This document shows positions 1 through 64,000 of a DNA stretch of 64,000 bases, in pieces (the first letter of the stretch is position 1; each line of letters begins with the position of its first letter). The notes under the pieces are model-generated. The model did no database searches, was not told the origin of the DNA, and worked only from the letters and a program-made list of their open reading frames with translations. Source of the stretch: Flavobacteriaceae bacterium (GTDB lineage: Bacteria > Bacteroidota > Bacteroidia > Flavobacteriales > Flavobacteriaceae). Made by a program: the position numbers and the translations under genes. The stretch spans positions 248,001-312,000 of the forward strand of contig JABABD010000040.1 of NCBI GenBank assembly GCA_014238425.1, given 5' to 3'.

Positions 1-1479
1 AAAACCATAAGCCAAGAATCCTTCCAATCGCCAGATATCATTTCTTCCAAAATAAGTACGTCCACCAGCACGTAATCGTAGTTTCTCCACTTCATTATAA
101 CCAAAGGTTGAAAAAATTGGTCCGTAATCAAGATTAAGACTAGTGAACTCTATATACCCTGATGATAAAATACTTCCAAGGTTATATAAACGTTGAAATT
201 TCTTTACCGTTTTCAAAGTGTCTAGCATTTTATATACACCCTTTTCGTCTTTGTTCAAGGCTTCTTGTCGATTCTCTTCCCAAAAAGAATCATCCCTATT
301 GTATACATCGGTATCATAATTATAAACGCGCTTGTCGTAGAATTTTGGATCTAATTTCTTATCGAATTCATAATTATCATATAAAGTCGTACGTTTTCCG
401 TAAACACCTCGTGATTTCTCTTTTTTATTCAGAGTAAAATCAGAAAGCATATAGTCTCGTTTCACAAGAAAGACCGAATCATTCAGTACATCAAACTCCT
501 GTTCAATATATATTTCTTTCACCCAATTAATATTGGCGCTTTTACTAGCTTGAAGATTAATTTCTTTGACGGCATAGGTCGAATCATTTACCCAAAAATC
601 ACCTTTAAAAGTCAGCTCATTCTTTCGTCTCGGATAATAAATGATATTATAGCACCATTTATTATCAATAAATGCACTATCAGACAACACATAATTATAT
701 ACACTGACTCCTGTTTTAGATAACGGGCTTGTGAAACTCTTATCAAAAAACTTAAGATAATTGTCATACACGTCATAATCAGAATAGAGATCGTCTACAA
801 AATCAATAATCGTCTGGTTATCGCTAAATCCCGAATTCTTATTGCCTTTTAAATCTTCTTTTTCCTTACCGATGACATTATCACCATATACCTTGGAAAC
901 CGCTTCATTAATGAACATTGGCAAATAGGTCTTTCCTGTAACTCGTGAGGTGTCTACTTCATTAAACACAAACTCCATACCTCGAAACAGTTTGCTTTTT
1001 ATAAGTGCACTATCTATAGTATTAAGGTCGAATTCAACTTTTTCGTATTTATCGTATTCGTATTGCTTGAATCGCTTAAGGCCATTAACACGTTTACGCT
1101 CCCATATTTTCTTCAGGATATCAATAGCTGGATTATTTTTTTTGGATTGTTTTCCTGTATATATAACCACAGTATCTAATTGAGCCGTTTCATCCTTCAA
1201 CGTGACCTTCATATCATAATTGACTTTCTGTGGCAAGTTAATTTCTTGTTTTTCGTAACTCACGAAAGACACAATAATGGTTTCCCATGTTTGGTCAGAT
1301 TCTAGGTAGAATTTTCCGTTCTCATTAGTGATGGTTCCTTCAGAAGACCCTTTAAAAATGACGTTTGCATATGCTACGGGTTCATTTTGAGAATCGAACA
1401 CATAGCCACTGACTTTAGTCTGGGCAAAAACTGAAATAATTCCGAAGAAAAAAAATGCAATAAGTAGTTTACTATTCAT
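1..1479 (-). CDS. DUF5686 family protein with carboxypeptidase-like regulatory domain (partial, C-terminus beyond window)
   Basis: The reading frame is open from an ATG at 1479 down to base 1 (493 codons) and runs off the window, so the C-terminus is missing. Residues 1-20 form a signal peptide ending in VFAQ. The next 70 or so look like a CarboxypepD_reg-like beta-sandwich (SGYVFDSQNEPVAYANV, then GTITNENGKFYL). The rest matches the DUF5686 pattern of Bacteroidota envelope proteins (WERKRVNGLKRFKQYEYDKY). In this family the C-terminal part is thought to form an outer membrane barrel; that part is not seen here. It lies 66 nt downstream of pdhB on the same strand and may be co-transcribed. 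The molecular function is unknown. Confidence 0.85.
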   Translation of the reverse strand, partial: MNSKLLIAFFFFGIISVFAQTKVSGYVFDSQNEPVAYANVIFKGSSEGTITNENGKFYLESDQTWETIIVSFVSYEKQEINLPQKVNYDMKVTLKDETAQLDTVVIYTGKQSKKNNPAIDILKKIWERKRVNGLKRFKQYEYDKYEKVEFDLNTIDSALIKSKLFRGMEFVFNEVDTSRVTGKTYLPMFINEAVSKVYGDNVIGKEKEDLKGNKNSGFSDNQTIIDFVDDLYSDYDVYDNYLKFFDKSFTSPLSKTGVSVYNYVLSDSAFIDNKWCYNIIYYPRRKNELTFKGDFWVNDSTYAVKEINLQASKSANINWVKEIYIEQEFDVLNDSVFLVKRDYMLSDFTLNKKEKSRGVYGKRTTLYDNYEFDKKLDPKFYDKRVYNYDTDVYNRDDSFWEENRQEALNKDEKGVYKMLDTLKTVKKFQRLYNLGSILSSGYIEFTSLNLDYGPIFSTFGYNEVEKLRLRAGGRTYFGRNDIWRLEGFLAYGF

Positions 1480-1545
1480 AAGATAAAAAACTTCATCAAC
1501 AACCGTGCTAATGAAGTTCATCTAACGTAAAAAATTACGTTTTAT

Positions 1546-2523
1546 TTATTTATACATTACTTTTTTTACAGCTTTAATCACATCGCTACTATTAGGTAAC
1601 CATTCCTCTAGTAATACTGGAGAATATGGTGCTGGAGTATCAGCGGTATTTATTTTTATGATAGGTGCATCCAAATAATCGAATGCCTGAGCTTGTACTT
1701 GATATGTGATTTCAGTAGCCACGTTTCCAAACGGCCAAGCTTCTTCAAGAATAACCAATCTATTTGTCTTTTTTACAGATTCTAATATCGCATTATGATC
1801 CATTGGACGTACAGTCCTTAAATCAATGATTTCACAAGAAATTCCTTCTTTTTCTAATTCGTCGGCTGCTTTGTATGCTTCCTTAATGATCTTGCCAAAA
1901 GATACAATAGTGACATCGCTACCAGAACGTTTTATATCTGCCACGCCAATAGGAATTGTATACTCCTCTTCGGGCACTTCTCCTTTATCGCCATACATCT
2001 GTTCAGACTCCATAAAAATAACAGGGTCATCATCTCGAATAGCGGATTTCAACAATCCTTTCGCATCGTACGGGTTTGAAGGAACTATGACTTTTAGTCC
2101 TGGCGTATTTGCAAACCAGTTTTCAAAAGCTTGAGAGTGTGTTGCTCCAAGTTGTCCTGCAGAAGCTGTTGGACCTCTAAAAACGATTGGACATTTAAAC
2201 TGCCCGCCAGACATTTGCCTGATCTTGGCCGCATTGTTTATAATTTGGTCAATCCCTACTAACGAGAAATTAAATGTCATATACTCTACAATAGGCCTAT
2301 TGCCTGTCATGGTAGAACCGATGGCTATGCCGGCAAATCCCAATTCTGCAATCGGTGTATCAATCACACGCTTAGCTCCAAATTCGTCTAGCATTCCTTT
2401 TGAAGCTTTGTAGGCTCCATTATATTCTGCCACTTCTTCACCCATAAGGTATACGGACTCGTCTCTACGCATTTCTTCGCTCATTGCTTGAGCAATAGCT
2501 TCTCTAAATTGAATCGTCTTCAT
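1546..2523 (-). CDS. pdhB: Pyruvate dehydrogenase E1 component, beta subunit
   Basis: The 325-residue protein is full length for E1-beta. It carries the transketolase-like pyrimidine-binding domain (MGEEVAEYNGAYKAS, DTPIAELGFAGIAIG, VEYMTFNF) and a C-terminal transketolase domain (SFGKIIKEA, DLRTVRPMD, EEAWPFGNVATEI). With E1-alpha it decarboxylates pyruvate using thiamine diphosphate and passes the acetyl group to lipoyl-E2. The alpha subunit is not in this window, so the subunits are encoded apart or upstream genes lie elsewhere. It is divergent from etfBA across a 150-nt gap containing a perfect palindrome. Branched-chain 2-oxoacid dehydrogenase E1-beta is the alternative, but the motifs favour PDH. 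Confidence 0.92.
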   Translation of the reverse strand: MKTIQFREAIAQAMSEEMRRDESVYLMGEEVAEYNGAYKASKGMLDEFGAKRVIDTPIAELGFAGIAIGSTMTGNRPIVEYMTFNFSLVGIDQIINNAAKIRQMSGGQFKCPIVFRGPTASAGQLGATHSQAFENWFANTPGLKVIVPSNPYDAKGLLKSAIRDDDPVIFMESEQMYGDKGEVPEEEYTIPIGVADIKRSGSDVTIVSFGKIIKEAYKAADELEKEGISCEIIDLRTVRPMDHNAILESVKKTNRLVILEEAWPFGNVATEITYQVQAQAFDYLDAPIIKINTADTPAPYSPVLLEEWLPNSSDVIKAVKKVMYK

Positions 2524-2590
2524 CTAGTGTCTTGTTAATAACAGGAACAGCAAAAATAGCAATAAAGTGTTCAACAAAAAAAATAAAAAA

Positions 2591-2612
2591 TTTACTATGC
2601 ACGCATAGTAAA
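2591..2612. promoter_or_regulatory. Perfect 22-bp inverted repeat in the pdhB/etfBA divergent intergenic region
   Basis: Arms TTTACTATGC and GCATAGTAAA are exact reverse complements separated by two bases (AC). The site lies 16 bp upstream of a TAnnTTCG box for etfB, so it covers the expected -33 position. This geometry fits a dimeric repressor operator of TetR or MarR type, but the regulator is not encoded nearby. Function is inferred. Confidence 0.6.
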
Positions 2613-2628
2613 TGATAGAAATTTATAT

Positions 2629-2636
2629 TACCTTCG
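2629..2636 (+). promoter_or_regulatory. Putative -7 box (TACCTTCG) for etfBA
   Basis: TACCTTCG fits the Bacteroidota -7 consensus TAnnTT(T/C)G and lies 37 nt upstream of the etfB ATG. The -33 region would fall inside or beside the 2591-2612 palindrome. No clear TTTG is present at -33. Confidence 0.45.
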
Positions 2637-2673
2637 TAAGCTCAAAAAACCAATAAAAATCAAACTTTTATAT

Positions 2674-3420
2674 ATGAAAATTTTAGTGTGTATAAGCCAT
2701 GTACCGGATACGACGTCTAAAATCAATTTTACTGAAGGAGACACGAAATTTGATACTAATGGCGTGCAGTTTGTCATCAATCCTAATGACGAATTTGGTC
2801 TTACAAGAGCCATGTGGTTCAAGGAAAAACAAGCCGCTAGTGTTACTGTAGTAAATGTTGGTGGCCCAGAAACAGAACCAACTTTAAGAAAGGCTCTCGC
2901 TATTGGAGCAGATGGCGCTATTCGTGTCAATGCACATCCAAAAGACGGCACTTTTGTAGCAAAACAACTCGCTAAGGTCATGCAAGATGGTGGCTATGAC
3001 CTCGTAATTGCGGGTCGAGAATCCATTGATTATAATGGCGGAATGGTACCAGGAATGTTAGCGGCGTTAACAAATTCTAATTTTGTAAACACCTGCATCA
3101 ATCTTGAAGTAGATGGTACTAATGCCAAAGCCACTAGAGAAATAGATGGCGGAAAGGAAACTGTTTCTACGAATCTTCCTCTTGTCATTGGTGGGCAAAA
3201 AGGCTTGGTTGAAGAAAGTGAGTTACGCATACCAAATATGAGAGGTATCATGCAAGCGCGCCAAAAACCACTGAATGTTATTGAACCAACAGGAGATAAT
3301 GGAGCAACAAATTCAGTGAAATTTGAAAAGCCAGCTGAAAAAGGCGCAGTTAAATTAGTGTCTGTAGACAATATCGATGAGTTAGTAAGTTTACTTCATA
3401 ACGAAGCCAAGGTTATTTAA
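2674..3420 (+). CDS. etfB: Electron transfer flavoprotein, beta subunit
   Basis: The 248-residue protein has the ETF alpha/beta N-terminal fold: MKILVCISHVPDTTSKI at the start, then FVINPNDEFGLTRA, the adenine nucleotide-binding loop region VIAGRESIDYNGG, and the family segment near IPNMRGIMQARQK. EtfAB is a soluble heterodimer with FAD and AMP that takes electrons from acyl-CoA and related dehydrogenases and passes them to ETF-quinone oxidoreductase. The ATG at 2674 is chosen because it begins the conserved N-terminal strand. etfA follows after 18 nt, so the two form an operon. Confidence 0.95.
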   Translation: MKILVCISHVPDTTSKINFTEGDTKFDTNGVQFVINPNDEFGLTRAMWFKEKQAASVTVVNVGGPETEPTLRKALAIGADGAIRVNAHPKDGTFVAKQLAKVMQDGGYDLVIAGRESIDYNGGMVPGMLAALTNSNFVNTCINLEVDGTNAKATREIDGGKETVSTNLPLVIGGQKGLVEESELRIPNMRGIMQARQKPLNVIEPTGDNGATNSVKFEKPAEKGAVKLVSVDNIDELVSLLHNEAKVI

Positions 3421-3438
3421 TCATATAAAAATAAAAAC

Positions 3439-4401
3439 ATGTCAGTTTTAGTATATACAGAATCCGATAACGGACAATTCAAGAAAGTGGCTTTAGAAGT
3501 TGCTTCATACGCAAAAGCAGTTGCCGATGCATTAGGAACTAGTGTAACAGCCTTAGCAATTAATGCCAATGATACATCTATCTTAGGTAATCATGGAGTT
3601 GATAAAGTGCTTAATGTGTCTAACGAACAACTCAAATCTTTTAATGCAAAAGCGTATGCCGACGTCATAAAGCAAGCAGCTGAAAAAGAAGAAGCTAAAG
3701 TTGTAGTAGTTAGTTCTAGTGCAGATAGCAAATATTTAGCGCCTTTATTAGCGATAAGCCTTAATGCAGGTTATGCGACTAATGTTGTTGAGGCGCCTGC
3801 AAGTACGTCTCCATTTACAGTAAAACGAACAGCCTTTACAAATAAGGCTTTTGAAATGACAGAAATGTCAACAGATGTGAAGTTAATTGGTGTTTCTAAT
3901 AACTCTTTTGGACTTGTGGAAAATTCTGCCAGCGCTTCATCTGAAGAATTTTCGCCATCGATTCCAGATTTTAAAGTAACTATAGAATCTGTTGATAAAG
4001 CAACAGATAAAGTAACTATTGCAGATGCTGAGATTGTTGTTTCTGGTGGACGTGGTCTTAAAGGTCCAGAAAACTGGGGAATGATAGAAGAGCTAGCAGA
4101 TGTCCTAGGTGCCGCAACAGCATGTTCAAAGCCAGTTTCTGACCTAGGTTGGAGACCTCATAGTGAACACGTCGGACAAACTGGAAAACCCGTAGCGTCC
4201 AATCTTTATATTGCAATTGGAATTTCTGGGGCCATACAGCATTTAGCAGGAATCAATGCCTCAAAAGTCAAAGTTGTTATCAATACAGATCCTGAAGCAC
4301 CTTTCTTTAAAGCTGCAGATTATGGCGTTGTTGGCGATGCTTTTGAAGTCGTACCAACACTTATTCAAAAATTGAAAGAATTTAAAGCACAAAACGCATA
4401 A
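3439..4401 (+). CDS. etfA: Electron transfer flavoprotein, alpha subunit
   Basis: The 320-residue protein has the ETF N-terminal domain (VLVYTESDNGQFKKVALEV) and the C-terminal FAD-binding domain with its signature run: VVSGGRGLKGPENW, then SDLGWRPHSEHVGQTG, YIAIGISGAIQHLAG and INTDPEAPFFKAADYGVVGD. These bind FAD in the EtfAB heterodimer. The length is normal. It sits 18 nt behind etfB and is followed by a hairpin terminator, so etfBA appears to be a two-gene transcription unit, presumably feeding electrons from beta-oxidation into the quinone pool. Confidence 0.95.
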   Translation: MSVLVYTESDNGQFKKVALEVASYAKAVADALGTSVTALAINANDTSILGNHGVDKVLNVSNEQLKSFNAKAYADVIKQAAEKEEAKVVVVSSSADSKYLAPLLAISLNAGYATNVVEAPASTSPFTVKRTAFTNKAFEMTEMSTDVKLIGVSNNSFGLVENSASASSEEFSPSIPDFKVTIESVDKATDKVTIADAEIVVSGGRGLKGPENWGMIEELADVLGAATACSKPVSDLGWRPHSEHVGQTGKPVASNLYIAIGISGAIQHLAGINASKVKVVINTDPEAPFFKAADYGVVGDAFEVVPTLIQKLKEFKAQNA

Positions 4402-4425
4402 ATTTTTTAACTTGTAATATTAAAG

Positions 4426-4467
4426 GGCTGTTTAAGTTTGGTAAAGTCCTAATTTAAACAGTCTTTT
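4426..4467 (+). terminator. Rho-independent terminator after etfBA
   Basis: A stem of about 10 bp (GGCTGTTTAA paired with TTTAAACAGTC, one wobble) with a 20-nt loop is followed by TTTTG. It ends 13 nt before the ATG of the next gene. Confidence 0.6.
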
Positions 4468-4480
4468 GTATTCTAATTAT

Positions 4481-5098
4481 ATGAGTTTAGTACGCCTTAA
4501 CATAAAGGGAATTTCCTACAGCCAAACCCAAAATGGTGCATATGCACTTATCCTTAATGAAGTGGATGGTGATCGTAAACTCCCCATTGTTATTGGTGCT
4601 TTTGAAGCTCAATCTATTGCAATAGCTTTGGAAAAGGAAATAAAACCGCCTAGACCTTTAACTCACGATTTATTCAAGAATTTTTCTGACCGATTTGATA
4701 TTGTTGTTAAGCAAGTCATCATTCATAAATTAGTCGATGGGGTTTTTTATTCAAGCTTGATTTGTGAGCGTGACAAAATAGAAGAGATCATTGACGCTCG
4801 TACCAGTGATGCCATTGCTTTAGCTTTACGTTTTGATGCGCCAATCTTCACCTATAAGAATATCCTGGATAAAGCAGGTATTTACTTAAAGGTAAACCCT
4901 AAAAAAGAAGGCGAAGAAACACCTGATGATAGTATTCTAGTTGATGATTTAATTGCTGAGGAAGTAGAAACGGGAGGTGCGTCCTTGAATTATAAAGCCA
5001 AAACCTTAGAAGAGCTTCATAAACTTCTTAACGAAGCCGTCGCTAATGAAGATTATGAGACTGCAGCAAACATTAGGGACGAAATATCTAAACGCTAA
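4481..5098 (+). CDS. Bifunctional nuclease (DUF151) family protein with C-terminal UVR motif
   Basis: The start is taken at the ATG 4481 (MSLVRLNIKGISYSQTQ) rather than an in-frame TTG 15 nt upstream. That gives 205 residues. Residues about 1-135 form the DUF151 fold (GAYALILNEVDGDRKLPIVIGAFEAQSIAIALE, and RTSDAIALALRFDAPIFT). The family has reported DNase/RNase activity in some members. The last 35 residues form a UvrB/UvrC-type UVR motif (LEELHKLLNEAVANEDYETAA), usually a short helical hairpin for protein-protein contact. The combination is common in Bacteroidota. It is followed by a nucleoside transporter after 14 nt, which would suit a nucleic-acid scavenging role, but this is inference. 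Confidence 0.85.
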   Translation: MSLVRLNIKGISYSQTQNGAYALILNEVDGDRKLPIVIGAFEAQSIAIALEKEIKPPRPLTHDLFKNFSDRFDIVVKQVIIHKLVDGVFYSSLICERDKIEEIIDARTSDAIALALRFDAPIFTYKNILDKAGIYLKVNPKKEGEETPDDSILVDDLIAEEVETGGASLNYKAKTLEELHKLLNEAVANEDYETAANIRDEISKR

Positions 5099-5112
5099 GC
5101 AAACTTTACTTT

Positions 5113-6834
5113 ATGAAGAATTTTCTACTAGCTATTGCCACTGTTTTTTTTGTGACATCAATAACTATAGCGCAAAGCATAGAAAAAACATGGACGTTCG
5201 ACGTCATTGAAAATACAAGAACGGAGAATCAACTACCCATTAATACTTCAAAAGATTTCTTGACTCTAGATAAGGGACAGTTCTCTTATGAATTAGAAGC
5301 TAAAAGCGACCTTAGAGCCACCGGTGATTATATCTATCAGAACAACTTATTGGTCTTTTATTACAACCAACCTAACGATACGATAAGGCACTATAAAATC
5401 ACTGAACTAACGGATTCGACACTCGTATTTACAGAGAAAGAAGTAACCTTCAAATTCAGAACTCCTAATGATTCTGAAGAGATAGTTGCAGACAGTACTG
5501 CATCCATAACCGACACCACTATCCCAAGCCAGGGATTTTCAACAAATAGTATATGGCGTGGTGTTCTTGGGATGATAACATTAATTTTTATTGCCTTTTT
5601 GTTTAGTAGCAATCGAAAAGCAATCAACTGGAAAGTTGTAGGTATTGGACTAGCGTTCCAGTTAATCATAGCCATTGGCGTCTTAAAAGTTGGATTTATA
5701 AAATCTATCTTTGAATTTATTGGAGGCTTATTTGTTAGCGTGCTTGACTATACAAGAGCAGGAAGTAAATTCTTATTTGAGGGACTTGTAGTCGATATGG
5801 ACACTTTTGGTTTCATTTTTGCTTTCCAAGTACTTCCAACGATTATATTCTTTTCTGCCTTAACATCCCTTTTGTTTTATTTAGGAATTATTCAAAAAGT
5901 AGTTAAAGCCATGGCTTGGTTATTAAGTAAAGCCTTAAAAATATCAGGAGCAGAAAGTTTAAGTGTTGCTGGTAATATCTTCTTAGGGCAAACTGAAGCG
6001 CCATTATTAATCAAGGCCTACCTAGAAAAGATGAACAAGTCAGAAATGCTCTTGGTCATGATTGGTGGTATGGCGACTGTCGCAGGTGCTGTATTAGCAG
6101 CCTATATCGGTTTTCTTGGTGGTGATGATCCTGTCTTAAGATTGTTTTACGCTAAGCACCTATTAGCAGCATCAGTCATGGCAGCTCCAGGCGCTATTGT
6201 TATTTCAAAAATATTGTACCCACAGACAGAAGAGGTCAATACGGATGTTAAAGTATCGCAGGACAAAATTGGATCCAATATTCTTGATGCAATTGCTAAC
6301 GGAACGACAGAAGGCTTAAGACTAGCAGTTAATGTAGGCGCTATGCTATTGGTATTCGTAGCGTTTATTGCCATGATGAATGGCATATTAGGTTGGGTTG
6401 GCGATGTTACTTCTCTTAATACAACTATTGCCCAAAACACACCTTATAAAGAGTTGTCTTTAGAGCTCATTCTAGGATATGCCTTTGCCCCTCTAATGTG
6501 GTTAATTGGTGTTGCCAAGGAAGACATGGCTCTAATGGGTCAACTTTTAGGCATAAAATTAGCAGCAAGTGAGTTTATTGGCTATATACAACTAGCAGAT
6601 TTAAAAAATGCGGCAAATGCCACACACCTACAATACGAAAAGTCTATTATCATGGCTACATATATGCTTTGTGGGTTTGCCAATTTTGCATCTATCGGCA
6701 TTCAAATTGGTGGGATTGGATCATTGGCTCCTGGTCAGCGCAAAACTTTATCTAAATTCGGGATGAAAGCACTTCTTGGTGGTACCATCGCCTCACTTAT
6801 TTCAGCTACTATTGCTGGAGCAATAATCGGTTAG
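5113..6834 (+). CDS. Sodium-dependent nucleoside transporter (CNT/NupC family) with an extra N-terminal secreted domain
   Basis: The 573-residue protein is longer than the usual 400-residue CNT. Residues 1-20 look like a signal peptide (ending TIAQ). Residues about 22-130 form a beta-rich, lipocalin-like domain (KTWTFDVIEN, FLTLDKGQFSYELEA, DTIRHYKITELTDSTLVF). From about 147 the CNT core follows: first membrane helices, the gate domain (ALTSLLFYLGIIQKVVKAMAW), GQTEAPLLIKAYLEKM and the C-terminal part with GFANFASIGIQIGGIGSLAP. CNT proteins import nucleosides with sodium. The role of the N-terminal domain is unknown; it would face the periplasm. Confidence 0.88.
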   Translation: MKNFLLAIATVFFVTSITIAQSIEKTWTFDVIENTRTENQLPINTSKDFLTLDKGQFSYELEAKSDLRATGDYIYQNNLLVFYYNQPNDTIRHYKITELTDSTLVFTEKEVTFKFRTPNDSEEIVADSTASITDTTIPSQGFSTNSIWRGVLGMITLIFIAFLFSSNRKAINWKVVGIGLAFQLIIAIGVLKVGFIKSIFEFIGGLFVSVLDYTRAGSKFLFEGLVVDMDTFGFIFAFQVLPTIIFFSALTSLLFYLGIIQKVVKAMAWLLSKALKISGAESLSVAGNIFLGQTEAPLLIKAYLEKMNKSEMLLVMIGGMATVAGAVLAAYIGFLGGDDPVLRLFYAKHLLAASVMAAPGAIVISKILYPQTEEVNTDVKVSQDKIGSNILDAIANGTTEGLRLAVNVGAMLLVFVAFIAMMNGILGWVGDVTSLNTTIAQNTPYKELSLELILGYAFAPLMWLIGVAKEDMALMGQLLGIKLAASEFIGYIQLADLKNAANATHLQYEKSIIMATYMLCGFANFASIGIQIGGIGSLAPGQRKTLSKFGMKALLGGTIASLISATIAGAIIG

Positions 6835-6840
6835 GTCAAC

Positions 6841-7124
6841 TTCCTGCGAAAGCAGGAATCTTATAGTTAATATGAATAATGTTTAAGTGATAAGACGTCA
6901 TTTCGAGTGAAATTCTGAAAGAATTTATTATCGAGAAGTGCATTTAATCTATGAATTTTCTTGTTTTCAATATACCAAATCTATGATTTGGCACTCTAAC
7001 TGACGAAAATTTCTTATCCGTTAATAACTTTTTAATACAATTTGGAATATCTTATCCATAGATATGATGCTTTATTTTTACTTTCGTAAAATCTAATTAA
7101 AAGAGATTCCTGCCTTCGCAGGAA
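6841..7124. repeat. Cluster of intergenic palindromic repeats between the nucleoside transporter and thyA
   Basis: This 295-nt gap has no ORF. It contains TTCCTGCGAAAGCAGGAA (6841-6858, 7-bp arms), a degenerate copy of the TTTCGAG...TCGAGAAG element (about 6896-6938), and a second 7-bp-arm palindrome TTCCTGCCTTCGCAGGAA (7107-7124). The outer two share the same arms and differ in the loop. Elements of this type are common between genes in Flavobacteriaceae. A TAnnTTCG box (TACTTTCG, 7079-7086) probably drives thyA from within the cluster, placing the last palindrome in the thyA 5' leader. Confidence 0.7.
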
Positions 7125-7129
7125 ATTAT

Positions 7130-7954
7130 ATGAAACAATATCACGACTTAGTAAAGCACGTTTTAGAGCAAGGAAACGAGAAAGGAGATCGCACTGGCAC
7201 TGGGACAAAAAGTGTGTTCGGTCACCAAATGCGATTCGATTTAAGTAAAGGTTTTCCTATGGTCACTACTAAGAAACTACACTTAAAATCAATTGTTTAT
7301 GAGTTACTCTGGTTCTTAAAAGGAGATACTAACATTGATTATCTAACAGAAAATGGAGTTCGTATCTGGAACGAATGGGCAGATGAAAATGGTGATTTAG
7401 GTCCTGTTTATGGACACCAATGGCGTAATTGGAATAGCGATGAGATCGATCAGATAAAAGAAGTTATAGACACCTTAAAGAACAACCCAAATAGTAGACG
7501 TATGTTAGTGTCTGCATGGAACCCTTCAGTATTACCCGATACGTCAAAATCTTTTTCAGATAATGTGGCTAATGGTAAAGCAGCATTACCTCCCTGTCAT
7601 GCGTTCTTTCAATTTTATGTTGCTGATGGAAAGCTGTCATGTCAATTATATCAACGTAGCGCAGACATATTTTTAGGAGTCCCTTTTAATATTGCTTCTT
7701 ATGCATTGTTCACAATGATGATGGCACAGGTTTGTGGATACGAAGCTGGAGATTTCATCCATACATTTGGTGATGCACATATCTATAATAATCATTTGGA
7801 GCAATTGGAGTTACAGCTTTCTAGAGAACCAAGAGAGCTTCCAAAAATGGTTTTAAATCCAAATATTAAAGATATTTTCGATTTTGATTTCGAAGATTTC
7901 ACTTTAGTAGATTACAACCCGCATCCGCATATTAAAGGTGTTGTTGCCGTTTAA
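7130..7954 (+). CDS. thyA: Thymidylate synthase
   Basis: The 274-residue protein is a complete Thy[11 protein letters not shown]-like start ([16 protein letters not shown]), RWRNW-type region ([13 protein letters not shown]), the catalytic cysteine in [13 protein letters not shown], the folate/dUMP contacts [24 protein letters not shown], and DAHIYNNH near the end. It methylates dUMP to dTMP with methylene-tetrahydrofolate and releases dihydrofolate. The DHFR-containing gene starts only a few nucleotides downstream, so the pair would close the folate cycle. A 7-bp hairpin ends five bases before the ATG. Confidence 0.97.
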
Positions 7955-7963
7955 TTAGTAATT

Positions 7964-8155
7964 ATGTTCGGAAGCAAGAAAAACAAACCACAAATAGATC
8001 AAGAGCAATTGGAACTCATCCAAAATGCTCAAGGTCGCATCAAACAAAAAAAAACGTTTGTACTACCACTTTGTAGTGTTCTTAGTTGGAGCTGTTTTCT
8101 TGATTATTGCCAATACCGTTTTGGGTATTGGAAAAGAATTTCAAATCTTTGGTAA
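7964..8155 (+). CDS. N-terminal part of the 2TM-DHFR protein, out of frame with the rest (frameshift at A9 run)
   Basis: This frame starts with ATG 9 nt after thyA and encodes MFGSKKNKPQIDQEQLELI, then NAQGRIKQKK, a typical beginning for a Flavobacteriaceae 2TM-domain protein. At a run of nine A residues (8046-8054) the frame switches to a non-conserved tail (TFVLPLCSVLSW) and ends at 8155. The expected continuation (RLYYHFVVFLVGAVF) is in the +1-offset frame of the following ORF. Removing one A, giving A8, restores a continuous protein. The shift may be a real mutation, transcriptional slippage, or a base-calling error in the homopolymer. Confidence 0.7.
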   Translation: MFGSKKNKPQIDQEQLELIQNAQGRIKQKKTFVLPLCSVLSWSCFLDYCQYRFGYWKRISNLW

Positions 8156-8879
8156 AGAATGGTTTGTATTTGCCATATTGGCTTGGTTGTTTCTCTTCTT
8201 AATTCATGTTTTTAATGTCTTTATTACGAATCGATTCATGGGCAAAGCTTGGGAGCAACAACAAATGGAAAAGTTGATGAGCAAACAACAAGCTAGAATT
8301 GAAAAGATAAAAACCGAGCTAAAGAAAGAAGCACCTCATATTGCCGAAAGCGAAATCTATAATGAAGAATTGAAAGCCATTGAAAAAACTTCTGAACTAA
8401 CTATCATTGTTGCTGCTGGAGAAAATGATGCCATAGGAAAAGACAATAAACTCATCTGGCATTTAAGTGATGATCTAAAACGATTTAAAAAACTCACCTC
8501 AGAACATCACATTATTATGGGTAGGAAAACCTTTGAAAGTTTCCCTAAGCCTTTACCAAACAGAACACACGTTGTTATTTCTAGACAACCAAGCTATCAA
8601 GCTCCTGATGGAGTTATAGTCGTTAATTCTTTAGAGAGAGCGATTGAAGTCGCAAAAAACGATGTACAGCCTTTCATTATTGGTGGTGGACAAATTTATC
8701 AGCAAGCAATATCTTTAGCAGATAAGATTGAAATTACTAGGGTACATTCAGAATTTGAAGCAGATACTTTTTTCCCAAAGATAGATCTCTCAATTTGGAA
8801 AGAAATAGACAATGTCTTTCATAAGAAGGACAGTGAGCATGAACATGAGTTTTCGTTTATTACCTACATCAAAAAGTAA
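8025..8879 (+). CDS. folA: 2TM domain fused to dihydrofolate reductase
   Basis: Read from the ATG at 8025 the protein has 284 residues; the native start is probably 7964 in another frame, joined at the A9 run. Residues about 14-34 and 46-66 are two membrane helices (2TM domain), followed by a charged helix (about 75-120). Residues 125-284 are a full-length DHFR: TIIVAAGENDAIGKDNKLIW, LSDDLKRFKKLT, IIMGRKTFESFPKPLPNRTHVV and PFIIGGGQIYQQAI. DHFR reduces dihydrofolate made by ThyA, encoded just upstream. The DHFR would be tethered to the inner membrane. No stop separates the 2TM and DHFR parts. A DHFR-only start inside is possible but lacks an in-frame ATG at the domain border. Confidence 0.85.
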   Translation: MLKVASNKKKRLYYHFVVFLVGAVFLIIANTVLGIGKEFQIFGKEWFVFAILAWLFLFLIHVFNVFITNRFMGKAWEQQQMEKLMSKQQARIEKIKTELKKEAPHIAESEIYNEELKAIEKTSELTIIVAAGENDAIGKDNKLIWHLSDDLKRFKKLTSEHHIIMGRKTFESFPKPLPNRTHVVISRQPSYQAPDGVIVVNSLERAIEVAKNDVQPFIIGGGQIYQQAISLADKIEITRVHSEFEADTFFPKIDLSIWKEIDNVFHKKDSEHEHEFSFITYIKK

Positions 8880-9247
8880 GCCTTCATAGGTTGAAAATAG
8901 TGTTCATCCCAGCCTTTAATATAATGTTCTCCGTTTTCAGGAACGTTATTATGCTTCAATGTTAGTTCTGTTTCGCTATCTACCTCTTCAAGGATGATTT
9001 CAATTTGAGAATCCATTTCTGTTTCCTCAAATTGCGATGATCGCCATGATTGCACAATTCTACTATAAGGCTCCAAAATTAAATTTTCGCCTTTGATGTA
9101 ACCATCCCATGCTGTAAATTTATCACCTACTTTGTCAGAAATAAATGCAGCACCTCCAGTCATTTTAGTATGGCCTTGCGTACTTAACCATGCTTTATAC
9201 ACTTGTTTGGCGGTAGCTGATAATTTAGTTTTTAGTGTGAACTCCAT
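8864..9247 (-). CDS. SRPBCC (START/AHSA1-like) domain protein
   Basis: The 127-residue protein has the AHSA1-type pattern: KTKLSATAKQVYKAWLSTQGHTKMTGGAA, then DKFTAWDGYIKGENLILEPYSRIVQSWRSS, EIILEEVDSETELTLKHNNVP and a C-terminal helix with GWDEHYFQPMKAYF. This fold forms a hydrophobic pocket; members include Hsp90 co-chaperone-like and stress proteins, but the ligand is unknown. It is convergent with the DHFR gene, and the two stop-codon ends overlap by 16 nt. Specific function cannot be assigned. Confidence 0.8.
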   Translation of the reverse strand: MEFTLKTKLSATAKQVYKAWLSTQGHTKMTGGAAFISDKVGDKFTAWDGYIKGENLILEPYSRIVQSWRSSQFEETEMDSQIEIILEEVDSETELTLKHNNVPENGEHYIKGWDEHYFQPMKAYFLM

Positions 9248-9273
9248 ATTATAAATTTAACTAATTTCGCCGT

Positions 9274-10830
9274 ATGATAAAAGAAATCCAGCTTCGAGTA
9301 TCACTTAAAGAGGAAGAGCAAGAAGCTATTCTGCTTAAAAAATCCGCTAGATTTCTTGAGATTCGCCCAAAAGACATCACTGGCATTAAGATGCTTCGAA
9401 AATCAATTGATGCTCGAAAATCAAAAATCATATTTAATTATAAGGTTGCCGTTTATATTAAAGAAGTATTACCAAAAGCTTCTGAGTATAATTTTGAATA
9501 TAAGGATGTGTCCAATGCCAAAGAAGTACATATTATAGGTTTCGGACCTGCCGGCATGTACGCCGCGTTAAGATGTATTGAACTTGGTTACAAACCCATT
9601 GTGCTAGAGCGTGGCAAAAATGTTCAAGACAGGCGTCGTGATCTAAAGGCCATTAATCAAGACCATTTCGTTAATGAAGATTCGAATTACTGTTTTGGAG
9701 AAGGAGGTGCTGGCACCTATTCTGATGGGAAACTATATACGCGAAGTCTAAAACGTGGTGACGTACGTCGCATCTTTGAAAACTTAGTGTTTCATGGAGC
9801 TACTGAACAAATCCTTATTGATGCTCACCCGCACATTGGGACAAATAAATTACCTAAAGTCGTCCAAAATATTAGAGAGACTATTTTAAATTTTGGAGGA
9901 GACATCCATTTTGAAAGTCGTGTTACAGATTTCATCATTAAAGATGAAAAAATAAAGGCTTTACAAATAAACAATAACAACGAACTATCTGTTGAACGTG
10001 TTATTTTGGCAACTGGGCATTCTGCACGAGATATTTTCTATTTGCTTCATAAAAAAAAGATTGCTTTAAAGGCTAAATCTTTTGCTATGGGTGTACGCGT
10101 GGAACATCCTCAACATATTATAGATAGTATTCAATATCATTGTAATGATGAAAGACATGAGTTACTACCAGCAGCTGCATATAGCTTGGTGGAACAAGTA
10201 AAAGATAGAGGTGTTTACTCTTTTTGTATGTGTCCGGGCGGTTTTATAGTTCCCGCAGCCACGGCCAATGGAGAAGTAGTTGTTAACGGTATGTCTCCTT
10301 CGAAACGAAACAATCAATTTGCGAATTCTGGTATTGTAGTTGAAATCAATGTCGAGAGAGATCTTCCAAAACACGAGCAATTTGGAGTCTTAAAAGGTTT
10401 AGAATACCAAAAAGATTTAGAGAAATTAGCATATACTGCAGGTGGCAGAAGTCAAGTCGCACCTGCACAACGATTGACAGATTTTGTTGAAGGAAAATTG
10501 TCAACAGACCTCAATCTCACATCATATCAACCTGGTTTAAAATCCGCACCTTTACATTCGTTATTACCAAAACTTATTGGCGGAAGACTTCGCACAGGAT
10601 TTAAAGCATTTGGCGATAAAATGAAAGGCTATTATACGCATGAAGCTAATATCATAGGTGTAGAATCAAGAACCTCATCACCGGTTAATATCCCAAGAAC
10701 TGATAGCCTACAGCATCCAGACATATCTAATTTATTTCCATGTGGAGAAGGTGGTGGTTATGCAGGAGGTATTGTTTCTGCTGCTATGGATGGAGAAAGA
10801 TGTGCAGAAGCAGCAATAAAGGGATTATAG
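9274..10830 (+). CDS. FAD-dependent oxidoreductase (COG2509-type, BaiN/RdsA-like)
   Basis: The 518-residue protein has an N-terminal region of about 85 residues, then a Rossmann FAD-binding motif (HIIGFGPAGMYAALRCIELGY with ERG at the end of beta-2). Further family landmarks are GEGGAGTYSDGKLYTR, HPHIGTNKLPKV, a second nucleotide-binding loop (RVILATGHSARD), CPGGFIVPAA and the C-terminal FAD site CGEGGGYAGGIVSAAMDG. The family is widespread, and substrates are unknown. A TAATTTCG box at 9262-9269 ends only four bases before the ATG, so the transcript may be leaderless. fabD follows after 44 nt. Confidence 0.87.
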   Translation: MIKEIQLRVSLKEEEQEAILLKKSARFLEIRPKDITGIKMLRKSIDARKSKIIFNYKVAVYIKEVLPKASEYNFEYKDVSNAKEVHIIGFGPAGMYAALRCIELGYKPIVLERGKNVQDRRRDLKAINQDHFVNEDSNYCFGEGGAGTYSDGKLYTRSLKRGDVRRIFENLVFHGATEQILIDAHPHIGTNKLPKVVQNIRETILNFGGDIHFESRVTDFIIKDEKIKALQINNNNELSVERVILATGHSARDIFYLLHKKKIALKAKSFAMGVRVEHPQHIIDSIQYHCNDERHELLPAAAYSLVEQVKDRGVYSFCMCPGGFIVPAATANGEVVVNGMSPSKRNNQFANSGIVVEINVERDLPKHEQFGVLKGLEYQKDLEKLAYTAGGRSQVAPAQRLTDFVEGKLSTDLNLTSYQPGLKSAPLHSLLPKLIGGRLRTGFKAFGDKMKGYYTHEANIIGVESRTSSPVNIPRTDSLQHPDISNLFPCGEGGGYAGGIVSAAMDGERCAEAAIKGL

Positions 10831-10846
10831 ATTTGTAGATTATTCC

Positions 10847-10854
10847 TATTTTTG
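10847..10854 (+). promoter_or_regulatory. Putative -7 box (TATTTTTG) for fabD-lspA
   Basis: TATTTTTG matches TAnnTTTG and lies 20 nt upstream of the fabD start, giving a leader of about 15 nt. No well-spaced -33 TTG is seen, so confidence is moderate. Confidence 0.4.
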
Positions 10855-10874
10855 CCGCATAAATTAAAGCTATT

Positions 10875-11768
10875 ATGAAAGCATACGTTTTTCCTGGGCA
10901 AGGTGCTCAATACACAGGAATGGGCTTAGACCTATATGAAGCTTCTGAAGAAGCTCAACATCTTTTCGAAGATGCCAATGAGATATTAGGTTTCCATATC
11001 ACCGATACGATGTTTGAAGGTGATGCCGACGCATTAAAACAGACTAATGTAACTCAACCAGCTATCTTTTTGCATTCTGTAATACTAGCCAAGACTTTAG
11101 GAGAACGCTTTCAACCCGATATGGTTGCTGGACACTCGTTAGGTGAGTTCTCTGCTTTGGTAGCCAATGGTGCTCTAACCTTTGAAGATGGATTGCGATT
11201 AGTATCGCAACGTGCTCAAGCTATGCAAAAAGCATGTGAATTACAACCAAGCACTATGGCCGCAGTTTTAGGGCTTGAAGACGATATCGTAGAAAAAATA
11301 TGTGCCACAACAGAAGGCATCGTTGTAGCGGCAAACTATAACTGTCCTGGGCAATTGGTGATTTCTGGAGAGGTTGATGCTATTAATAGAGCTTGTGAAA
11401 CACTTAAAGAAGAAGGAGCCCGACGTGCTTTGGTACTTCCTGTTGGTGGTGCGTTTCATTCACCTTTAATGGAGCCGGCTCGTGAAGAATTGGCGGCTGC
11501 TATAGAAAATACAAGATTTAGTCAACCTAACTGCCCTATTTATCAAAACGTAACTGCAAGTGCCATAATAGATGAATCAGCCATAAAGGCAAATCTTATC
11601 TCGCAATTAACAGCTCCTGTGCGTTGGACGCAATCTGTGCAGCAAATGATAGCAGATGGCGCTACATTATTTACAGAAGTTGGTCCTGGAAAAGTATTAC
11701 AAGGCCTTGTGAAAAAAATAAACAGAGAAACCGAAGTGGCTTCTGCAACACTCGAAACCGACGCTTAA
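10875..11768 (+). CDS. fabD: Malonyl-CoA:acyl carrier protein transacylase
   Basis: The 297-residue protein has the FabD hallmarks: PGQGAQYTGMG at the N-terminus, the catalytic serine in AGHSLGEFSALVA, QRAQAMQKA, the active-site histidine in GAFHSPLME, QNVTA and EVGPGKVLQGL at the C-terminus. It moves the malonyl group from CoA to ACP for fatty acid synthesis. The stop codon overlaps the lspA start (TAATG), indicating translational coupling with lspA. Length is normal for the family. Confidence 0.96.
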   Translation: MKAYVFPGQGAQYTGMGLDLYEASEEAQHLFEDANEILGFHITDTMFEGDADALKQTNVTQPAIFLHSVILAKTLGERFQPDMVAGHSLGEFSALVANGALTFEDGLRLVSQRAQAMQKACELQPSTMAAVLGLEDDIVEKICATTEGIVVAANYNCPGQLVISGEVDAINRACETLKEEGARRALVLPVGGAFHSPLMEPAREELAAAIENTRFSQPNCPIYQNVTASAIIDESAIKANLISQLTAPVRWTQSVQQMIADGATLFTEVGPGKVLQGLVKKINRETEVASATLETDA

Positions 11769-12295
11769 TGAAAATTTCTAAATATGTATTAGTGTTCGGA
11801 TTGATTCTGTTAAATATCGCTTGTGACCAAGTATCGAAGGTATTGGTGCGCAAAAATGTAGACTATCAAGTGGAAACTCAACTTATTGGCGATACATTCA
11901 TCATGACCAATGTCGAGAATTCTGGAGCGTTCCTTGGTTTGGGATCCGATTTGAACCCAACCGTCAAGCTTATTGTTTTATTGATTCTACCAGTAGTCGT
12001 ATTATTTCTTGCGCTTCGCTATTTGTTAATCAACAAACATTTAGATCAATGGACCATTGTTGGGTTATCGTTCGTTATAGGTGGAGGCATAGGAAATATA
12101 TACGATCGTATAATGTACGGCTCAGTCACAGACTTTTTTCATATTGATTTTGGAGGTGTATTTCGGACTGGCATCTTTAATATGGCAGATGTTTCTGTTA
12201 TGGTGGGAATGGGCTGTATCTTGATGTCTGCTATTTTGAATAGGAAACAGAAAACTACTGATGATTCTGTCAGTTCGAGCGGAGTCGAGAACTAA
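11768..12295 (+). CDS. lspA: Lipoprotein signal peptidase (signal peptidase II)
   Basis: The start is the ATG overlapping the fabD stop (TAATG), giving 175 residues. An upstream in-frame open stretch inside fabD is ignored. Four membrane helices and the family motifs are visible: DQVSK (20-24), TNVENSGAFLG (47-57), the catalytic aspartates D113 in GNIYDRI and D141 in FNMADVSV. It cleaves prolipoproteins before the lipidated cysteine in the inner membrane. The last 10 residues (SVSSSGVEN region) are encoded by a palindromic intergenic repeat element (12268-12321), so the C-terminal tail seems to be recently acquired. Confidence 0.94.
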   Translation: MKISKYVLVFGLILLNIACDQVSKVLVRKNVDYQVETQLIGDTFIMTNVENSGAFLGLGSDLNPTVKLIVLLILPVVVLFLALRYLLINKHLDQWTIVGLSFVIGGGIGNIYDRIMYGSVTDFFHIDFGGVFRTGIFNMADVSVMVGMGCILMSAILNRKQKTTDDSVSSSGVEN

Positions 12296-12321
12296 AGAAG
12301 ATATCTCGACTGCGCTCGATA
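12268..12321. repeat. Palindromic repeat element overlapping the 3' end of lspA
   Basis: CTGTCAGTTCGAGCGGAGTC (12268 onward) followed by GAGAAC is nearly identical to a noncoding copy at 49112-49137. A counter-oriented half (TCTCGACTGCGCTCGATAT) lies at 12304-12322, so the two halves can form a long imperfect hairpin across the lspA stop codon. It could also serve as terminator between the convergent lspA and amidohydrolase genes. Confidence 0.65.
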
Positions 12322-12331
12322 TGGCAATCAT

Positions 12332-13609
12332 TCACTGCTTATAAATTTCCCCCTCTTTCATTACAAAAGATACAGTTTCGGTCGTTTTGATGTTTTGTGT
12401 AGGATCTTCGTCGGTAGCTACAATATCAGCAATATAGCCTTCAGCAATAACACCAAGTTTACCTTCCATATCCAATAATTTTGCATTGGTAATAGTTGCC
12501 GATTGTATGGAGAACATGGGTGACCAACCCGTCTCTACCATATACCTAAATTCCTTGGCATTCTCACCATGAGGAAACACGCCTGCATCAGTACCAAAAG
12601 CAATATTCACGCCTTCTTTATAAACCATCGCAAAGGTTTTTCTTAACTCAGCATCAATCATCTTGATCTTAGGAATGATGATTTCAGGATAATAGTTGGG
12701 AACCTTGGCCTTTTCTGCAACATAACGTCCTGCAGATAAGGTTGGCACTAAATAAGTACCATATTGTTTCATGAGTTGTGCTGTTTCTTTACTCATTATG
12801 GACCCATGTTCTATCGTTTGAACGCCTGCTATTACTGCACGTTTCATCCCTTCGTCTCCATGTGCATGAGCTGCAACTGGCATTCCATACTCTTTAGCCG
12901 TTTTTACAATTTCATTCACTTCTTCTTGAGTGAATTGTGGATTGTGCCCATTCTTGCTCACACTTAACACACCTCCAGTTGCAGTGATTTTTATAAGGTC
13001 AGCACCGTTTTTGTATCGCTGACGAACCGCTTTTCTTGCATCATCTGGACTATTAATCACACCTTCTGCAGGTCCTGGATCTCCCATTAAATCTTTTCTC
13101 ATGCCGTTTGTTGGATCGGCATGACCACCTGTAGTACCAATGGCTTTTTCGGCAGTGAAAATTCGAGGTCCAGACACTTTCCCTTTCGCTATGGCATCTC
13201 TTAAAGAGACATTGACACCACTTCCACCAAGGTCCCGAACGGTTGTAAATCCAGACAATAAAGTTCTATTGGCTATTTCAACAGAATTAAAAGCCGCATC
13301 GGCACTGTTTTTCGTAAACCTATCTAGATACCGTGTCGGACTTGTTTCGCCCTCAATATGTACATGCATATCTATAAAACCTGGCATTACGGTTTTACTG
13401 CTTAAATCAATTACTATGTCATTAGCGTTCGACGGATTAATAAAACCATCATTAACAGCTTTAATGTTCTTTCCAGAAACAATCACTGTCTTATTGGTCA
13501 GTACTTTTCCGTTTTTGGTATCAATTAGTTTTCCACAATGTAAATAGGTGTCCTGGGCTGAAATTGTCGTAACGAATAACAGTGTAATAAATAAGCTTAA
13601 GATTTTCAT
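12332..13609 (-). CDS. Secreted amidohydrolase (imidazolonepropionase-like, metal-dependent hydrolase)
   Basis: The 425-residue protein begins with a signal peptide (residues 1-19, TTISAQ). It has the amidohydrolase superfamily metal sites: HVH at 82-84 after VMPGFID, a lysine in DLIKITATGGV, VAAHAHGDEG, QTIEHGS and FGTDAG. Flanking beta segments (TYLHCGKLIDTKNG at the N-terminus, GYIADIVATDEDP at the C-terminus) form the usual composite sandwich. The family includes Xaa-Pro dipeptidase-like and carnosinase-like hydrolases; the substrate cannot be set from sequence. It would act in the periplasm or outside. It is convergent with lspA and 15 nt upstream of the DegT gene end. Confidence 0.88.
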   Translation of the reverse strand: MKILSLFITLLFVTTISAQDTYLHCGKLIDTKNGKVLTNKTVIVSGKNIKAVNDGFINPSNANDIVIDLSSKTVMPGFIDMHVHIEGETSPTRYLDRFTKNSADAAFNSVEIANRTLLSGFTTVRDLGGSGVNVSLRDAIAKGKVSGPRIFTAEKAIGTTGGHADPTNGMRKDLMGDPGPAEGVINSPDDARKAVRQRYKNGADLIKITATGGVLSVSKNGHNPQFTQEEVNEIVKTAKEYGMPVAAHAHGDEGMKRAVIAGVQTIEHGSIMSKETAQLMKQYGTYLVPTLSAGRYVAEKAKVPNYYPEIIIPKIKMIDAELRKTFAMVYKEGVNIAFGTDAGVFPHGENAKEFRYMVETGWSPMFSIQSATITNAKLLDMEGKLGVIAEGYIADIVATDEDPTQNIKTTETVSFVMKEGEIYKQ

Positions 13610-13624
13610 TATATGATGGATTAA

Positions 13625-14782
13625 TTAGTTGTTCTTTATAAAATTCTTGACGGCAGATGTAATGAATTCTATCTGTTCATCATCCAATTCTGTATGCATT
13701 GGTAGAGAAATAACCTCTTTTACCAATTGATTTGTAACCCTGAAATCATCTTCATTATACCTAGAATCCAAATATGCCTTTTGTCTGTGTAAAGGAATTG
13801 GATAATAGACACCACATGGAATCTCTTGAGAATTTAAGTGTGCAACTAATGCATCTCTATCAACATCGATTACTCTTAAAGTATATTGATGAAACACATG
13901 GCAATTACATGTGTCATTTATAGTTGAACATTTATTACACCCACAAGGTGTGATCACATTATCCATATCCCTAAACGCTTCATTATATTTTTGAGCTGCC
14001 GATCTCCTTGCCTTATTATAAGTATCTAGGTGTGGTAATTTTGCATTCAATACGGCTGCCTGCATAGAGTCTAATCTAGAATTCACGCCAACCACATCAT
14101 GATGATAGCGTTTGTACATACCGTGATTTACAATACCCCTAATAGTATGCGCTAAATCATCATCATTAGTGAAAATAGCACCTCCATCTCCATAGCAACC
14201 CAAATTTTTTGATGGAAAAAATGACGTGGATGCTACATGACTTATTGCTCCAGCTTTTACTTTATTGCCATTACTATATGTATAGTCAGCTCCTATTGCT
14301 TGCGCATTATCTTCTATGACATAGAGATCATGTTCTTTTGCAAGTTCCATAACAGCATCCATATTAGCACAAAGTCCAAATAAATGTACTGGTACAATAG
14401 CCTTGGTTTTAGGTGTAATGGCTTTCTTTATAGCATCAATATCAATATTGAAATTTACAGGGTCTACATCTACCAAAACAGGCGTTAATTGTAATAATGC
14501 AATCACCTCAACTGTAGCTGCAAATGTAAAATCTGCTGTAATCACTTCATCTCCAGGTTTTAATCCAAGTCCCATCATGGCTATTTGCAAGGCATCCGTG
14601 CCATTAGCACAAGGAATCACATGTTTTACACCTAAATATTCTTCTAAGTTTTTTTGGAATTCATGGACTCTTGGCCCATTTATGAAAGCTGCCGAATCAA
14701 TAACCTCTAAAACGGAACTATCAACAACCTCTTTTATCTTCTTATATTGACCTTTTAGATCAACCATTTGTATTTTCCTCAT
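13625..14782 (-). CDS. DegT/DnrJ/EryC1/StrS family PLP-dependent aminotransferase
   Basis: The ATG at 14782 (MRKIQMVDLKGQYKKIK) is preferred over a TTG two codons upstream, giving 385 residues. Fold type I landmarks are ANGTDALQIAM, AIGADY preceded by VIEDNAQ (PLP-contact aspartate), and the Schiff-base lysine near residue 192 in TSFFPSKNLGCYGDGGAIF. These enzymes transaminate nucleotide-linked keto-sugars for surface glycans. Unusually, residues 280-294 hold a five-cysteine insert (C-x-C-x2-C-x6-C-x-C) just before the conserved HVFHQYTLR, possibly a metal site. No sugar-biosynthesis neighbours are present except waaA, divergent at 14865. Confidence 0.88.
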   Translation of the reverse strand: MRKIQMVDLKGQYKKIKEVVDSSVLEVIDSAAFINGPRVHEFQKNLEEYLGVKHVIPCANGTDALQIAMMGLGLKPGDEVITADFTFAATVEVIALLQLTPVLVDVDPVNFNIDIDAIKKAITPKTKAIVPVHLFGLCANMDAVMELAKEHDLYVIEDNAQAIGADYTYSNGNKVKAGAISHVASTSFFPSKNLGCYGDGGAIFTNDDDLAHTIRGIVNHGMYKRYHHDVVGVNSRLDSMQAAVLNAKLPHLDTYNKARRSAAQKYNEAFRDMDNVITPCGCNKCSTINDTCNCHVFHQYTLRVIDVDRDALVAHLNSQEIPCGVYYPIPLHRQKAYLDSRYNEDDFRVTNQLVKEVISLPMHTELDDEQIEFITSAVKNFIKNN

Positions 14783-14864
14783 AAGCAACTAATTTACGAA
14801 ATTGTTATATCTATGACAATGAATTTATAACAAAGAACTGTATTTTAGCACAAACACAAAAAGC

Positions 14865-16103
14865 TTGCTGACTGTTTATAACATCCTAACATATATCGCC
14901 GCTTTTCATGTAAAGCTCATTGCGCGTTTTAACGCAAAAATGAGGCTTGGTGTTATTGGAAGAACAGAAACTTTCCATATACTCAAAAGGCAATTATCTC
15001 CAGATGATATGACCATTTGGTTTCATTGTGCTTCATTGGGTGAGTATGAGCAAGGTTTACCTGTTTTTGAAGAAATCAAGAAGGATTATCCAAATCACAA
15101 AATCATCTTGTCTTTCTTTTCGCCATCTGGTTTTGAAATCAGAAAAAACTCTCCAATTGCAGATATCGTTGTCTACCTACCATTAGACACAAAAAAGAAT
15201 GCTCAAGCATTCATAGATTTAATACACCCAGAACTAGTCATTTTTGTTAAATATGAAATTTGGCCGAATTACTTGAATGCATTGAAATCTAAAGGCATCA
15301 AAACACTATTGATTTCAGCTTTATTTAGAAAAAATCAGATACATTTTAAATGGTATGGTAACTTAATGAGGCAAGCGCTGTCTGCATTTGAGCATATTTT
15401 TGTTCAAGACCCTGTATCTAAAGAGAATTTGGAGTCTATCAATTTTCAAAATGTAACTATATCTGGTGATACACGTTTTGACCGTGTTACTAATCAATTA
15501 AAAGTCGATAACAACTTACCAGATATCGCCATATTTAAAAATAATGAAAGATGCATTGTTTGTGGAAGTACATGGCCTGAAGATGAAACTGTCCTTATCG
15601 ATTATATTAATAAGGTGCAACATAAAGTCAAATTCATTATTGCTCCTCATAATATCAAAACCAGGCAAATAGAACAGTTACAATACCAATTAAAAACTAA
15701 AGCTGTTCTATATTCTGAAAAAGAAGGTAGAGATTTATCTAGATATAATGTATTGATAATAGATTCCATTGGGCTGCTTTCAAGAATTTATAGTTATGCA
15801 AATATTGCATATGTAGGTGGAGCTATAGGTAATACCGGACTACACAATACCTTAGAACCTGCGGTTTTTGGAGTACCAATTATTATTGGTAATAATCACT
15901 CAAAGTTTCCTGAAGCTCAAAAAATGATTTCAAAAGGCGGAATGTTTTCAATTAAAGACAAGCGGGAGTTAGAATCGACAATAAACAAACTACTTGAAAA
16001 TAAGGTATTTACAATTGAATCAGGGAGGAAAAGTCTTGAATTCATTAAAGAAAACCAAGGTGCCGTCATCCAAATCATGGATTACATTCGTAAATACCCT
16101 TGA
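14865..16103 (+). CDS. waaA: 3-deoxy-D-manno-octulosonic acid transferase (Kdo transferase)
   Basis: The frame starts at a TTG (14865) giving 412 residues; the first in-frame ATG is 25 codons in and would remove the membrane anchor, so the TTG, which yields LTVYNILTYIAAF, is preferred. The GT-B fold Kdo transferase pattern is clear: WFHCASLGEYEQGLPVFEEI, ILSFFSPSGFEI, YLPLDTKKNAQAFI, VIFVKYEIWPNYL, then VSGDTRFDRV-like SGDTRFDRVTNQ, CGSTWPEDE, APHNIK and EPAVFGVPIIIGNNHSKFPEA. It adds Kdo to lipid A precursor at the inner membrane. Confidence 0.93.
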   Translation: MLTVYNILTYIAAFHVKLIARFNAKMRLGVIGRTETFHILKRQLSPDDMTIWFHCASLGEYEQGLPVFEEIKKDYPNHKIILSFFSPSGFEIRKNSPIADIVVYLPLDTKKNAQAFIDLIHPELVIFVKYEIWPNYLNALKSKGIKTLLISALFRKNQIHFKWYGNLMRQALSAFEHIFVQDPVSKENLESINFQNVTISGDTRFDRVTNQLKVDNNLPDIAIFKNNERCIVCGSTWPEDETVLIDYINKVQHKVKFIIAPHNIKTRQIEQLQYQLKTKAVLYSEKEGRDLSRYNVLIIDSIGLLSRIYSYANIAYVGGAIGNTGLHNTLEPAVFGVPIIIGNNHSKFPEAQKMISKGGMFSIKDKRELESTINKLLENKVFTIESGRKSLEFIKENQGAVIQIMDYIRKYP

Positions 16104-16207
16104 TTAATTTAGCAGAAATGTTAAATTTATTAGGAATTTACTTGTTAAAACCAACAAGAAATTTTTAATTGCAAACAATTAATAATTAACACTAAAACAA
16201 TTTACCA

Positions 16208-16570
16208 ATGAAAAAATTAATTTTAAGTATCGTTGTACTGGTTCTTGCCATTGCATTTACTTCTTGTAGAGAAGTTGAGAAGAAAGCTGAAGACGCTGGA
16301 GCCGCTGTTGAAAATGCAGCTGACGCAGCTGGTGAAGCAGTAGGTGACGCCGTTGAGGCAGCTGGAGATGCAGCTGATGCAGCTGGCGAAGCAGTTGGAG
16401 ATGCCGTTGATGCAGCAGGAGACGCTATTGATAAAGCTGGAGATGCAGTAAAGGACGGTGCTGAAGCAGTGAAAGATGGTGCTGAAAAAGCAATTGATAA
16501 AGCTGGAGATGCAGTAAAAGATGCTACTGATGATGCAGCTAAGAAGGTTAAGGATATGGGTAAGAACTAA
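16208..16570 (+). CDS. Small Ala/Asp-rich repeat lipoprotein (LEA/apolipoprotein-like amphipathic helix)
   Basis: The 120-residue protein starts with a lipoprotein signal peptide (MKKLILSIVV... then AFTSC, lipidated Cys about residue 20). The mature part is almost wholly made of 11-residue units such as AGEAVGDAVEA, AGDAADA and AGDAVKDGAEA, rich in Ala, Gly, Asp, Glu and Lys and lacking aromatic residues. This predicts a long amphipathic helix like LEA group 3 or apolipoprotein repeats. Such proteins often act in stress protection or envelope spacing, but no function is known here. A strong terminator follows. Codon-level repetition suggests growth by internal duplication. Confidence 0.8.
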   Translation: MKKLILSIVVLVLAIAFTSCREVEKKAEDAGAAVENAADAAGEAVGDAVEAAGDAADAAGEAVGDAVDAAGDAIDKAGDAVKDGAEAVKDGAEKAIDKAGDAVKDATDDAAKKVKDMGKN

Positions 16571-16591
16571 TTCTTACAAATTCTATGAAAT

Positions 16592-16623
16592 AAAAAAGCC
16601 GATGCAATTGCATCGGCTTTTTT
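16592..16623 (+). terminator. Strong bidirectional hairpin terminator
   Basis: The perfect palindrome GCCGATGCAATTGCATCGGC (16598-16617) is flanked by A6 and T runs. It sits between the convergent lipoprotein gene and pckA and can end transcription from both sides. Confidence 0.85.
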
Positions 16624-16625
16624 AT

Positions 16626-18248
16626 TTATTTATAGTGACCATCTGTATGTGGAGCCCCAGCCATAATCTCTTCATTAGCATATTCTTCAAATTCCTTGAA
16701 ATTATCCTTAAAGGAAGCTGCCAGTTTATAAGCCGTTTTGTAATACCCTTCATCATTATTCCAAGTCTGCCTTGGACTCAGAACTTCAGTAGGTACATTT
16801 GGGCATTTTCTCGGTTGAGCGACTCCAAATACGGAATGTATATGATAATTCTCATAATTAACTTCTCCGAGTTCATCATTCATTGCAGCTGTAATCATAG
16901 CTCTTGTGTATTTTAGCTTCATACGACTACCAATACCATAAGGACCACCTGTCCAACCTGTATTAATTAACCATACATTAACGCCAGATTCTTTCATTTT
17001 ACGACTTAGCATTTCGGCATACTTTGTTGGGTGTAATGGCATGAATGGCGCTCCAAAACAAGCTGAAAAAGATGGCATTGGTTCTGTCACTCCTGCTTCA
17101 GTACCAGCTACTTTCGCTGTATATCCTGAAATAAAATGATATGCTGCTTGACCAGGTGTTAGCTTAGAGATTGGAGGCAATACTCCAAACGCATCAGCGG
17201 TAAGGAAAAATATATTTTTCGGATTTCTTCCAATCGAAGGCACTTGTATATTATCAATATGATAAATAGGATAACTTACTCTTGTGTTTTGTGTTATCGA
17301 CACATCTTCAAAATCAACAGTCCCTTTATCATCCATAATGACATTTTCGAGAATTGCTCCTTTTTTAATAGCATTATAAATTTCAGGTTCACTTTCTCCA
17401 CTCAAGTTAATGACTTTTGCATAGCAACCACCTTCAAAGTTAAAAACCGTATTTTCATTAGTCCATCCATGCTCATCGTCTCCAATTAAACTTCTTTCAG
17501 GATCCGTAGATAAAGTTGTTTTTCCTGTACCCGATAACCCAAAGAAAATGGAAGTATCTCCATCCTTACCTACATTGGCAGAGCAATGCATAGGTAACGT
17601 GTTACGAAATACTGGTAGCACAAAATTAAGTGCAGAAAAAATACCTTTCTTTATTTCTCCAGTATATCCTGTCCCTCCAATAAGTGCAATCTTTCTAGTA
17701 AAATCCAAAATTGCGAAATTATGTTGGCGCGTTCCATCTAATTCTGGGTCTGCCATAAAACCAGGAGCATTCACTATTAACCATTCTTCCTTGAAATTTT
17801 CAAGTTCAGAGATTTCCGGACGTAAGAACATATTATAGGAGAACATATTGCTCCAAGGATATTCATTGACAACTCGGATATTGGTTTTATAATTTTCATC
17901 AGCACATGCATAGGCATCTCTAACATATACTTCCTTTTCAGAAAGATAAGCCGTCACTTTATCATACAATTTTTGAAAAGCATCTGGCTCAAATGGAATA
18001 TTTATATTACCCCACCATACTCTATCCCTTGTGATATCATCTTTTACAATAAATCTATCTTTAGGTGAGCGACCTGTAAATTCACCAGTATTAATAGCCA
18101 AAGCACCTGATGAAGCTTCCACTCCTTGGTCTTTTTCTATAGCAGTTTGGTGTAATTCGTTTGGAGAAAGTTGATAATTAACTTTTGCATTCTTGATTCC
18201 GTATTGATTTAACGAAATCGTTTTCGAGCCTTGGGTATCAGATACCAT
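16626..18248 (-). CDS. pckA: Phosphoenolpyruvate carboxykinase (ATP)
   Basis: The 540-residue protein matches ATP-dependent PEPCK across its length: GEFTGRSPKDRFIV, the oxaloacetate-binding region, MHCSANVG, the kinase-1a P-loop GLSGTGKTTLSTDP (about 238-250), IGDDEHGW, and NTGWTGGPYGIGSRM near the C-terminus. It converts oxaloacetate to PEP with ATP, the first committed step of gluconeogenesis. A TAAATTTG box (CAAATTTA on the plus strand, 18272-18279) lies 24 nt upstream of the ATG. It is monocistronic, bounded by the 16592 terminator. Confidence 0.97.
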   Translation of the reverse strand: MVSDTQGSKTISLNQYGIKNAKVNYQLSPNELHQTAIEKDQGVEASSGALAINTGEFTGRSPKDRFIVKDDITRDRVWWGNINIPFEPDAFQKLYDKVTAYLSEKEVYVRDAYACADENYKTNIRVVNEYPWSNMFSYNMFLRPEISELENFKEEWLIVNAPGFMADPELDGTRQHNFAILDFTRKIALIGGTGYTGEIKKGIFSALNFVLPVFRNTLPMHCSANVGKDGDTSIFFGLSGTGKTTLSTDPERSLIGDDEHGWTNENTVFNFEGGCYAKVINLSGESEPEIYNAIKKGAILENVIMDDKGTVDFEDVSITQNTRVSYPIYHIDNIQVPSIGRNPKNIFFLTADAFGVLPPISKLTPGQAAYHFISGYTAKVAGTEAGVTEPMPSFSACFGAPFMPLHPTKYAEMLSRKMKESGVNVWLINTGWTGGPYGIGSRMKLKYTRAMITAAMNDELGEVNYENYHIHSVFGVAQPRKCPNVPTEVLSPRQTWNNDEGYYKTAYKLAASFKDNFKEFEEYANEEIMAGAPHTDGHYK

Positions 18249-18271
18249 AAAAAGTTGTGTTGTTTAGACTG

Positions 18272-18279
18272 CAAATTTA
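18272..18279 (-). promoter_or_regulatory. Putative -7 box (TAAATTTG) for pckA
   Basis: On the minus strand TAAATTTG fits TAnnTTTG and leaves a leader of about 20 nt before the pckA ATG at 18248. No clear -33 TTTG is found. Confidence 0.4.
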
Positions 18280-18314
18280 AAAATAATTTTAAAGTTGACT
18301 CCTAAATTTTCGTT

Positions 18315-18704
18315 TTAATCACTTTTAATTCGGATGAAATCAACAAGTAAGAAAAGCCACGAAATAATTAGTAACAATCCACCAATTGGTGTTAACAAAG
18401 CAACCTTATTAAAGTCGAAACTTGTTAGCTCATTTGTAGCCAAACCATATATAGAACCAGAGAATAATATAACGCCTGAAACGATGAATATCCATATAAA
18501 TTGTTTCGTTTTATTCTTCAAAACAGAAGCGTTCCCTAAAAAAAACAATAATAGGGCATGGTACATTTGATAACGAACACCAGTTTCAAATGTATCAACA
18601 GCCTCTTTAGTTAAAACCTTCTCTAACCCATGAGCAGCAAAGGCTCCAAGAACAATACTAAAAATACCCAAAACAGCACCAGTAACTAATAGTTTTTTGT
18701 TCAT
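18315..18704 (-). CDS. DUF423 (YgdD/TMEM256-like) membrane protein
   Basis: The 129-residue protein has four hydrophobic segments and the DUF423 N-terminal signature: LGIFSIVLGAFAAHGLEKVL, followed by FETGVRYQMYHALLLFFLG. Its members are small inner membrane proteins of unknown function. It lies 66 nt upstream of pckA on the same strand and is divergent from the saccharopine dehydrogenase gene. Confidence 0.85.
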   Translation of the reverse strand: MNKKLLVTGAVLGIFSIVLGAFAAHGLEKVLTKEAVDTFETGVRYQMYHALLLFFLGNASVLKNKTKQFIWIFIVSGVILFSGSIYGLATNELTSFDFNKVALLTPIGGLLLIISWLFLLVDFIRIKSD

Positions 18705-18784
18705 ATCATTTTTTAAATAATGGCATTAAGAATAGCAACAAATCCTTACATTCGTATTAACAAAAATACTCAAGAAATTACACT

Positions 18785-20149
18785 ATGCGAAACATCTTGG
18801 TCATAGGTTCAGGAAAATCTGCATCTTATCTAATTAAATATCTTTTGGATAAATCTGAATCTGAGCAATTATATATAACTGTTGGCGATCTAAGTTTAAG
18901 CAGTGCTAAGAAACTTATTGGAAACCATCCTAATGCTAATGCCATTCCGTTGGATGTTTTTGATAAAAACTCGCGTTCAGAAGCTATAGAAAGTGCCGAT
19001 ATTGTTGTCTCTATGTTACCTGCTAGATTTCATATTGAAGTCGCCAAAGATTGTATTGCATTTGGCAAACATATGGTTACAGCATCATACGTGAGTGAGC
19101 AAATGCAGGGTTTAAACAATGCTGCAAAAAACAAAGGCCTCATATTCATGAACGAAATAGGAGTAGATCCTGGCCTAGATCATATGAGTGCTATGCAAGT
19201 TATTGATCGCATACGTGATAAAGGTGGGAAAATAGTTTTGTTTGAATCGTTTACAGGTGGCCTTATCGCTCCTGAGAGCGACAATAATCTTTGGAATTAT
19301 AAATTTACCTGGAATCCAAGAAATGTTGTGGTAGCAGGGCAAGGAGGTGCTGCCAAGTTTTTACAAGAAGGAACCTATAAATATATTCCATATAATCGCT
19401 TATTCAGAAGAACAGAATTTCTTGAAATTGAAGGCTTCGGTCGATTTGAAGCTTATGCTAATCGGGATTCTTTAAAGTACCAAAATGATTACGATTTGAA
19501 TGACGTACAGACACTATATAGAGGCACTATGCGACGCGTAGGGTTTAGTAGAGCTTGGAACATGTTTGTTATTCTTGGCATGACCAATGATGATTACGCT
19601 ATAGACGATAGTGAAAACATGAGTTACCGCGATTTCGTAAATGCATTCTTACCATATTCACCAACGGATTCTGTGGAATTAAAATTCCGTCATGCTCTTA
19701 AAATAGATCAAGATGATATCATGTGGGACAAACTAGAAGAGTTAGATATTTTTAGTGCTACAAAGATGGTAGAACTTAAAAAAGCGACACCTGCTCAAAT
19801 TCTTCAAAAGATCCTTATGGATAGTTGGACACTTAGTAAAGATGACAAAGACATGATTGTTATGTACCATAAGTTTGGATACGAGTTAAAAGGGAAGCAC
19901 TATCAAATAGATGCTACCATGGTGACTATAGGAGAAGATCAAACTTATACCGCTATGGCAAAAACAGTTGGTCTTCCAGTAGCAATGGCTACTTTAGGCA
20001 TACTCAATGAAAAAATAGTGACTCCTGGTGTACAAATTCCATTATCTAGAGAAGTATACGAACCTATTCTTAAAGAACTAGAAGATTATGGCATTCATTT
20101 TAAAGAAACAGAAGTGCCATACCTTGGTTATAATCCGTTACATATATAG
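18785..20149 (+). CDS. Saccharopine dehydrogenase family protein (saccharopine reductase-like)
   Basis: The 454-residue protein has an N-terminal Rossmann fold (NILVIGSGKSASYLIKYLLDK, then DVFDKNSRSEAIESADIVVSMLPA), the family segment NEIGVDPGLDHMSAMQVIDRI, FESFTGGLIAPE, and a C-terminal saccharopine dehydrogenase domain ending TEVPYLGYNPLHI. Related enzymes reduce or oxidise saccharopine in lysine metabolism. The next gene is an Lrp-type regulator, which would suit amino-acid-responsive control of lysine breakdown. TACATTCG at 18747-18754 is a plausible -7 box. Confidence 0.87.
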   Translation: MRNILVIGSGKSASYLIKYLLDKSESEQLYITVGDLSLSSAKKLIGNHPNANAIPLDVFDKNSRSEAIESADIVVSMLPARFHIEVAKDCIAFGKHMVTASYVSEQMQGLNNAAKNKGLIFMNEIGVDPGLDHMSAMQVIDRIRDKGGKIVLFESFTGGLIAPESDNNLWNYKFTWNPRNVVVAGQGGAAKFLQEGTYKYIPYNRLFRRTEFLEIEGFGRFEAYANRDSLKYQNDYDLNDVQTLYRGTMRRVGFSRAWNMFVILGMTNDDYAIDDSENMSYRDFVNAFLPYSPTDSVELKFRHALKIDQDDIMWDKLEELDIFSATKMVELKKATPAQILQKILMDSWTLSKDDKDMIVMYHKFGYELKGKHYQIDATMVTIGEDQTYTAMAKTVGLPVAMATLGILNEKIVTPGVQIPLSREVYEPILKELEDYGIHFKETEVPYLGYNPLHI

Positions 20150-20205
20150 TTACATTTTAATAGGTTTTTGATACCTTTAGCTTTGAATTTTAACTTCAAA
20201 ACGAC

Positions 20206-20676
20206 ATGAAGATTGTAAATAAAAGCATTTTCATTGATGGTATTGACAAAAAGATACTTCGTGCATTAATGGGAGATGCTCGAACTCCTGTTCTTGAAAT
20301 TGCAAGACAAGTCGGCATCTCTGGAGCAGCGATACATCAAAGGCTAAGAAAATTAGAAAAATCTGGATTGATTTCGGGTTCAAAATTTGTCATAAATCCT
20401 AAAATATTAGGGTATACAACTATGGCATTTGTTGGTATTTTCTTAGACAAAGCCGTTAGCAATCCTCAAGCTGTAAAACAATTAAAAACCATCCCTGAAG
20501 TATTGGAATGTCATTATACAACAGGTAATTGGAGTATTCTAATAAAGGTGCTCTGTAAGGATAATGAGCATTTAATGCATCTACTTAATAAAAATATCCA
20601 AGCCATAGATGGAGTTTCTAGAACAGAAACTTTTATTTCCTTAGAGCAACAGATTGATAGGCAAATCAAAATATAA
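20206..20676 (+). CDS. Lrp/AsnC family transcriptional regulator
   Basis: The 156-residue protein has an N-terminal helix-turn-helix (GIDKKILRALMGDARTPVLEIARQVGISGAAIHQRLRKLEKSGLI) and a C-terminal RAM ligand-binding domain (AFVGIFLDKAVSN, VLECHYTTGNWSILIKVLC, VSRTETFISLEQ). Members form octamers that sense amino acids. It lies 56 nt downstream of a saccharopine dehydrogenase gene, so lysine or a related amino acid is a reasonable effector, though this is inferred from position. TAGCTTTG (20178-20185) may be its own -7 box. A terminator follows. Confidence 0.92.
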   Translation: MKIVNKSIFIDGIDKKILRALMGDARTPVLEIARQVGISGAAIHQRLRKLEKSGLISGSKFVINPKILGYTTMAFVGIFLDKAVSNPQAVKQLKTIPEVLECHYTTGNWSILIKVLCKDNEHLMHLLNKNIQAIDGVSRTETFISLEQQIDRQIKI

Positions 20677-20684
20677 AAAAGCCC

Positions 20685-20712
20685 CTGGAGATTCGCAGAG
20701 GCCTTTTTTTAT
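20685..20712 (+). terminator. Bidirectional hairpin terminator after the Lrp gene
   Basis: AAAAAAGCCCCTGGAG pairs with CAGAGGCCTTTTTTT through a GGCC-rich stem with flanking A and T runs. It lies between two convergent genes. Confidence 0.75.
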
Positions 20713-20720
20713 ATTATAAA

Positions 20721-21422
20721 TTAATCACCTCCAAATAACTGTAAAGCCCAATATACTAATGAGGCCAAGGCCCCAATAGCTGCGACTAAATATGTTCTTG
20801 CCGCCCACTTCAAGGCATCTTCAGAACCTTTGTATTCTTCTGGAGTGACTACATTCTTGTTCTTTAACCAGCCAAGTGCACGATTGCTGGCGTCATATTC
20901 AACTGGCAACGTAATGAAGCTAAACAACGTTGCAAATCCCATCATCGCCAATCCGGCAACAGCCACCCACCAACCAAGGCCGAGTCCAGCAGCACCTCCT
21001 AATAATAATCCGCCAATAATTAACCATTGAGACATCCCAGAAGACACACTTACTACTGGCACTAACTGACTCCTCATTTGTAACCATCCATACGCGGTAG
21101 CATGTTGCACGGCATGGCCACACTCGTGAGCAGCAACTGCCGCCGAAGCCGCATTACGCTGATTGTAAACAGTCTCACTTAAGTTTACTGTTTTGTTCTT
21201 CGGATTATAATGATCCGTTAGTTGGCCTGGCGTTGAAATTACCTGTACGTCATAAATGCCATTATCTGCTAACATTTTTTCAGCCACTTCTTTTCCACTC
21301 ATACCATTGCGTAATTGCACTTTAGAATATTTGGCAAACTTGCGCTTTAGTTGATTACTTACTAACCAACTCATTAACATGATACCACCAATTAATATAT
21401 AATATTCTATTCCTATTCCCAT
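20721..21422 (-). CDS. Membrane zinc metallopeptidase (YugP family)
   Basis: The 233-residue protein has an N-terminal membrane helix, a zinc-binding HEXXH motif (AAHECGHAVQHATAY, about residues 107-117 region), and three C-terminal membrane helices with an Ala/Gly-rich stretch (GGLLLGGAAGLGLGWWVAVAG). The downstream FITLPVEYDASNRAL is characteristic of the YugP family (PF04298). The protease is predicted in the inner membrane, and its substrates are unknown. It is convergent with the Lrp gene across a terminator. Confidence 0.9.
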   Translation of the reverse strand: MGIGIEYYILIGGIMLMSWLVSNQLKRKFAKYSKVQLRNGMSGKEVAEKMLADNGIYDVQVISTPGQLTDHYNPKNKTVNLSETVYNQRNAASAAVAAHECGHAVQHATAYGWLQMRSQLVPVVSVSSGMSQWLIIGGLLLGGAAGLGLGWWVAVAGLAMMGFATLFSFITLPVEYDASNRALGWLKNKNVVTPEEYKGSEDALKWAARTYLVAAIGALASLVYWALQLFGGD

Positions 21423-21511
21423 GTGTTTAAATTTTAATTATTCTGAACTATAAATGTATAGCATACATAGCAATAAATGCGCCAAAGAATCGTTAAGAAA
21501 TTTTGTCACAT

Positions 21512-21592
21512 TACCTGTCATGCTGAACTTGATTCAGTATCTACTTTTTTGTGGTGATGGATTCCGCATCAAGCGCGGAATGACAAAAATGA
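21512..21592. repeat. Intergenic repeat element with terminal inverted GTCAT/ATGAC ends
   Basis: The gap 21423-21594 has no gene. It holds CTGTCATGCTGAACTTGATT (from 21513) and GATTCCGCATCAAGCGCGGA (from 21560) followed by ATGACAAA. The ends GTCAT and ATGAC are inverted, and GATTCCGC/GCGGAAT is an internal palindrome. This looks like a small non-autonomous palindromic element of the type frequent in Flavobacteriaceae; a transposase is not present. Confidence 0.65.
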
Positions 21593-21594
21593 AG

Positions 21595-21873
21595 TCAACG
21601 ATATCTTTTTGCGTATTTCACCTTGAAGTAGATGAGCAATAAAAATGACAACATACTAATACCATTGGCTCCAATGAGTGATGGACTGTCCTTTAAAAAC
21701 CCGTAGATAAACCATAGTGATATTCCTATAAAGAACAATACTAGCATTGGCAATGACAAACCAGAAACGTCTTTGGTTTTCCAAGTTTGATACACCTGTG
21801 GTAAGAAAGAAGCTGTGGTTAAAACAGCTGCAACAATGCCTATAATTTCTATATAATCTAGATTAGCCAACAA
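21595..21873 (-). CDS. SemiSWEET sugar transporter (PQ-loop/MtN3 family)
   Basis: The 92-residue protein is one triple-helix bundle, the normal size for a SemiSWEET. It has the PQ motif TTASFLPQVYQTWKTKDVSGLS in the first helix, then a middle helix (MLVLFFIGISLWFIYGFL) and a third (LIGANGISMLSFLLLIYF). SemiSWEETs work as dimers and move small sugars or related solutes along their gradient across the inner membrane. Its start overlaps the last 11 nt of leuS, so it is likely translated from the leuS transcript. Confidence 0.9.
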   Translation of the reverse strand: MLANLDYIEIIGIVAAVLTTASFLPQVYQTWKTKDVSGLSLPMLVLFFIGISLWFIYGFLKDSPSLIGANGISMLSFLLLIYFKVKYAKRYR

Positions 21874-24688
21874 TATTCACGATTTTTCCAGGTACGACAA
21901 TCACTTTTTTTGGTTCTCGTCCTTGTAATTGCTCTTGTGTTTTTTCATTCGCCAAAACTGTTGCCTCAATTTCCTCTTTACTCATGTCTAGTGGTAATTC
22001 TAAAGTAAAGCGCATTTTACCATTAAATGAAATTGGATAGTTCTTGCTACTTTCTACCAAGTGGGTCGCATCAAATTTTGGAAATGGTGCTATAGAAATT
22101 GACTCGCTATGACCCAACATACTATATAATTCTTCAGCGATATGCGGTGCATATGGAGAAACTAATATTAAGAGTGGCTCTAATATCTTTTTACTTGTGC
22201 ACTTTTGAGCTGTGAGCTCATTCACCGCAATCATAAAGGTAGATACCGATGTATTAAAAGAAAAATTATCGATATCCTCTTCTACTTTCTTGATGGTTTT
22301 ATGAAGTGTTTTTAAATTGTCCTTAGTTGGTTCTGCTTCATTTACGATCAAGTCGTTTTCACCAACATACAACTTCCAGAGTTTTTTCAAGAACGAATGC
22401 ACACCCGTAATACCTGCCGTATTCCATGGTTTGTATTGCTCTAATGGCCCCAAGAACATTTCGTATAATCTTAAACTATCGGCACCATATTGTTCGCAAA
22501 TGGCATCTGGATTAACCACATTGAACCATCGTTTAGACATTTTTTCAACTTCTCTTCCAACAACATATTTGCTATCTTCAAGGATGAATTCTGCATTATT
22601 GAACTGAGGTTGCCATTTTTGTAGTGATTCAATATCTAATTCATCAGATGAATTAACCATTCCTACATCTACTCTTAATTCTTCTACATCATGATGACTA
22701 ACTAATCCTTTTGAAACATATTTATTAGTGCCAGAAATTCTATAGATAATAGCACTCGTTCCCAAAATCATGCCTTGGTTAATAAGCTTTTTAGCATATT
22801 CATCTACTGGTACTAATCCAAGGTCAAACATAAATTTTTGCCAAAAACGTGCGTATAATAAATGGCTTGTGGCATGTTCTGCTCCTCCAATATATAAATC
22901 CACTTGTTGCCAATAATTAATAGCATCTTGTGAGAAAATTTCATCCTCATTATGTGGATCCATATAACGGTTCATATACTGTGAACTTCCTGCCCAACCA
23001 GGCATGGTGTTGAGTTCTAACGAAAAGATTGTTTTGTTATCAATCAAATCATTGCTAACGACTTCATTATTGTTTGTATCCCAAGCCCAAACCTCAGCAC
23101 GACCTAATGGCGGTTCGCCCTCTTCTGTGGGCAAGTACTTTTCAACCTCAGGTAATTTTACAGGTAAATACTTGGCATCTATCATTTGCGGCATACCATT
23201 TACGTAATATACTGGAAAAGGTTCTCCCCAATAACGCTGTCTGCTAAATACAGCATCACGTAATCTGTAATTGATCTTACCTTCTCCTTGCACTAACTTC
23301 TCTAACTCAAAAATGGCTCGTTTGACAGCTTTCTTATATGGTAATCCGTTTAAGAAATCACTATTCGCAATGATTGTATGGTCTTTATCTGCAAATGCTT
23401 CTTTACTAATATCAACACCTTCAAAAATATTTGGAATCGGAATATTAAAATGCTTAGCGAAATCGTAATCACGCTGATCACCACATGGCACGGACATCAC
23501 CGCACCGGTTCCGTAGCCTGCCAACACATAATCACCAATCCAAATTGGTACTGGTTCTTTTGTAAATGGATGTTCTGCATAAGCACCTGTAAACACGCCA
23601 GAAATGGTCTTGACATCTGCCATACGGTCACGTTCACTTCGTTTTGCTGTTGCCAAAACATAAGCGTCTACAGCTTCTTTTTGCCCTGGCGTTGTAATCA
23701 ATGAAACTAACTCATGCTCAGGTGCAAGCGTCATAAAACTCGCGCCAAAAATAGTATCAGGTCGTGTTGTAAAAACTTCTATTTCATGGCCTTTATCTTT
23801 TCTTAAAGCCAGCACTTTAAATATCACACTAGCACCCACCGATTTCCCTATCCAGTTACGTTGACTTTCCTTTAAAGAATCCGTCCAATCTATTGTGTCC
23901 AATCCTTGAAGTAGTCGCTCTGCATACGCAGAAATACGCATACTCCATTGGGTCATTTTCTTACGAATTACTGCATGACCTCCACGTTCCGATACACCAT
24001 TAACAATTTCGTCATTGGCCAAGACAGTTCCTAATGCTGGGCACCAGTTCACTTCAGTTTCTGCTAGATATGTTAATCTATATTTAAGTAATATCTCTTG
24101 TTGTTGTTCCGACGGATATGTATTCCATTCATCCTTCGTAAACACCTCAACAGAGGCTTCACAAGCAGCATTGACACCAGAATTGCCCTCTTCAATAAAT
24201 AATTTTATCAACTCAGATATCGGAAATGCTTTTTCATGTTCTTTGCAATACCAAGATTCAAATAACTGAATAAAAATCCATTGTGTCCATTTGTAATAAC
24301 TAGGGTCGCTTGTTCTTACTTCTCGCGACCAATCGAAAGAAAATCCAATCTGGTCTAACTGACGGCGATAGGTCTTTATATTTTCAGCAGTAGTAACAGC
24401 TGGATGTTGCCCTGTTTGAATGGCATATTGTTCAGCAGGCAATCCAAAACTATCGTAGCCTTGAGGGTGTAAGACATTAAATCCTTTATGACGTTTATAT
24501 CGTGCATATATGTCAGAGGCAATATATCCAAGTGGGTGACCGACATGTAATCCCGCTCCACTTGGGTAAGGGAACATGTCCAAAACGTAGTATTTCGGCT
24601 TATCACTTTTGTTTTCAGCCCTAAAAGTTTGGTGCTCTGCCCAATATTTTTGCCACTTGGTTTCAATCGCGTTGAAATCGTACCTCAT
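21863..24688 (-). CDS. leuS: Leucyl-tRNA synthetase
   Basis: The 941-residue protein is a class I synthetase with the HIGH-type motif FPYPSGAGLHVGHPLGY, an editing CP1 domain (TTRPDTIFGASFMTLAPEH, VMSVPCGDQRDYDFA), and the KMSKS motif VEKMSKRWFN. The length is about 80 residues more than the E. coli enzyme and is usual for Bacteroidota, with additional segments before the editing domain and in the C-terminal half. It charges tRNA-Leu and clears mischarged amino acids. It shares an mRNA with the overlapping SemiSWEET gene. Confidence 0.97.
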   Translation of the reverse strand: MRYDFNAIETKWQKYWAEHQTFRAENKSDKPKYYVLDMFPYPSGAGLHVGHPLGYIASDIYARYKRHKGFNVLHPQGYDSFGLPAEQYAIQTGQHPAVTTAENIKTYRRQLDQIGFSFDWSREVRTSDPSYYKWTQWIFIQLFESWYCKEHEKAFPISELIKLFIEEGNSGVNAACEASVEVFTKDEWNTYPSEQQQEILLKYRLTYLAETEVNWCPALGTVLANDEIVNGVSERGGHAVIRKKMTQWSMRISAYAERLLQGLDTIDWTDSLKESQRNWIGKSVGASVIFKVLALRKDKGHEIEVFTTRPDTIFGASFMTLAPEHELVSLITTPGQKEAVDAYVLATAKRSERDRMADVKTISGVFTGAYAEHPFTKEPVPIWIGDYVLAGYGTGAVMSVPCGDQRDYDFAKHFNIPIPNIFEGVDISKEAFADKDHTIIANSDFLNGLPYKKAVKRAIFELEKLVQGEGKINYRLRDAVFSRQRYWGEPFPVYYVNGMPQMIDAKYLPVKLPEVEKYLPTEEGEPPLGRAEVWAWDTNNNEVVSNDLIDNKTIFSLELNTMPGWAGSSQYMNRYMDPHNEDEIFSQDAINYWQQVDLYIGGAEHATSHLLYARFWQKFMFDLGLVPVDEYAKKLINQGMILGTSAIIYRISGTNKYVSKGLVSHHDVEELRVDVGMVNSSDELDIESLQKWQPQFNNAEFILEDSKYVVGREVEKMSKRWFNVVNPDAICEQYGADSLRLYEMFLGPLEQYKPWNTAGITGVHSFLKKLWKLYVGENDLIVNEAEPTKDNLKTLHKTIKKVEEDIDNFSFNTSVSTFMIAVNELTAQKCTSKKILEPLLILVSPYAPHIAEELYSMLGHSESISIAPFPKFDATHLVESSKNYPISFNGKMRFTLELPLDMSKEEIEATVLANEKTQEQLQGREPKKVIVVPGKIVNIVG

Positions 24689-24755
24689 TATCTTTACTTT
24701 ATAAAGTGCAAAGTTACGGCTAATGCCGAAAAGAGAAAATATAATTATGGCATAA

Positions 24756-24779
24756 AAAAACGAGCCTAAGGCTCGTTTA
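24756..24779 (-). terminator. Hairpin terminator for the outer membrane protein gene
   Basis: AAACGAGCC and GGCTCGTTT form a perfect 9-bp stem with a short loop; on the minus strand it lies directly downstream of the gene ending at 24801 and is followed by a T-rich run. Confidence 0.8.
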
Positions 24780-24800
24780 AGAATTCATTCATCCTATGAT

Positions 24801-25349
24801 CTAAAAACGGTATCCTACTGATACTTGAAATAGATTACTATTTACATCTGGGTTCTCGGCAAGTGTGGTAATTCCGCGCACATATCTAACTTGAGCGAAT
24901 ATACTCAAAGGTAATTTCACTCCAAGTCCTATCACACCTCCTAATTCAAAACTCTCAGCATCAGTATCTGCTACTAAATCCAATATATTAATATTGTCGT
25001 CAAGCAAAAAAGAGAATTGTGGCCCAAAATCAATACTTAAAGTACCTGGCACCAAATAATATTTAGCAAGAACAGGAACCGACAAGTAATCTAAAGTCAA
25101 ATCTGCTCCTGAACCAGATTTTGCCCCTTGCGTCGAATACAATACTTCTGGTTGAATGGCAAAAGTCTCTAAAAGACTGACTTCCAAGATAACACCCGCA
25201 TGAAAACCGGTCTTACTATCAGCTTCTATACCACTACCACTAATACTGGAAAGGTTCAGCCCTCCTTTTAACCCAAAATCGATGTTTTGACCATTTACTG
25301 TTGCAATCGATGCCAATAAAATCATGGCTCCTAAAAATACGTTTTTCAT
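24801..25349 (-). CDS. Outer membrane beta-barrel protein (OMP_b-brl, porin family)
   Basis: The 182-residue protein has a signal peptide (residues 1-20, ATVNGQ) and an eight-stranded barrel pattern: DFGLKGGLNLSSISGSG, GFHAGVILEVSLLETFAIQPEVLYSTQGAK, LDYLSVPVLAKYYLVPGTLSIDFGPQFSFLL, and a terminal aromatic residue (QVSVGYRF). This is the common PF13568-like family of Bacteroidota. A structural or adhesion role is typical, but no specific function is known. It is monocistronic with its own terminator. Confidence 0.85.
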   Translation of the reverse strand: MKNVFLGAMILLASIATVNGQNIDFGLKGGLNLSSISGSGIEADSKTGFHAGVILEVSLLETFAIQPEVLYSTQGAKSGSGADLTLDYLSVPVLAKYYLVPGTLSIDFGPQFSFLLDDNINILDLVADTDAESFELGGVIGLGVKLPLSIFAQVRYVRGITTLAENPDVNSNLFQVSVGYRF

Positions 25350-25426
25350 AATACTTGTTTGTTTTTACAATTGATAGACAGTCTATATACCAACAAATAT
25401 GCCACTTTGGATCTTTTTAATCGTTT

Positions 25427-26287
25427 TTATAATATAGGATCAAGGAGTTTTCCAGAAAATAAAATCCAAAGCATTGAAAGCAAAGCAGATACATTCATTG
25501 CTAATCCAAACAGTTTCATTTGAGATAGAGAGTATGGCCTGTCTTTGTATATGACAAGAACGTCTATTATAAGCCATAATGAAAAAATAGCCAGAAATCC
25601 AGCTAACACATAATCTTGAAACCAAGCCCAGAGAATATAGGTTTCTATCAAGAGTAGCGACAACATCAAGAATTTAGTTTTTCTTCGGCCTAACAGAGTG
25701 GCTGTGGTTTTTTTCCCAGCGATTATATCTGGCTCAATATCCATGATTTCGCCTGCAATATGTGCCTGAAAAGCAAACAAAGACAAGTATACTAACGTTT
25801 GCCAAGGAAGCATAGATTGGTCATTGAGTAATACACTAAAAATTGCAGTGACAACATATCCTACTTGTATTAATATTTCAAATGGCGGACGTTCTTTTAT
25901 CCTAAAAGGCTTAAAGTTATATAGTATATTAATCACTACCATAAACAGGAGCAGCAAGAACATTTTGTAACCGCACAAAATTGTGAATCCGATTATAAAA
26001 GGTAAAATAACAATAGTTATTTTTTTTGGTAATGAGGCTAATTGTAGCCTCGATGATTTCGCCCCAAACAGAAAGTTTCCTTTTCTTTCATTAATTTCAT
26101 CGGCTTTATAATCGTTATAATCATTAAGCCCATATACTAAATAGTTTAATGGAAATGTCACAAACAGAAAGCCTGTCCAAAATAAGGGTTCTGTCCAAAA
26201 TTCATCTTTAAAACTGAATGGAACTAGATATATCCAAATGGTAGGAAACCAAAGTCCTGGTCGAGAAATCTTTAAATCGTGTATCAT
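25427..26287 (-). CDS. UbiA family prenyltransferase
   Basis: The 286-residue membrane protein has about eight helices and the two Asp-rich sites of UbiA enzymes: NDYNDYKADEINERKGN (first, prenyl diphosphate/Mg site) and DIEPDIIAGKKTTATLLG (second). These enzymes join a polyprenyl chain to an acceptor. The acceptor is unknown here; lycopene elongase-like and archaeal-type or quinone prenyltransferases are possible. Its start overlaps the stop of the ketopantoate reductase gene by one base, so the two are co-translated. Confidence 0.85.
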   Translation of the reverse strand: MIHDLKISRPGLWFPTIWIYLVPFSFKDEFWTEPLFWTGFLFVTFPLNYLVYGLNDYNDYKADEINERKGNFLFGAKSSRLQLASLPKKITIVILPFIIGFTILCGYKMFLLLLFMVVINILYNFKPFRIKERPPFEILIQVGYVVTAIFSVLLNDQSMLPWQTLVYLSLFAFQAHIAGEIMDIEPDIIAGKKTTATLLGRRKTKFLMLSLLLIETYILWAWFQDYVLAGFLAIFSLWLIIDVLVIYKDRPYSLSQMKLFGLAMNVSALLSMLWILFSGKLLDPIL

Positions 26288-27210
26288 TAAAGATTTCGTG
26301 CTTTACGCTCTTGTGGCATGAGATTATGATAGATAAAAGCATTCACCGGAGTTTCTACTCCTAATTCTTTTCCTTGTTTTACTATATAACCATTGAAATT
26401 CTCTAATTCGCTTGGTCTACCTTCCATAATATCGCGTTGGGCAGAAGCAGTAGTATTATAATCTATTCCATCAATAGACGCTATCGCCTTATTTACATCA
26501 TTATCTGTGAGCGATATCCTTTTTGCATTAGCAACGCTTCTAATTTCGTTCGCAGTATCAATAATCATTTGCCGTACATATGGATCTTCACGCATGACTC
26601 CAAAAACACTTCTAGTCAATCCACCGATACCACTTATAGTGGTTATAAAAAGAAATTTTCTCCAAATATCCAGATGAATGTTTTCTGAAATATCATTCTT
26701 TATACCAGCAATATCAAACGTTTCTTTTAGTTTTTTTACTCTCTTAGTTTTTTCATCAGTATATTCTCCAAAAACAATATGAGGCTCGAACCCCATATGA
26801 TTAATAATTCCTGGTGCTTCTATTTTACTATAAATTCTACTTAATCCTGCTAATACATTTTCTCTGTCCAGAACTGACAACAACTTATCTGCATTATCGG
26901 CACCATTCTGCAATGGTAATACCATAGAATCTTTAACGAGTATTGGTTTTATTTGCTTAGCTACAGTTTCAATTTGCCAAGATTTAACGCCTAACATAAT
27001 TAAATCAGGGGTTTTCAGTTCATTAATAGTGTTAGTTACGTCAGGACGTACTAGAAAGTCTCCATAGATACTTTTTACTTGCAATCCATTATCTCTTATT
27101 GCCTCCAGATGTTTTCCTCTTACTAAAAAAGTGACATTAAAACCCGCTTTCGCAAGCCTTCCGCCAAAATAGCCACCAACGCCTCCTGCCCCAATTACAA
27201 CAATGTTCAT
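26287..27210 (-). CDS. 2-dehydropantoate 2-reductase (ketopantoate reductase family)
   Basis: The 307-residue protein has the N-terminal NADP-binding loop VIGAGGVGGYFGGRLAKAGF, the ApbA segment MLGVKSWQIETVAKQIKP, LPLQNGADN, and the C-terminal helical domain with WRKFLFITTISG and the substrate-contact stretch near SAQRDIMEGRPSELENFNGYIVKQGKEL. PanE makes pantoate for coenzyme A. The pairing with a UbiA-type gene is unusual for a CoA gene, so a related keto-acid reductase is an alternative. It is divergent from ftsX. Confidence 0.87.
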   Translation of the reverse strand: MNIVVIGAGGVGGYFGGRLAKAGFNVTFLVRGKHLEAIRDNGLQVKSIYGDFLVRPDVTNTINELKTPDLIMLGVKSWQIETVAKQIKPILVKDSMVLPLQNGADNADKLLSVLDRENVLAGLSRIYSKIEAPGIINHMGFEPHIVFGEYTDEKTKRVKKLKETFDIAGIKNDISENIHLDIWRKFLFITTISGIGGLTRSVFGVMREDPYVRQMIIDTANEIRSVANAKRISLTDNDVNKAIASIDGIDYNTTASAQRDIMEGRPSELENFNGYIVKQGKELGVETPVNAFIYHNLMPQERKARNL

Positions 27211-27277
27211 ATGTTTTAGTTATTATAAATTGAGATTAAATTTACTTTTTTATTTTTACATTGTTAAGGCCATTTAT

Positions 27278-28156
27278 ATGAGTTCATCTTTTGAAAAGTA
27301 CCAAAAACGCAAACTGATTTCTTCTTACTTTTCAGTAGTAATCAGTATCGCTTTGGTATTGTTCTTATTAGGTCTTTTAGGATTGTTAATTCTGAACGCC
27401 AAAAAGGTATCTGATCATTTTAAAGAGCAAGTGGTGATGACTATTTACTTGAATGATTCTGCTAAAGATATTGAGATTAAACAGCTTGAGAAAAGCCTTT
27501 CCATGGCAGATTATGTTAAGTCCACTAAATATATTTCCAAAGAGCAAGCTGCAGAACTCATGAAAGCAGAAACAGGCGAAGATTTTATGGATTTTGTAGG
27601 TTTTAATCCATTACAGAATTCCATAGATGTGAATGTGAAAGCCGATTATGTAACGCAAACATATTTAGATAGTATTTCTGAAGTAACTACTGCTAAGAAG
27701 TTTGTTGAAGAAGTGCGGTATGACAATGATTTGGTAACATTGATGAATGATAATGTAAAACGCATTAGTAAATGGATATTAGCTATTAGTGCCATTTTTG
27801 CACTTATTGCTGTACTTCTAATAAACAGCTCTATTCGATTGGCTGTATATTCAAAGCGCTTTATCATCAAGACCATGCAAATGGTAGGTGCTACCAAACG
27901 ATTTATCCGTAAACCTTTTATATGGCAGAGTGTTAAACTTGGCATCATTGGGTCAGTTGTTGCGATAATCGGTATGGCAATCGTTCTATATTATTTGAAC
28001 AAAACTTTTCCGGAATTACAATTTCTCAATAAACCAGTCCTTTTGGCAATTCTGTTTTTTGGCATTCTTGCTCTAGGCATACTGATCACTTGGATTTCGA
28101 CGTTCATAGCGACACAACGTTTCTTGAATTTGAAGACGGATGACCTCTATTATTAG
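27278..28156 (+). CDS. ftsX: Cell division protein FtsX (ABC-type permease)
   Basis: The ATG at 27278 (MSSSFEKYQKRKLISSYFSVVISIALVLFLLGLLGLL) is the family start; a 25-codon upstream extension begins inside the divergent gene and is not conserved-looking. The 292 residues give a cytoplasmic tail, TM1 (about 20-45), a periplasmic domain with SMADYVKSTKYISKEQAAELM and GFNPLQNSIDV, then three membrane helices with the MQMVGATKRFIRKPF loop. FtsEX controls peptidoglycan hydrolases at the septum. ftsE is not adjacent. It heads the run ftsX-DUF3098-uppP-truB. Confidence 0.93.
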   Translation: MSSSFEKYQKRKLISSYFSVVISIALVLFLLGLLGLLILNAKKVSDHFKEQVVMTIYLNDSAKDIEIKQLEKSLSMADYVKSTKYISKEQAAELMKAETGEDFMDFVGFNPLQNSIDVNVKADYVTQTYLDSISEVTTAKKFVEEVRYDNDLVTLMNDNVKRISKWILAISAIFALIAVLLINSSIRLAVYSKRFIIKTMQMVGATKRFIRKPFIWQSVKLGIIGSVVAIIGMAIVLYYLNKTFPELQFLNKPVLLAILFFGILALGILITWISTFIATQRFLNLKTDDLYY

Positions 28157-28217
28157 AGATGTTCACTAAAGAGAAAAATTATCATTTCATTGGGAAATCG
28201 ATAATCTAAATAATAAT

Positions 28218-28225
28218 TACATTTG
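28218..28225 (+). promoter_or_regulatory. Putative -7 box (TACATTTG) for the DUF3098 gene
   Basis: TACATTTG fits TAnnTTTG, 25 nt upstream of the ATG at 28251. A TTG lies at 28190-28192, 25 nt before the box, slightly longer than the usual spacing. Confidence 0.4.
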
Positions 28226-28250
28226 CTAATAATATTGAATCATCAATCCG

Positions 28251-28505
28251 ATGGGAGAAAAGAAACGTAAAGAAAAAGCAAAAGAAGATTTTATCTTCGG
28301 AAAGAAGAACTATAAATGGATGTTTATAGGCTTGGGTTTTATTGCTGTCGGTTTTATTTTAATGTCTGGCGGCGGTAGTGACGATCCTAATGTTTTTAAT
28401 CCTGAAATCTTTAGTAAGAGACGTATCCGTTTAGCACCTACTTTAGTGCTTATAGGTTTTGGCATTCAAGTGTATGCCATTTTATTGAACCCTAATAAGA
28501 AATAA
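28251..28505 (+). CDS. DUF3098 family small membrane protein
   Basis: The 84-residue protein has a basic N-terminus (MGEKKRKEKAKEDFIFGKKNYKWM), two membrane helices, and the DUF3098 landmark MSGGGSDDPNVFNPEIFSKRRIRLAPTLVLIGFG between them. The family is confined to Bacteroidota and is nearly always next to ftsX and uppP, which suggests a role in envelope synthesis or division. No activity is known. Confidence 0.9.
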   Translation: MGEKKRKEKAKEDFIFGKKNYKWMFIGLGFIAVGFILMSGGGSDDPNVFNPEIFSKRRIRLAPTLVLIGFGIQVYAILLNPNKK

Positions 28506-28543
28506 ATTTAATCCACTTTAAAGCATTCATCACGGTATTTTGA

Positions 28544-28551
28544 TATTTTTG
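28544..28551 (+). promoter_or_regulatory. Putative -7 box (TATTTTTG) for uppP-truB, implying a leaderless mRNA
   Basis: TATTTTTG fits TAnnTTTG and ends four bases before the uppP ATG (28556). With the usual -7 placement the transcript would begin at or beside the start codon. Confidence 0.45.
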
Positions 28552-28555
28552 CCGC

Positions 28556-29350
28556 ATGGAAATAATTGATGCTATCATTCTGGGAATCATTCAAGGCTTA
28601 ACAGAATTTTTACCTGTATCGTCTAGTGGTCATCTAGAATTAGGGAAAGCCATTCTAGGTGACAACTCTATACCAGAGGAGAGCCTTATGTTTACAGTTG
28701 TACTTCATTTCGCTACGGCATTGAGCACCATGGTTGTGTTTAGAAAAGATATTCTAGAGATCCTTAAAGGAGTATTTGCTTTTAAATGGAATGAGGACTT
28801 ACAGTTTATTTCTAAAATTGCACTTTCTATGATTCCAGCGGTAATCGTTGGGCTATTCTTTGAGGAACAATTAGAACAATTATTTGGTGGTAATATATTA
28901 TTAGTGGGATGTATGCTTATTGTTACAGCCATTCTGTTATTCTTAGCCGATAAAGCAAAAGACACTAACAAACCTGTATCATTTAAGAATGCCTTTATAA
29001 TTGGCGTTTCTCAAGCCATAGCTATGATTCCTGGGATTTCAAGATCAGGTGCTACGATTTCGACATCTGTTTTACTTGGTAATGACAAAACAAAAGCCGC
29101 TCGTTTTTCTTTTTTAATGGTAGTGCCTTTGATATTTGGTAAAATTGCCAAAGATATTGCAAGTGGTGACTTAACTTACGACAGTTCAAACTTTACAGCC
29201 TTATCTATTGGTTTTATAGCTGCCTTTGTAGCAGGTTTATTTGCTTGTACATGGATGATTACATTGGTTAAGAAAAGTAAGTTATCCTACTTTGCTATTT
29301 ACTGTGTAATCGTTGGTGTAATTGCTATTATTTTCTCACTCCTTAACTAA
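28556..29350 (+). CDS. uppP: Undecaprenyl-diphosphate phosphatase (UppP/BacA)
   Basis: The 264-residue integral membrane protein carries the BacA motifs: GIIQGLTEFLPVSSSGHLELG (Glu-rich loop and PxSSSGH) and the second loop IPGISRSGATISTSVLLG. It removes a phosphate from undecaprenyl diphosphate to recycle the lipid carrier for peptidoglycan and O-antigen. Its stop shares a base with the truB start (TAATG), so the two are coupled. The grouping with ftsX is standard for Bacteroidota. Confidence 0.96.
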   Translation: MEIIDAIILGIIQGLTEFLPVSSSGHLELGKAILGDNSIPEESLMFTVVLHFATALSTMVVFRKDILEILKGVFAFKWNEDLQFISKIALSMIPAVIVGLFFEEQLEQLFGGNILLVGCMLIVTAILLFLADKAKDTNKPVSFKNAFIIGVSQAIAMIPGISRSGATISTSVLLGNDKTKAARFSFLMVVPLIFGKIAKDIASGDLTYDSSNFTALSIGFIAAFVAGLFACTWMITLVKKSKLSYFAIYCVIVGVIAIIFSLLN

Positions 29351-30045
29351 TGAGAACTGGCGAAGATTACAAAAACGGTCAGGTTCTTTTAATTGACAAG
29401 CCCTTGAATTGGACTTCATTTCAAGTGGTCAATAAACTACGTTGGGAAATTCGAAAAGCTTTCGATATCAAAAAAATAAAAGTTGGACATGCAGGTACTT
29501 TAGATCCATTAGCAACAGGATTGTTAGTTATTTGTACGGGTAAAATGACTAAACAAATTGATACTTTTCAAGGTCAGATTAAAGAATATACAGGTACGCT
29601 AGTCCTAGGTGCTACCACACCCTCTTATGATTTAGAAACGAAAATTGACAAGACATTTTCAACAACGCATATTGATGACACTTCTATTCACGAAGCAGCA
29701 AAAGAATTCATCGGAGAGATAGAACAGCTACCTCCTATTTTTTCGGCATTAAAAAAAGATGGGAAACGTTTGTATGAATATGCTAGAGCGGGAAAAGATG
29801 TTGAAATACCTTCAAGAAAAGTATCTGTTTCAGAATTTGAAATCACTCGTATAGCACTTCCTGATGTGGACTTCCGGATTGTTTGCAGTAAAGGTACCTA
29901 TATCCGTTCGATGGCTCACGATTTCGGAAAAGCGCTCGATTCTGGAGCACATCTTTCAACATTAAGGCGAACACGCATCGGTGATTTTAAAGTTAGTGAT
30001 GCTATTTCTATTGAAAATTTCATTCAAAACCTTCCTTCGGAATAA
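29350..30045 (+). CDS. truB: tRNA pseudouridine-55 synthase
   Basis: The 231-residue protein is a short TruB without the PUA domain, as usual in Bacteroidota. Motifs are LIDKPLNWTSFQVVNKLR, the catalytic aspartate in KVGHAGTLDPLATGLLVICTG, LGATTPSYDLE, QLPPIFSALKKDGKRLYEYARAG and CSKGTYIRSMAHDFG. It makes pseudouridine 55 in the T-loop of tRNAs. Start codon overlaps the uppP stop by one base. Confidence 0.96.
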   Translation: MRTGEDYKNGQVLLIDKPLNWTSFQVVNKLRWEIRKAFDIKKIKVGHAGTLDPLATGLLVICTGKMTKQIDTFQGQIKEYTGTLVLGATTPSYDLETKIDKTFSTTHIDDTSIHEAAKEFIGEIEQLPPIFSALKKDGKRLYEYARAGKDVEIPSRKVSVSEFEITRIALPDVDFRIVCSKGTYIRSMAHDFGKALDSGAHLSTLRRTRIGDFKVSDAISIENFIQNLPSE

Positions 30046-30082
30046 TTATTGATACCCTTCTTGCTTCAATCAATCACTCAAC

Positions 30083-30619
30083 ATGAAGCATACAATCACG
30101 CTATTATTTTGTCTTATTAATATTTCATTGTTTTCACAAAGCGAAAAAACCAAAGGCCTTTTTTATAAAATATCACTAGCAACTACCTTAGCAGTAAACG
30201 AAGACTATACTATTATTGAAGACGATAGTGGTCCTCTTATAAATCCTAGTGCCCTGTTTATTAACAACACGATAGGATACCAGTTAGACAAGCGCAATAC
30301 CATTGGATTTAATGCAGAATACAATTGGCAACACAAGCAAGGTTTACATTTCTTTCCCTTGTACGTCAATATGCGACATAATATCATTGTAGCCGACGAC
30401 AATGTTTTTGTCCGTGCGGGTTATGGCAAACTACTAAAATTAGGAAGTTCTTTTGAAAAAGGCTCGCTCTACAAACTTGGCATTGGCTATCAAATATTTG
30501 ACGATGATTATCAAAACTCATGGCTTTTAGGTCTAGATTTTAGCAGAAAACGTTTTGGACATAGGGAAACCGAAAAGATATCGAGTGTCGCTATTTTCTT
30601 GGAATTCGTGTTATTTTAA
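30083..30619 (+). CDS. Hypothetical secreted, probably outer membrane beta-barrel protein
   Basis: The 178-residue protein has a signal peptide (LLFCLINISLFSQ) and alternating hydrophobic strands ending in an aromatic residue (SSVAIFLEFVLF). Sections such as NTIGFNAEYNWQHKQGLHFFPLYVNMRHNI and VFVRAGYGKLLKLG read like transmembrane beta strands with aromatic girdles. I do not recognise a named family. It follows truB by 37 nt and precedes a TonB-like protein, so both may belong to the same transcription unit. Confidence 0.65.
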   Translation: MKHTITLLFCLINISLFSQSEKTKGLFYKISLATTLAVNEDYTIIEDDSGPLINPSALFINNTIGYQLDKRNTIGFNAEYNWQHKQGLHFFPLYVNMRHNIIVADDNVFVRAGYGKLLKLGSSFEKGSLYKLGIGYQIFDDDYQNSWLLGLDFSRKRFGHRETEKISSVAIFLEFVLF

Positions 30620-30690
30620 CCATCCGTTAAGAGGCATTTTAGCGTATATATAACACTAACTGCCAAATAATTTATTATTTTGGCATCTCT

Positions 30691-31479
30691 ATGCAACTTA
30701 TAGAACGACATAAAGCCCTAATTATCACAGCACTAATTACATCTACTATAGTGCTTGCTGTGTTCAATCTTTCTTTGGTAAAAAAGTCAGAGCGCATGGC
30801 CGAAAGCTATTATGAAGTAGAACCAGAAACTATTGAAGAACTTGCTGAACAGTTAGAAAAGATTAAAGAATTAACCTCTTCTCAGAACACTACTAATGAC
30901 GCTTTCAACAACGATTCAGAATACAAAAAAATGATAAAAAACTTCAAAACGTTAGACATTAACGATTTTGAAGAAAACGCAAAACAGACAGATGCATCTG
31001 AAACTTTTGAAAACCCTACGGAAACGGTTGACCACACCAATAACGAAGCTACCGAAGACAGCAAGGTCTCCAGTGAGGAGGTATCTGCCTATAACAAAGT
31101 AAGTGATGTCCTAGCCATACGTTCTGCAAAACGTCGTGCTGAAGCATCTAATGGAGATGATTCTAGTGATAAGACTAGCACATATGCCTCTAGCAACCCT
31201 AATAGCAATATTCAATTCTCTATGAAGGATCGAAAAATGCGTAATAATCCAATCCCAATATATCTATGTGAAGTTGGCGGAAAGATTGTTGTTAATATAT
31301 CCGTAAATCATTTAGGGCGTGTTACTGAAACCAGCATTAATACATCCGCTTCTTCATCAACCAACGAATGTTTGACCGATCATGCTTTAGAGTATGCTCA
31401 AGAAGCTCGATTTACATCAGACGCAAAAAAAGCTTCTCAAATCGGGACTATTACTTTTTATTTTAAAGGAAAAAATTAA
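30691..31479 (+). CDS. Hypothetical anchored protein with TonB-like C-terminal domain
   Basis: The 262-residue protein has one N-terminal membrane helix (ALIITALITSTIVLAVFNLSLV), a long charged, low-complexity linker (about 35-165) rich in Glu, Asn, Ser and Thr, and a C-terminal domain of about 85 residues: IPIYLCEVGGKIVVNISVNHLGRVTE, SSTNECLTDHALEYAQEARFTSD and IGTITFYFKGKN. That resembles the energy transducer TonB fold (YPxxxxxxGxxGxVxVxFxVxxxGxV). The Pro-rich linker usual in TonB is missing. It may be a TonB-like or AgmX-type protein. The stop overlaps the convergent thioredoxin-family gene by 4 nt. Confidence 0.65.
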   Translation: MQLIERHKALIITALITSTIVLAVFNLSLVKKSERMAESYYEVEPETIEELAEQLEKIKELTSSQNTTNDAFNNDSEYKKMIKNFKTLDINDFEENAKQTDASETFENPTETVDHTNNEATEDSKVSSEEVSAYNKVSDVLAIRSAKRRAEASNGDDSSDKTSTYASSNPNSNIQFSMKDRKMRNNPIPIYLCEVGGKIVVNISVNHLGRVTETSINTSASSSTNECLTDHALEYAQEARFTSDAKKASQIGTITFYFKGKN

Positions 31480-32096
31480 TCTAACAATCTCAGTAAATCC
31501 TGGATTGCTGTTTGACCCTTATCCTTATTATACCAACGTTGTAGGTCTTCCTTAAATTCTGGAGTTAAGGCACCGTGTTCTTCTTTATAGGCATTGACCA
31601 TCTTGGTAGCCTCAGTTGGTCTTGGACCAAAAGCACCAATAACCTCATCTGACGTATTGTCAATAGCAATGAGTTTTGGAATGGATTGACCTCCATTGGT
31701 CAAGAATTCGTTCATGAGGTCTTCATTTTCATCACGCAGTACGACTTTATAATCGATATTCGAATTTAACTCTGCTAATTTATTCATCACAGGCATCAAA
31801 TGAGCTGCATCACCACACCAACTTTCGGTTAGGACCAGCCAAGTGATATTTTTTTCAAAATTCTTTACTCTTTCAATGATTTCTCCAGATACTTTCACTG
31901 TTTTATCCCAGCGTTTCATACGTCTATCATTAAGGATAGTATAATCTATTAATGCCTCTGTTTTATCTGCTCCTGAAGTCGATTTGTTTTCAACGAGCTC
32001 AGACACAAGGTTTCTATATTCTGCATAAGACATGCTCTTTTTTAAGCTCTCTTCAATTATAATCTTTTGGGTTTTATCTTTCAATTCTGTAATCAT
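31476..32096 (-). CDS. Thioredoxin-family protein with a single active-site cysteine
   Basis: The 206-residue protein has an N-terminal helical region of about 85 residues, then a thioredoxin fold: NITWLVLTESWCGDAAHLMPVMNKL, DYKVVLRDENEDLMNEFL and the cis-proline loop GGQSIPKLIAID. The usual CxxC is replaced by WCGDA, so only one cysteine remains at that site. The enzyme cannot be a classical dithiol oxidoreductase by this motif; a peroxiredoxin-like or bacilliredoxin-type monothiol role is possible. No signal peptide is seen, so it is cytoplasmic. This family is common in Bacteroidota. Confidence 0.8.
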   Translation of the reverse strand: MITELKDKTQKIIIEESLKKSMSYAEYRNLVSELVENKSTSGADKTEALIDYTILNDRRMKRWDKTVKVSGEIIERVKNFEKNITWLVLTESWCGDAAHLMPVMNKLAELNSNIDYKVVLRDENEDLMNEFLTNGGQSIPKLIAIDNTSDEVIGAFGPRPTEATKMVNAYKEEHGALTPEFKEDLQRWYNKDKGQTAIQDLLRLLD

Positions 32097-32246
32097 TTTG
32101 ATCTAAATTTAAACAAAGTACAGTAACTTAGTAGTACTTTTTAATAAACCTTACAGCTCATAATGGGCATTAGGCAAAACAAGATAGATTGACTAAGAGA
32201 ATTCATTACCAATTTCGCAGTCAATTATCCATTAACAAATGCAATA

Positions 32247-32810
32247 ATGACAAAACACAAGTGTGGTTGGTGTGTCGGTGATGACCTTTATGAAGCTTAT
32301 CACGATAAAGAATGGGGCGTTCCGGTATATGATGATGACACCCTTTTTGAATTCTTGATATTAGAAACCTTTCAAGCTGGATTAAGTTGGATTACCATCC
32401 TCAGAAAGCGTAAAAACTTCCGAAAGGCATTTGATAATTTTGACTATAAAAAGATAGCCAAATACAATCAAGAAAAGATTGATAGTTTACTGCAAAACGC
32501 AGGCATCATAAGAAACAAGCTAAAGATAAATGCCACTATAACCAATGCACAGAATTTCATGAAAATCCAAGAGGAATTTGGGAGTTTTAGCAAGTATATT
32601 TGGGGATTTGTAGATGGAAATCCTATAAAAAACACTTTTGAAGATTATAAAAAAGCTCCAGCTAATACATCATTAAGTGATGCCATTAGTAAAGATCTTA
32701 AAAAAAGAGGTTTCAAATTTGTGGGGAGCACTGTCGTTTATGCCAACATGCAGGCCACAGGTATGGTTAATGATCATGAGGTTGGATGTTTTAGATACCA
32801 TGAAGTATGA
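32247..32810 (+). CDS. tag: DNA-3-methyladenine glycosylase I
   Basis: The 187-residue protein is a typical Tag: CGWCVGDDLYEAYHDKEWGVPVYDD with the zinc cysteine and histidine, the catalytic glutamate region LFEFLILETFQAGLSWITIL, FGSFSKYIWGFVDG, and the C-terminal zinc ligands DHEVGCFRYHEV. It removes 3-methyladenine from alkylated DNA. The stop codon overlaps the start of the next gene by 4 nt (ATGA), so the DUF3995 protein is co-translated. Confidence 0.95.
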   Translation: MTKHKCGWCVGDDLYEAYHDKEWGVPVYDDDTLFEFLILETFQAGLSWITILRKRKNFRKAFDNFDYKKIAKYNQEKIDSLLQNAGIIRNKLKINATITNAQNFMKIQEEFGSFSKYIWGFVDGNPIKNTFEDYKKAPANTSLSDAISKDLKKRGFKFVGSTVVYANMQATGMVNDHEVGCFRYHEV

Positions 32811-33229
32811 TTATTGTTTTAGGAATATTTGCAAGCTTCATTTTCTTCATTCTTTCCGCAATTCATTTTAATTGGGTATTTGGAGGAACTTGGGGGTTCG
32901 ATAACGCTCTGCCATTAAACGAACAAGGTGATAGGGTACTAAATCCTCGAAAGATAGATAGTGCAATCGTTGGTTTAAGCTTGGCTTTATTTGGAGTTTT
33001 TTATATGATAAAAGTGGGCGTAATAACAATGCTATTATCCAGTTGGTTTGATAGCTTCTTAGGTTGGGCCATTCCCATCATTCTATTAGCAAGAGCTTTT
33101 GGGGATTTAAAGTATATTGGTTTTACAAAAAAAGTAAAGACTACTAATTTTGCAAAGCTCGACACAAGATATTATTCTCCTCTATGTTTGGTACTGGGGC
33201 TAATCACTTTAGCCATTAAGTTTTTCTAA
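32807..33229 (+). CDS. DUF3995 family membrane protein
   Basis: The 140-residue protein has four membrane helices. Landmarks are SAIHFNWVFGGTWGFDNALP after the first helix, a middle helix GLSLALFGVFYMIKVG and GWAIPIILLARAFGDLKYIGFTKKVK. DUF3995 members are small membrane proteins without known function. The start overlaps tag by 4 nt, and the 3' end overlaps the convergent aat gene by 21 nt. Confidence 0.85.
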   Translation: MIIVLGIFASFIFFILSAIHFNWVFGGTWGFDNALPLNEQGDRVLNPRKIDSAIVGLSLALFGVFYMIKVGVITMLLSSWFDSFLGWAIPIILLARAFGDLKYIGFTKKVKTTNFAKLDTRYYSPLCLVLGLITLAIKFF

Positions 33230-33844
33230 GTACTCCATGAAATTTCTCCTAGGAATTTCTCTTGCGCCCAAACTTTCTAGATGTTCGGTATATACTTGAC
33301 AGTCGATTAGTTTGTAATTGGTATTCTGTAAAAACGTAATAAAACCTACTTTACTCGCATTGCTCACTTTGCTGAACATACTTTCTCCACAAAATACAGT
33401 CCCAAAATCAATACCATATAATCCTCCAACTAATATGTCATCTTGCCATACCTCAACTGAAGTAGCACGACCCATCTTGTGTAATTTGATATAAGCTTCA
33501 ACCATATCATCTGTAATCCACGTACCAGATTGTCCTTCTCTTTTTACAAACGAACATTCTTTTATGACCTTATTGAATGATGTATTTACAGTAACTTTAA
33601 AATCTGAATTACGGAGTACTTGTCGCATGCTTTTTGATACTTTCAATTCTTTTGGAAACAGTACCATTCGCGGATCTGGAGACCACCATAAAATAGGTTG
33701 ATTCTTTTCAAACCACGGAAAAATCCCATGCTTATATGCATACATTAATCTTTCAGAAGACAAATCACCTCCAATGGCAAGCAGACCGTCTTCTGTTGTT
33801 TCATTAACATCTGGAAACCATATGTTTTCATTTAGATAGTGCAT
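33209..33844 (-). CDS. aat: Leucyl/phenylalanyl-tRNA--protein transferase
   Basis: The 211-residue protein has the Aat pattern: FPDVNETTEDGLLAIGGDLSSERLMYAYKHGIFPWFE, WWSPDPRMVLFP, GTWITDDMVEAYIKLHKMG, VEVWQDDILVGGLYGIDFGTVFCGESMFSK and TEHLESLGAREIPRRNF. It attaches Leu or Phe from tRNA to N-terminal Lys or Arg, marking proteins for ClpAP via ClpS (N-degron pathway). It is likely monocistronic. The 200 nt upstream hold no gene. Confidence 0.96.
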   Translation of the reverse strand: MHYLNENIWFPDVNETTEDGLLAIGGDLSSERLMYAYKHGIFPWFEKNQPILWWSPDPRMVLFPKELKVSKSMRQVLRNSDFKVTVNTSFNKVIKECSFVKREGQSGTWITDDMVEAYIKLHKMGRATSVEVWQDDILVGGLYGIDFGTVFCGESMFSKVSNASKVGFITFLQNTNYKLIDCQVYTEHLESLGAREIPRRNFMEYLEKLNG

Positions 33845-34011
33845 ATTTCACTTAAACGTTTACGCAAATATTGAATGTTAAACGTTCGCTATTCCTTTGA
33901 AATTTCATTATTTTTTGCCATATTTGGATTGACCTTTGTGCAATAAATTTTTGTTCATCATTGCTTTTTTTGAGTTTGTTTATAAAGGTCAAAACCTAAA
34001 ACCACAGTATT

Positions 34012-34041
34012 AAAGCCTTTCTCTTTTTGAGAAGGGCTTTT
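34012..34041. terminator. Hairpin terminator downstream of the AtoE gene
   Basis: AAAGCCTTTCTC and GAGAAGGGCTTT form a 12-bp stem (one wobble) with a TTTTT loop, directly beyond the stop of the minus-strand gene at 34046. Confidence 0.65.
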
Positions 34042-34045
34042 CTCA

Positions 34046-35422
34046 TTACAGTAATAACAATCCTAAAATATAAACAACAGTACCTACTAACATTAGTATT
34101 AATGTGTATGGTAATATTTCCTTAGCTTTAAGCTTTGTAATACCTAGCAAGGGAAGCGCCCAAAATGGCTGCATCATATTGGTGATTTGATCTCCATACG
34201 CCAAGGCCATAATGGCTTTTGGCAAAGGCACTCCTAGTTTTAAAGCTGATTCGATTACAATTGGGCCTTGAATGGCCCATTGTCCACCACCACTTGGTAC
34301 AAATATGTTTACGAGTCCTGCACTGAAAAATGTATAGATCGGCAATGTGGTAGACGTGGCAATGGATGTAAATGCATCAGACACCATGACTACCATACCA
34401 GTACTTTTCATAATACCCATTATGCCGAAATACAGAGGGAATTGAATGAGAATACCTGAAGTTCCTTTAATGGCTTCCTCCAAAGCATTTAAAAAATTAG
34501 AAAAACTTCCATGTAGTATAATTGCTAATCCCAACATAAAAAAGTTTAACATGTTTGGGGTAATCTGTAATTCTATGAGGTTGCTCCAATACTGATAAAA
34601 AAATGTAACTAACATTACGATTCCGAAACCTATGGCTAAAATTTTAGAATAATCCAATTTTTCTGCGCCATCTAAATCTTCAGCCTTAGATTGATTGAAT
34701 TTATACTCTTCAAGAGTATATTCAGTATCTTTAGTTGACTTCGCTAATCGCGACAAGGTAAACGGAATAACTACGAGCAAAACACCAAAAATTACAAGGT
34801 TCCACCAGCTGAACACCGTCATATCAAAATTGATACTCGAAGGAAGCTGATTTAATATGTCTTTTGACGAGATCCCTTCCATCAAGGTTTGCAAATGGTC
34901 CGTTTCCGTCACCTTAATGGGTGCAGAACCACTTATACCTCCATGCCACACCATAAGGCCTACATAACCTGCAGCACCAACCAAAGGGTAATTAATCTTA
35001 ATATTATCTTGAAGCGCTTTTTCGCCTATTTTTCTAGCGAGAATCGCTCCAAAAATAAGTCCTAGACCCCAATTGAAAAATGCAACTAGCATCGTTGTTA
35101 TACTCACTAATATGACTGCACTTGAAGTGTTAGTTGCATATTTGGTCAAACTCAAAATGAGTTTACTCATGGGTTTACTCAAAACAAGAACATGTCCTAA
35201 TACCAAAATAAGCATCATTTGGTAGGCAAAAACCAATAAGCCATTGTTCCAAATACCATCTTCCCAATAAGAAAGAATGGTTAGTAAATGATTATTATCT
35301 TTCGGCGCATCAGTAGAAATCAATGCAAGAACAATAGTTACAATAGTCAATAAGATTGCAATCGTAAACGGTGACGGCAGATAACGCTTAAAAATTGTTT
35401 CTATGCTTCTAGTGATGTTCAT
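34046..35422 (-). CDS. atoE: Short-chain fatty acid transporter (AtoE/ScFAT family)
   Basis: The ATG at 35422 (MNITRSIETIFKRYLPSPFTIAILLTIVT) is chosen over an upstream TTG; the protein is then 458 residues. It has about eleven membrane helices and AtoE-like stretches: WEDGIWNNGLLVFAYQMMLILVLGHVL, ATNTSSAVILVSITTMLVAFFNWGLGLIFGA, WHGGISGSAPI, and VPSGGGQWAIQGPIVIESALKLG with GDQITNMMQPFWALPLLGI near the C-terminus. The family imports short-chain fatty acids such as butyrate or acetoacetate. A CoA transferase partner is not in this window. Confidence 0.88.
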   Translation of the reverse strand: MNITRSIETIFKRYLPSPFTIAILLTIVTIVLALISTDAPKDNNHLLTILSYWEDGIWNNGLLVFAYQMMLILVLGHVLVLSKPMSKLILSLTKYATNTSSAVILVSITTMLVAFFNWGLGLIFGAILARKIGEKALQDNIKINYPLVGAAGYVGLMVWHGGISGSAPIKVTETDHLQTLMEGISSKDILNQLPSSINFDMTVFSWWNLVIFGVLLVVIPFTLSRLAKSTKDTEYTLEEYKFNQSKAEDLDGAEKLDYSKILAIGFGIVMLVTFFYQYWSNLIELQITPNMLNFFMLGLAIILHGSFSNFLNALEEAIKGTSGILIQFPLYFGIMGIMKSTGMVVMVSDAFTSIATSTTLPIYTFFSAGLVNIFVPSGGGQWAIQGPIVIESALKLGVPLPKAIMALAYGDQITNMMQPFWALPLLGITKLKAKEILPYTLILMLVGTVVYILGLLLL

Positions 35423-35456
35423 AAACTGAAAGTAAGACAAATTCCATTAAAAATAA

Positions 35457-35481
35457 AAACCTCAATACAATATTGAGGTTT
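35457..35481 (-). terminator. Hairpin between the AtoE and DUF3127 genes
   Basis: AAACCTCAATA and TATTGAGGTTT form a perfect 11-bp stem with a 3-nt loop, downstream of the minus-strand gene starting at 35422's neighbour and upstream of the DUF3127 gene. It fits best as a terminator or leader hairpin in the 77-nt gap. Confidence 0.5.
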
Positions 35482-35516
35482 ATAAAGACTTCTACTTTAT
35501 AGGAATGATAACTTAA

Positions 35517-35891
35517 TTAAAACGGCAAATCATCATGATCTTCCTCATTAAGATCAGTAGCTGGTTCAAAGGCTTCTGCTGGAGGAACAGGTGGCATTCC
35601 TTCTGGAGCCGCTTCGCTTAAATTTTCTATTCTCCATCCTTGAATCGAATTAAAATATTTAGTTTCCCCTTGAGGATTCACCCATTCGCGACCTCTTATA
35701 TTGATACTGATCTTAACATTTTGTCCAACTTGATAGTTATTTAACAAATCTGTTTTGTCTTGCACAAATTCTACCATAATATGTTGCGGGTATTGCTCTT
35801 CAGTTGTCAATACGATTTCTCTTTTTCTAAACCCATTACTACCAAATGTTTGGGTTTCGCCTATCATTTTTACTTTTCCTTGAATTTCCAT
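35517..35891 (-). CDS. DUF3127 family protein with SSB-like acidic C-terminal tip
   Basis: The 124-residue protein matches DUF3127: MEIQGKVKMIGETQTFGSNGFRKREIVLTTEEQYPQHIMVEFVQDK, then NYQVGQNVKISINIRGREW and GETKYFNSIQGWRIENL. The layout (short strand, G-F-x-K-R, strand, G-W) resembles an OB fold. After a Pro/Ala-rich linker the protein ends EEDHDDLPF, the same kind of acidic D-D-L-P-F tip that SSB uses to recruit repair and replication proteins (the window's SSB ends GEDDDLPF). This suggests a DNA-linked role, though the family is officially of unknown function. Confidence 0.9.
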   Translation of the reverse strand: MEIQGKVKMIGETQTFGSNGFRKREIVLTTEEQYPQHIMVEFVQDKTDLLNNYQVGQNVKISINIRGREWVNPQGETKYFNSIQGWRIENLSEAAPEGMPPVPPAEAFEPATDLNEEDHDDLPF

Positions 35892-35975
35892 TTATTATTG
35901 TTATTTATTTATTCTATTATTCTGGTTTATTATTGAGACTTCTGGATTGCACTTTAAGTAACATTAAGAATTGAT

Positions 35976-36845
35976 TCATGAGAGTAACAGTTTCCATGCA
36001 CTATCGATATCTCCATAGCTTAAATAATCTTTGGCTTTTCTATGTTTTGTTCTCAGAGATGCACCCATTAATTGCGGATGTTTTTCTCCTATTTTTTTTA
36101 TAAAATCTTCCGCATCTTCTTTTGATGGCAATGCTTCTACGTTAGCTAACATGCCTAAATCATTTCCTGTCAATATCATACTATTCTTGATATGATCAGG
36201 AAGGTTATCAACACCTATACCTAAGGTTGATAAGGGTTTAGGTATTTCGAAAAATCCATTTCTAGCGCGACTATAATAGCTTCCTCCTGCTCTTGCTACC
36301 AAATCTAATTTCTCTTGATCTATTTGCTCCTCATCGTTTAGATAATCATCATCTACATGAAGTTTAACGACTTCGCATATAATCAAATTTCCAGCGCCTC
36401 CTTCATTTCCTAAAGTAATAATATCATTAACCTTACATTCGAACTGTACAGGAGACTCAGCCACGCGAAATGGCTTTACTAGATCAGATTTTTGCATCGT
36501 AAGTCCGGCTTTTTCAAACTCATTTACATCTTCAGGATACTCGGTACTGCTCAATGACATTTGATGTACTATATCATAGTTAACAACGTTTATCACTACT
36601 TCTTTAGTCTGCTTTGCGTTCTCTAATGTGTGCTTGGTTGTATTGTTTCTAACACGTCTCGCAGGAGAAAATATCATAATTGGCGGATTTGCACTAAACA
36701 CATTAAAGAAACTAAAAGGTGAAAGGTTAGGATTGCCGTCAGCATCAATAGTACTTGCGAAAGCAATTGGTCTAGGTGCAACTGCACTTAACAGTAATCC
36801 ATGTAATTTTCCTGTAGAAATATCTTTAGGAATAAATGACGCCAT
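35976..36845 (-). CDS. Flavin reductase family protein (FMN-binding split barrel)
   Basis: The ATG at 36845 (MASFIPKDISTGKLHGLLLSAVAPRPIAFASTID) is the family start; a longer upstream frame adds 43 hydrophobic residues with no family match. The 289-residue protein has the flavin reductase-like split barrel: GNPNLSPFSFFNVFSANPPIMIFSP, TLENAKQTKEVVINVV, VQFECKVNDIITLGNEGGAGNLIICEVVKLH. A C-terminal extension of about 90 residues carries AGGSYYSRARNGFFEIPKPL. These proteins bind FMN and reduce it or related substrates with NAD(P)H. The exact substrate is unknown. It is divergent from the histidine kinase. Confidence 0.88.
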   Translation of the reverse strand: MASFIPKDISTGKLHGLLLSAVAPRPIAFASTIDADGNPNLSPFSFFNVFSANPPIMIFSPARRVRNNTTKHTLENAKQTKEVVINVVNYDIVHQMSLSSTEYPEDVNEFEKAGLTMQKSDLVKPFRVAESPVQFECKVNDIITLGNEGGAGNLIICEVVKLHVDDDYLNDEEQIDQEKLDLVARAGGSYYSRARNGFFEIPKPLSTLGIGVDNLPDHIKNSMILTGNDLGMLANVEALPSKEDAEDFIKKIGEKHPQLMGASLRTKHRKAKDYLSYGDIDSAWKLLLS

Positions 36846-36973
36846 TGAAAAAAATTGATTTTGCCAAAGGTAACTAATATGCAATTCACCTAAAAACAAT
36901 TTGAAGGCATTGCTAAACAATAATATTAACAATATTACATTATATTTAGGATGACTAAAAATTGCTAAAACCA

Positions 36974-38140
36974 ATGCAGATAACCAGCAATAAGAATGCC
37001 TTTAGATGGTTGATGATTATCGTATCCTTTATCATTATCTCTCTTATTTTGTGGAATACTTATAGATTCTTTCAAAGTTTCAAAGAAGAAGAACGCATGA
37101 AAATGCGCAATTGGTCATTTGCTTATCCTGATCTCTTAAAAAGTTCTGACTTAGAGCAAGATATTGGTGATTTGCCCCTCCAAATATTGCAGAGCAATAC
37201 TTCAACACCAATGATATTGGTTGACGATAAGGGCAATTATGTAAATAGTAATAACCTATCAAAGGAACAAGAACAAAAACTAGAAGACTCCATATATTTA
37301 AAAAAAATATTGAACAAATATGAAAGTGAGTACAAACCAATACCAATAAAAATAGGAGATAAAATAGTAAGTACTATTTATTATGGCAATTCTGAATTAT
37401 TGAATAAACTCAAGTATTATCCAATTGCCTTATTACTGATTGTGTTTTTGTTTGGGGCTGTTGTTTATTTTTTCTATCGAAGTTCTAAAATAGCAACACA
37501 AAACAAGCTTTGGACGGGCATGGCTAAGGAAACTGCCCATCAAATAGGCACACCTTTATCCTCTTTAATTGGCTGGACCGAAATTTTAAAGAATGAGAAT
37601 GTCAATCCAGAATATATTTCTGAAATCGAGAAAGACATTTCACGTTTGCAAACCATCACGGATCGATTTTCCAAAGTAGGATCTGCGCCAACACTTCAAA
37701 AAGTAGATCTAGTTGAAGAAACCATAGAATCTTATAACTATTTAAAAGCACGCTCTTCTAAGCTTATTGATTTTAATTTAGAAACTCCGAATGCCGTTAT
37801 TTTTACAGACTTGAATCCGCAATTGTATAGCTGGACTATTGAGAATTTAGTAAAAAATGCTATTGACGCTATGAAGGGCAAAGGAAGCTTATCAGTAAAA
37901 ATCTTTTCGGCAGATAAATACGTACATATAAATATAACCGATTCTGGAAAAGGAATTCCTAAACAACTATACACTAAGATTTTTGAACCAGGATACACAA
38001 GTAAAAAACGAGGTTGGGGATTAGGATTGTCGCTTGCCAAAAGAATTATACAAGATTATCACAAAGGCAGGATACGTGTATTAACCTCGGAGATTGGCAA
38101 AGGCACTACAATGCAAATTTCATTAAAAATTATGGCATAA
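36974..38140 (+). CDS. Sensor histidine kinase (orphan)
   Basis: The ATG at 36974 (MQITSNKNAFRWLMIIVSF) gives 388 residues. TM1 is about residues 10-30 and TM2 about 147-168, enclosing a periplasmic sensor domain of about 115 residues without recognisable motif. No HAMP is obvious. The phosphoacceptor H-box is KETAHQIGTPLSSLIGWTEIL (His about 188), then the HATPase_c N box ENLVKNAIDAM, G1 DSGKGIP, F box IFEPGYTSK and G2 GWGLGLSLAKR. No response regulator is adjacent, so its partner lies elsewhere. A small zinc-ribbon membrane protein follows 9 nt downstream. Confidence 0.92.
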   Translation: MQITSNKNAFRWLMIIVSFIIISLILWNTYRFFQSFKEEERMKMRNWSFAYPDLLKSSDLEQDIGDLPLQILQSNTSTPMILVDDKGNYVNSNNLSKEQEQKLEDSIYLKKILNKYESEYKPIPIKIGDKIVSTIYYGNSELLNKLKYYPIALLLIVFLFGAVVYFFYRSSKIATQNKLWTGMAKETAHQIGTPLSSLIGWTEILKNENVNPEYISEIEKDISRLQTITDRFSKVGSAPTLQKVDLVEETIESYNYLKARSSKLIDFNLETPNAVIFTDLNPQLYSWTIENLVKNAIDAMKGKGSLSVKIFSADKYVHINITDSGKGIPKQLYTKIFEPGYTSKKRGWGLGLSLAKRIIQDYHKGRIRVLTSEIGKGTTMQISLKIMA

Positions 38141-38149
38141 TTCTATACT

Positions 38150-38512
38150 ATGAACGAAAAACTAATCACCATAAAAGAAGTCTCTCTAAAAAATAATTGC
38201 CCTGAATGCTATTCAACAGAAGGGCTAATATTAACCTTCAAACAAAAATTTAAAGAAACCAATTTATATAAATCCATAACCAGTGATGTCGTTGATGAAT
38301 TAGCTTGCACAAAATGCACTACTACCATTTATCCCGTGAGTTGGACGGATGATATTGAACGTGTTTACGATTACCAGAAAAAAGCGTTTACACCAAAGAA
38401 AGCATCTATTAAATTAAAACGTCTTGCCTGGGTTTTATTTATCGCTATAGACCTAATCATTATAAGTATAATTCTGATTGTCTTTTTTCCTGGAATATTA
38501 GGGTTAAAATAA
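38150..38512 (+). CDS. Hypothetical zinc-ribbon protein with C-terminal membrane helix
   Basis: The 120-residue protein has two CxxC knuckles, NNCPECYST (about residue 17) and ACTKCTTTIYP (about 53), forming a likely zinc ribbon. A basic linker follows, then a single membrane helix (LAWVLFIAIDLIIISIILIVFFPGIL) at the C-terminus. I do not recognise a named family. It lies 9 nt behind the histidine kinase gene and may be co-transcribed with it, and convergent with the HIT gene, where stop codons abut. Confidence 0.7.
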   Translation: MNEKLITIKEVSLKNNCPECYSTEGLILTFKQKFKETNLYKSITSDVVDELACTKCTTTIYPVSWTDDIERVYDYQKKAFTPKKASIKLKRLAWVLFIAIDLIIISIILIVFFPGILGLK

Positions 38513-38902
38513 TTAGAGTGAGTTATTAATAGCCTTTGCAGTCGCCACAAATTCCTCTTTAGTAAGCGTTTTCTTCATCAAGAAACGTGCATCTTCCATA
38601 GAGTTTAAAGGAATTAAATGCACATGTGCATGAGGCACTTCCAAACCAATAACAGTCATCCCAACACGCTTGCAAGGGATTGCTTTTTCAATAGCAATAG
38701 CTACTTTTCGAGAGAATTGCATTAAGCCATTATAAGTGTTTTCATCTGCATCAAACAGTTTATCTACTTCTTTCTTAGGAATACACAAAGTATGACCTTT
38801 TGCATTTGGATTAATATCCAGAAATGCTAAAAAATCATCTGTTTCTGCTACTTTGTAGCATGGAATCTCTCCATTAATAATTTTTGTGAATATGGTTGCC
38901 AT
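38513..38902 (-). CDS. HIT family protein (histidine triad nucleotide hydrolase)
   Basis: The 129-residue protein has the HIT fold: IFTKIINGEIPCYKVAETDDFLAFLDINPNAKGHTLCIPK and the histidine triad PHAHVHLIPLNS. These enzymes hydrolyse nucleoside phosphoramidates or dinucleotides. The start overlaps the greA stop by one base, so the two genes are co-translated; the greA-HIT pair is common in Bacteroidota. Confidence 0.93.
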   Translation of the reverse strand: MATIFTKIINGEIPCYKVAETDDFLAFLDINPNAKGHTLCIPKKEVDKLFDADENTYNGLMQFSRKVAIAIEKAIPCKRVGMTVIGLEVPHAHVHLIPLNSMEDARFLMKKTLTKEEFVATAKAINNSL

Positions 38903-39375
38903 TATCGGCTTATTTCAATTATATCAAACTTCATCACACCATTTGGAACTTGTATCTCAGCAACTTCGCCCACTGATTTACCTAAAAGACCTTTACCAAT
39001 CGGTGAATTAACAGATATCTTACCTGCCGCTAAGTCAGCTTCTCCATCTGCTACCAAAGTATAATTCATTTCCATTCCATTGGTCTGGTTTTTTATTTTT
39101 ACTTTAGATAATACTAATATTTTAGAAGTGTCTAATTGAGATTCATCTATCAATCTTGCACCAGATAATGTTTCCTCTAGCTTAGAAATTTTCATCTCCA
39201 GCATGCCTTGCGCCTCTTTTGCGGCGTCATATTCGGCATTTTCACTCAAATCTCCCTTATCTCTCGCCTCGGCTATAGCGCGCGAAGCGTTTGGACGCTC
39301 TATATCTTTCAGTTGACGCAACTCATCACGTAATTTTTTTAGTCCCTCAGCTGTGTAGTATGATACTTTACTCAT
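38902..39375 (-). CDS. greA: Transcription elongation factor GreA
   Basis: The 157-residue protein is a full-length GreA. The N-terminal coiled coil contains the acidic tip region (IAEARDKGDLSENAEYDAAKEAQGMLEMKISKLEETL), and the C-terminal FKBP-like domain has MEMNYTLVADGEADLAAGKISVNSPIGKGLLGKSVGEVAEIQVP. It enters the RNA polymerase secondary channel and stimulates transcript cleavage to rescue stalled complexes. TATATTTG at 39428-39435 (minus strand) is a candidate -7 box. Confidence 0.96.
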   Translation of the reverse strand: MSKVSYYTAEGLKKLRDELRQLKDIERPNASRAIAEARDKGDLSENAEYDAAKEAQGMLEMKISKLEETLSGARLIDESQLDTSKILVLSKVKIKNQTNGMEMNYTLVADGEADLAAGKISVNSPIGKGLLGKSVGEVAEIQVPNGVMKFDIIEISR

Positions 39376-39486
39376 GACTTCATCGTTTTATAAATACAAA
39401 AATCCCGTTCACACGAGATTCAGTATGCAAATATACAAATTATTTACCTGACAGTTGATTTTTACGTAAATTACAAGCTCTTTAAA

Positions 39487-39933
39487 ATGTCTATGAAAAC
39501 ACACTTATATATCTTATTGTTAGCACTATCATTAATATCATGTAGTAGTAATGATGATGGTCGAAATGGTAACCCAAACATTCCTGACTTTGCTTTTGAC
39601 ACGGGAACTTTAATCAACACCAATCTTCCTCAATTTAGTAATCTGCAATTTCCTGGTAATTTTATTGTACTAAATCAATATGGTGTTAATGGCGTTGTAC
39701 TTTATAGTTCTGGAACAACCTATAGTGCATTTGAGTTAAGTGACCCCAATCACCAAGTTAATACTTGCTCTCGTCTTACAGTTGAAGGCATCATTGCATC
39801 TTGTACTTGTGATGACGGTAATAGTTATAACATTGTAAACGGCGGACTACAAGAAGGCACATCTGGCCAATATGGTCTTGTGCCGTATGGCGTAGAAGTT
39901 ATCGGAAATATCATCCGGGTTTTTAATAATTAA
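39487..39933 (+). CDS. Lipoprotein with Rieske-like fold lacking the usual iron-sulfur ligands
   Basis: The 148-residue protein has a lipoprotein signal (LLLALSLISCSSNDD, lipidated Cys about residue 19). An in-frame ATG two codons in is an equal alternative start. The mature part resembles Rieske-type beta proteins: FIVLNQYGVNGVVLYSSGTTYSAFELSDPNH, then TCSRLTVEGIIASCTCDDGNSYNIVNGG and YGLVPYGVEVIGNIIRVF. In true Rieske proteins the two loops hold CxH and CxxH. Here cysteines occur (C-x-R, C-T-C) but the histidines do not, so a 2Fe-2S cluster is unlikely. It is one nucleotide upstream of a secreted dioxygenase-like gene. Confidence 0.75.
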   Translation: MSMKTHLYILLLALSLISCSSNDDGRNGNPNIPDFAFDTGTLINTNLPQFSNLQFPGNFIVLNQYGVNGVVLYSSGTTYSAFELSDPNHQVNTCSRLTVEGIIASCTCDDGNSYNIVNGGLQEGTSGQYGLVPYGVEVIGNIIRVFNN

Positions 39934-39934
39934 T

Positions 39935-40555
39935 ATGAATAAGCGTTTCTTAATATGGGTTTTGTTTTTAACATTCTCCTTATGCAATGCTCAAAATAGA
40001 AACGTAAAACTAGTTGGTGGCTCTTGTGAGGGTTGTGAAGCAATCTTCGAGTATCAAGACAAAGTACTTTCTTCTATTGATACCTTACCGCTTTTTAATG
40101 ATAATACGCCAAAACTAAAACTATCAGGTATAGTATTTGAAAAAGATGGCATAACTCCTGCTAAAAATGTCATTATATACATTTATCAAACCAATAGGAG
40201 AGGTATATACCAAACAAAAGGAAATGAAAAGGGCTGGGCAAGAAGACATGGTTTTATTCGTGGTTGGGTAAAAACCAACGCTAAAGGCGAGTATACATTC
40301 TTTACATTTCGGCCTGGAGCATATCCTAATAGGCGTGCGCCTGAACATATTCATGTTACCATTAAGGAACCAAGCAAGAATGCGTACTATATCGATGATT
40401 TTATGTTCGAAGATGACCCTCTTTTATCAAATTCCATTCGTGATGAGCTCAATAATAGAGGAGGCTCTGGAATAGTATTACCCAAGAAAAATGGTCAAGT
40501 TCATGACGTGTCCAGAAATCTAATCCTGGGACTTAATATTCCTAACTATAACTAG
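39935..40555 (+). CDS. Secreted intradiol ring-cleavage dioxygenase-like protein
   Basis: The 206-residue protein has a signal peptide (residues 1-19, ending SLCNAQ), a C-x2-C pair (residues 31 and 34, GGSCEGCEAI), and a catechol dioxygenase-type beta sandwich. The likely iron ligands are visible: Y92 in IYQTNRRGIY, Y130 in FRPGAYPNRR, and H138 and H140 in APEHIHVTI. The family normally opens catechol rings with Fe(III). Export and the absence of an aromatic-degradation cluster suggest another substrate. It forms a two-gene unit with the preceding Rieske-like lipoprotein. Confidence 0.85.
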   Translation: MNKRFLIWVLFLTFSLCNAQNRNVKLVGGSCEGCEAIFEYQDKVLSSIDTLPLFNDNTPKLKLSGIVFEKDGITPAKNVIIYIYQTNRRGIYQTKGNEKGWARRHGFIRGWVKTNAKGEYTFFTFRPGAYPNRRAPEHIHVTIKEPSKNAYYIDDFMFEDDPLLSNSIRDELNNRGGSGIVLPKKNGQVHDVSRNLILGLNIPNYN

Positions 40556-40559
40556 CATA

Positions 40560-42740
40560 CTAAAACTTAAATGTGGCTCCAAGGAAAAAATTCGTTCCCG
40601 CTTGTGGGTAATAACCTGCCCCATCTAATGTCGTGGTTTGACCAGGTACAGACCAAGTATCATCATATGTAAAGTAATACCCATTAGAAACATACTCTGT
40701 ATTAAACAAATTATTCAATAATCCTGAAAACACAATCGATTTGAAAATGGATTTTGGTTTAACTTCATACGTGATGTTGAAATCATTTACAAAATAACTA
40801 TCTAATTTCGAAGTCTCTACATCAAAATTACTCATGTATTGCTCACCAACATACTTAGAAAGAAATACTAATTGAAGGTTTTCTATCGGAGTATATTGCA
40901 ACATGCTGCCAATAATTAAATTAGGTGAATAGGATATGTTTGTATTCCCCAAGTCTGCTATCTCACCATTTAAAGTTCGTGTGAAATTTACATTCTTATT
41001 AGCACTAATACCTATGTTAGGTCTAATCGAAAACTTATCAGACACCTTTAATTGGGCATCGATTTCCAGTCCTAATCGATAACTTTTACCACTATTAGCA
41101 CGGATAGGCGATCCCACATCATCCAAGGCACCAGTTAGCACTAACTGATTGTTATAAGCCATATAATATATATTGGCATTTAATATGGTTTTTTCAGAAC
41201 TATGTCTCCACCCTAACTCAAAATCATTAAGCTGTTCTGGTTCAGGATTGCCATTTTCATAATCAGTTCTGTTAGGTTCTCTATTAGCGCGTGCATAAGA
41301 TGCATACAAACTATTCTGTTGATTAATTTGATAATTTGCACCAACTTTTGGATTAAAGAATGTAAAATTATCATCTACTGAAAAAGTCACTAGATCAGAG
41401 TTGAGGCCACCATCAGTTGAGTAATCTATACTTCGCATTTGCAAATCTCCGTAGAGACTCCATTGATCATCTAGTTTAATTGTGGCTTTAGAGAACATAT
41501 TGAATTCCGTTTTCTTGGCTGAATTATCATAATAACGATCTCTTATTTCGCTATCACTTGCAAATTGTGCCCAAATCACCTCTCCAAAATGATCTCCTTT
41601 ATATACATTATAAGATCCGCCAAAAATGACATCTGCTTTTCGGTTCTTATAATTTAATGAAAAAGTCGTTCCATAAAAATCATTATCCAACCATCGTCTT
41701 CGTATAAGGTCAGTAGTTTCAATAGTTTCCCCACCAATGGTTATTGGTGAAAACCCATAGGTGCTAAAGTCCTCATTCTCTTTATATTGCTCAAAATATC
41801 CTCTTCCATAAGTATAATGAAATGCTACATTCGACGACCAATTATTATCATATCGCTGATTCCAGTGCAACTGGTAATGGTCTTGATTATAATTATCGAC
41901 TTCATTATCATAAAACTGTGTATTACCGTCTGCATCGGTATAAATTCCAGCAGGATTAAAAGTTCTATCTGATTCCAAAGTAGCAGCGTCGACACCAAAC
42001 CAAGACTGATATGTTCGTTCAAATCCGCCGAAAGCAATAGCCTTAATTAATGTATTATCAGCCACATAACTTCCTTGCAAAAAATAGGATTTCAACTCAG
42101 ATTCGGCGCGATCTATATAACCATCACTAGTGATTTTTGATAATCGTCCGGCAATTTCAAAATGATCATTTAGTTTTCCAGTACTGAACTTCAGCGTATT
42201 CTTAAACGTGTTAAATGACCCAATAGATGATGCTATTTCGGCATTGGCTTCATTTGAAACAGCATCTGTTAAGATATTTAAACTGGCGCCAAAAGCGCCT
42301 GACCCATTGGTAGATGTTCCAACACCTCGTTGCAATTGAAGGCTTTCTACTGACGATGCAAAATCGCCAAGATTCACCCAAAAAGTACCATGTGATTCTG
42401 AATCATTATATGGAATGCCATTGATAGTCACATTCACGCGAGTAGCGTCACTACCACGCACTCGAATACCTGTGTAACCAACACCAGCACCAGCATCCGT
42501 GGTTGTTACAACATTTGGTAAATAGTTCAATAATATTGGAATATCTTGTCCAAGATTTCTTTTTGCCAATTCTTTTTTAGTGACATTAGAAAATGTCATT
42601 GGAGTACCTTCTTTAACGCGGATAGCGTTGACTAATATTTCATCTAATTTCTGGACTTGGGTTGAGTCATTCTGCTTTTCTTGAGCATTAAGACAAAAAG
42701 AAACTAAACATAAAGCTGTTAACAGGTAAATACTTTTCAT
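40560..42740 (-). CDS. TonB-dependent receptor under TPP riboswitch control (probable thiamine-related uptake)
   Basis: The 726-residue protein has a signal peptide (CLVSFCLNAQ), a TonB box-like segment (DEILVNAIRV), a plug domain (LNYLPNVVTTTDAGAGVGYTGIRVRGSDATRVNVTINGIPYND and GVGTSTNGSGAFGASLNILT), and a 22-strand barrel ending GATFKF. It lacks the N-terminal carboxypeptidase-like domain of SusC-type receptors. A TPP riboswitch stands in its leader (42852-42933), so the substrate is most likely thiamine or a precursor. The operon immediately upstream supplies a Thiamine_BP-like protein, a PnuC/PnuT permease and a kinase, completing a possible uptake route. Confidence 0.92.
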   Translation of the reverse strand: MKSIYLLTALCLVSFCLNAQEKQNDSTQVQKLDEILVNAIRVKEGTPMTFSNVTKKELAKRNLGQDIPILLNYLPNVVTTTDAGAGVGYTGIRVRGSDATRVNVTINGIPYNDSESHGTFWVNLGDFASSVESLQLQRGVGTSTNGSGAFGASLNILTDAVSNEANAEIASSIGSFNTFKNTLKFSTGKLNDHFEIAGRLSKITSDGYIDRAESELKSYFLQGSYVADNTLIKAIAFGGFERTYQSWFGVDAATLESDRTFNPAGIYTDADGNTQFYDNEVDNYNQDHYQLHWNQRYDNNWSSNVAFHYTYGRGYFEQYKENEDFSTYGFSPITIGGETIETTDLIRRRWLDNDFYGTTFSLNYKNRKADVIFGGSYNVYKGDHFGEVIWAQFASDSEIRDRYYDNSAKKTEFNMFSKATIKLDDQWSLYGDLQMRSIDYSTDGGLNSDLVTFSVDDNFTFFNPKVGANYQINQQNSLYASYARANREPNRTDYENGNPEPEQLNDFELGWRHSSEKTILNANIYYMAYNNQLVLTGALDDVGSPIRANSGKSYRLGLEIDAQLKVSDKFSIRPNIGISANKNVNFTRTLNGEIADLGNTNISYSPNLIIGSMLQYTPIENLQLVFLSKYVGEQYMSNFDVETSKLDSYFVNDFNITYEVKPKSIFKSIVFSGLLNNLFNTEYVSNGYYFTYDDTWSVPGQTTTLDGAGYYPQAGTNFFLGATFKF

Positions 42741-42851
42741 TCGAAACTATCATTAATACGAATAAAAAGGGGTAGTTATTCTTGTTTTTAATTGATTTAT
42801 TAAACACCACAAGAAATTCTTCGAGCTTGTCGAAATAAATACATTTGTTGT

Positions 42852-42933
42852 GTTCGTTTCCCTAAACAGCATTACCTGTTCTAGGTTCTATGGGTATGAT
42901 CTCAGCCGCATGTCGGCACCCCTAATGAGAACG
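42852..42933 (-). ncRNA. TPP riboswitch (THI element)
   Basis: On the minus strand the conserved pieces appear in order: AGGGGTGCC, GCTGAGATCATACCC, ATAGAACCT, and GGTAATGCTGTTTAGGGAA, bounded by a GTTC/GAAC closing stem. These match the thi-box consensus (GGGGUGC, CUGAGA, ACCC, GAACCUG, GGUAAUGC). It lies 112 nt upstream of the TonB receptor ATG. A hairpin TTCGACAAGCTCGAA (plus 42821-42835) lies between aptamer and gene and may belong to the expression platform. TPP binding would repress receptor expression. Confidence 0.9.
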
Positions 42934-42984
42934 ATACAAAGATAAATATCAATTATGAATTATGGACAATGAATTCCAAAATTT

Positions 42985-43392
42985 TTATTCCAGATCTGGT
43001 TTTTTCCTAGACACCTTCTTATCAGATAGTTGCTTCTTCTTTTTGAGACGCTTTAGCTTCACTGCCTTAGACATTCTAGTTGGCTTACGCATTTTGGGAA
43101 CTATTAAGCCTCTATTCAATATATCTAATAAACGCCTCACTACCAATTCCTTGTTTTTATGTTGACTTCTTGTATCGCCGCATTGAAGGATAATAACATT
43201 ATTCTTTGTGAGTCTTTCAGAAATGGTCTTGAGTAGTAATTCTTTGTGTTCTGTTGTTAATAGAACTGATTCCATAAGATGAAATCTCAACTCTATTTTT
43301 GTGGACACTTTATTAACATGTTGTCCTCCACTGCCTGAACTTCTTATGGCCTTGAATTTCAATTCTGGCAGTATCTCTTCAACGGTAATCAT
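42985..43392 (-). CDS. arfB: Peptidyl-tRNA hydrolase ArfB-like (class I release factor domain)
   Basis: The 135-residue protein contains the GGQ-loop domain of release factors (FKAIRSSGSGGQHVNKVSTKIELRF) and a basic C-terminal tail (MRKPTRMSKAVKLKRLKKKKQ, then KVSRKKPDLE). It lacks the codon-recognition domain, so it would rescue stalled ribosomes like ArfB (YaeJ). It starts on the stop of the DUF4301 gene (1-base overlap) and is the last gene of the overlapping operon upstream of the TPP riboswitch. Confidence 0.92.
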   Translation of the reverse strand: MITVEEILPELKFKAIRSSGSGGQHVNKVSTKIELRFHLMESVLLTTEHKELLLKTISERLTKNNVIILQCGDTRSQHKNKELVVRRLLDILNRGLIVPKMRKPTRMSKAVKLKRLKKKKQLSDKKVSRKKPDLE

Positions 43393-44948
43393 TAACTAAC
43401 AACTTGGTGAGGTTCTTTGAGTAAATCGTTCACTGTTTTAACAGGATTAAAAGTTAGCAAAGGTACTTCAACAAAAATGGTGTTCCAATTAGCCATACTA
43501 CCATTCCAAAGACCTGGCAATTCTAATGCTTTTATGTCTTTACCAACCTTGGTTTTCATAGTTATAAAAGCCGTCTTGTGATCCACATACTTTGTTAGAT
43601 CAAACTTAATTCCTTTATAATCTTTAACACCACAAACTAAATCTACTGGATTAAAATGTGTGGATTTCTTTAAAATCTGTTTTTGATGTTTGTTCTTTTT
43701 ATCAATCTGTGCGGACTCGACAATTTGAAGAGATATATTGGCACTTTCGTCTTTCACCCAAAAAGGACCTCCTCCAGGCTCTCCTTCATTTTTTACCATA
43801 CCACATACTCTTATTGGGCGGTTTAATTTATCAAACAAATACTGTTTTTGATATTTCTTGCTGTATTTCTCAAATTCAGTACTGATTACTAAATTGAGTT
43901 TATTAGATAAAAATTGAGCAATCGTCATTAATCGTTCTTCTGAAGGGTCAGTTGACTCCAGTTCTCTTAGATACATAAACGCTACCTCTTGCTCTTTCAA
44001 TAATTTACCTGCTAACATTTTCTTACTAGCAGATACTTCGCTTTCATATTTAAAAACTACCACATTATCAATATTCTTGATAAAAATAATGTCCGCATCA
44101 AGATCATTGAGATTCTCAATTAAAGCACCATGGCCAGAAGGCCTGAACAGTAAACCGCCATTATCTTCAACATATGGTTTATTATCTGTAGTTAACGCAA
44201 TAGTATCTGTGGATTCTTTTTGATAAGAGAAACAGATATTAAAACTAGTATTGGTCTTTTTTTCTACAATTTCTTCGATTCTCTTGAACTCTTCATCAAA
44301 GATATTCTTATGTTTTTCAGATATTGTAAAATGCAAATCTGCTTTCCCATTAGAAGATGCATATAAGGCTGCTTCAAAAAGATGTTCTTCAAAAGCCGTC
44401 GCTACATGATCCCTATACTGGTGAAATGGAAGTAACCCTTTAGGGTAATTTCCATAATTAAGGCTGTTTTCACCTAGCATCATTTCTACAAACAAAAACA
44501 GCTGTTCATTAAGCTTAAGTTTACTAAAGTTTTTATTCTTTTTGTGTAACTGTTGTTTTACTTTGTAATAGAAGGGAAGTTTATTTATTCCAACAAAAAA
44601 GATGGATAGCTCTGATGCCTTTTTTCTGTTGATATAAGAATTTATGCTTTCATTATTGGGTTTATAATCTTCAAAAAATTTAAACAGAAACTTGAACATT
44701 CTAGTTGCTGCACCTGACGCTGGAACAAATTTCAGGATTGAAATATCTGCTCGTTTAGAGTCATAACTTTTAATAAGGTCCTCTTTATCATTATCATCTA
44801 TTTGCAAAATACCATGATTAGGCACAGCAGCAGCATTTAGATTGATAAATGGTAATCCTTGCTTAAAAAGATTGATTTGACTCTCTACTTTACTTAAGGT
44901 TAAACCCTTTTTGTTTATTTGTTCAAGCTGTTCCTTCGTAAACTTCAA
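43392..44948 (-). CDS. DUF4301 family protein
   Basis: The 518-residue protein matches the DUF4301 pattern, with VPASGAATRMFKFLFKFFEDYKP, DIIFIKNIDNVVV, SGHGALIENLNDL and GMVKNEGEPGGGPFWVKD. The GxGxx-type segments and uridylyltransferase-like blocks (LLFRPSGHGALI) suggest a nucleotidyltransferase-like fold, but no activity is established. It overlaps the kinase gene by 4 nt on one side and arfB by 1 nt on the other. Confidence 0.85.
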   Translation of the reverse strand: MKFTKEQLEQINKKGLTLSKVESQINLFKQGLPFINLNAAAVPNHGILQIDDNDKEDLIKSYDSKRADISILKFVPASGAATRMFKFLFKFFEDYKPNNESINSYINRKKASELSIFFVGINKLPFYYKVKQQLHKKNKNFSKLKLNEQLFLFVEMMLGENSLNYGNYPKGLLPFHQYRDHVATAFEEHLFEAALYASSNGKADLHFTISEKHKNIFDEEFKRIEEIVEKKTNTSFNICFSYQKESTDTIALTTDNKPYVEDNGGLLFRPSGHGALIENLNDLDADIIFIKNIDNVVVFKYESEVSASKKMLAGKLLKEQEVAFMYLRELESTDPSEERLMTIAQFLSNKLNLVISTEFEKYSKKYQKQYLFDKLNRPIRVCGMVKNEGEPGGGPFWVKDESANISLQIVESAQIDKKNKHQKQILKKSTHFNPVDLVCGVKDYKGIKFDLTKYVDHKTAFITMKTKVGKDIKALELPGLWNGSMANWNTIFVEVPLLTFNPVKTVNDLLKEPHQVVS

Positions 44949-45514
44949 TACTGTTTTTTTAAAATTTTATCTATATGGGCTATGGCATCGTTTAATCGAT
45001 CATGCTTATCACCTTTTAGTATCACATATGGTTTTTTGTTGACTATTAACGCCTCTTCAAAAGCTCTGAACATATGTTCTCTTTCCTCTGGCTTATCTCT
45101 TAAATCATCAGCTTCCCATGGTGTATCAATATACGTCAAAAAATAAAGATCATATCTATTCTCTAGAGCGTATTTTTCTAGTATCGAATCACAGATTCCA
45201 GAATAATAGGCTTCAGAATACACTTTCGTTTCTAGTAAATCTGTATCACAGATAAGAACGGTATTAGTTTTTTGAGCCAATTCATTCTCCGAACGCATCT
45301 GCCCAATCGCAATAGGCAATAAGTCTTTTGGTTCGCAAGTTTTGCGTTCATTATTCCATTTATTCTGTAAGTATTCGCGTGCATATTCAGGCACCCAAAC
45401 AGAATTGTAATGTCTGGCTAATTGCTTAGATAAGGTTGTTTTTCCAGTAGATTCTGGACCAAATAAAACGACTCTTATGCAGGCTGCAGGCTGCTGTTTA
45501 AGTGTTTCTTCCAT
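44945..45514 (-). CDS. NadR-like P-loop kinase (candidate thiamine or nicotinamide riboside kinase)
   Basis: The 189-residue protein is a single P-loop domain: Walker A VVLFGPESTGKTTLSKQLARHYN, then VPEYAREYLQNKW, TVLICDTDLLETKVYSE and a lid region with KPEEREHMFRAFEEAL. This is the NadR C-terminal ribosylnicotinamide kinase type (AAA_28). It overlaps the PnuC-family permease gene by 40 nt, so the two work together. In the context of a Thiamine_BP-like gene and a nearby TPP riboswitch, thiamine is a plausible substrate; nicotinamide riboside is the standard alternative. Confidence 0.8.
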   Translation of the reverse strand: MEETLKQQPAACIRVVLFGPESTGKTTLSKQLARHYNSVWVPEYAREYLQNKWNNERKTCEPKDLLPIAIGQMRSENELAQKTNTVLICDTDLLETKVYSEAYYSGICDSILEKYALENRYDLYFLTYIDTPWEADDLRDKPEEREHMFRAFEEALIVNKKPYVILKGDKHDRLNDAIAHIDKILKKQY

Positions 45515-46107
45515 TCTAGAAAACCAAAGATGGCTATTATAGTTAAAATAAAATATAGTATGCTACTAAATGTAAGTCCTTTGTAAAAATAAAGCGGAAC
45601 TGTAATAATGTCTCCAATAATCCAATAAATCCAATTTTCAATCTTTCTTTTAGCCATTAACCACATCCCCACAAAAAAGATTCCAGTAGTTAAAGTATCT
45701 ACATATGCGGTCCAGTTATTGAATTTATCAAAAACAGTATAAACTCCCCAAACAAAAACAACCGCCGCTAAAAAGATTACACACGAAACTTGCTTCTCTC
45801 TTTTATTTGTTCTTGATATTGGTGTTACATGAGTCTCATCAATTTTTTTAGTCCAAATCCACCACCCATAAATACTCATTATAAAATAATAAGCGTTAAT
45901 CATCATGTCTCCTAAAAGTCCCCATTTTAAAAGTAAATAGACAAAAATCGCTGTACAAATCATTCCTGTTGGAAAGACCAATACATTATTTTTCTTAGAA
46001 TACCATACTGAAGCAATAGTGAACACAGCAGCTATCAATTCCAACACAATATCTAAGGTATCATAATCGGTATATTGTCCAAACAAAAAATCAAAAACCT
46101 GATTCAT
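45475..46107 (-). CDS. PnuC-family vitamin transporter (PnuT-like candidate)
   Basis: The 210-residue protein has seven membrane helices and PnuC-type stretches (SVWYSKKNNVLVFPTGMICTAIFVYLLLKWGLLGDMMINAYYFIMSIYGWWIWTKK and MAKRKIENWIYWIIGDIITVPLYFYKGL). The family moves uncharged vitamin forms by facilitated diffusion with trapping by a kinase; PnuC takes nicotinamide riboside and PnuT takes thiamine. Neighbours (Thiamine_BP-like protein overlapping by 17 nt and kinase overlapping by 40 nt) and the riboswitch-controlled receptor favour PnuT. Sequence alone cannot settle the substrate. Confidence 0.88.
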   Translation of the reverse strand: MNQVFDFLFGQYTDYDTLDIVLELIAAVFTIASVWYSKKNNVLVFPTGMICTAIFVYLLLKWGLLGDMMINAYYFIMSIYGWWIWTKKIDETHVTPISRTNKREKQVSCVIFLAAVVFVWGVYTVFDKFNNWTAYVDTLTTGIFFVGMWLMAKRKIENWIYWIIGDIITVPLYFYKGLTFSSILYFILTIIAIFGFLEWKKHLNSSLQPA

Positions 46108-46351
46108 AGTTGCTTCTATCTGTTTTTATAACTTTCATTGTCAATACTGAGATATTTTGTTCTTCGAACGACTCTTTTATAACTTTCGTTAAGAATGGCA
46201 TTAACTGGTCATATTCTCCATATATCTGGGTGCTTAAAGGATTTTCTAGTAACGTAAATCCTGAATTTCGCAACGTTTTTATAAAAGCAATAATGTGCTT
46301 TTCATAATCATCCTGTAGTGGTGACAAAGTAAGATCAACTGAAATTTTCAT
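46091..46351 (-). CDS. Thiamine-binding (Thiamine_BP/YkoF/MTH1187-like) protein
   Basis: The 86-residue protein fits the PF01910 pattern: MKISVDLTLSPLQDDYEKHIIAFIKTLR, then GFTLLENPLSTQIYGEYDQLMPFLTKVI and a final strand ISVLTMKVIKT. Members form tetramers or dimers and bind the thiamine pyrimidine (YkoF). No signal peptide is seen. It overlaps the start of the PnuC/PnuT gene by 17 nt and lies 6 nt from the GGGPS gene. It supports a thiamine role for the operon. Confidence 0.82.
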   Translation of the reverse strand: MKISVDLTLSPLQDDYEKHIIAFIKTLRNSGFTLLENPLSTQIYGEYDQLMPFLTKVIKESFEEQNISVLTMKVIKTDRSNYESGF

Positions 46352-46357
46352 AGCTAC

Positions 46358-47083
46358 TTATTTCTTTAATAGTAAAAAGAATGATTCGTTTTCTTCAAAA
46401 GCGGTTCCAATAACAATCATATCTGCACCAGCTTGATAAGCCTCAGATAATTGCCTAGGTGATTTAATACCTCCTCCTACAATTAACGGAATATTAATAA
46501 CTTGTCTCACTTCGGAGATTATCTCAACATTAACTGGGTTTGTGGCACCACTTCCAGCTTCTAGGTACATTAATTTTTGTCCTAATAATTGTCCTGCATA
46601 AGCTGTATTTACAATCTTTTGAATGTCATTACGAGGCATCGGTTGCGTTTGAGTAACACGTTGTACTGATGTTTCTTTTCCATTTTCAATGAGAACATAA
46701 CCTGTTGGAATAACTTCCAATTCTGAATCCTTCAGAATTGATGCTGCTTGTATATGTTTATCTATTAAATAATCTGGATTACGTCCAGAAATAAGGGATA
46801 AAAACAATAAGGCATCGGCACTATTTGTTATTTGAGTGACATCACCTGGAAACAAAATAATTGGAAGTGTTGTCATTTTTTTAAGAGCTCTAACTAGTAT
46901 ATGAGTTATATCTCGATTAACTTCACTTCCACCCACAAAAATATGTGTCGCAATGGACTTATTAAGCTTGCCCATAAAACCAGAAAGAACATCCAACTTC
47001 ATCTTATCTGGATCAATTAGAACGGCCAGCAATTTTTCTTGACTCTTGATTGATGTTAATATGTTATTGTAAATCGTACTCAT
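46358..47083 (-). CDS. Geranylgeranylglyceryl/heptaprenylglyceryl phosphate synthase (PcrB/GGGPS family)
   Basis: The ATG at 47083 overlaps the preceding stop (TAATG); an upstream TTG-type extension of 7 residues is discarded. The 241-residue TIM barrel has LLAVLIDPDK, HIFVGGSEVN, IILFPGDVTQI, the phosphate-binding stretch YLEAGSGATNPVN and IPLIVGGGIKSPRQLSEAYQAGADMIVIGTAFEE. It makes the ether bond between glycerol 1-phosphate and a polyprenyl diphosphate. Bacteroidota carry bacterial group II GGGPS of unclear product. The glycerol-1-phosphate source is not in this window. Confidence 0.9.
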   Translation of the reverse strand: MSTIYNNILTSIKSQEKLLAVLIDPDKMKLDVLSGFMGKLNKSIATHIFVGGSEVNRDITHILVRALKKMTTLPIILFPGDVTQITNSADALLFLSLISGRNPDYLIDKHIQAASILKDSELEVIPTGYVLIENGKETSVQRVTQTQPMPRNDIQKIVNTAYAGQLLGQKLMYLEAGSGATNPVNVEIISEVRQVINIPLIVGGGIKSPRQLSEAYQAGADMIVIGTAFEENESFFLLLKK

Positions 47084-47706
47084 TAAGATACTACATAAGC
47101 ACAAGTGAATCCTTCAAATTCTAAGAAACTGACATCGTATCTTAACTTAATCTTTTTATAATCAATCCAAGCATTTGTAAATTCGTCCTCAAGCATAAAT
47201 GGGATAACCAATGTATTCATTTTAAAACTCAACCCTGGTGTTGCAAACAACTTAAATAACGATTCCTTTATACACCAAATTACTGTTAGTTTTTTAGTGA
47301 GATCCGAATCTTCTTTCAAGTATTGAGATTCATAACCTATAAATTTAGGCGAAACAATCTTAATCTTATCTCGTTGCTTTTCAATATCAATCCCAACAAC
47401 TAAATCAGAAACAATAACCGCTGAAAAGCTAAATGAATGTGTAATAGAAATTTGTTTCCCATCTTTTAAATGAGGTTTCCCATTTTCGTCATAATATAAG
47501 TCGACATCCGTATACCCAAATTCACGAAGCAAATGCCGAACGCTTAAAAATCCTAATTGGTGAATAGATGATTTCATATCATCTACTCGAGCTCGACTCT
47601 CAGGTTTTAATTCTAGAGGTTTGACTAAGTCATCATAAGATTCATCAATCCTCCATATCTTAACACTAGTTTGTGAATTTACAGCAATGGATTTGTATAA
47701 TGGCAT
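47083..47706 (-). CDS. 4'-phosphopantetheinyl transferase superfamily protein
   Basis: The 207-residue protein has the Sfp-type motifs: the Mg-binding [11 protein letters not shown], the W-x2-K-E-S-x-x-K block [14 protein letters not shown], and the N-terminal Sfp-like pseudo-repeat with [27 protein letters not shown]. It moves phosphopantetheine from CoA to a carrier protein serine. As Sfp-type it may activate polyketide or unusual carrier proteins. It opens the seven-gene operon and is divergent from ahcY with 64 nt between starts. Confidence 0.92.
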
Positions 47707-47770
47707 TTACTTAAGTCGAACTTATTACGTAACTTTGCAACTTGAAATTGCGTCAAACAAATATACAATT

Positions 47771-49087
47771 ATGAGCACAAAAACAGTAGCATACGTCCCA
47801 TATAAAGTAAAAGACATGTCTCTTGCGGATTGGGGAAGAAAAGAAATAGAATTAGCTGAAGCGGAAATGCCCGGTTTAATGAGTCTTCGTGAAGAGTATA
47901 AAAACTCTCAACCCCTTAAAGGTTCGCGAATAGCAGGTTGTTTACATATGACTATACAAACTGCAGTTTTGATAGAGACACTTCAAGCTTTAGGAGCTGA
48001 AGTTACTTGGAGTTCTTGTAACATTTTCTCTACTCAAGATCAAGCTGCTGCTGCAATAGCTGCTGCTGGCACCCCAGTATATGCTTGGAAAGATATGACT
48101 GAAGAAGAATTTGATTGGTGTATCGAGCAAACCTTGTTCTTTGGTGAAGATAGAAAACCTTTGAATATGATTTTAGATGACGGTGGTGATTTAACTAATA
48201 TGGTACTCGATAAGTATCCTGAATTAGCAGATGGCATTAATGGTTTATCTGAAGAAACTACAACAGGTGTTCACCGTTTATACGAACGTGTAAAAAATGG
48301 CACCTTACCAATGCCTGCTATTAATGTTAATGACTCTGTTACTAAAAGTAAATTTGATAACAAATACGGTTGTAAAGAAAGTGCTGTAGATGCCATTCGT
48401 CGTGCTACAGATTTGATGCTTGCTGGAAAACGTGTAACTGTCTGTGGTTATGGAGATGTTGGTAAAGGCACTGCGGCCTCTTTTAAAGGTGCAGGAAGCA
48501 TTGTAACTGTTACGGAGATAGACCCAATATGCGCACTACAAGCCGCTATGGATGGTTTTGAAGTAAAGAAACTAGAAACAGTTATTGGAAATACTGATAT
48601 CGTTATCACCACAACAGGAAATAAAGATATCGTACAACAGAGACATTTTGAAGCTTTAAAAGACAAAGCCATTGTGTGTAACATTGGTCACTTTGACAAC
48701 GAAATTGATATGGCATGGTTAAACGATAATCATGGACATACCAAAGACACAATTAAACCTCAGGTTGACAAATACAACGTGAACGGTAATGATATTATCA
48801 TTCTAGCTGAAGGTCGCTTGGTTAATTTAGGTTGTGCTACAGGGCATCCAAGTTTTGTAATGAGCAATTCGTTTACAAACCAAACATTAGCACAAATCGA
48901 GCTATGGAATAACGCAGATAACTACGGTAATGAAGTATACATGTTGCCAAAAGAACTTGATGAAAAAGTAGCAAAATTACACTTGAAAAAAATTGGTGTT
49001 GAGTTAACTGAACTTCGTAAAGACCAAGCAGATTATATTGGTGTAAAGCAAGAAGGACCATTTAAACCTGAACATTACAGATATTAA
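47771..49087 (+). CDS. ahcY: Adenosylhomocysteinase
   Basis: The ATG at 47771 ([35 protein letters not shown]) is the family start; a longer frame reaches into the divergent gene. The 438-residue protein has [15 protein letters not shown], the substrate region and the NAD-binding core [47 protein letters not shown], and the C-terminal [13 protein letters not shown]. It hydrolyses S-adenosylhomocysteine to homocysteine and adenosine, sustaining methylation. I find no SAH riboswitch in the 64-nt leader. Confidence 0.97.
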
Positions 49088-49111
49088 AAGAATATTTAGC
49101 GCCTCCTTAAG

Positions 49112-49137
49112 CTGTCAATTCGAGCGGAGTCGAGAAG
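49112..49137. repeat. Palindromic intergenic repeat copy
   Basis: CTGTCAATTCGAGCGGAGTCGA followed by GAAG matches the copy at 12268-12291 (about 90 percent identity by eye) and can fold through TTCGA/TCGAA. It lies in the 105-nt gap after ahcY. Confidence 0.65.
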
Positions 49138-49166
49138 CGAAAGGTCTCACTTAAGTGAATTAGATG

Positions 49167-49194
49167 AAACCCTTGCAGAAATGTAAGGGTTTTT
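49167..49194 (+). terminator. Terminator of ahcY
   Basis: AAACCCTT and AAGGGTTT form an 8-bp stem with a 10-nt loop, followed by TTTTAAT. It lies 80 nt after ahcY, and its end overlaps the stop region of the convergent gene at 49193. Confidence 0.6.
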
Positions 49195-49966
49195 AATACC
49201 CTGTAACTAAAAGATTACGAGCAGCTCTAATGCCACATTTTTGGTATTTATGATATGCCTGCGCAGCTCGTTCTCTAATTTGCATATTAGTCTCATTTAA
49301 TATCCAACCATCAATAGAAGCCTTTAAAGTATAGGCTTCTGGCGCCATTAATCCAGTAGTCCAAATCAAAGGGTTAGATTTGGTTTTTTTAAGGTAAGGT
49401 TCAAAATAATTTTTGCTAATACATGCTAAAATTATAGTCTCTCTCTTATTCTGGTTCAACGGTTCAAAATTACCTTTCACATCAAACTCCATCAGACCAT
49501 CATGCCCGACATAACCTAATAAATTTGAATTACCCCCAAAGTATAATTCTTTGCCCATATATAGAATTTTAACTCTATGATTACCAGAATTAGCTTCTAA
49601 AAAATCAATGGTAGTTTCCTTAATATACTTGCCATCATAAGCATCGGCTAACAAATAAGTATTTGATGCATTATGTTTAAACAATACCCTTTCTAGTATA
49701 TATTTTTCTGGATTTAATTCGGTCGAAATTATTGTCCAATCTGTACTTCTCTTAAAGTAGCTTTTCACACCATACAAGGCACTCCAATAGAGGTTGTTTT
49801 TAGGATCTTGACCATTACCCAATTTAGATGGCACCAGTACAATTCCTTGATTTATATTATCACACAAAGCAACAAACACATGAATGGTTTTCGACTCCGA
49901 TGCAGTTTGAGCATAACTCAAATTAAAGAACAATGAGAATAAAAATAAGAGTGCTATTTTGTTCAT
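49193..49966 (-). CDS. Hypothetical secreted protein with caspase-like (clan CD) features
   Basis: The 257-residue protein has a signal peptide (residues 1-19, FFNLSYAQ). Beta-alpha segments are HVFVALCDN, DPKNNLYWSALYGVKSYF and YLLADAYDGKYIKETTIDFL. A His-Gly step occurs at H155 in LLGYVGHDGLMEF and an Ala-Cys step at C182 in ETIILACISKNYFEPYL, the spacing seen in caspase/gingipain-like clan CD peptidases. Downstream, TTGLMAPEAYTLKASIDGWI and YQKCGIRAARNLLVTGY are conserved-looking. The protease call is inferred from motif order; a non-catalytic relative is possible. Confidence 0.65.
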   Translation of the reverse strand: MNKIALLFLFSLFFNLSYAQTASESKTIHVFVALCDNINQGIVLVPSKLGNGQDPKNNLYWSALYGVKSYFKRSTDWTIISTELNPEKYILERVLFKHNASNTYLLADAYDGKYIKETTIDFLEANSGNHRVKILYMGKELYFGGNSNLLGYVGHDGLMEFDVKGNFEPLNQNKRETIILACISKNYFEPYLKKTKSNPLIWTTGLMAPEAYTLKASIDGWILNETNMQIRERAAQAYHKYQKCGIRAARNLLVTGY

Positions 49967-50005
49967 TTAAAAAGTAACGAAATAAAATTAATAATAGTAC
50001 AAACA

Positions 50006-50037
50006 AAAAACCCTCTCTGTTTCCAGAAAGGGTTTTA
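50006..50037 (-). terminator. Terminator of rplU-rpmA
   Basis: AAAACCCTCTCTG pairs with CAGAAAGGGTTTT with one mismatch, flanked by A and T runs. It sits 56 nt beyond the rpmA stop on the minus strand. Confidence 0.7.
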
Positions 50038-50092
50038 TAATATTCTAATCAACCTTTGCTAAAGCTTCGGTTAACAAAGAAGAACGTATTTT

Positions 50093-50353
50093 TTAAGCCA
50101 CAAACGGCTCAATAGAAACGTAAGACTTATTGTCTTTTTTCTTCGTGAATTTTACAAGACCATCTACTTTAGCATGTAAAGTATGATCTTTTCCTTGGTA
50201 TACGTTTTCACCTGGGTGATGTGTATTACCACGTTGTCTTATGATAATGTTACCAGCAATAGCAGCTTGTCCACCAAAAATCTTAACACCTAAACGTTTC
50301 GATTCTGATTCTCTACCATTCTTAGAACTACCTACTCCTTTTTTATGAGCCAT
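50093..50353 (-). CDS. rpmA: 50S ribosomal protein L27
   Basis: The 86-residue protein begins [43 protein letters not shown], the L27 signature, and has [20 protein letters not shown]. It contacts the peptidyl transferase centre. There is no N-terminal extension requiring Prp cleavage, as in Firmicutes. It is 27 nt downstream of rplU in the usual pair. Confidence 0.98.
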
Positions 50354-50380
50354 TGTCTTAAGGTTTTATATTGTTAATAC

Positions 50381-50974
50381 TTAGCTAAGTGCAGCAATTA
50401 AATCAGCCTTTTTCATAGAAGAAATACCTTCAATGCCTTTAGCTTTTGCCATTTCTTTCAATACAGCAACAGTTAATTTACTTAAATCTTGTGTTGCTTT
50501 AGCTTTTGGAGCAGCTTTTTTAGGTTCTGCCTTTTTCGCTGGAGCAGCCTTCTTTGCTACGGTTTTAGGAGCTGCCTTTTTTGCCTCTACTTTTGGCGTA
50601 GTAGCTTTCGTTTCCTTTTTAGGAGCAGCTTTCTTTTCTGTTTTAGTAGCAGGTTTAGCACCTTTTGCTATAATGCTTTCAATTACGATTTCAGAAAGAG
50701 ACTGTCTGTGGCCATTTTTTACTCTATAACCTTTACGTCTTTTCTTTTTGAAAACGATTACTTTATCACCTTTAAGGTGTTTCACGACTTTTGCTCCTAC
50801 TTGAGCGCCGTTTATAGCCGGGGCGCCTAAAGTTACTTTGTCTCCATCACCAATTAAAAGGACATTGTCAAAAGCGACTTTCTTTCCTTCATCTGTGGCT
50901 AAACGGTTTACAAAGACTTTTTGGTCTTTTTCAACTTTGAATTGTTGCCCTGCTATCTCTACAATTGCGTACAT
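50381..50974 (-). CDS. rplU: 50S ribosomal protein L21 with Lys/Ala-rich linker and SAP/HeH-like C-terminal domain
   Basis: Residues 1-103 are standard L21 (MYAIVEIAGQQFKVEKDQK, GDKVTLGAPAINGAQVGAKVV, FKKKRRKGYRVKNGHRQ). An extension of about 95 residues follows, about twice the usual L21 length. It has Ala-Lys-Pro repeats (KKAAPKKETKATTPKVEAKKAAPK) and ends in a helix-extension-helix motif (DLSKLTVAVLKEMAKAKGIEGISSMKKADLIAALS) like SAP or Rho-N folds that bind nucleic acid. The linker is low-complexity and could vary among strains. The upstream promoter is one of the clearest in the window. Confidence 0.95.
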   Translation of the reverse strand: MYAIVEIAGQQFKVEKDQKVFVNRLATDEGKKVAFDNVLLIGDGDKVTLGAPAINGAQVGAKVVKHLKGDKVIVFKKKRRKGYRVKNGHRQSLSEIVIESIIAKGAKPATKTEKKAAPKKETKATTPKVEAKKAAPKTVAKKAAPAKKAEPKKAAPKAKATQDLSKLTVAVLKEMAKAKGIEGISSMKKADLIAALS

Positions 50975-51010
50975 AGCGTTAGTTTAAATAATTTGTTCAA
51001 AAAATGAGTG

Positions 51011-51041
51011 CAAATATACACCTATATCCTGAATTTACAAA
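51011..51041 (-). promoter_or_regulatory. Promoter of rplU-rpmA (TTTG N19 TATATTTG)
   Basis: On the minus strand TTTG (51041-51038) is separated by 19 nt from TATATTTG (51018-51011), matching the Bacteroidota -33/-7 consensus. The leader to the rplU start would be about 30 nt. Confidence 0.75.
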
Positions 51042-51045
51042 CGCT

Positions 51046-51498
51046 TTAGCTATTTTGAGGAATATTTCTACTCGTCTTAAATAATTGCATAAAACTAAGC
51101 GTCAAAACAACGGTCGTTGCAAACCCCATAATAGCAACTACAAATGCAACTAATCCAGTACTCACCTGATAATTACCGGAAAAAATAGTCAATAATTCAG
51201 GTAAAAAATCAGGTTTTATTTCTGTAGCATAAAACAGAAAGAAAATAGTAAATATTAATGTTGCTACGAAGCCAACGATTATACCTACTGTAAATCCATT
51301 GGTATAAGAGAAGTCACTTCCTTCTCTTAATTTATAAACTTTAATAGCTTCATAGATACCAAATCCAGTAATTACACCATTAAATAAACTGAACACCGGA
51401 TTAGTATGCCATCCAAATAAAGCAAGTACCAAAAAATAAGCAATCAAGGAGCCACTAATAGCAATTCCAAACCGAATAGGAAGACTCAATTTTTTCAT
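51046..51498 (-). CDS. DUF4199 family membrane protein
   Basis: The 150-residue protein has four membrane helices. DUF4199 landmarks are GIAISGSLIAYFLVLALFGWHTNP, FNGVITGFGIYEAIKVYKLREGSDFSYTNGFTVGIIVG and a final pair of helices. The family is restricted to Bacteroidota and is of unknown function. It lies upstream of rplU on the same strand. Confidence 0.85.
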   Translation of the reverse strand: MKKLSLPIRFGIAISGSLIAYFLVLALFGWHTNPVFSLFNGVITGFGIYEAIKVYKLREGSDFSYTNGFTVGIIVGFVATLIFTIFFLFYATEIKPDFLPELLTIFSGNYQVSTGLVAFVVAIMGFATTVVLTLSFMQLFKTSRNIPQNS

Positions 51499-51683
51499 AT
51501 ACCATTGATTTTTTGACGGTTAATTACTAAAGTTCGTAAAAATAATTGAGCAATGTGCATAAATGCTTGTTAATTTTTTAACAGTTATCGCGTAAATCCA
51601 TCAATCGTTTTTTATTTTTGTAAAGCTGTAACAAACTCATGTTACATGCGTCAAACAAGACGTATTAACACAAACAAACACAC

Positions 51684-53003
51684 ATGAAAAAAGTATTTAT
51701 TTTGGCTTTGTCACTATTCATAGGAATGTCGGCGAATGCACAAAAAGTTGAATTCGAAGAATACGACCTTGACAATGGCATGCATGTTATATTGCACCAA
51801 GACAATACTGCTCCGGTAGTAATCACCTCTGTTTTCTACCATGTTGGGTCTAAAGACGAAAACCCAGAACGTACAGGATTTGCTCATTTCTTTGAACATT
51901 TATTATTTGAAGGTACCGAAAATATCGAGCGTGGCAAATGGTTTGAAATAGTAGCTTCTAACGGAGGTTCAAACAATGCAACTACAGATTATGACAGAAC
52001 TTATTACTATGAAATGTTTCCCTCAAACGCCGTTAATGTTGGGCTATGGATGGAGTCAGAACGATTACTTCACCCAATCATCAATCAAATAGGCGTCGAC
52101 ACTCAAAATGAAGTGGTCAAGGAAGAAAAAAGAGTACGCGGAGATAATCAACCATATGGAAATATTGTCGCGGAACTTACTAAGTTGCTTTTTACAAACC
52201 ACCCATATAAAGGAACCGTCATTGGTGAAATGGATCATCTAGACGCAGCTACTTTGGATGAATTTCAAGCCTTTAACAAAAAGTATTATGTTCCTAACAA
52301 TGCTACTCTAGTAGTTGCTGGAGACATTGATAAAGCAGAGGTGAAGAAAATGGTCCAAGACTATTTCGGACCTATTCCAAGAGGTGAAGACATTATTAGG
52401 AAGTATGCTAAAGAAGATCCTATTACAGAGGCGATTAAAGGGAAAGCTTATGACGCCAATATCCAAATTCCAGCTATTATCGCAGCCTACAGAACTCCAT
52501 CTTTTTTAGAAAGAGACGCTTATGTTTTGGATATGGTGTCAAGTTATTTAAGTGATGGAAAAAGTTCTAAATTATATAAAAAACTAGTGGATAATCAAAA
52601 ACAAGCATTAGCTGTTCAAGCCGTAAACTTGAGTCTTGAAGATTATGGCATCTATGCATTATTTGCCTTACCATTAGGTGATGTTTCTTTAGCGACATTG
52701 TTAGCCGAAATGGATGAAGAGATTGTGAAACTTCAAAATGAATTGATTTCTGAAAATGATTATCAAAAACTTCAGAACAAATTTGAGAATCAATTTGTTA
52801 ACTCCAACTCTAGTGTTTCAGGCATTGCCAATTCGTTAGCAGAGTCTTATGCATACTATGGAGATACTAACTTAATTAATAATGAAATTAATATTTACAG
52901 ATCCATTACTCGTGAAGACATCCAAAATGTTGCAAAAAAATACTTGAATCCTAACCAAAGGGTTGAATTAGAGTATTTGCCGAAAGAAAAAGAAAGTAAT
53001 TAA
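51684..53003 (+). CDS. Secreted M16 family zinc peptidase (catalytic subunit)
   Basis: The 439-residue protein has a signal peptide (residues 1-20, SANAQ) and the inverted zinc motif HxxEH (H68-F-F-E71-H72 in GFAHFFEHLLFEGT) with the distal glutamate at 149 (EVVKEEKR, 76 residues later). The C-terminal half is the M16_C domain (VPNNATLVVAGDIDKAEVKKMV). It would act in the periplasm on peptides. The next gene is a second M16 protein without HxxEH, so the two form an alpha/beta-type heterodimer. TATTTTTG at 51613-51620 is a candidate -7 box. Confidence 0.93.
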   Translation: MKKVFILALSLFIGMSANAQKVEFEEYDLDNGMHVILHQDNTAPVVITSVFYHVGSKDENPERTGFAHFFEHLLFEGTENIERGKWFEIVASNGGSNNATTDYDRTYYYEMFPSNAVNVGLWMESERLLHPIINQIGVDTQNEVVKEEKRVRGDNQPYGNIVAELTKLLFTNHPYKGTVIGEMDHLDAATLDEFQAFNKKYYVPNNATLVVAGDIDKAEVKKMVQDYFGPIPRGEDIIRKYAKEDPITEAIKGKAYDANIQIPAIIAAYRTPSFLERDAYVLDMVSSYLSDGKSSKLYKKLVDNQKQALAVQAVNLSLEDYGIYALFALPLGDVSLATLLAEMDEEIVKLQNELISENDYQKLQNKFENQFVNSNSSVSGIANSLAESYAYYGDTNLINNEINIYRSITREDIQNVAKKYLNPNQRVELEYLPKEKESN

Positions 53004-53004
53004 T

Positions 53005-55098
53005 ATGAAAACGATATATATTATGAAAACCAGAATAGTTGCGATAGTAATTTTATTACTTTCAATTAGCGTAACGGCACAAATAGATAGATCTAAACAA
53101 CCTAAACCAGGTCCAGCACCAACCATTAATTTGCAAGTTCCTGGAGAATTTGAGCTTAAAAATGGCATGAAAGTCCTTGTGGTAGAAAACCACAAATTAC
53201 CAAGAGTATCTTTCACTCTAAGAATTGATAATCCTCCGATTGTAGAAGGAGACAAAGCTGGAGTTTCTGGCTTACTTGGCAGTATGCTTGGCAATGGAAC
53301 AACAACTATTTCAAAAGATGACTTTAACGAAGAAATTGATTTCCTAGGAGCTCGTTTAGGTTTTGGGCCTCAAAACGGATTCGCAAGTTCTTTGTCAAAA
53401 TATTCAGATAGAATTTTGGAATTAATGGCTGATGCTGCTATAAATCCATTGTTAACCGAAGAAGAATTTCAGAAGGAAAAGGAAAAATTTATCGAAAACC
53501 TTAAAGCTGGAGAGAAAAGCGTTGATCAAGTAGCAGGACGTGTTGGAGGTGCTTTATCTTATGGCACACAGCATCCTCAAGGAGAATTTGTTACTGAGGA
53601 AACTATTAATAACGTAACTCTTGATAATGTTCGTGCTTTCTATCAAAAGTACTTCAATCCTAACAAAGCTTATTTAGTGATTGTTGGCGATGTGAATATT
53701 AAGAACATTCAAAAACAAGTAAAAAAACGATTTGGAAAATGGGAGAAATCTATTGATATAGTTGCCAATCTTCCTGAACCGAATCCAAATGCGCAATACA
53801 CTCAGATAAATTTTGTAGATATGCCTAATGCTGTGCAGTCTAATATTTCGATAACTAATAATGTGGACCTTAAAATGAAGGATCCAGATTATCATTCGGT
53901 ATTAATTGCCAATAAAATATTAGGTGGTGAATTTAATAGCTACCTTAATATGAATCTTCGTGAGGAACATGGCTATACTTATGGCGCAAGATCAAATGTA
54001 GGTACAAGTCGTTACAATGCGTCGCGATTTACTGCAGGAGCTGCAGTAAGAAATGCAGTAACAGATAGTGCTGTAGTAGAGGCCTTGAAAGAAATAAAAA
54101 GAATAAAGACAGAAGATGTCTCTTTTAATGACCTAAAGAATGCTAAAGCTAAGTATGTTGGTGATTTTGTTTTGGCATTAGAACGTCCACAGACAATTGC
54201 CCGTTATGCATTAGACATAAAGCTTAATAATCTTCCAAAGGATTTTTACACTACTTATCTGGCAAAGATAAACGCAGTAACCAAAGAAGACGTTAAACGC
54301 GTTGCCAATACATATTTTAAGGATGAAAATGCTAAGGTTATTGTTGTTGGTAAAGGATCAGATGTTTTGGAAAATCTTGAAAAAACAGGAATTCCTATCA
54401 AATATTTTGATAAATATGCCAAGGCCACAGAAAAACCAAAATTCTCGAAGCCAATTCCAGCCAATGTAACCGTTGAGAGCGTTCTACAAGATTATGTAAA
54501 AGCCGTAGGAGGGAAAGATAATGTTACCAAAATAAATACGGTATTGACATTGGCAGATGTTACTATTGAAGGAACTCCTTTCAAGCCTAAAGCAACCATT
54601 AAGGCGATGGCACCGAATAAAATATCTATGGAAATGACCATAGAAGGGATGGGAACCATCATGAAACGTAAATTTGATGGCGCTACAGGTTATGAAGAAC
54701 AACAAGGTAGGAAAATACCAATGTCTGATAAAGAGTTAAATAATCAAAAATCAGAGAAAGGATTGTTTCCAGAACTACATTTGAATGCTTCTACAGCTAC
54801 TTTAGAAAGCCTTACTGCCATTGATGGTGTGGATGTTTATAAGGTTAAAGTAACCAAAAATGAAGACGTGTCCTATAGATTCTATGATGCTAAAACTGGT
54901 TATTTGGTACGTACCGAAAAAACGAGTGAACAGCAAGGGCAATCTGTAACAACAATCGAAGATTTATCCAATTACAAAGCCGTTAATGGTGTGATGTTCG
55001 CACATACAATTAAACTTAAAGTTGGACCACAAGCCATCACTCTTAACACAACAAATGTTAAGGTTAATGAAGGTGTGACAGACGCAGATTTTAATTAA
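53005..55098 (+). CDS. M16 family peptidase-like protein (non-catalytic subunit) with C-terminal lipoprotein-sorting-like domain
   Basis: The frame starts 2 nt after the upstream gene; the ATG at 53023 (MKTRIVAIVILLLSISVTAQ) gives a cleaner signal peptide. Residues about 50-460 are M16 domains, but the zinc motif is missing. Instead the R-Y type segment YTYGARSNVGTSRYNASRFTAGAAVRN, found in the substrate-binding subunit of M16B pairs, is present. The last 210 residues (from about 485, VESVLQDYVKAVGGKDNV, then MEMTIEGMGTIMKRKFDGATGYEE and FYDAKTGYLVRTEK) resemble LolA-like outer membrane lipoprotein-sorting folds. The role of this fusion is unknown. Confidence 0.88.
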   Translation: MKTIYIMKTRIVAIVILLLSISVTAQIDRSKQPKPGPAPTINLQVPGEFELKNGMKVLVVENHKLPRVSFTLRIDNPPIVEGDKAGVSGLLGSMLGNGTTTISKDDFNEEIDFLGARLGFGPQNGFASSLSKYSDRILELMADAAINPLLTEEEFQKEKEKFIENLKAGEKSVDQVAGRVGGALSYGTQHPQGEFVTEETINNVTLDNVRAFYQKYFNPNKAYLVIVGDVNIKNIQKQVKKRFGKWEKSIDIVANLPEPNPNAQYTQINFVDMPNAVQSNISITNNVDLKMKDPDYHSVLIANKILGGEFNSYLNMNLREEHGYTYGARSNVGTSRYNASRFTAGAAVRNAVTDSAVVEALKEIKRIKTEDVSFNDLKNAKAKYVGDFVLALERPQTIARYALDIKLNNLPKDFYTTYLAKINAVTKEDVKRVANTYFKDENAKVIVVGKGSDVLENLEKTGIPIKYFDKYAKATEKPKFSKPIPANVTVESVLQDYVKAVGGKDNVTKINTVLTLADVTIEGTPFKPKATIKAMAPNKISMEMTIEGMGTIMKRKFDGATGYEEQQGRKIPMSDKELNNQKSEKGLFPELHLNASTATLESLTAIDGVDVYKVKVTKNEDVSYRFYDAKTGYLVRTEKTSEQQGQSVTTIEDLSNYKAVNGVMFAHTIKLKVGPQAITLNTTNVKVNEGVTDADFN

Positions 55099-55118
55099 GA
55101 TTTGTCAGAGGTCAATAC

Positions 55119-55151
55119 AAAAAGCTCGAAACTTAGGTTTTGAGCTTTTTT
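55119..55151. terminator. Bidirectional terminator
   Basis: AAAAGCTCGAAAC pairs with GTTTTGAGCTTTT (13 bp, one G-T wobble) between the convergent M16 and EamA genes. Confidence 0.8.
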
Positions 55152-56030
55152 TTATGCTCTTTTTCTATTGGCAAGATATACTCCTATAAGTATAATTACT
55201 GTTGCCAATCCTTGTATAAGATTAAAGCGTTCGCCATCAAGCAGGCCCCAAACAAGGGATACTATGGGCATTAAATACGTAACAGATGATGCAAAAACAG
55301 GTGTAGAGATTTGAACCAATTTATTAAATATCACCTTTGCTAAGGCAGTGCCAAATATTGATAAAATAGTGACATACAACAGTGAGATTTTTAAATCTTC
55401 AGATTCAAAAGATGCAGTCGTGAAAAACCCAGTAAATAGAAGCATTATAAAAGCTGGAATAATAATGGGTATAAAATTACCTACCGCAATAGCAATAGGT
55501 TTTATATCTTGTAAATACCGTTTAATAATATTTACATTAAAGGCATACATGATAGTGCTTAGTATTACAAAGCCTGCATACAAATAATTTTGATCTGGAT
55601 TCAAATCGGCACCACTGGCAATAAGAATTGCTGTGCCGATAAATCCTATAATAACGCCTAATACTTGTCGCCTTGTAGATGCAATCTTAAATACAGCAAA
55701 TCCAATAAGTATTGTATTTAATGGCACTAAAGAATTTAATACAGAAGCTATGGCGCTATCTATTTCCGTTTCTGCATATGCAAACAAAAATGCAGGAATT
55801 CCTGTTCCAAGAAACCCTGAAATAACGAGCCACTTCCAATGTTTCTTTTTAACATCTTTAATACTATTGAATCCAGCTAAAAACAACACCAATCCTGATA
55901 TTATGATGCGCAAAGCACCTAATTGTAAAGGTGAAAGCCCAACTAAGGATTTCTTTATAAGTATAAAAGAACTACCCCAAATTATAGCTAAAAATACAAG
56001 GTAAAACCATTTTGAATTGTGTATCTTCAT
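55152..56030 (-). CDS. EamA/DMT family transporter
   Basis: The ATG at 56030 (MKIHNSKWFYLVFLAIIWGSSFILIKKSL) gives 292 residues; an upstream extension of 17 residues is rejected because the conserved first helix begins here. Ten membrane helices and two EamA repeats are visible (first: IIWGSSFILIKKSLVGLSPLQLGALRIIISGLVLF; second: AGFVILSTIMYAFNVNIIKRYL, with YLMPIVSLVWGLLDGE). Members export metabolites or amino acids. The substrate is unknown. Convergent with the M16 gene. Confidence 0.9.
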   Translation of the reverse strand: MKIHNSKWFYLVFLAIIWGSSFILIKKSLVGLSPLQLGALRIIISGLVLFLAGFNSIKDVKKKHWKWLVISGFLGTGIPAFLFAYAETEIDSAIASVLNSLVPLNTILIGFAVFKIASTRRQVLGVIIGFIGTAILIASGADLNPDQNYLYAGFVILSTIMYAFNVNIIKRYLQDIKPIAIAVGNFIPIIIPAFIMLLFTGFFTTASFESEDLKISLLYVTILSIFGTALAKVIFNKLVQISTPVFASSVTYLMPIVSLVWGLLDGERFNLIQGLATVIILIGVYLANRKRA

Positions 56031-56187
56031 AAGCAGTACAAAAGTCCGATATTTTAATGCAATTTTATGTACTACATCCAAGGTATTTTAGATACTAATA
56101 TCGATTAAGACTATGATGTAATATGACGGCTATCATAACCTTCAAAACATATAATTTCGTAATTTTGTACAACTAAATTCAAATCTT

Positions 56188-56718
56188 ATGAAAACGATTA
56201 AATACATCTTATCTATAGTGATTCTTGTAATTGCACTTGTTGCTTGCAAAAGTGAAACAACTCCAGAAGTTAAAACTGTGGACATTGAAACAGTAAAAAA
56301 AGAAAAAGTACTTAATCCAAATGCAACGTATGCTAAAGCAGAGTTTGGTATTGAAGGTATGACTTGCGCCATTGGTTGCGCAAAAACCATTGAGAAAAAA
56401 CTAGCTAAAATGGATGGTGTGAAATCTGCTAAAGTTGATTTTGATCGTAGACTTGCCATGGTAGAATACGATGAAGACATGGTAACTCCAATATCTTTAA
56501 AAGAAACGGTTACTAAAGTAGCAGACATCTATAAAGTAGACGATATAAAAAACGTAGAGGCGTTCTCCAAATCATGTACTAAGGATTGTTGTAAAGGCAA
56601 AACTGCTGATGAAAAAGCTAATTGCGAAATGGCTTGCTGTAAAAGTGAGGAAACCACAACTGATAAAGTAGCATGTAAAGAAGATTGCAAAATGGATTGC
56701 TGCGCTAAGAAAGCTTAA
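56188..56718 (+). CDS. HMA-domain lipoprotein with Cys-rich tail
   Basis: The 176-residue protein has a lipoprotein signal (VILVIALVAC, Cys20), an HMA-type metal domain (about 48-115) with the site GMTCAIGCAKTIEKKL (C60-x3-C64, one residue longer than the usual CxxC), and a C-terminal tail of about 50 residues with ten cysteines in CC and CxxxC pairs (CTKDCCKGK, CEMACCKSE, CKEDCKMDCCAKK). It likely binds soft metals such as copper or zinc at the envelope. A metal exporter is not adjacent. A terminator follows. Confidence 0.85.
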   Translation: MKTIKYILSIVILVIALVACKSETTPEVKTVDIETVKKEKVLNPNATYAKAEFGIEGMTCAIGCAKTIEKKLAKMDGVKSAKVDFDRRLAMVEYDEDMVTPISLKETVTKVADIYKVDDIKNVEAFSKSCTKDCCKGKTADEKANCEMACCKSEETTTDKVACKEDCKMDCCAKKA

Positions 56719-56734
56719 TTAGATATAACATAAA

Positions 56735-56768
56735 TAAAAAAAGCCCTTCAATTGAAGGGCTTTTTTTT
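56735..56768. terminator. Bidirectional terminator between HMA lipoprotein and gldD genes
   Basis: AAAAAAGCCCTTCAATTGAA is followed by GGGCTTTTTT; the 14-bp perfect palindrome is flanked by A and T runs between convergent genes. Confidence 0.85.
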
Positions 56769-57340
56769 CACTTCCACTCAACTGTCTCCATAATATGTTG
56801 GATATCTTTTTTTAGATAATCTGCCGCTGGGAGTATAGAATCATAATTAGGTTTTGCGTAAAAATACAAAGAGCCAGTTAAAAAATGATTCACACTATCA
56901 GTTACATAGAATTGTGATTGCGATGCTGCATTGCCGCCTACTTCATAAAACATACCATACACTTTACGTTCTGCATTTTCATAAACCTGTTCAACAATCT
57001 CATCGGCTTTTTGAGTGTGCTTTTGAGTAAAATTCTGTGCATCTCGTAAATATGTAGTTAAATTGTCTTTATCTACCTTTTTATAGGTTAAATAAATAGT
57101 TCCTTTTAATCTAGGGTATTCTATATCTAATCCATAACTCTCGTTAGACCCAGTCTTTTTAATAGTCAACTTATCATTAGCAAGGAAGTTCTTATCAAAG
57201 GTAAATGGTAAATCAGATTCCACTCTCGTGTACTTAGCTTCTGGGTATTCTAAACGTAAATAGGCTTTAGGTTTTGGCAATGGATCGTCGCCACACGATA
57301 CAATAATAAAAGATAGTAATACTAATAATAGTCGTTGCAT
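56768..57340 (-). CDS. gldD: Gliding motility lipoprotein GldD
   Basis: The 190-residue protein has a lipoprotein signal (LLSFIIVSCGDDPLPKPKAYLRLEYPEAKY, lipidated Cys about residue 16) and the GldD pattern: LPFTFDKNFLAND, LDIEYPRLKGTIYLTYKKV, and VYGMFYEVGGNAASQSQFYVTDSVNHFLTGSLYFYAKPNYDSILPA. GldD is required for gliding in Flavobacterium. The start overlaps the gldE stop by one base, as in other flavobacteria. Confidence 0.95.
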   Translation of the reverse strand: MQRLLLVLLSFIIVSCGDDPLPKPKAYLRLEYPEAKYTRVESDLPFTFDKNFLANDKLTIKKTGSNESYGLDIEYPRLKGTIYLTYKKVDKDNLTTYLRDAQNFTQKHTQKADEIVEQVYENAERKVYGMFYEVGGNAASQSQFYVTDSVNHFLTGSLYFYAKPNYDSILPAADYLKKDIQHIMETVEWK

Positions 57341-58641
57341 TAGGGTAGGGTTATTTTAACTCTCTTCAAACGTTTTCTATCCATTGATTCTACTGTAAAA
57401 ACGTAATCTTCGAAATTTATTTTACTATTTAGCCTTGGAAAGCCTCCAGAGATCTCAAGAACAAAGCCCGCAAGGGTTTCTGCTTCTCCTTTATTATCCT
57501 CGAAAATGATGTCATCCTCTAACTTAATAACTCTATATACATCTTTTAATGCTGTCTTTCCTTCAAATACATAATTCTTCTCATCAAGTTTAGAGTAAAT
57601 CAAGTCATCGTCATCAAATTCATCTGTTATATCACCAACAATTTCTTCAATAATATCTTCTAATGATACTAAACCTGATGTTCCTCCATATTCATCGACT
57701 ACAACAGCTAGGTGTACTTTCTTTTCTTGAAATTCACCCATAAGGTCATCCAGTTTCTTGTTCTCAGGAACAAAAAAAGGAGCTCTCAACAAGGTAGTCC
57801 ATTCAAATTGGTCTTTATCTAAGTGTGGCAATAAATCTTTTACATATAGTACACCTTCTATTGAATCAATATTATCTTTATACACTGGAATTCTTGAATA
57901 TCCATTCTTGATGATTTCTGGCATGATGTCCGTGAACTCTTGATCAACATTCAAAGCAAAAATATCTATTCTTGGTCTCATAACTTGTTTCGTGTCAGTA
58001 TTTCCAAACGACACGATTCCCTGTAAAATTTTCTGCTCTTCTTTTGTTGTATCGTCTTCACTTGTTAACTCTAAGGCTTGAGATAACTGATCAACACTTA
58101 AATTAGATTTTTGTTTACCTAATTTATCATGAATTGCTAAAGTAACACTTCTCATAGGCATACTTAAGGGAGAGAAAATAACGTTCAATACTTTAAGGGG
58201 ATAAGCCATAAATGAGGCAAACTTCACGCGATTTCTATTGGCATATACTTTTGGTAAAATCTCACCGAAAAGTAAAATCAAGAAGGTAACAACTACCACT
58301 TCGAGCAAGAATTTTAACCAAAGCTCAGTAATACTGTTAAAAATAAAATCACCCAAATAAGCAAACAAGATTACGATTCCAATATTTATGAAGTTATTAG
58401 CCACTAAAATAGTAGCCAGCAATTGTTTTGGTTTTTCAAGCAATTTCGACACGATTTCCATCTTTCGTGACTTATTGGCTATTTCTTCTTTAATATCTAT
58501 TGGCGTCAACGAAAACAAAGCAACTTCGGCTCCAGAAATCAAAGCGGAACAAAACAATAAGACGAAAAGAAGTACGATTCTTAAAAGTATTGAAACGTCT
58601 AAAAAAATTAATGCTAAAAAACTCGAGGGATCAGGATCCAC
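57340..58641 (-). CDS. gldE: Gliding motility-associated protein GldE (CNNM/CorC-like)
   Basis: The 433-residue protein has an N-terminal DUF21 membrane domain (SALISGAEVALFSLTPIDIKEE), two CBS domains (about 205-325, VMRPRIDIFALNVDQEF and RIPVYKDNIDSIEGVLYVKDLL), DEYGGTSGLVSLEDIIEEIVGDI, and a C-terminal CorC_HlyC domain ending MDRKRLKRVKITLP. GldE partners with GldD genetically and belongs to the CNNM/CorC transporter superfamily. It starts 26 nt downstream of ssb. Confidence 0.93.
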   Translation of the reverse strand: MDPDPSSFLALIFLDVSILLRIVLLFVLLFCSALISGAEVALFSLTPIDIKEEIANKSRKMEIVSKLLEKPKQLLATILVANNFINIGIVILFAYLGDFIFNSITELWLKFLLEVVVVTFLILLFGEILPKVYANRNRVKFASFMAYPLKVLNVIFSPLSMPMRSVTLAIHDKLGKQKSNLSVDQLSQALELTSEDDTTKEEQKILQGIVSFGNTDTKQVMRPRIDIFALNVDQEFTDIMPEIIKNGYSRIPVYKDNIDSIEGVLYVKDLLPHLDKDQFEWTTLLRAPFFVPENKKLDDLMGEFQEKKVHLAVVVDEYGGTSGLVSLEDIIEEIVGDITDEFDDDDLIYSKLDEKNYVFEGKTALKDVYRVIKLEDDIIFEDNKGEAETLAGFVLEISGGFPRLNSKINFEDYVFTVESMDRKRLKRVKITLP

Positions 58642-58666
58642 ATTAAAGAATTTGGTTAAACATCAA

Positions 58667-59110
58667 TTAAAATGGCAAGTCATCATCTTCACCAATAGGT
58701 TTTTCAACTTTGGCCGTAGTCGTTGTACTTGGTTGAGGGGTAGGCTGAGTTGTTTGACTAGATTGACTTTCTTTCTTAGTTGTCAAAAACGTAAACTCGG
58801 TACATTGCACTTCAGTAGAATAACGATCTTGTCCTTTATCATCTTGCCATTTTCGAGTTTTCAATCGGCCTTCTATATAAACTTTATCGCCTTTAGTTAA
58901 GTATTTTTCACAAATCTCGGCAGCTTTATTCCTCACCACAACATTATGCCATTCTGTATTAGTAACACGCTCATTGGTTTGTTTATTTGTATAAGTTTCG
59001 TTTGTAGCGAGTGGAAATCTTCCAATAGCACCTCCTCCTTCAAAATAATGCATTTTTACTTCATCTCCTAGATGCCCAATAAGCATCACTTTATTCAATG
59101 TTCCTGACAT
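58667..59110 (-). CDS. ssb: Single-stranded DNA-binding protein
   Basis: The 147-residue protein has an OB fold (MSGTLNKVMLIGHLGDEVKMHYFEGGGAIGRFPLATNETY, NTEWHNVVVRNKAAEICEKYLTKGDKVYIEGRLKTRKW, then YSTEVQCTEFTFL), a Gln/Thr/Pro-rich linker and the acidic tip GEDDDLPF that recruits partner proteins. It protects ssDNA in replication and repair. It lies between mutY and gldE in the conserved Bacteroidota order. Confidence 0.97.
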   Translation of the reverse strand: MSGTLNKVMLIGHLGDEVKMHYFEGGGAIGRFPLATNETYTNKQTNERVTNTEWHNVVVRNKAAEICEKYLTKGDKVYIEGRLKTRKWQDDKGQDRYSTEVQCTEFTFLTTKKESQSSQTTQPTPQPSTTTTAKVEKPIGEDDDLPF

Positions 59111-59198
59111 GATTTATAACGGTTTAATTGGCAAAATTAATGGTTTTAAATAGACCATTCTAAATTTAGTGAAAAATAATGAGTGCTTAAAATGAAAC

Positions 59199-60257
59199 TC
59201 ATTCAATAGTTGCTGTTGTGTCAAAAAAAGCTTCAATAAAGTTACCAATTAATATAGGAACTGGATATTTTCTAATATCAGAAATAGAAACAGTATGATT
59301 GTTTGTGTTTTTAATTTCAACAATCCAAAACTTTGTATATAGATGTTGATGTGAGAGTTTATGTACAATATCTTCCTTATTGAAAAGAGAAATATTAGTA
59401 ACATCATTCCCATACCATTCTTTAAAAATTTCGTTTCTCTTAAGTAAATTCAAAGAAAGACTCTTAGTAGATTCAATCAAAGGAAATTGATACAAATTCT
59501 GCCAAATGCCTTTTCCCGTTCGTTGCTCTATAATAATACTATTATCGACAGTCATAACCACTATATAGTTGAAATACTTTTTTTTAACTATTGTTTTCTT
59601 CAACTTTACTGGGAGTTGATCTATGGCATTGTTCTTAAAAGCCTTGCAATTAATACTCAGTGGGCAAACTGAACAATTTGGACTACTAGGTTTACATTGT
59701 AAAGCGCCAAATTCCATAATGGCTTGATTGTAATCACCAGGATTTCTAGTGTCGATTAGCTTCTGTGCAATAACCTTGAACTCTTTAATACCCTGCGTGC
59801 TGTTTATAGGTATGTATATGCCATAATAACGAGCCAAGACTCTGTATACATTGCCGTCAACAACAGCGGTTGGAAGTCCAAAACAAATAGAACCAATGGC
59901 ACTCGCTGTATAATCGCCAACACCTTTCAGCTTCAATAAACCTCCATATGTTGCAGGAAAAACTCCATCCAGCTCATCTACTATGTATTTAGAGGCAACA
60001 TGGAGGTTACGCGCCCTTGAGTAATAGCCAAGGCCTTGCCATAATTTTAGAACAGATTCTTCAGAAGCATTTGCAAGATCAAAAACGGTAGGGAAAGTCT
60101 TAACAAAAACTTGATAATATGGTAACCCTTGTTTGATCTGTGTTTGCTGTAAAATAATCTCCGATAACCATATATAATATGGATTTTTTGTCGTTCTCCA
60201 TGGCATTTCCCTCTTATGTTCTGAGTACCAACGTGTTAAAATTTTAGTTAAGGTCAT
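59199..60257 (-). CDS. mutY: A/G-specific adenine DNA glycosylase
   Basis: The 352-residue protein has the helix-hairpin-helix region (LLKLKGVGDYTASAIGSICFG) with the catalytic Asp in TAVVDGNVYRV, the glutamate-containing EIILQQTQIKQGL, and the [4Fe-4S] ligands CKPSSPNCSVCPLSINC (C-x6-C-x2-C-x5-C). A C-terminal NUDIX-like domain for 8-oxoG recognition follows. MutY removes adenine opposite 8-oxoguanine. The HU gene is divergent. Confidence 0.96.
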   Translation of the reverse strand: MTLTKILTRWYSEHKREMPWRTTKNPYYIWLSEIILQQTQIKQGLPYYQVFVKTFPTVFDLANASEESVLKLWQGLGYYSRARNLHVASKYIVDELDGVFPATYGGLLKLKGVGDYTASAIGSICFGLPTAVVDGNVYRVLARYYGIYIPINSTQGIKEFKVIAQKLIDTRNPGDYNQAIMEFGALQCKPSSPNCSVCPLSINCKAFKNNAIDQLPVKLKKTIVKKKYFNYIVVMTVDNSIIIEQRTGKGIWQNLYQFPLIESTKSLSLNLLKRNEIFKEWYGNDVTNISLFNKEDIVHKLSHQHLYTKFWIVEIKNTNNHTVSISDIRKYPVPILIGNFIEAFFDTTATIE

Positions 60258-60318
60258 TCGACTTTTTGATAAATTGCTAAAATAAACGTTTATAAGCTTA
60301 AATTTTAATGCTTTATAC

Positions 60319-60349
60319 TTGATATTTCAAAAAAATAAATCAATATTTG
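60319..60349 (+). promoter_or_regulatory. Promoter of the HU gene (TTG N20 AATATTTG)
   Basis: TTG (60319-60321) and AATATTTG (60342-60349) are spaced by 20 nt and match the -33/-7 pattern with one mismatch. The leader is about 37 nt. Confidence 0.55.
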
Positions 60350-60390
60350 CATCCCTTTAATAAATAGATAACCCAATAAATAAACTAAAA

Positions 60391-60678
60391 ATGACTAAAG
60401 CTGACATCGTAGCAAAGATTTCTGAGAAATTAGGAATCGAAAAAGGAGACGTACAGGCAACTGTAGAGACATTTATGAATGAAGTTAAGACTTCTCTAGA
60501 AAGTGGTGACAATGTTTACCTAAGAGGATTCGGAAGTTTCATTGTAAAGACCAGAGCAGAAAAAACAGGTAGAAATATTTCTAAAAATACAACTATCAAG
60601 ATTCCTGCACACAATATACCAGCCTTTAAACCGGCTAAAGTATTTGTAGAAGGTGTCAAGAAAAACGTTGAAGTTTAA
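60391..60678 (+). CDS. HU family DNA-binding protein
   Basis: The 95-residue protein is a complete HU/IHF: MTKADIVAKISEKLGIEKGDVQATVETFMNEVKTSLESGDNVYLRGFGSFIVKTRAEKTGRNISKNTTIKIPAHNIPAFKPAKVF. The arm has the typical GRNISKNTTIKIPAHN sequence with the Pro that intercalates DNA. It organises the nucleoid. Followed after 24 nt by the tiny basic ORF. Confidence 0.97.
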   Translation: MTKADIVAKISEKLGIEKGDVQATVETFMNEVKTSLESGDNVYLRGFGSFIVKTRAEKTGRNISKNTTIKIPAHNIPAFKPAKVFVEGVKKNVEV

Positions 60679-60702
60679 TCAATAAAAAAACAAGACCGAT
60701 TT

Positions 60703-60795
60703 ATGCCAAGTGGTAAAAAACGTAAAAGACACAAGGTAGCGACGCACAAGCGTAAGAAAAGAAGACGCGCTAACCGTCACAAAAAGAAAAAATAA
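60703..60795 (+). CDS. 30-residue very basic protein (bS22/mS38-like candidate ribosomal protein)
   Basis: The ORF encodes MPSGKKRKRHKVATHKRKKR followed by RRANRHKKKK, 30 residues with 19 Lys or Arg plus 4 His. It is far too basic to be a chance ORF, starts with ATG, follows HU by 24 nt and is closed by a terminator. It resembles the short AURKAIP1/COX24-type domain of bacterial bS22 and mitochondrial mS38 in its KR-rich pattern with an HK-x-RK core. Function is inferred from composition and context; ribosome association is the leading idea. It is too short for standard ORF callers. Confidence 0.7.
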   Translation: MPSGKKRKRHKVATHKRKKRRRANRHKKKK

Positions 60796-60799
60796 TTAC

Positions 60800-60834
60800 G
60801 AAAAAGTAGTTTCACAACTACTTTTTCGGTTTTT
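60800..60834 (+). terminator. Terminator after the HU-basic-peptide unit
   Basis: GAAAAAGTAGT and ACTACTTTTTC form an 11-bp stem with a short loop, followed by GGTTTTT. It separates the unit from rng. Confidence 0.8.
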
Positions 60835-60857
60835 AGTAACAGACGTTCTTTGATTTT

Positions 60858-60902
60858 AAATTCATAACATACTCGTTTTTACCTTAACGAGATTATGAAT
60901 TT
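60858..60902 (+). promoter_or_regulatory. Structured leader hairpin upstream of rng
   Basis: AAATTCATAA (60858-60867) pairs perfectly with TTATGAATTT (60893-60902). Inside it, CTCGTT pairs with AACGAG (60872-60877 with 60886-60891). A weaker hairpin follows (CACGGA/TCCTGTG). These lie 74-118 nt before the rng ATG. RNase E in enterobacteria is autoregulated through its leader, so a similar role is possible. Confidence 0.55.
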
Positions 60903-60975
60903 CACGGATTAAAATCCTGTGTAAAAATATTGTATAATCCATCTGTACTTAATTGTATGGATAAAAATTAACTAC

Positions 60976-62526
60976 ATGAATGAATTGATCATTAGATCTA
61001 GTTCTAACAACGATGTTGATTTTGCCTTATTAAAAGATGGAAAATTAATCGAACTACAAAGAGATGAAGATGATAACAAATTCTCCGTTGGCGATGTGTT
61101 TTTAGCCAAAATACGGAAATCTGTTCCAGGACTCAATGCTGCATTCGTAAATGTTGGCTACGAGAAAGATGCATTTTTGCATTATCATGATCTCGGTCCT
61201 AAATTACCTTCTCTTTTAAAATTCGTAAAAAGTGTAAGCACAGGTAAGCTTAAAGATTATTCTTTAAAGAATTTCCCATTTGAAAAAGATATTGATAAAA
61301 ACGGAAGCATTGCGGACGTTTTAAAATCAAATCAATCTACATTAGTACAAATCGTTAAAGAACCTATATCCACCAAAGGGCCTAGAATTAGCTCGGAGCT
61401 TTCAATAGCTGGTCGATATATTGTTCTAGTGCCTTTTTCTGATCGCATCTCAGTATCACAAAAAATTGAGACTAAAGAAGAGAAAGATCGTTTAAAACGA
61501 TTAGTAAAAAGCATCACTCCTAAAGGATTTGGTGTTATTATACGTACTGTTGCAGAAGGCAAAAAAGTAGCAGAACTAGATAAAGATTTACAGAACTTGC
61601 TTAGTCGTTGGACGGCAATGTGTAAAAAGCTACAACGAGCAAATCCTCCTAGTAAAGTATTAGGAGAAATGAATAAAGCATCATCTATATTAAGAGACAT
61701 TTTCAATGATTCCTTTACGAGTATTATTGTTGATGATGAAACGCTTTATTTCCAAATAAAAGACTATGTGCAAGAGATTGCACCGAAAAAAGAATCAATA
61801 GTTAAGTTGCATCAATCTAAAGTGCCCATTTTTGAAAAACATGGCATAGAAAGACAGATCAAGACATCCTTCGGGAAAACGGTCTCGATGGCAAAAGGCG
61901 CTTATTTAGTAATCGAACATACCGAAGCATTACATGTTATAGATGTAAATAGTGGTAATCGATCTAATAAAGCCAAAAACCAAGAAGACACTGCCTTAGA
62001 AGTTAATTTATTAGCTGCTTCAGAAATGGCTCGCCAATTACGTTTACGTGATATGGGTGGGATTATTGTAGTAGATTTTATTGACTTAACAAGAGCAGAG
62101 AATAGGAGAAAACTCTTCAATCATCTAAGAGATGAAATGAAAGATGACAGGGCTAAACATAAAATCCTGCCTCCTAGTAAGTTTGGATTGATTCAAATTA
62201 CCAGACAAAGGGTAAGACCAGAAATAGACATTAAGACGAAAGAAGAAAATCCTAATGGCGTTAATGGCAGTGAAGTAGAAGCTCCTATTGGGCTTGTGCA
62301 AAAAATATCTCACGATCTGGAGCAACTTTTCAAAAAAGACTATAAAAAGGTGACTTTAAACACACATCCTTTTATAGCAGCCTATTTAACTAAAGGCTTT
62401 CCATCTGTGCGTTCAAAATGGTTTTTGGACCACAAAAAATGGGTAAAAATTCAACCAAGAGATGCTTACACGTATTTAGAGTATCATTTTTTTGATAAAA
62501 ATGGTAATCAGGTTAACATTAAATAA
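60976..62526 (+). CDS. rng: Ribonuclease G/E family endoribonuclease
   Basis: The 516-residue protein has an S1-like domain (about 38-130, FSVGDVFLAKIRKSVPGLNAAFVNVGYEKDAFLHYHDLG) and the catalytic RNase E/G core with DVNSG (Asp about 322, HVIDVNSGNRSNKA) and a second Asp in GGIIVVDFIDL (about 369). The Zn-link CPxC of RNase E/G is absent; this position reads RPEIDIKTKEENPNG. It cuts AU-rich RNA during mRNA decay and 16S rRNA maturation. It has a structured leader and its own terminator. Confidence 0.94.
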   Translation: MNELIIRSSSNNDVDFALLKDGKLIELQRDEDDNKFSVGDVFLAKIRKSVPGLNAAFVNVGYEKDAFLHYHDLGPKLPSLLKFVKSVSTGKLKDYSLKNFPFEKDIDKNGSIADVLKSNQSTLVQIVKEPISTKGPRISSELSIAGRYIVLVPFSDRISVSQKIETKEEKDRLKRLVKSITPKGFGVIIRTVAEGKKVAELDKDLQNLLSRWTAMCKKLQRANPPSKVLGEMNKASSILRDIFNDSFTSIIVDDETLYFQIKDYVQEIAPKKESIVKLHQSKVPIFEKHGIERQIKTSFGKTVSMAKGAYLVIEHTEALHVIDVNSGNRSNKAKNQEDTALEVNLLAASEMARQLRLRDMGGIIVVDFIDLTRAENRRKLFNHLRDEMKDDRAKHKILPPSKFGLIQITRQRVRPEIDIKTKEENPNGVNGSEVEAPIGLVQKISHDLEQLFKKDYKKVTLNTHPFIAAYLTKGFPSVRSKWFLDHKKWVKIQPRDAYTYLEYHFFDKNGNQVNIK

Positions 62527-62529
62527 TGA

Positions 62530-62563
62530 AAAAAAGCCCAGACATAATGTCTGGGCTTTTTTT
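62530..62563 (+). terminator. Bidirectional terminator after rng
   Basis: AAAAAAGCCCAGACATAATG is followed by TCTGGGCTTTTTT; a 13-bp stem with a 3-4 nt loop between convergent genes. Confidence 0.85.
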
Positions 62564-62580
62564 ATGCCTATAAAATGCAT

Positions 62581-64000
62581 TTATTTCAATCCTTTTTTAA
62601 TCAACACGTTTCCGTTTGCTAAAGTAGCCTTGGCAATAAAAACTACTTGATTTAGTTCTGCAAGTTTAAAACGTATTTGATTTTCTTGTTCAGTAATATT
62701 AATATCATAAAGTTGTCTTCCTAAGACATCGAATATCTGAATATTCCGAATTTCTGTATTACTAGCTACCGTAAACGTTAGAGAACCATCTCCGTTCTTA
62801 GTAATCATCAAATCCTCCGTAGAATCGTCTGTAAGATTATCTATGATGGATAAAGCTTCGGGTCTCAGCAGCAACTCAAAACGTTCTTTAAAAATGCCTT
62901 CCTCGCTATTAAATACATAAGCGCCAGAGTTAAGATCATGAGTAACATTAGTTAAATTATCAACTAAGAATATTTCAGAAGTTTCTAAAATCCCTTCTAT
63001 ATTATCAATGGAAATTCTGTATTCGTTTTCACCAGAAACCAAGTTCTTAATTCCTAGCGGTATTACTTTTTCTTCGGTTAATTCTTCAAGTCCTTGAATA
63101 GCATAATGGCCATCTTCAATAATAGAGAAAAACGATATGTAACTACCTCCATCTAAACGTTTTCCATCATACAGTCTATCAACACCAATAGTAGCTCCTT
63201 CAACAAAGCCAATCAGTATCTGACTAAAAGCACCATAATCGTTTTCAAGATTCAACCAAACTCTATCTGTGGCCCTAAAGAAATCATCATTCCCAGTCGT
63301 AACCCGCATGGAATTATTGAATGTTGCCACGCCACTACTGGTAAGGGCTTCGATAAAAAATCCTTGCCCTGAAGCAATAATACCAGTTGGTGCAGTTCCT
63401 CCAGTAACTGCCGCAACACCGCCTGTTCCAGGATTATATGAAGCATAGTCGTCGACTGAAAAATTCAAGTTATCTGGCCCAGGATTTGCTCCCAAAGGTG
63501 CCGAGTTATGAGTCCATAAGTATATTGTTCCATCCAATCCTACATTAGCTGGGTGCGTTAAAAATGTACCTGCGTTCAATCCTGATGGATAAGGGTTTCC
63601 TAAAAAATTCCAATTTGGATCTCCAGCAGCGACACTTACTGTTACTAATGTAGTAATCTGACCGTTGTTGAATTGCCCATCAAATGTATAGGTTTGTGCT
63701 TGTGGGAAAGGCATGGCCGAGCTTTGCGCAAATGCTGCATATCCTTTTCCAGGAATCATAGGGCCTGTTGCTATGGCCCAATCATTAGAATTGTCATCAA
63801 AACCATCTGTGTCTGTGTCTTCAAAATTAGATGCATCATAATCAAATACCCTGTTGACTGGCACAAGATCCAACCCACTACCAACTTCTCCGAGGGTTTC
63901 ATTTACAAAGGGTGAGCTCCAATAGGTGTAACTATAGTATGCTTGAAGCGGAGTTGTGGTTTTCTGGACTATTCCAGTGCCAACGCCATTCAGGGTCACT
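62581..64000 (-). CDS. T9SS type A sorting-domain protein (partial, N-terminus beyond window)
   Basis: The frame is open to the window end at 64000 (about 473 codons seen), so the N-terminus is missing; a GTG at 63999 is just an internal codon. The C-terminal 75 residues are the type IX secretion sorting domain: LTFTVASNTEIRNIQIFDVLGRQLYDINI, then VFIAKATLANGNVLIKKGLK. The rest is beta-rich, with Gly/Asn-rich repeats and NPYPSGLNAGTFLTHPAN and GQGFFIEAL, a common pattern in exported flavobacterial surface proteins. It should pass the outer membrane through the PorSS pathway and be anchored or released. The substrate or activity is unknown. Confidence 0.88.
   Translation of the reverse strand, partial: VTLNGVGTGIVQKTTTPLQAYYSYTYWSSPFVNETLGEVGSGLDLVPVNRVFDYDASNFEDTDTDGFDDNSNDWAIATGPMIPGKGYAAFAQSSAMPFPQAQTYTFDGQFNNGQITTLVTVSVAAGDPNWNFLGNPYPSGLNAGTFLTHPANVGLDGTIYLWTHNSAPLGANPGPDNLNFSVDDYASYNPGTGGVAAVTGGTAPTGIIASGQGFFIEALTSSGVATFNNSMRVTTGNDDFFRATDRVWLNLENDYGAFSQILIGFVEGATIGVDRLYDGKRLDGGSYISFFSIIEDGHYAIQGLEELTEEKVIPLGIKNLVSGENEYRISIDNIEGILETSEIFLVDNLTNVTHDLNSGAYVFNSEEGIFKERFELLLRPEALSIIDNLTDDSTEDLMITKNGDGSLTFTVASNTEIRNIQIFDVLGRQLYDINITEQENQIRFKLAELNQVVFIAKATLANGNVLIKKGLK

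Follow-up and report, generated by a model that had tools for sequence, protein, structure and literature searches.

A set of three mutually overlapping genes in the genome of a Flavobacteriaceae bacterium encodes a Thiamine_BP-like protein, a PnuC-family permease and a NadR-like kinase. Permease and kinase of these families are usually assigned to nicotinamide riboside (NR), whereas the Thiamine_BP-like gene and a nearby riboswitch-linked receptor, as noted in a preliminary description of the locus, point to thiamine. The question is which vitamin is salvaged, and whether the kinase may provide the first phosphorylation of imported thiamine, a step for which these bacteria have no known enzyme. 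The locus was analyzed within a stretch of 64,000 nucleotides, referred to as the window, and compared with related genomes, indicated below by a G followed by a number.

Organization of the locus

The three genes lie on the minus strand: the Thiamine_BP-like gene at 46351-46091 (86 aa), the PnuC-family gene at 46107-45475 (210 aa) and the kinase gene at 45514-44945 (189 aa), with overlaps of exactly 17 and 40 nt. The overlaps make translational coupling plausible, although the obligate co-translation proposed in the preliminary description is not shown. Searches against Pfam assigned the three products to PF01910 (Thiamine_BP, 27.0 bits, only just above the cut-off of 24.9), PF04973 (NMN_transporter, 177.6 bits) and PF13521 (AAA_28, 150.9 bits). 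NCBIfam models gave an above-cutoff TIGR01528 PnuC match for the permease, and only sub-cutoff NadR matches for the kinase, the NadR equivalog models being far below cut-off.

The Thiamine_BP match, taken alone, is weak, but a profile built on 14 homologues matches UPF0045 and YkoF structures, including those of MJ1052 and SP2199. The protein shows no obvious signal peptide. In contrast to YkoF and UPF0045 proteins, it is linked to PnuC instead of an ABC/ECF transporter. The permease, the only PnuC of the genome, matches by profile the PnuC structure 4qtn.

The three genes are part of a longer minus strand string of seven, with overlaps or gaps of a few bases, composed of a 4'-phosphopantetheinyl transferase (PPTase) gene (47083-47706; PF01648, 38 bits), a gene of the PcrB / geranylgeranylglyceryl-phosphate synthase family (46358-47083; NF003198, 278 bits), the three genes described above, a DUF4301 gene (43392-44948; PF14134, 720 bits) and a gene for an ArfB-type peptidyl-tRNA hydrolase (42985-43392; NF006718, 126 bits), the latter being a neighbour that is probably unrelated. 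The string is followed, on the same strand, by a TPP riboswitch at 42933-42842 and, about 100 nt later, by the gene for a TonB-dependent outer-membrane receptor at 42740-40560 (PF00593 and PF07715), inferred to be a thiamine receptor of the OMthi/Omr1 type. The riboswitch was not found by Rfam at the gathering threshold, its score for RF00059 (50.7 bits, E 4.8e-8) being just below the curated 54.3. No second riboswitch was found between 42500 and 48000, so that in this genome the uptake genes are not themselves riboswitch-headed.

Conservation and linkage to TPP riboswitches

The seven-gene order recurs in relatives, and is therefore not a chance arrangement. The order PnuC > kinase, often preceded by Thiamine_BP and followed by TPP riboswitch > receptor, was found in Winogradskyella, Algibacter, Eudoraea, Dokdonia and Flavobacterium; in Hymenobacter the order is the same without Thiamine_BP, and in Pontibacter kinase, TPP riboswitch and receptor follow each other. 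DUF4301 and ArfB lie in between in many members of the family of the window genome, whereas in G006, G018 and G022 the kinase gene ends right before the riboswitch. The split layout, with the uptake genes upstream and the receptor under its own riboswitch, is common in Bacteroidota, rather than distinctive as initially described.

In order to evaluate the link systematically, TPP riboswitches were located in 78 kinase-bearing genomes of the class and compared with the kinase coordinates. In 35 genomes, from 17 families, a TPP riboswitch lies within 10 kb downstream of the kinase, always on the same strand and most often 24-200 nt after it, whereas a riboswitch placed at random in a 4-Mb genome is estimated to do so in well under 1% of genomes. 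In the other 43 genomes the kinase is not within 10 kb of a TPP riboswitch. All 20 of the linked loci that were mapped have a receptor homologue behind the riboswitch. In two genomes a TPP riboswitch heads the uptake operon itself: the order is TPP riboswitch > Thiamine_BP > PnuC > kinase > TPP riboswitch > receptor in G248, and TPP riboswitch > PnuC > kinase > TPP riboswitch > receptor in G149. The opposite expectation, that orthologous loci lack riboswitch-controlled receptors and follow NAD genes, was tested in part, without a survey of the NAD genes of the genome, and was not fulfilled.

Distribution of thiamine salvage enzymes

The window genome (94.6% complete) contains ThiL (TIGR01379, 318.7 bits), but no thiamine pyrophosphokinase (TPK, PF04263) above threshold, no ThiC, and no ThiK (TIGR02721) above cut-off. 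Imported thiamine therefore needs a first kinase. Among 26 near relatives searched, ThiL was found in all, 25 over cut-off and the last as a partial match, while TPK was found in only four (G004, G005, G017 and G019). Three of these four lack the PnuC-linked kinase, and G005 has both.

The same comparison was extended to 296 genomes of the class. TPK was found in 63, a strong kinase match (E < 1e-20) in 175, and both in only 6. Two of the six were discarded, since G221 carries a full NadR, with both NMNAT and kinase domains, and G305 branches with the NadRs; the remaining 4 are all in one genus, g25, in which kinase and TPK co-occur in 4 of 5 genomes. The resulting distribution (4 both, 169 kinase only, 59 TPK only, 64 neither) gives a Fisher p-value of 1.3e-22. 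As relatedness inflates this value, the test was repeated after collapsing genomes to families (2 both, 30 kinase only, 17 TPK only, 22 neither, for a total of about 71 family labels), obtaining a fairer p-value of 4e-4. The kinase profile also catches NadR, and some of the 169 genomes may hold only a full NadR.

The two enzymes are also interchangeable in place. In two genomes of the family labelled f38 the order is TPP riboswitch > receptor > PnuC > TPK, matching the published Bacteroides OMthi, pnuT and tnr3 genes (PMC5613172). In G004, of the same family as the window genome, PPTase-pcrB and TPP riboswitch > receptor remain, but Thiamine_BP, pnuC and kinase are gone from the locus, where an unrelated 220-aa reading frame is found, and TPK is present elsewhere in the genome.

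Relationship of the kinase to NadR

The 189-aa kinase is entirely composed of the kinase domain and lacks the N-terminal NMNAT domain of NadR. In a maximum-likelihood tree, 72 standalone Bacteroidota kinases, including all 42 TPP-linked ones, fall in one group (support 89/89, a rough value, as the bootstrap had not fully settled), with all 8 NMNAT-bearing proteins outside. Full-length NadR sits beside a different PnuC, at separate loci without a TPP riboswitch, in G003, G158, G038, G201, G221 and a Chitinophagaceae MAG; G003, G158, G038 and G201 carry the window-type kinase as well. A second AAA_28 protein of the window genome, encoded beside recQ/fmt/DUF493, belongs to a distant, separate clade with an unrelated neighbourhood.

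The predicted structure of the kinase (pLDDT 92.5) matches NadR best (8x7f, TM 0.83; 1lw7, 0.75), followed by thymidylate kinases. The P-loop and the DxPWxxDxxR motif are shared with NadR, from which fold and chemistry are inferred to be those of a monophosphate-transferring P-loop kinase. Specificity-determining residues were sought for both kinase and PnuC, without finding a decisive signature, and no residue clearly separates the kinase from the NR-kinase domain of NadR, its closest relative of known function.

The neighbouring DUF4301 protein (predicted structure, pLDDT 90.8) matched, by Foldseek, only UDP-glucose and UDP-GlcNAc pyrophosphorylases (34 of 34 hits below E 1e-3). It is fused in frame to the kinase in some Flavobacteriaceae, as shown for G082 by Pfam and by translation, with single open frames also in G008, G005 and Flavobacterium orientale. 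As it occurs in only 63 of the 296 genomes, with and without the kinase, it is not required for the function of the latter; the fusion is not explained by thiamine phosphorylation.

Proposed function

Taken together, these results support the interpretation of the locus as a thiamine salvage system, as suggested in the preliminary description. In the model that best accounts for the data, thiamine enters through the riboswitch-controlled receptor and the inferred PnuT-type permease, the NadR-like kinase very probably converts it to thiamine monophosphate (ThMP), which traps it in the cell, and ThiL, encoded elsewhere in the genome, makes TPP, which shuts off the receptor through the riboswitch. 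The substrate of permease and kinase, and ThMP rather than TPP as the product, are inferred from genomics and not from biochemistry; the role of PnuT as a thiamine carrier rests on published work on Bacteroides (PMC5613172). The small Thiamine_BP protein probably binds thiamine or a precursor in the cytoplasm.

Among the alternatives, all unlikely, the least so is NR salvage, with PnuC importing NR, the kinase making NMN and the thiamine receptor being an unrelated neighbour. It is favoured by the family names, by the above-cutoff TIGR01528 match and by the similarity of the kinase to NadR in sequence and fold, but TPP riboswitches head the same operon in G248 and G149, bona fide NadR-PnuC loci exist separately in relatives, and the kinase lacks the NMNAT domain and nearly excludes TPK. 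It is also improbable that the kinase acts on an imported thiamine precursor, HMP or hydroxyethylthiazole, feeding ThiE rather than ThiL directly, as in HMP salvage by YkoEDC/ThiXYZ systems. Relatives of Thiamine_BP do include precursor-transport partners, and imported HMP would be useful to a genome lacking ThiC; however, the complementarity is with TPK, which acts on thiamine itself, the receptor-PnuC pair is followed by TPK in other genomes, and Bacteroides PnuT transports thiamine. Equally doubtful is a kinase making TPP in one step, as a direct functional analogue of TPK. The kinase does take the place of TPK in the operon and in distribution, but NadR-type kinases transfer one phosphate, and ThiL is kept in all 26 relatives, including the 20 without ThiC. 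Finally, a kinase/nucleotidyltransferase pair formed with DUF4301 for some other compound, as in NadR or fucokinase/pyrophosphorylase, with an incidental position beside thiamine genes, is suggested by the fusions and by the predicted fold of DUF4301, but is very unlikely, as DUF4301 is also present in TPK genomes without the kinase and most TPP-linked kinases have no DUF4301 beside them. As a remote possibility, a NadR-derived family could be the standard thiamine kinase of most Bacteroidota and, where fused to DUF4301, the pair could make a nucleotidylated thiamine, for example adenosine thiamine diphosphate, in formal parallel to NadR making NAD from NR.

The closest known system is the OMthi-PnuT-tnr3 thiamine salvage of Bacteroides (B. 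thetaiotaomicron BT2390, BT2396-BT2397; PMC5613172), which also features a TonB receptor controlled by a TPP riboswitch, a PnuC-family permease and a salvage-enzyme gene behind the permease. Tnr3, however, is a TPK-type enzyme, while here the third gene encodes an unrelated NadR-like P-loop kinase, with ThiL needed to finish TPP, and Thiamine_BP is added. The inferred reaction, thiamine to ThMP followed by ThiL, is that of the ThiK (YcfN) thiamine kinase of E. coli, which belongs to an unrelated protein family. Receptor and PnuT for thiamine are already known, while the kinase assignment appears to be new: no NadR-like thiamine kinase was found in the literature searched, although prior mention in work on PnuT or on B1 uptake by marine Flavobacteria cannot be excluded.

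Pathway reconstructions list ThiK, ThiM and ThiN as the signature thiamine salvage enzymes (PMC6593275). A large part of Bacteroidota has the receptor, the permease and ThiL, but no detectable TPK, so that these bacteria look unable to use the thiamine they import. A NadR-like thiamine kinase would fill this gap, correct many "nicotinamide riboside" annotations, change auxotrophy predictions for flavobacteria, such as the window genome, which lacks ThiC, and give a clean case of two unrelated kinases replacing each other in one kind of operon.

TPP riboswitch elements

In the leader of the window receptor gene (42738-42935, minus strand), the sequence downstream of the TPP aptamer holds ACCCC followed by a U-run, complementary to the GGGGU of the aptamer. 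The two are paired in the predicted fold, but not significantly (z -1.0), and the region may represent an expression platform. On contig C40 of the same genome (locus L122:6066-6215, plus strand), a TPP aptamer (51.2 bits) is followed by a strong 12-bp terminator hairpin plus U-run (fold z -3.9), with no gene right after it on that strand, the next gene being convergent. The same element is conserved in two genomes of the genus and, beside other genes, in genome G015 (further loci L009, L012 and L031); it is a candidate standalone TPP riboswitch or 3'-UTR regulatory RNA.

Related kinase and permease genes

The DUF4301 gene of the window (43392-44948, minus strand) encodes a divergent protein of unknown function, with a predicted UDP-sugar-pyrophosphorylase fold, which is fused in frame to the NadR-like kinase in some Flavobacteriaceae (loci L147, L132, L129 and L178). 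A second AAA_28 kinase family (type B), also of unknown function, is represented on contig C29 of the window genome (L121:5764-6378, minus strand). Its genes lie beside recQ/fmt and a DUF493-like gene in at least two genomes, and the family, found across Flavobacteriales, forms a distant clade from NadR. An adjacent PnuC-kinase pair is also carried by Sphingomonas contigs (L197-L199); this pair branches outside the Bacteroidota clade, and no TPP riboswitch was found nearby.

In one locus (L126:5812-9426, minus strand), a TonB receptor is followed by PnuC and by a full-length NadR, without a TPP riboswitch; this is a likely nicotinamide riboside uptake locus, with its own outer-membrane receptor. 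In genomes G009 and G013 (L134:5688-7435 and L139:735-2492, both on the minus strand), a TPP riboswitch is followed by a second PnuC-family permease and by an acyl-CoA-dehydrogenase-like gene, an order possibly reflecting uptake and processing of another thiamine-related compound.
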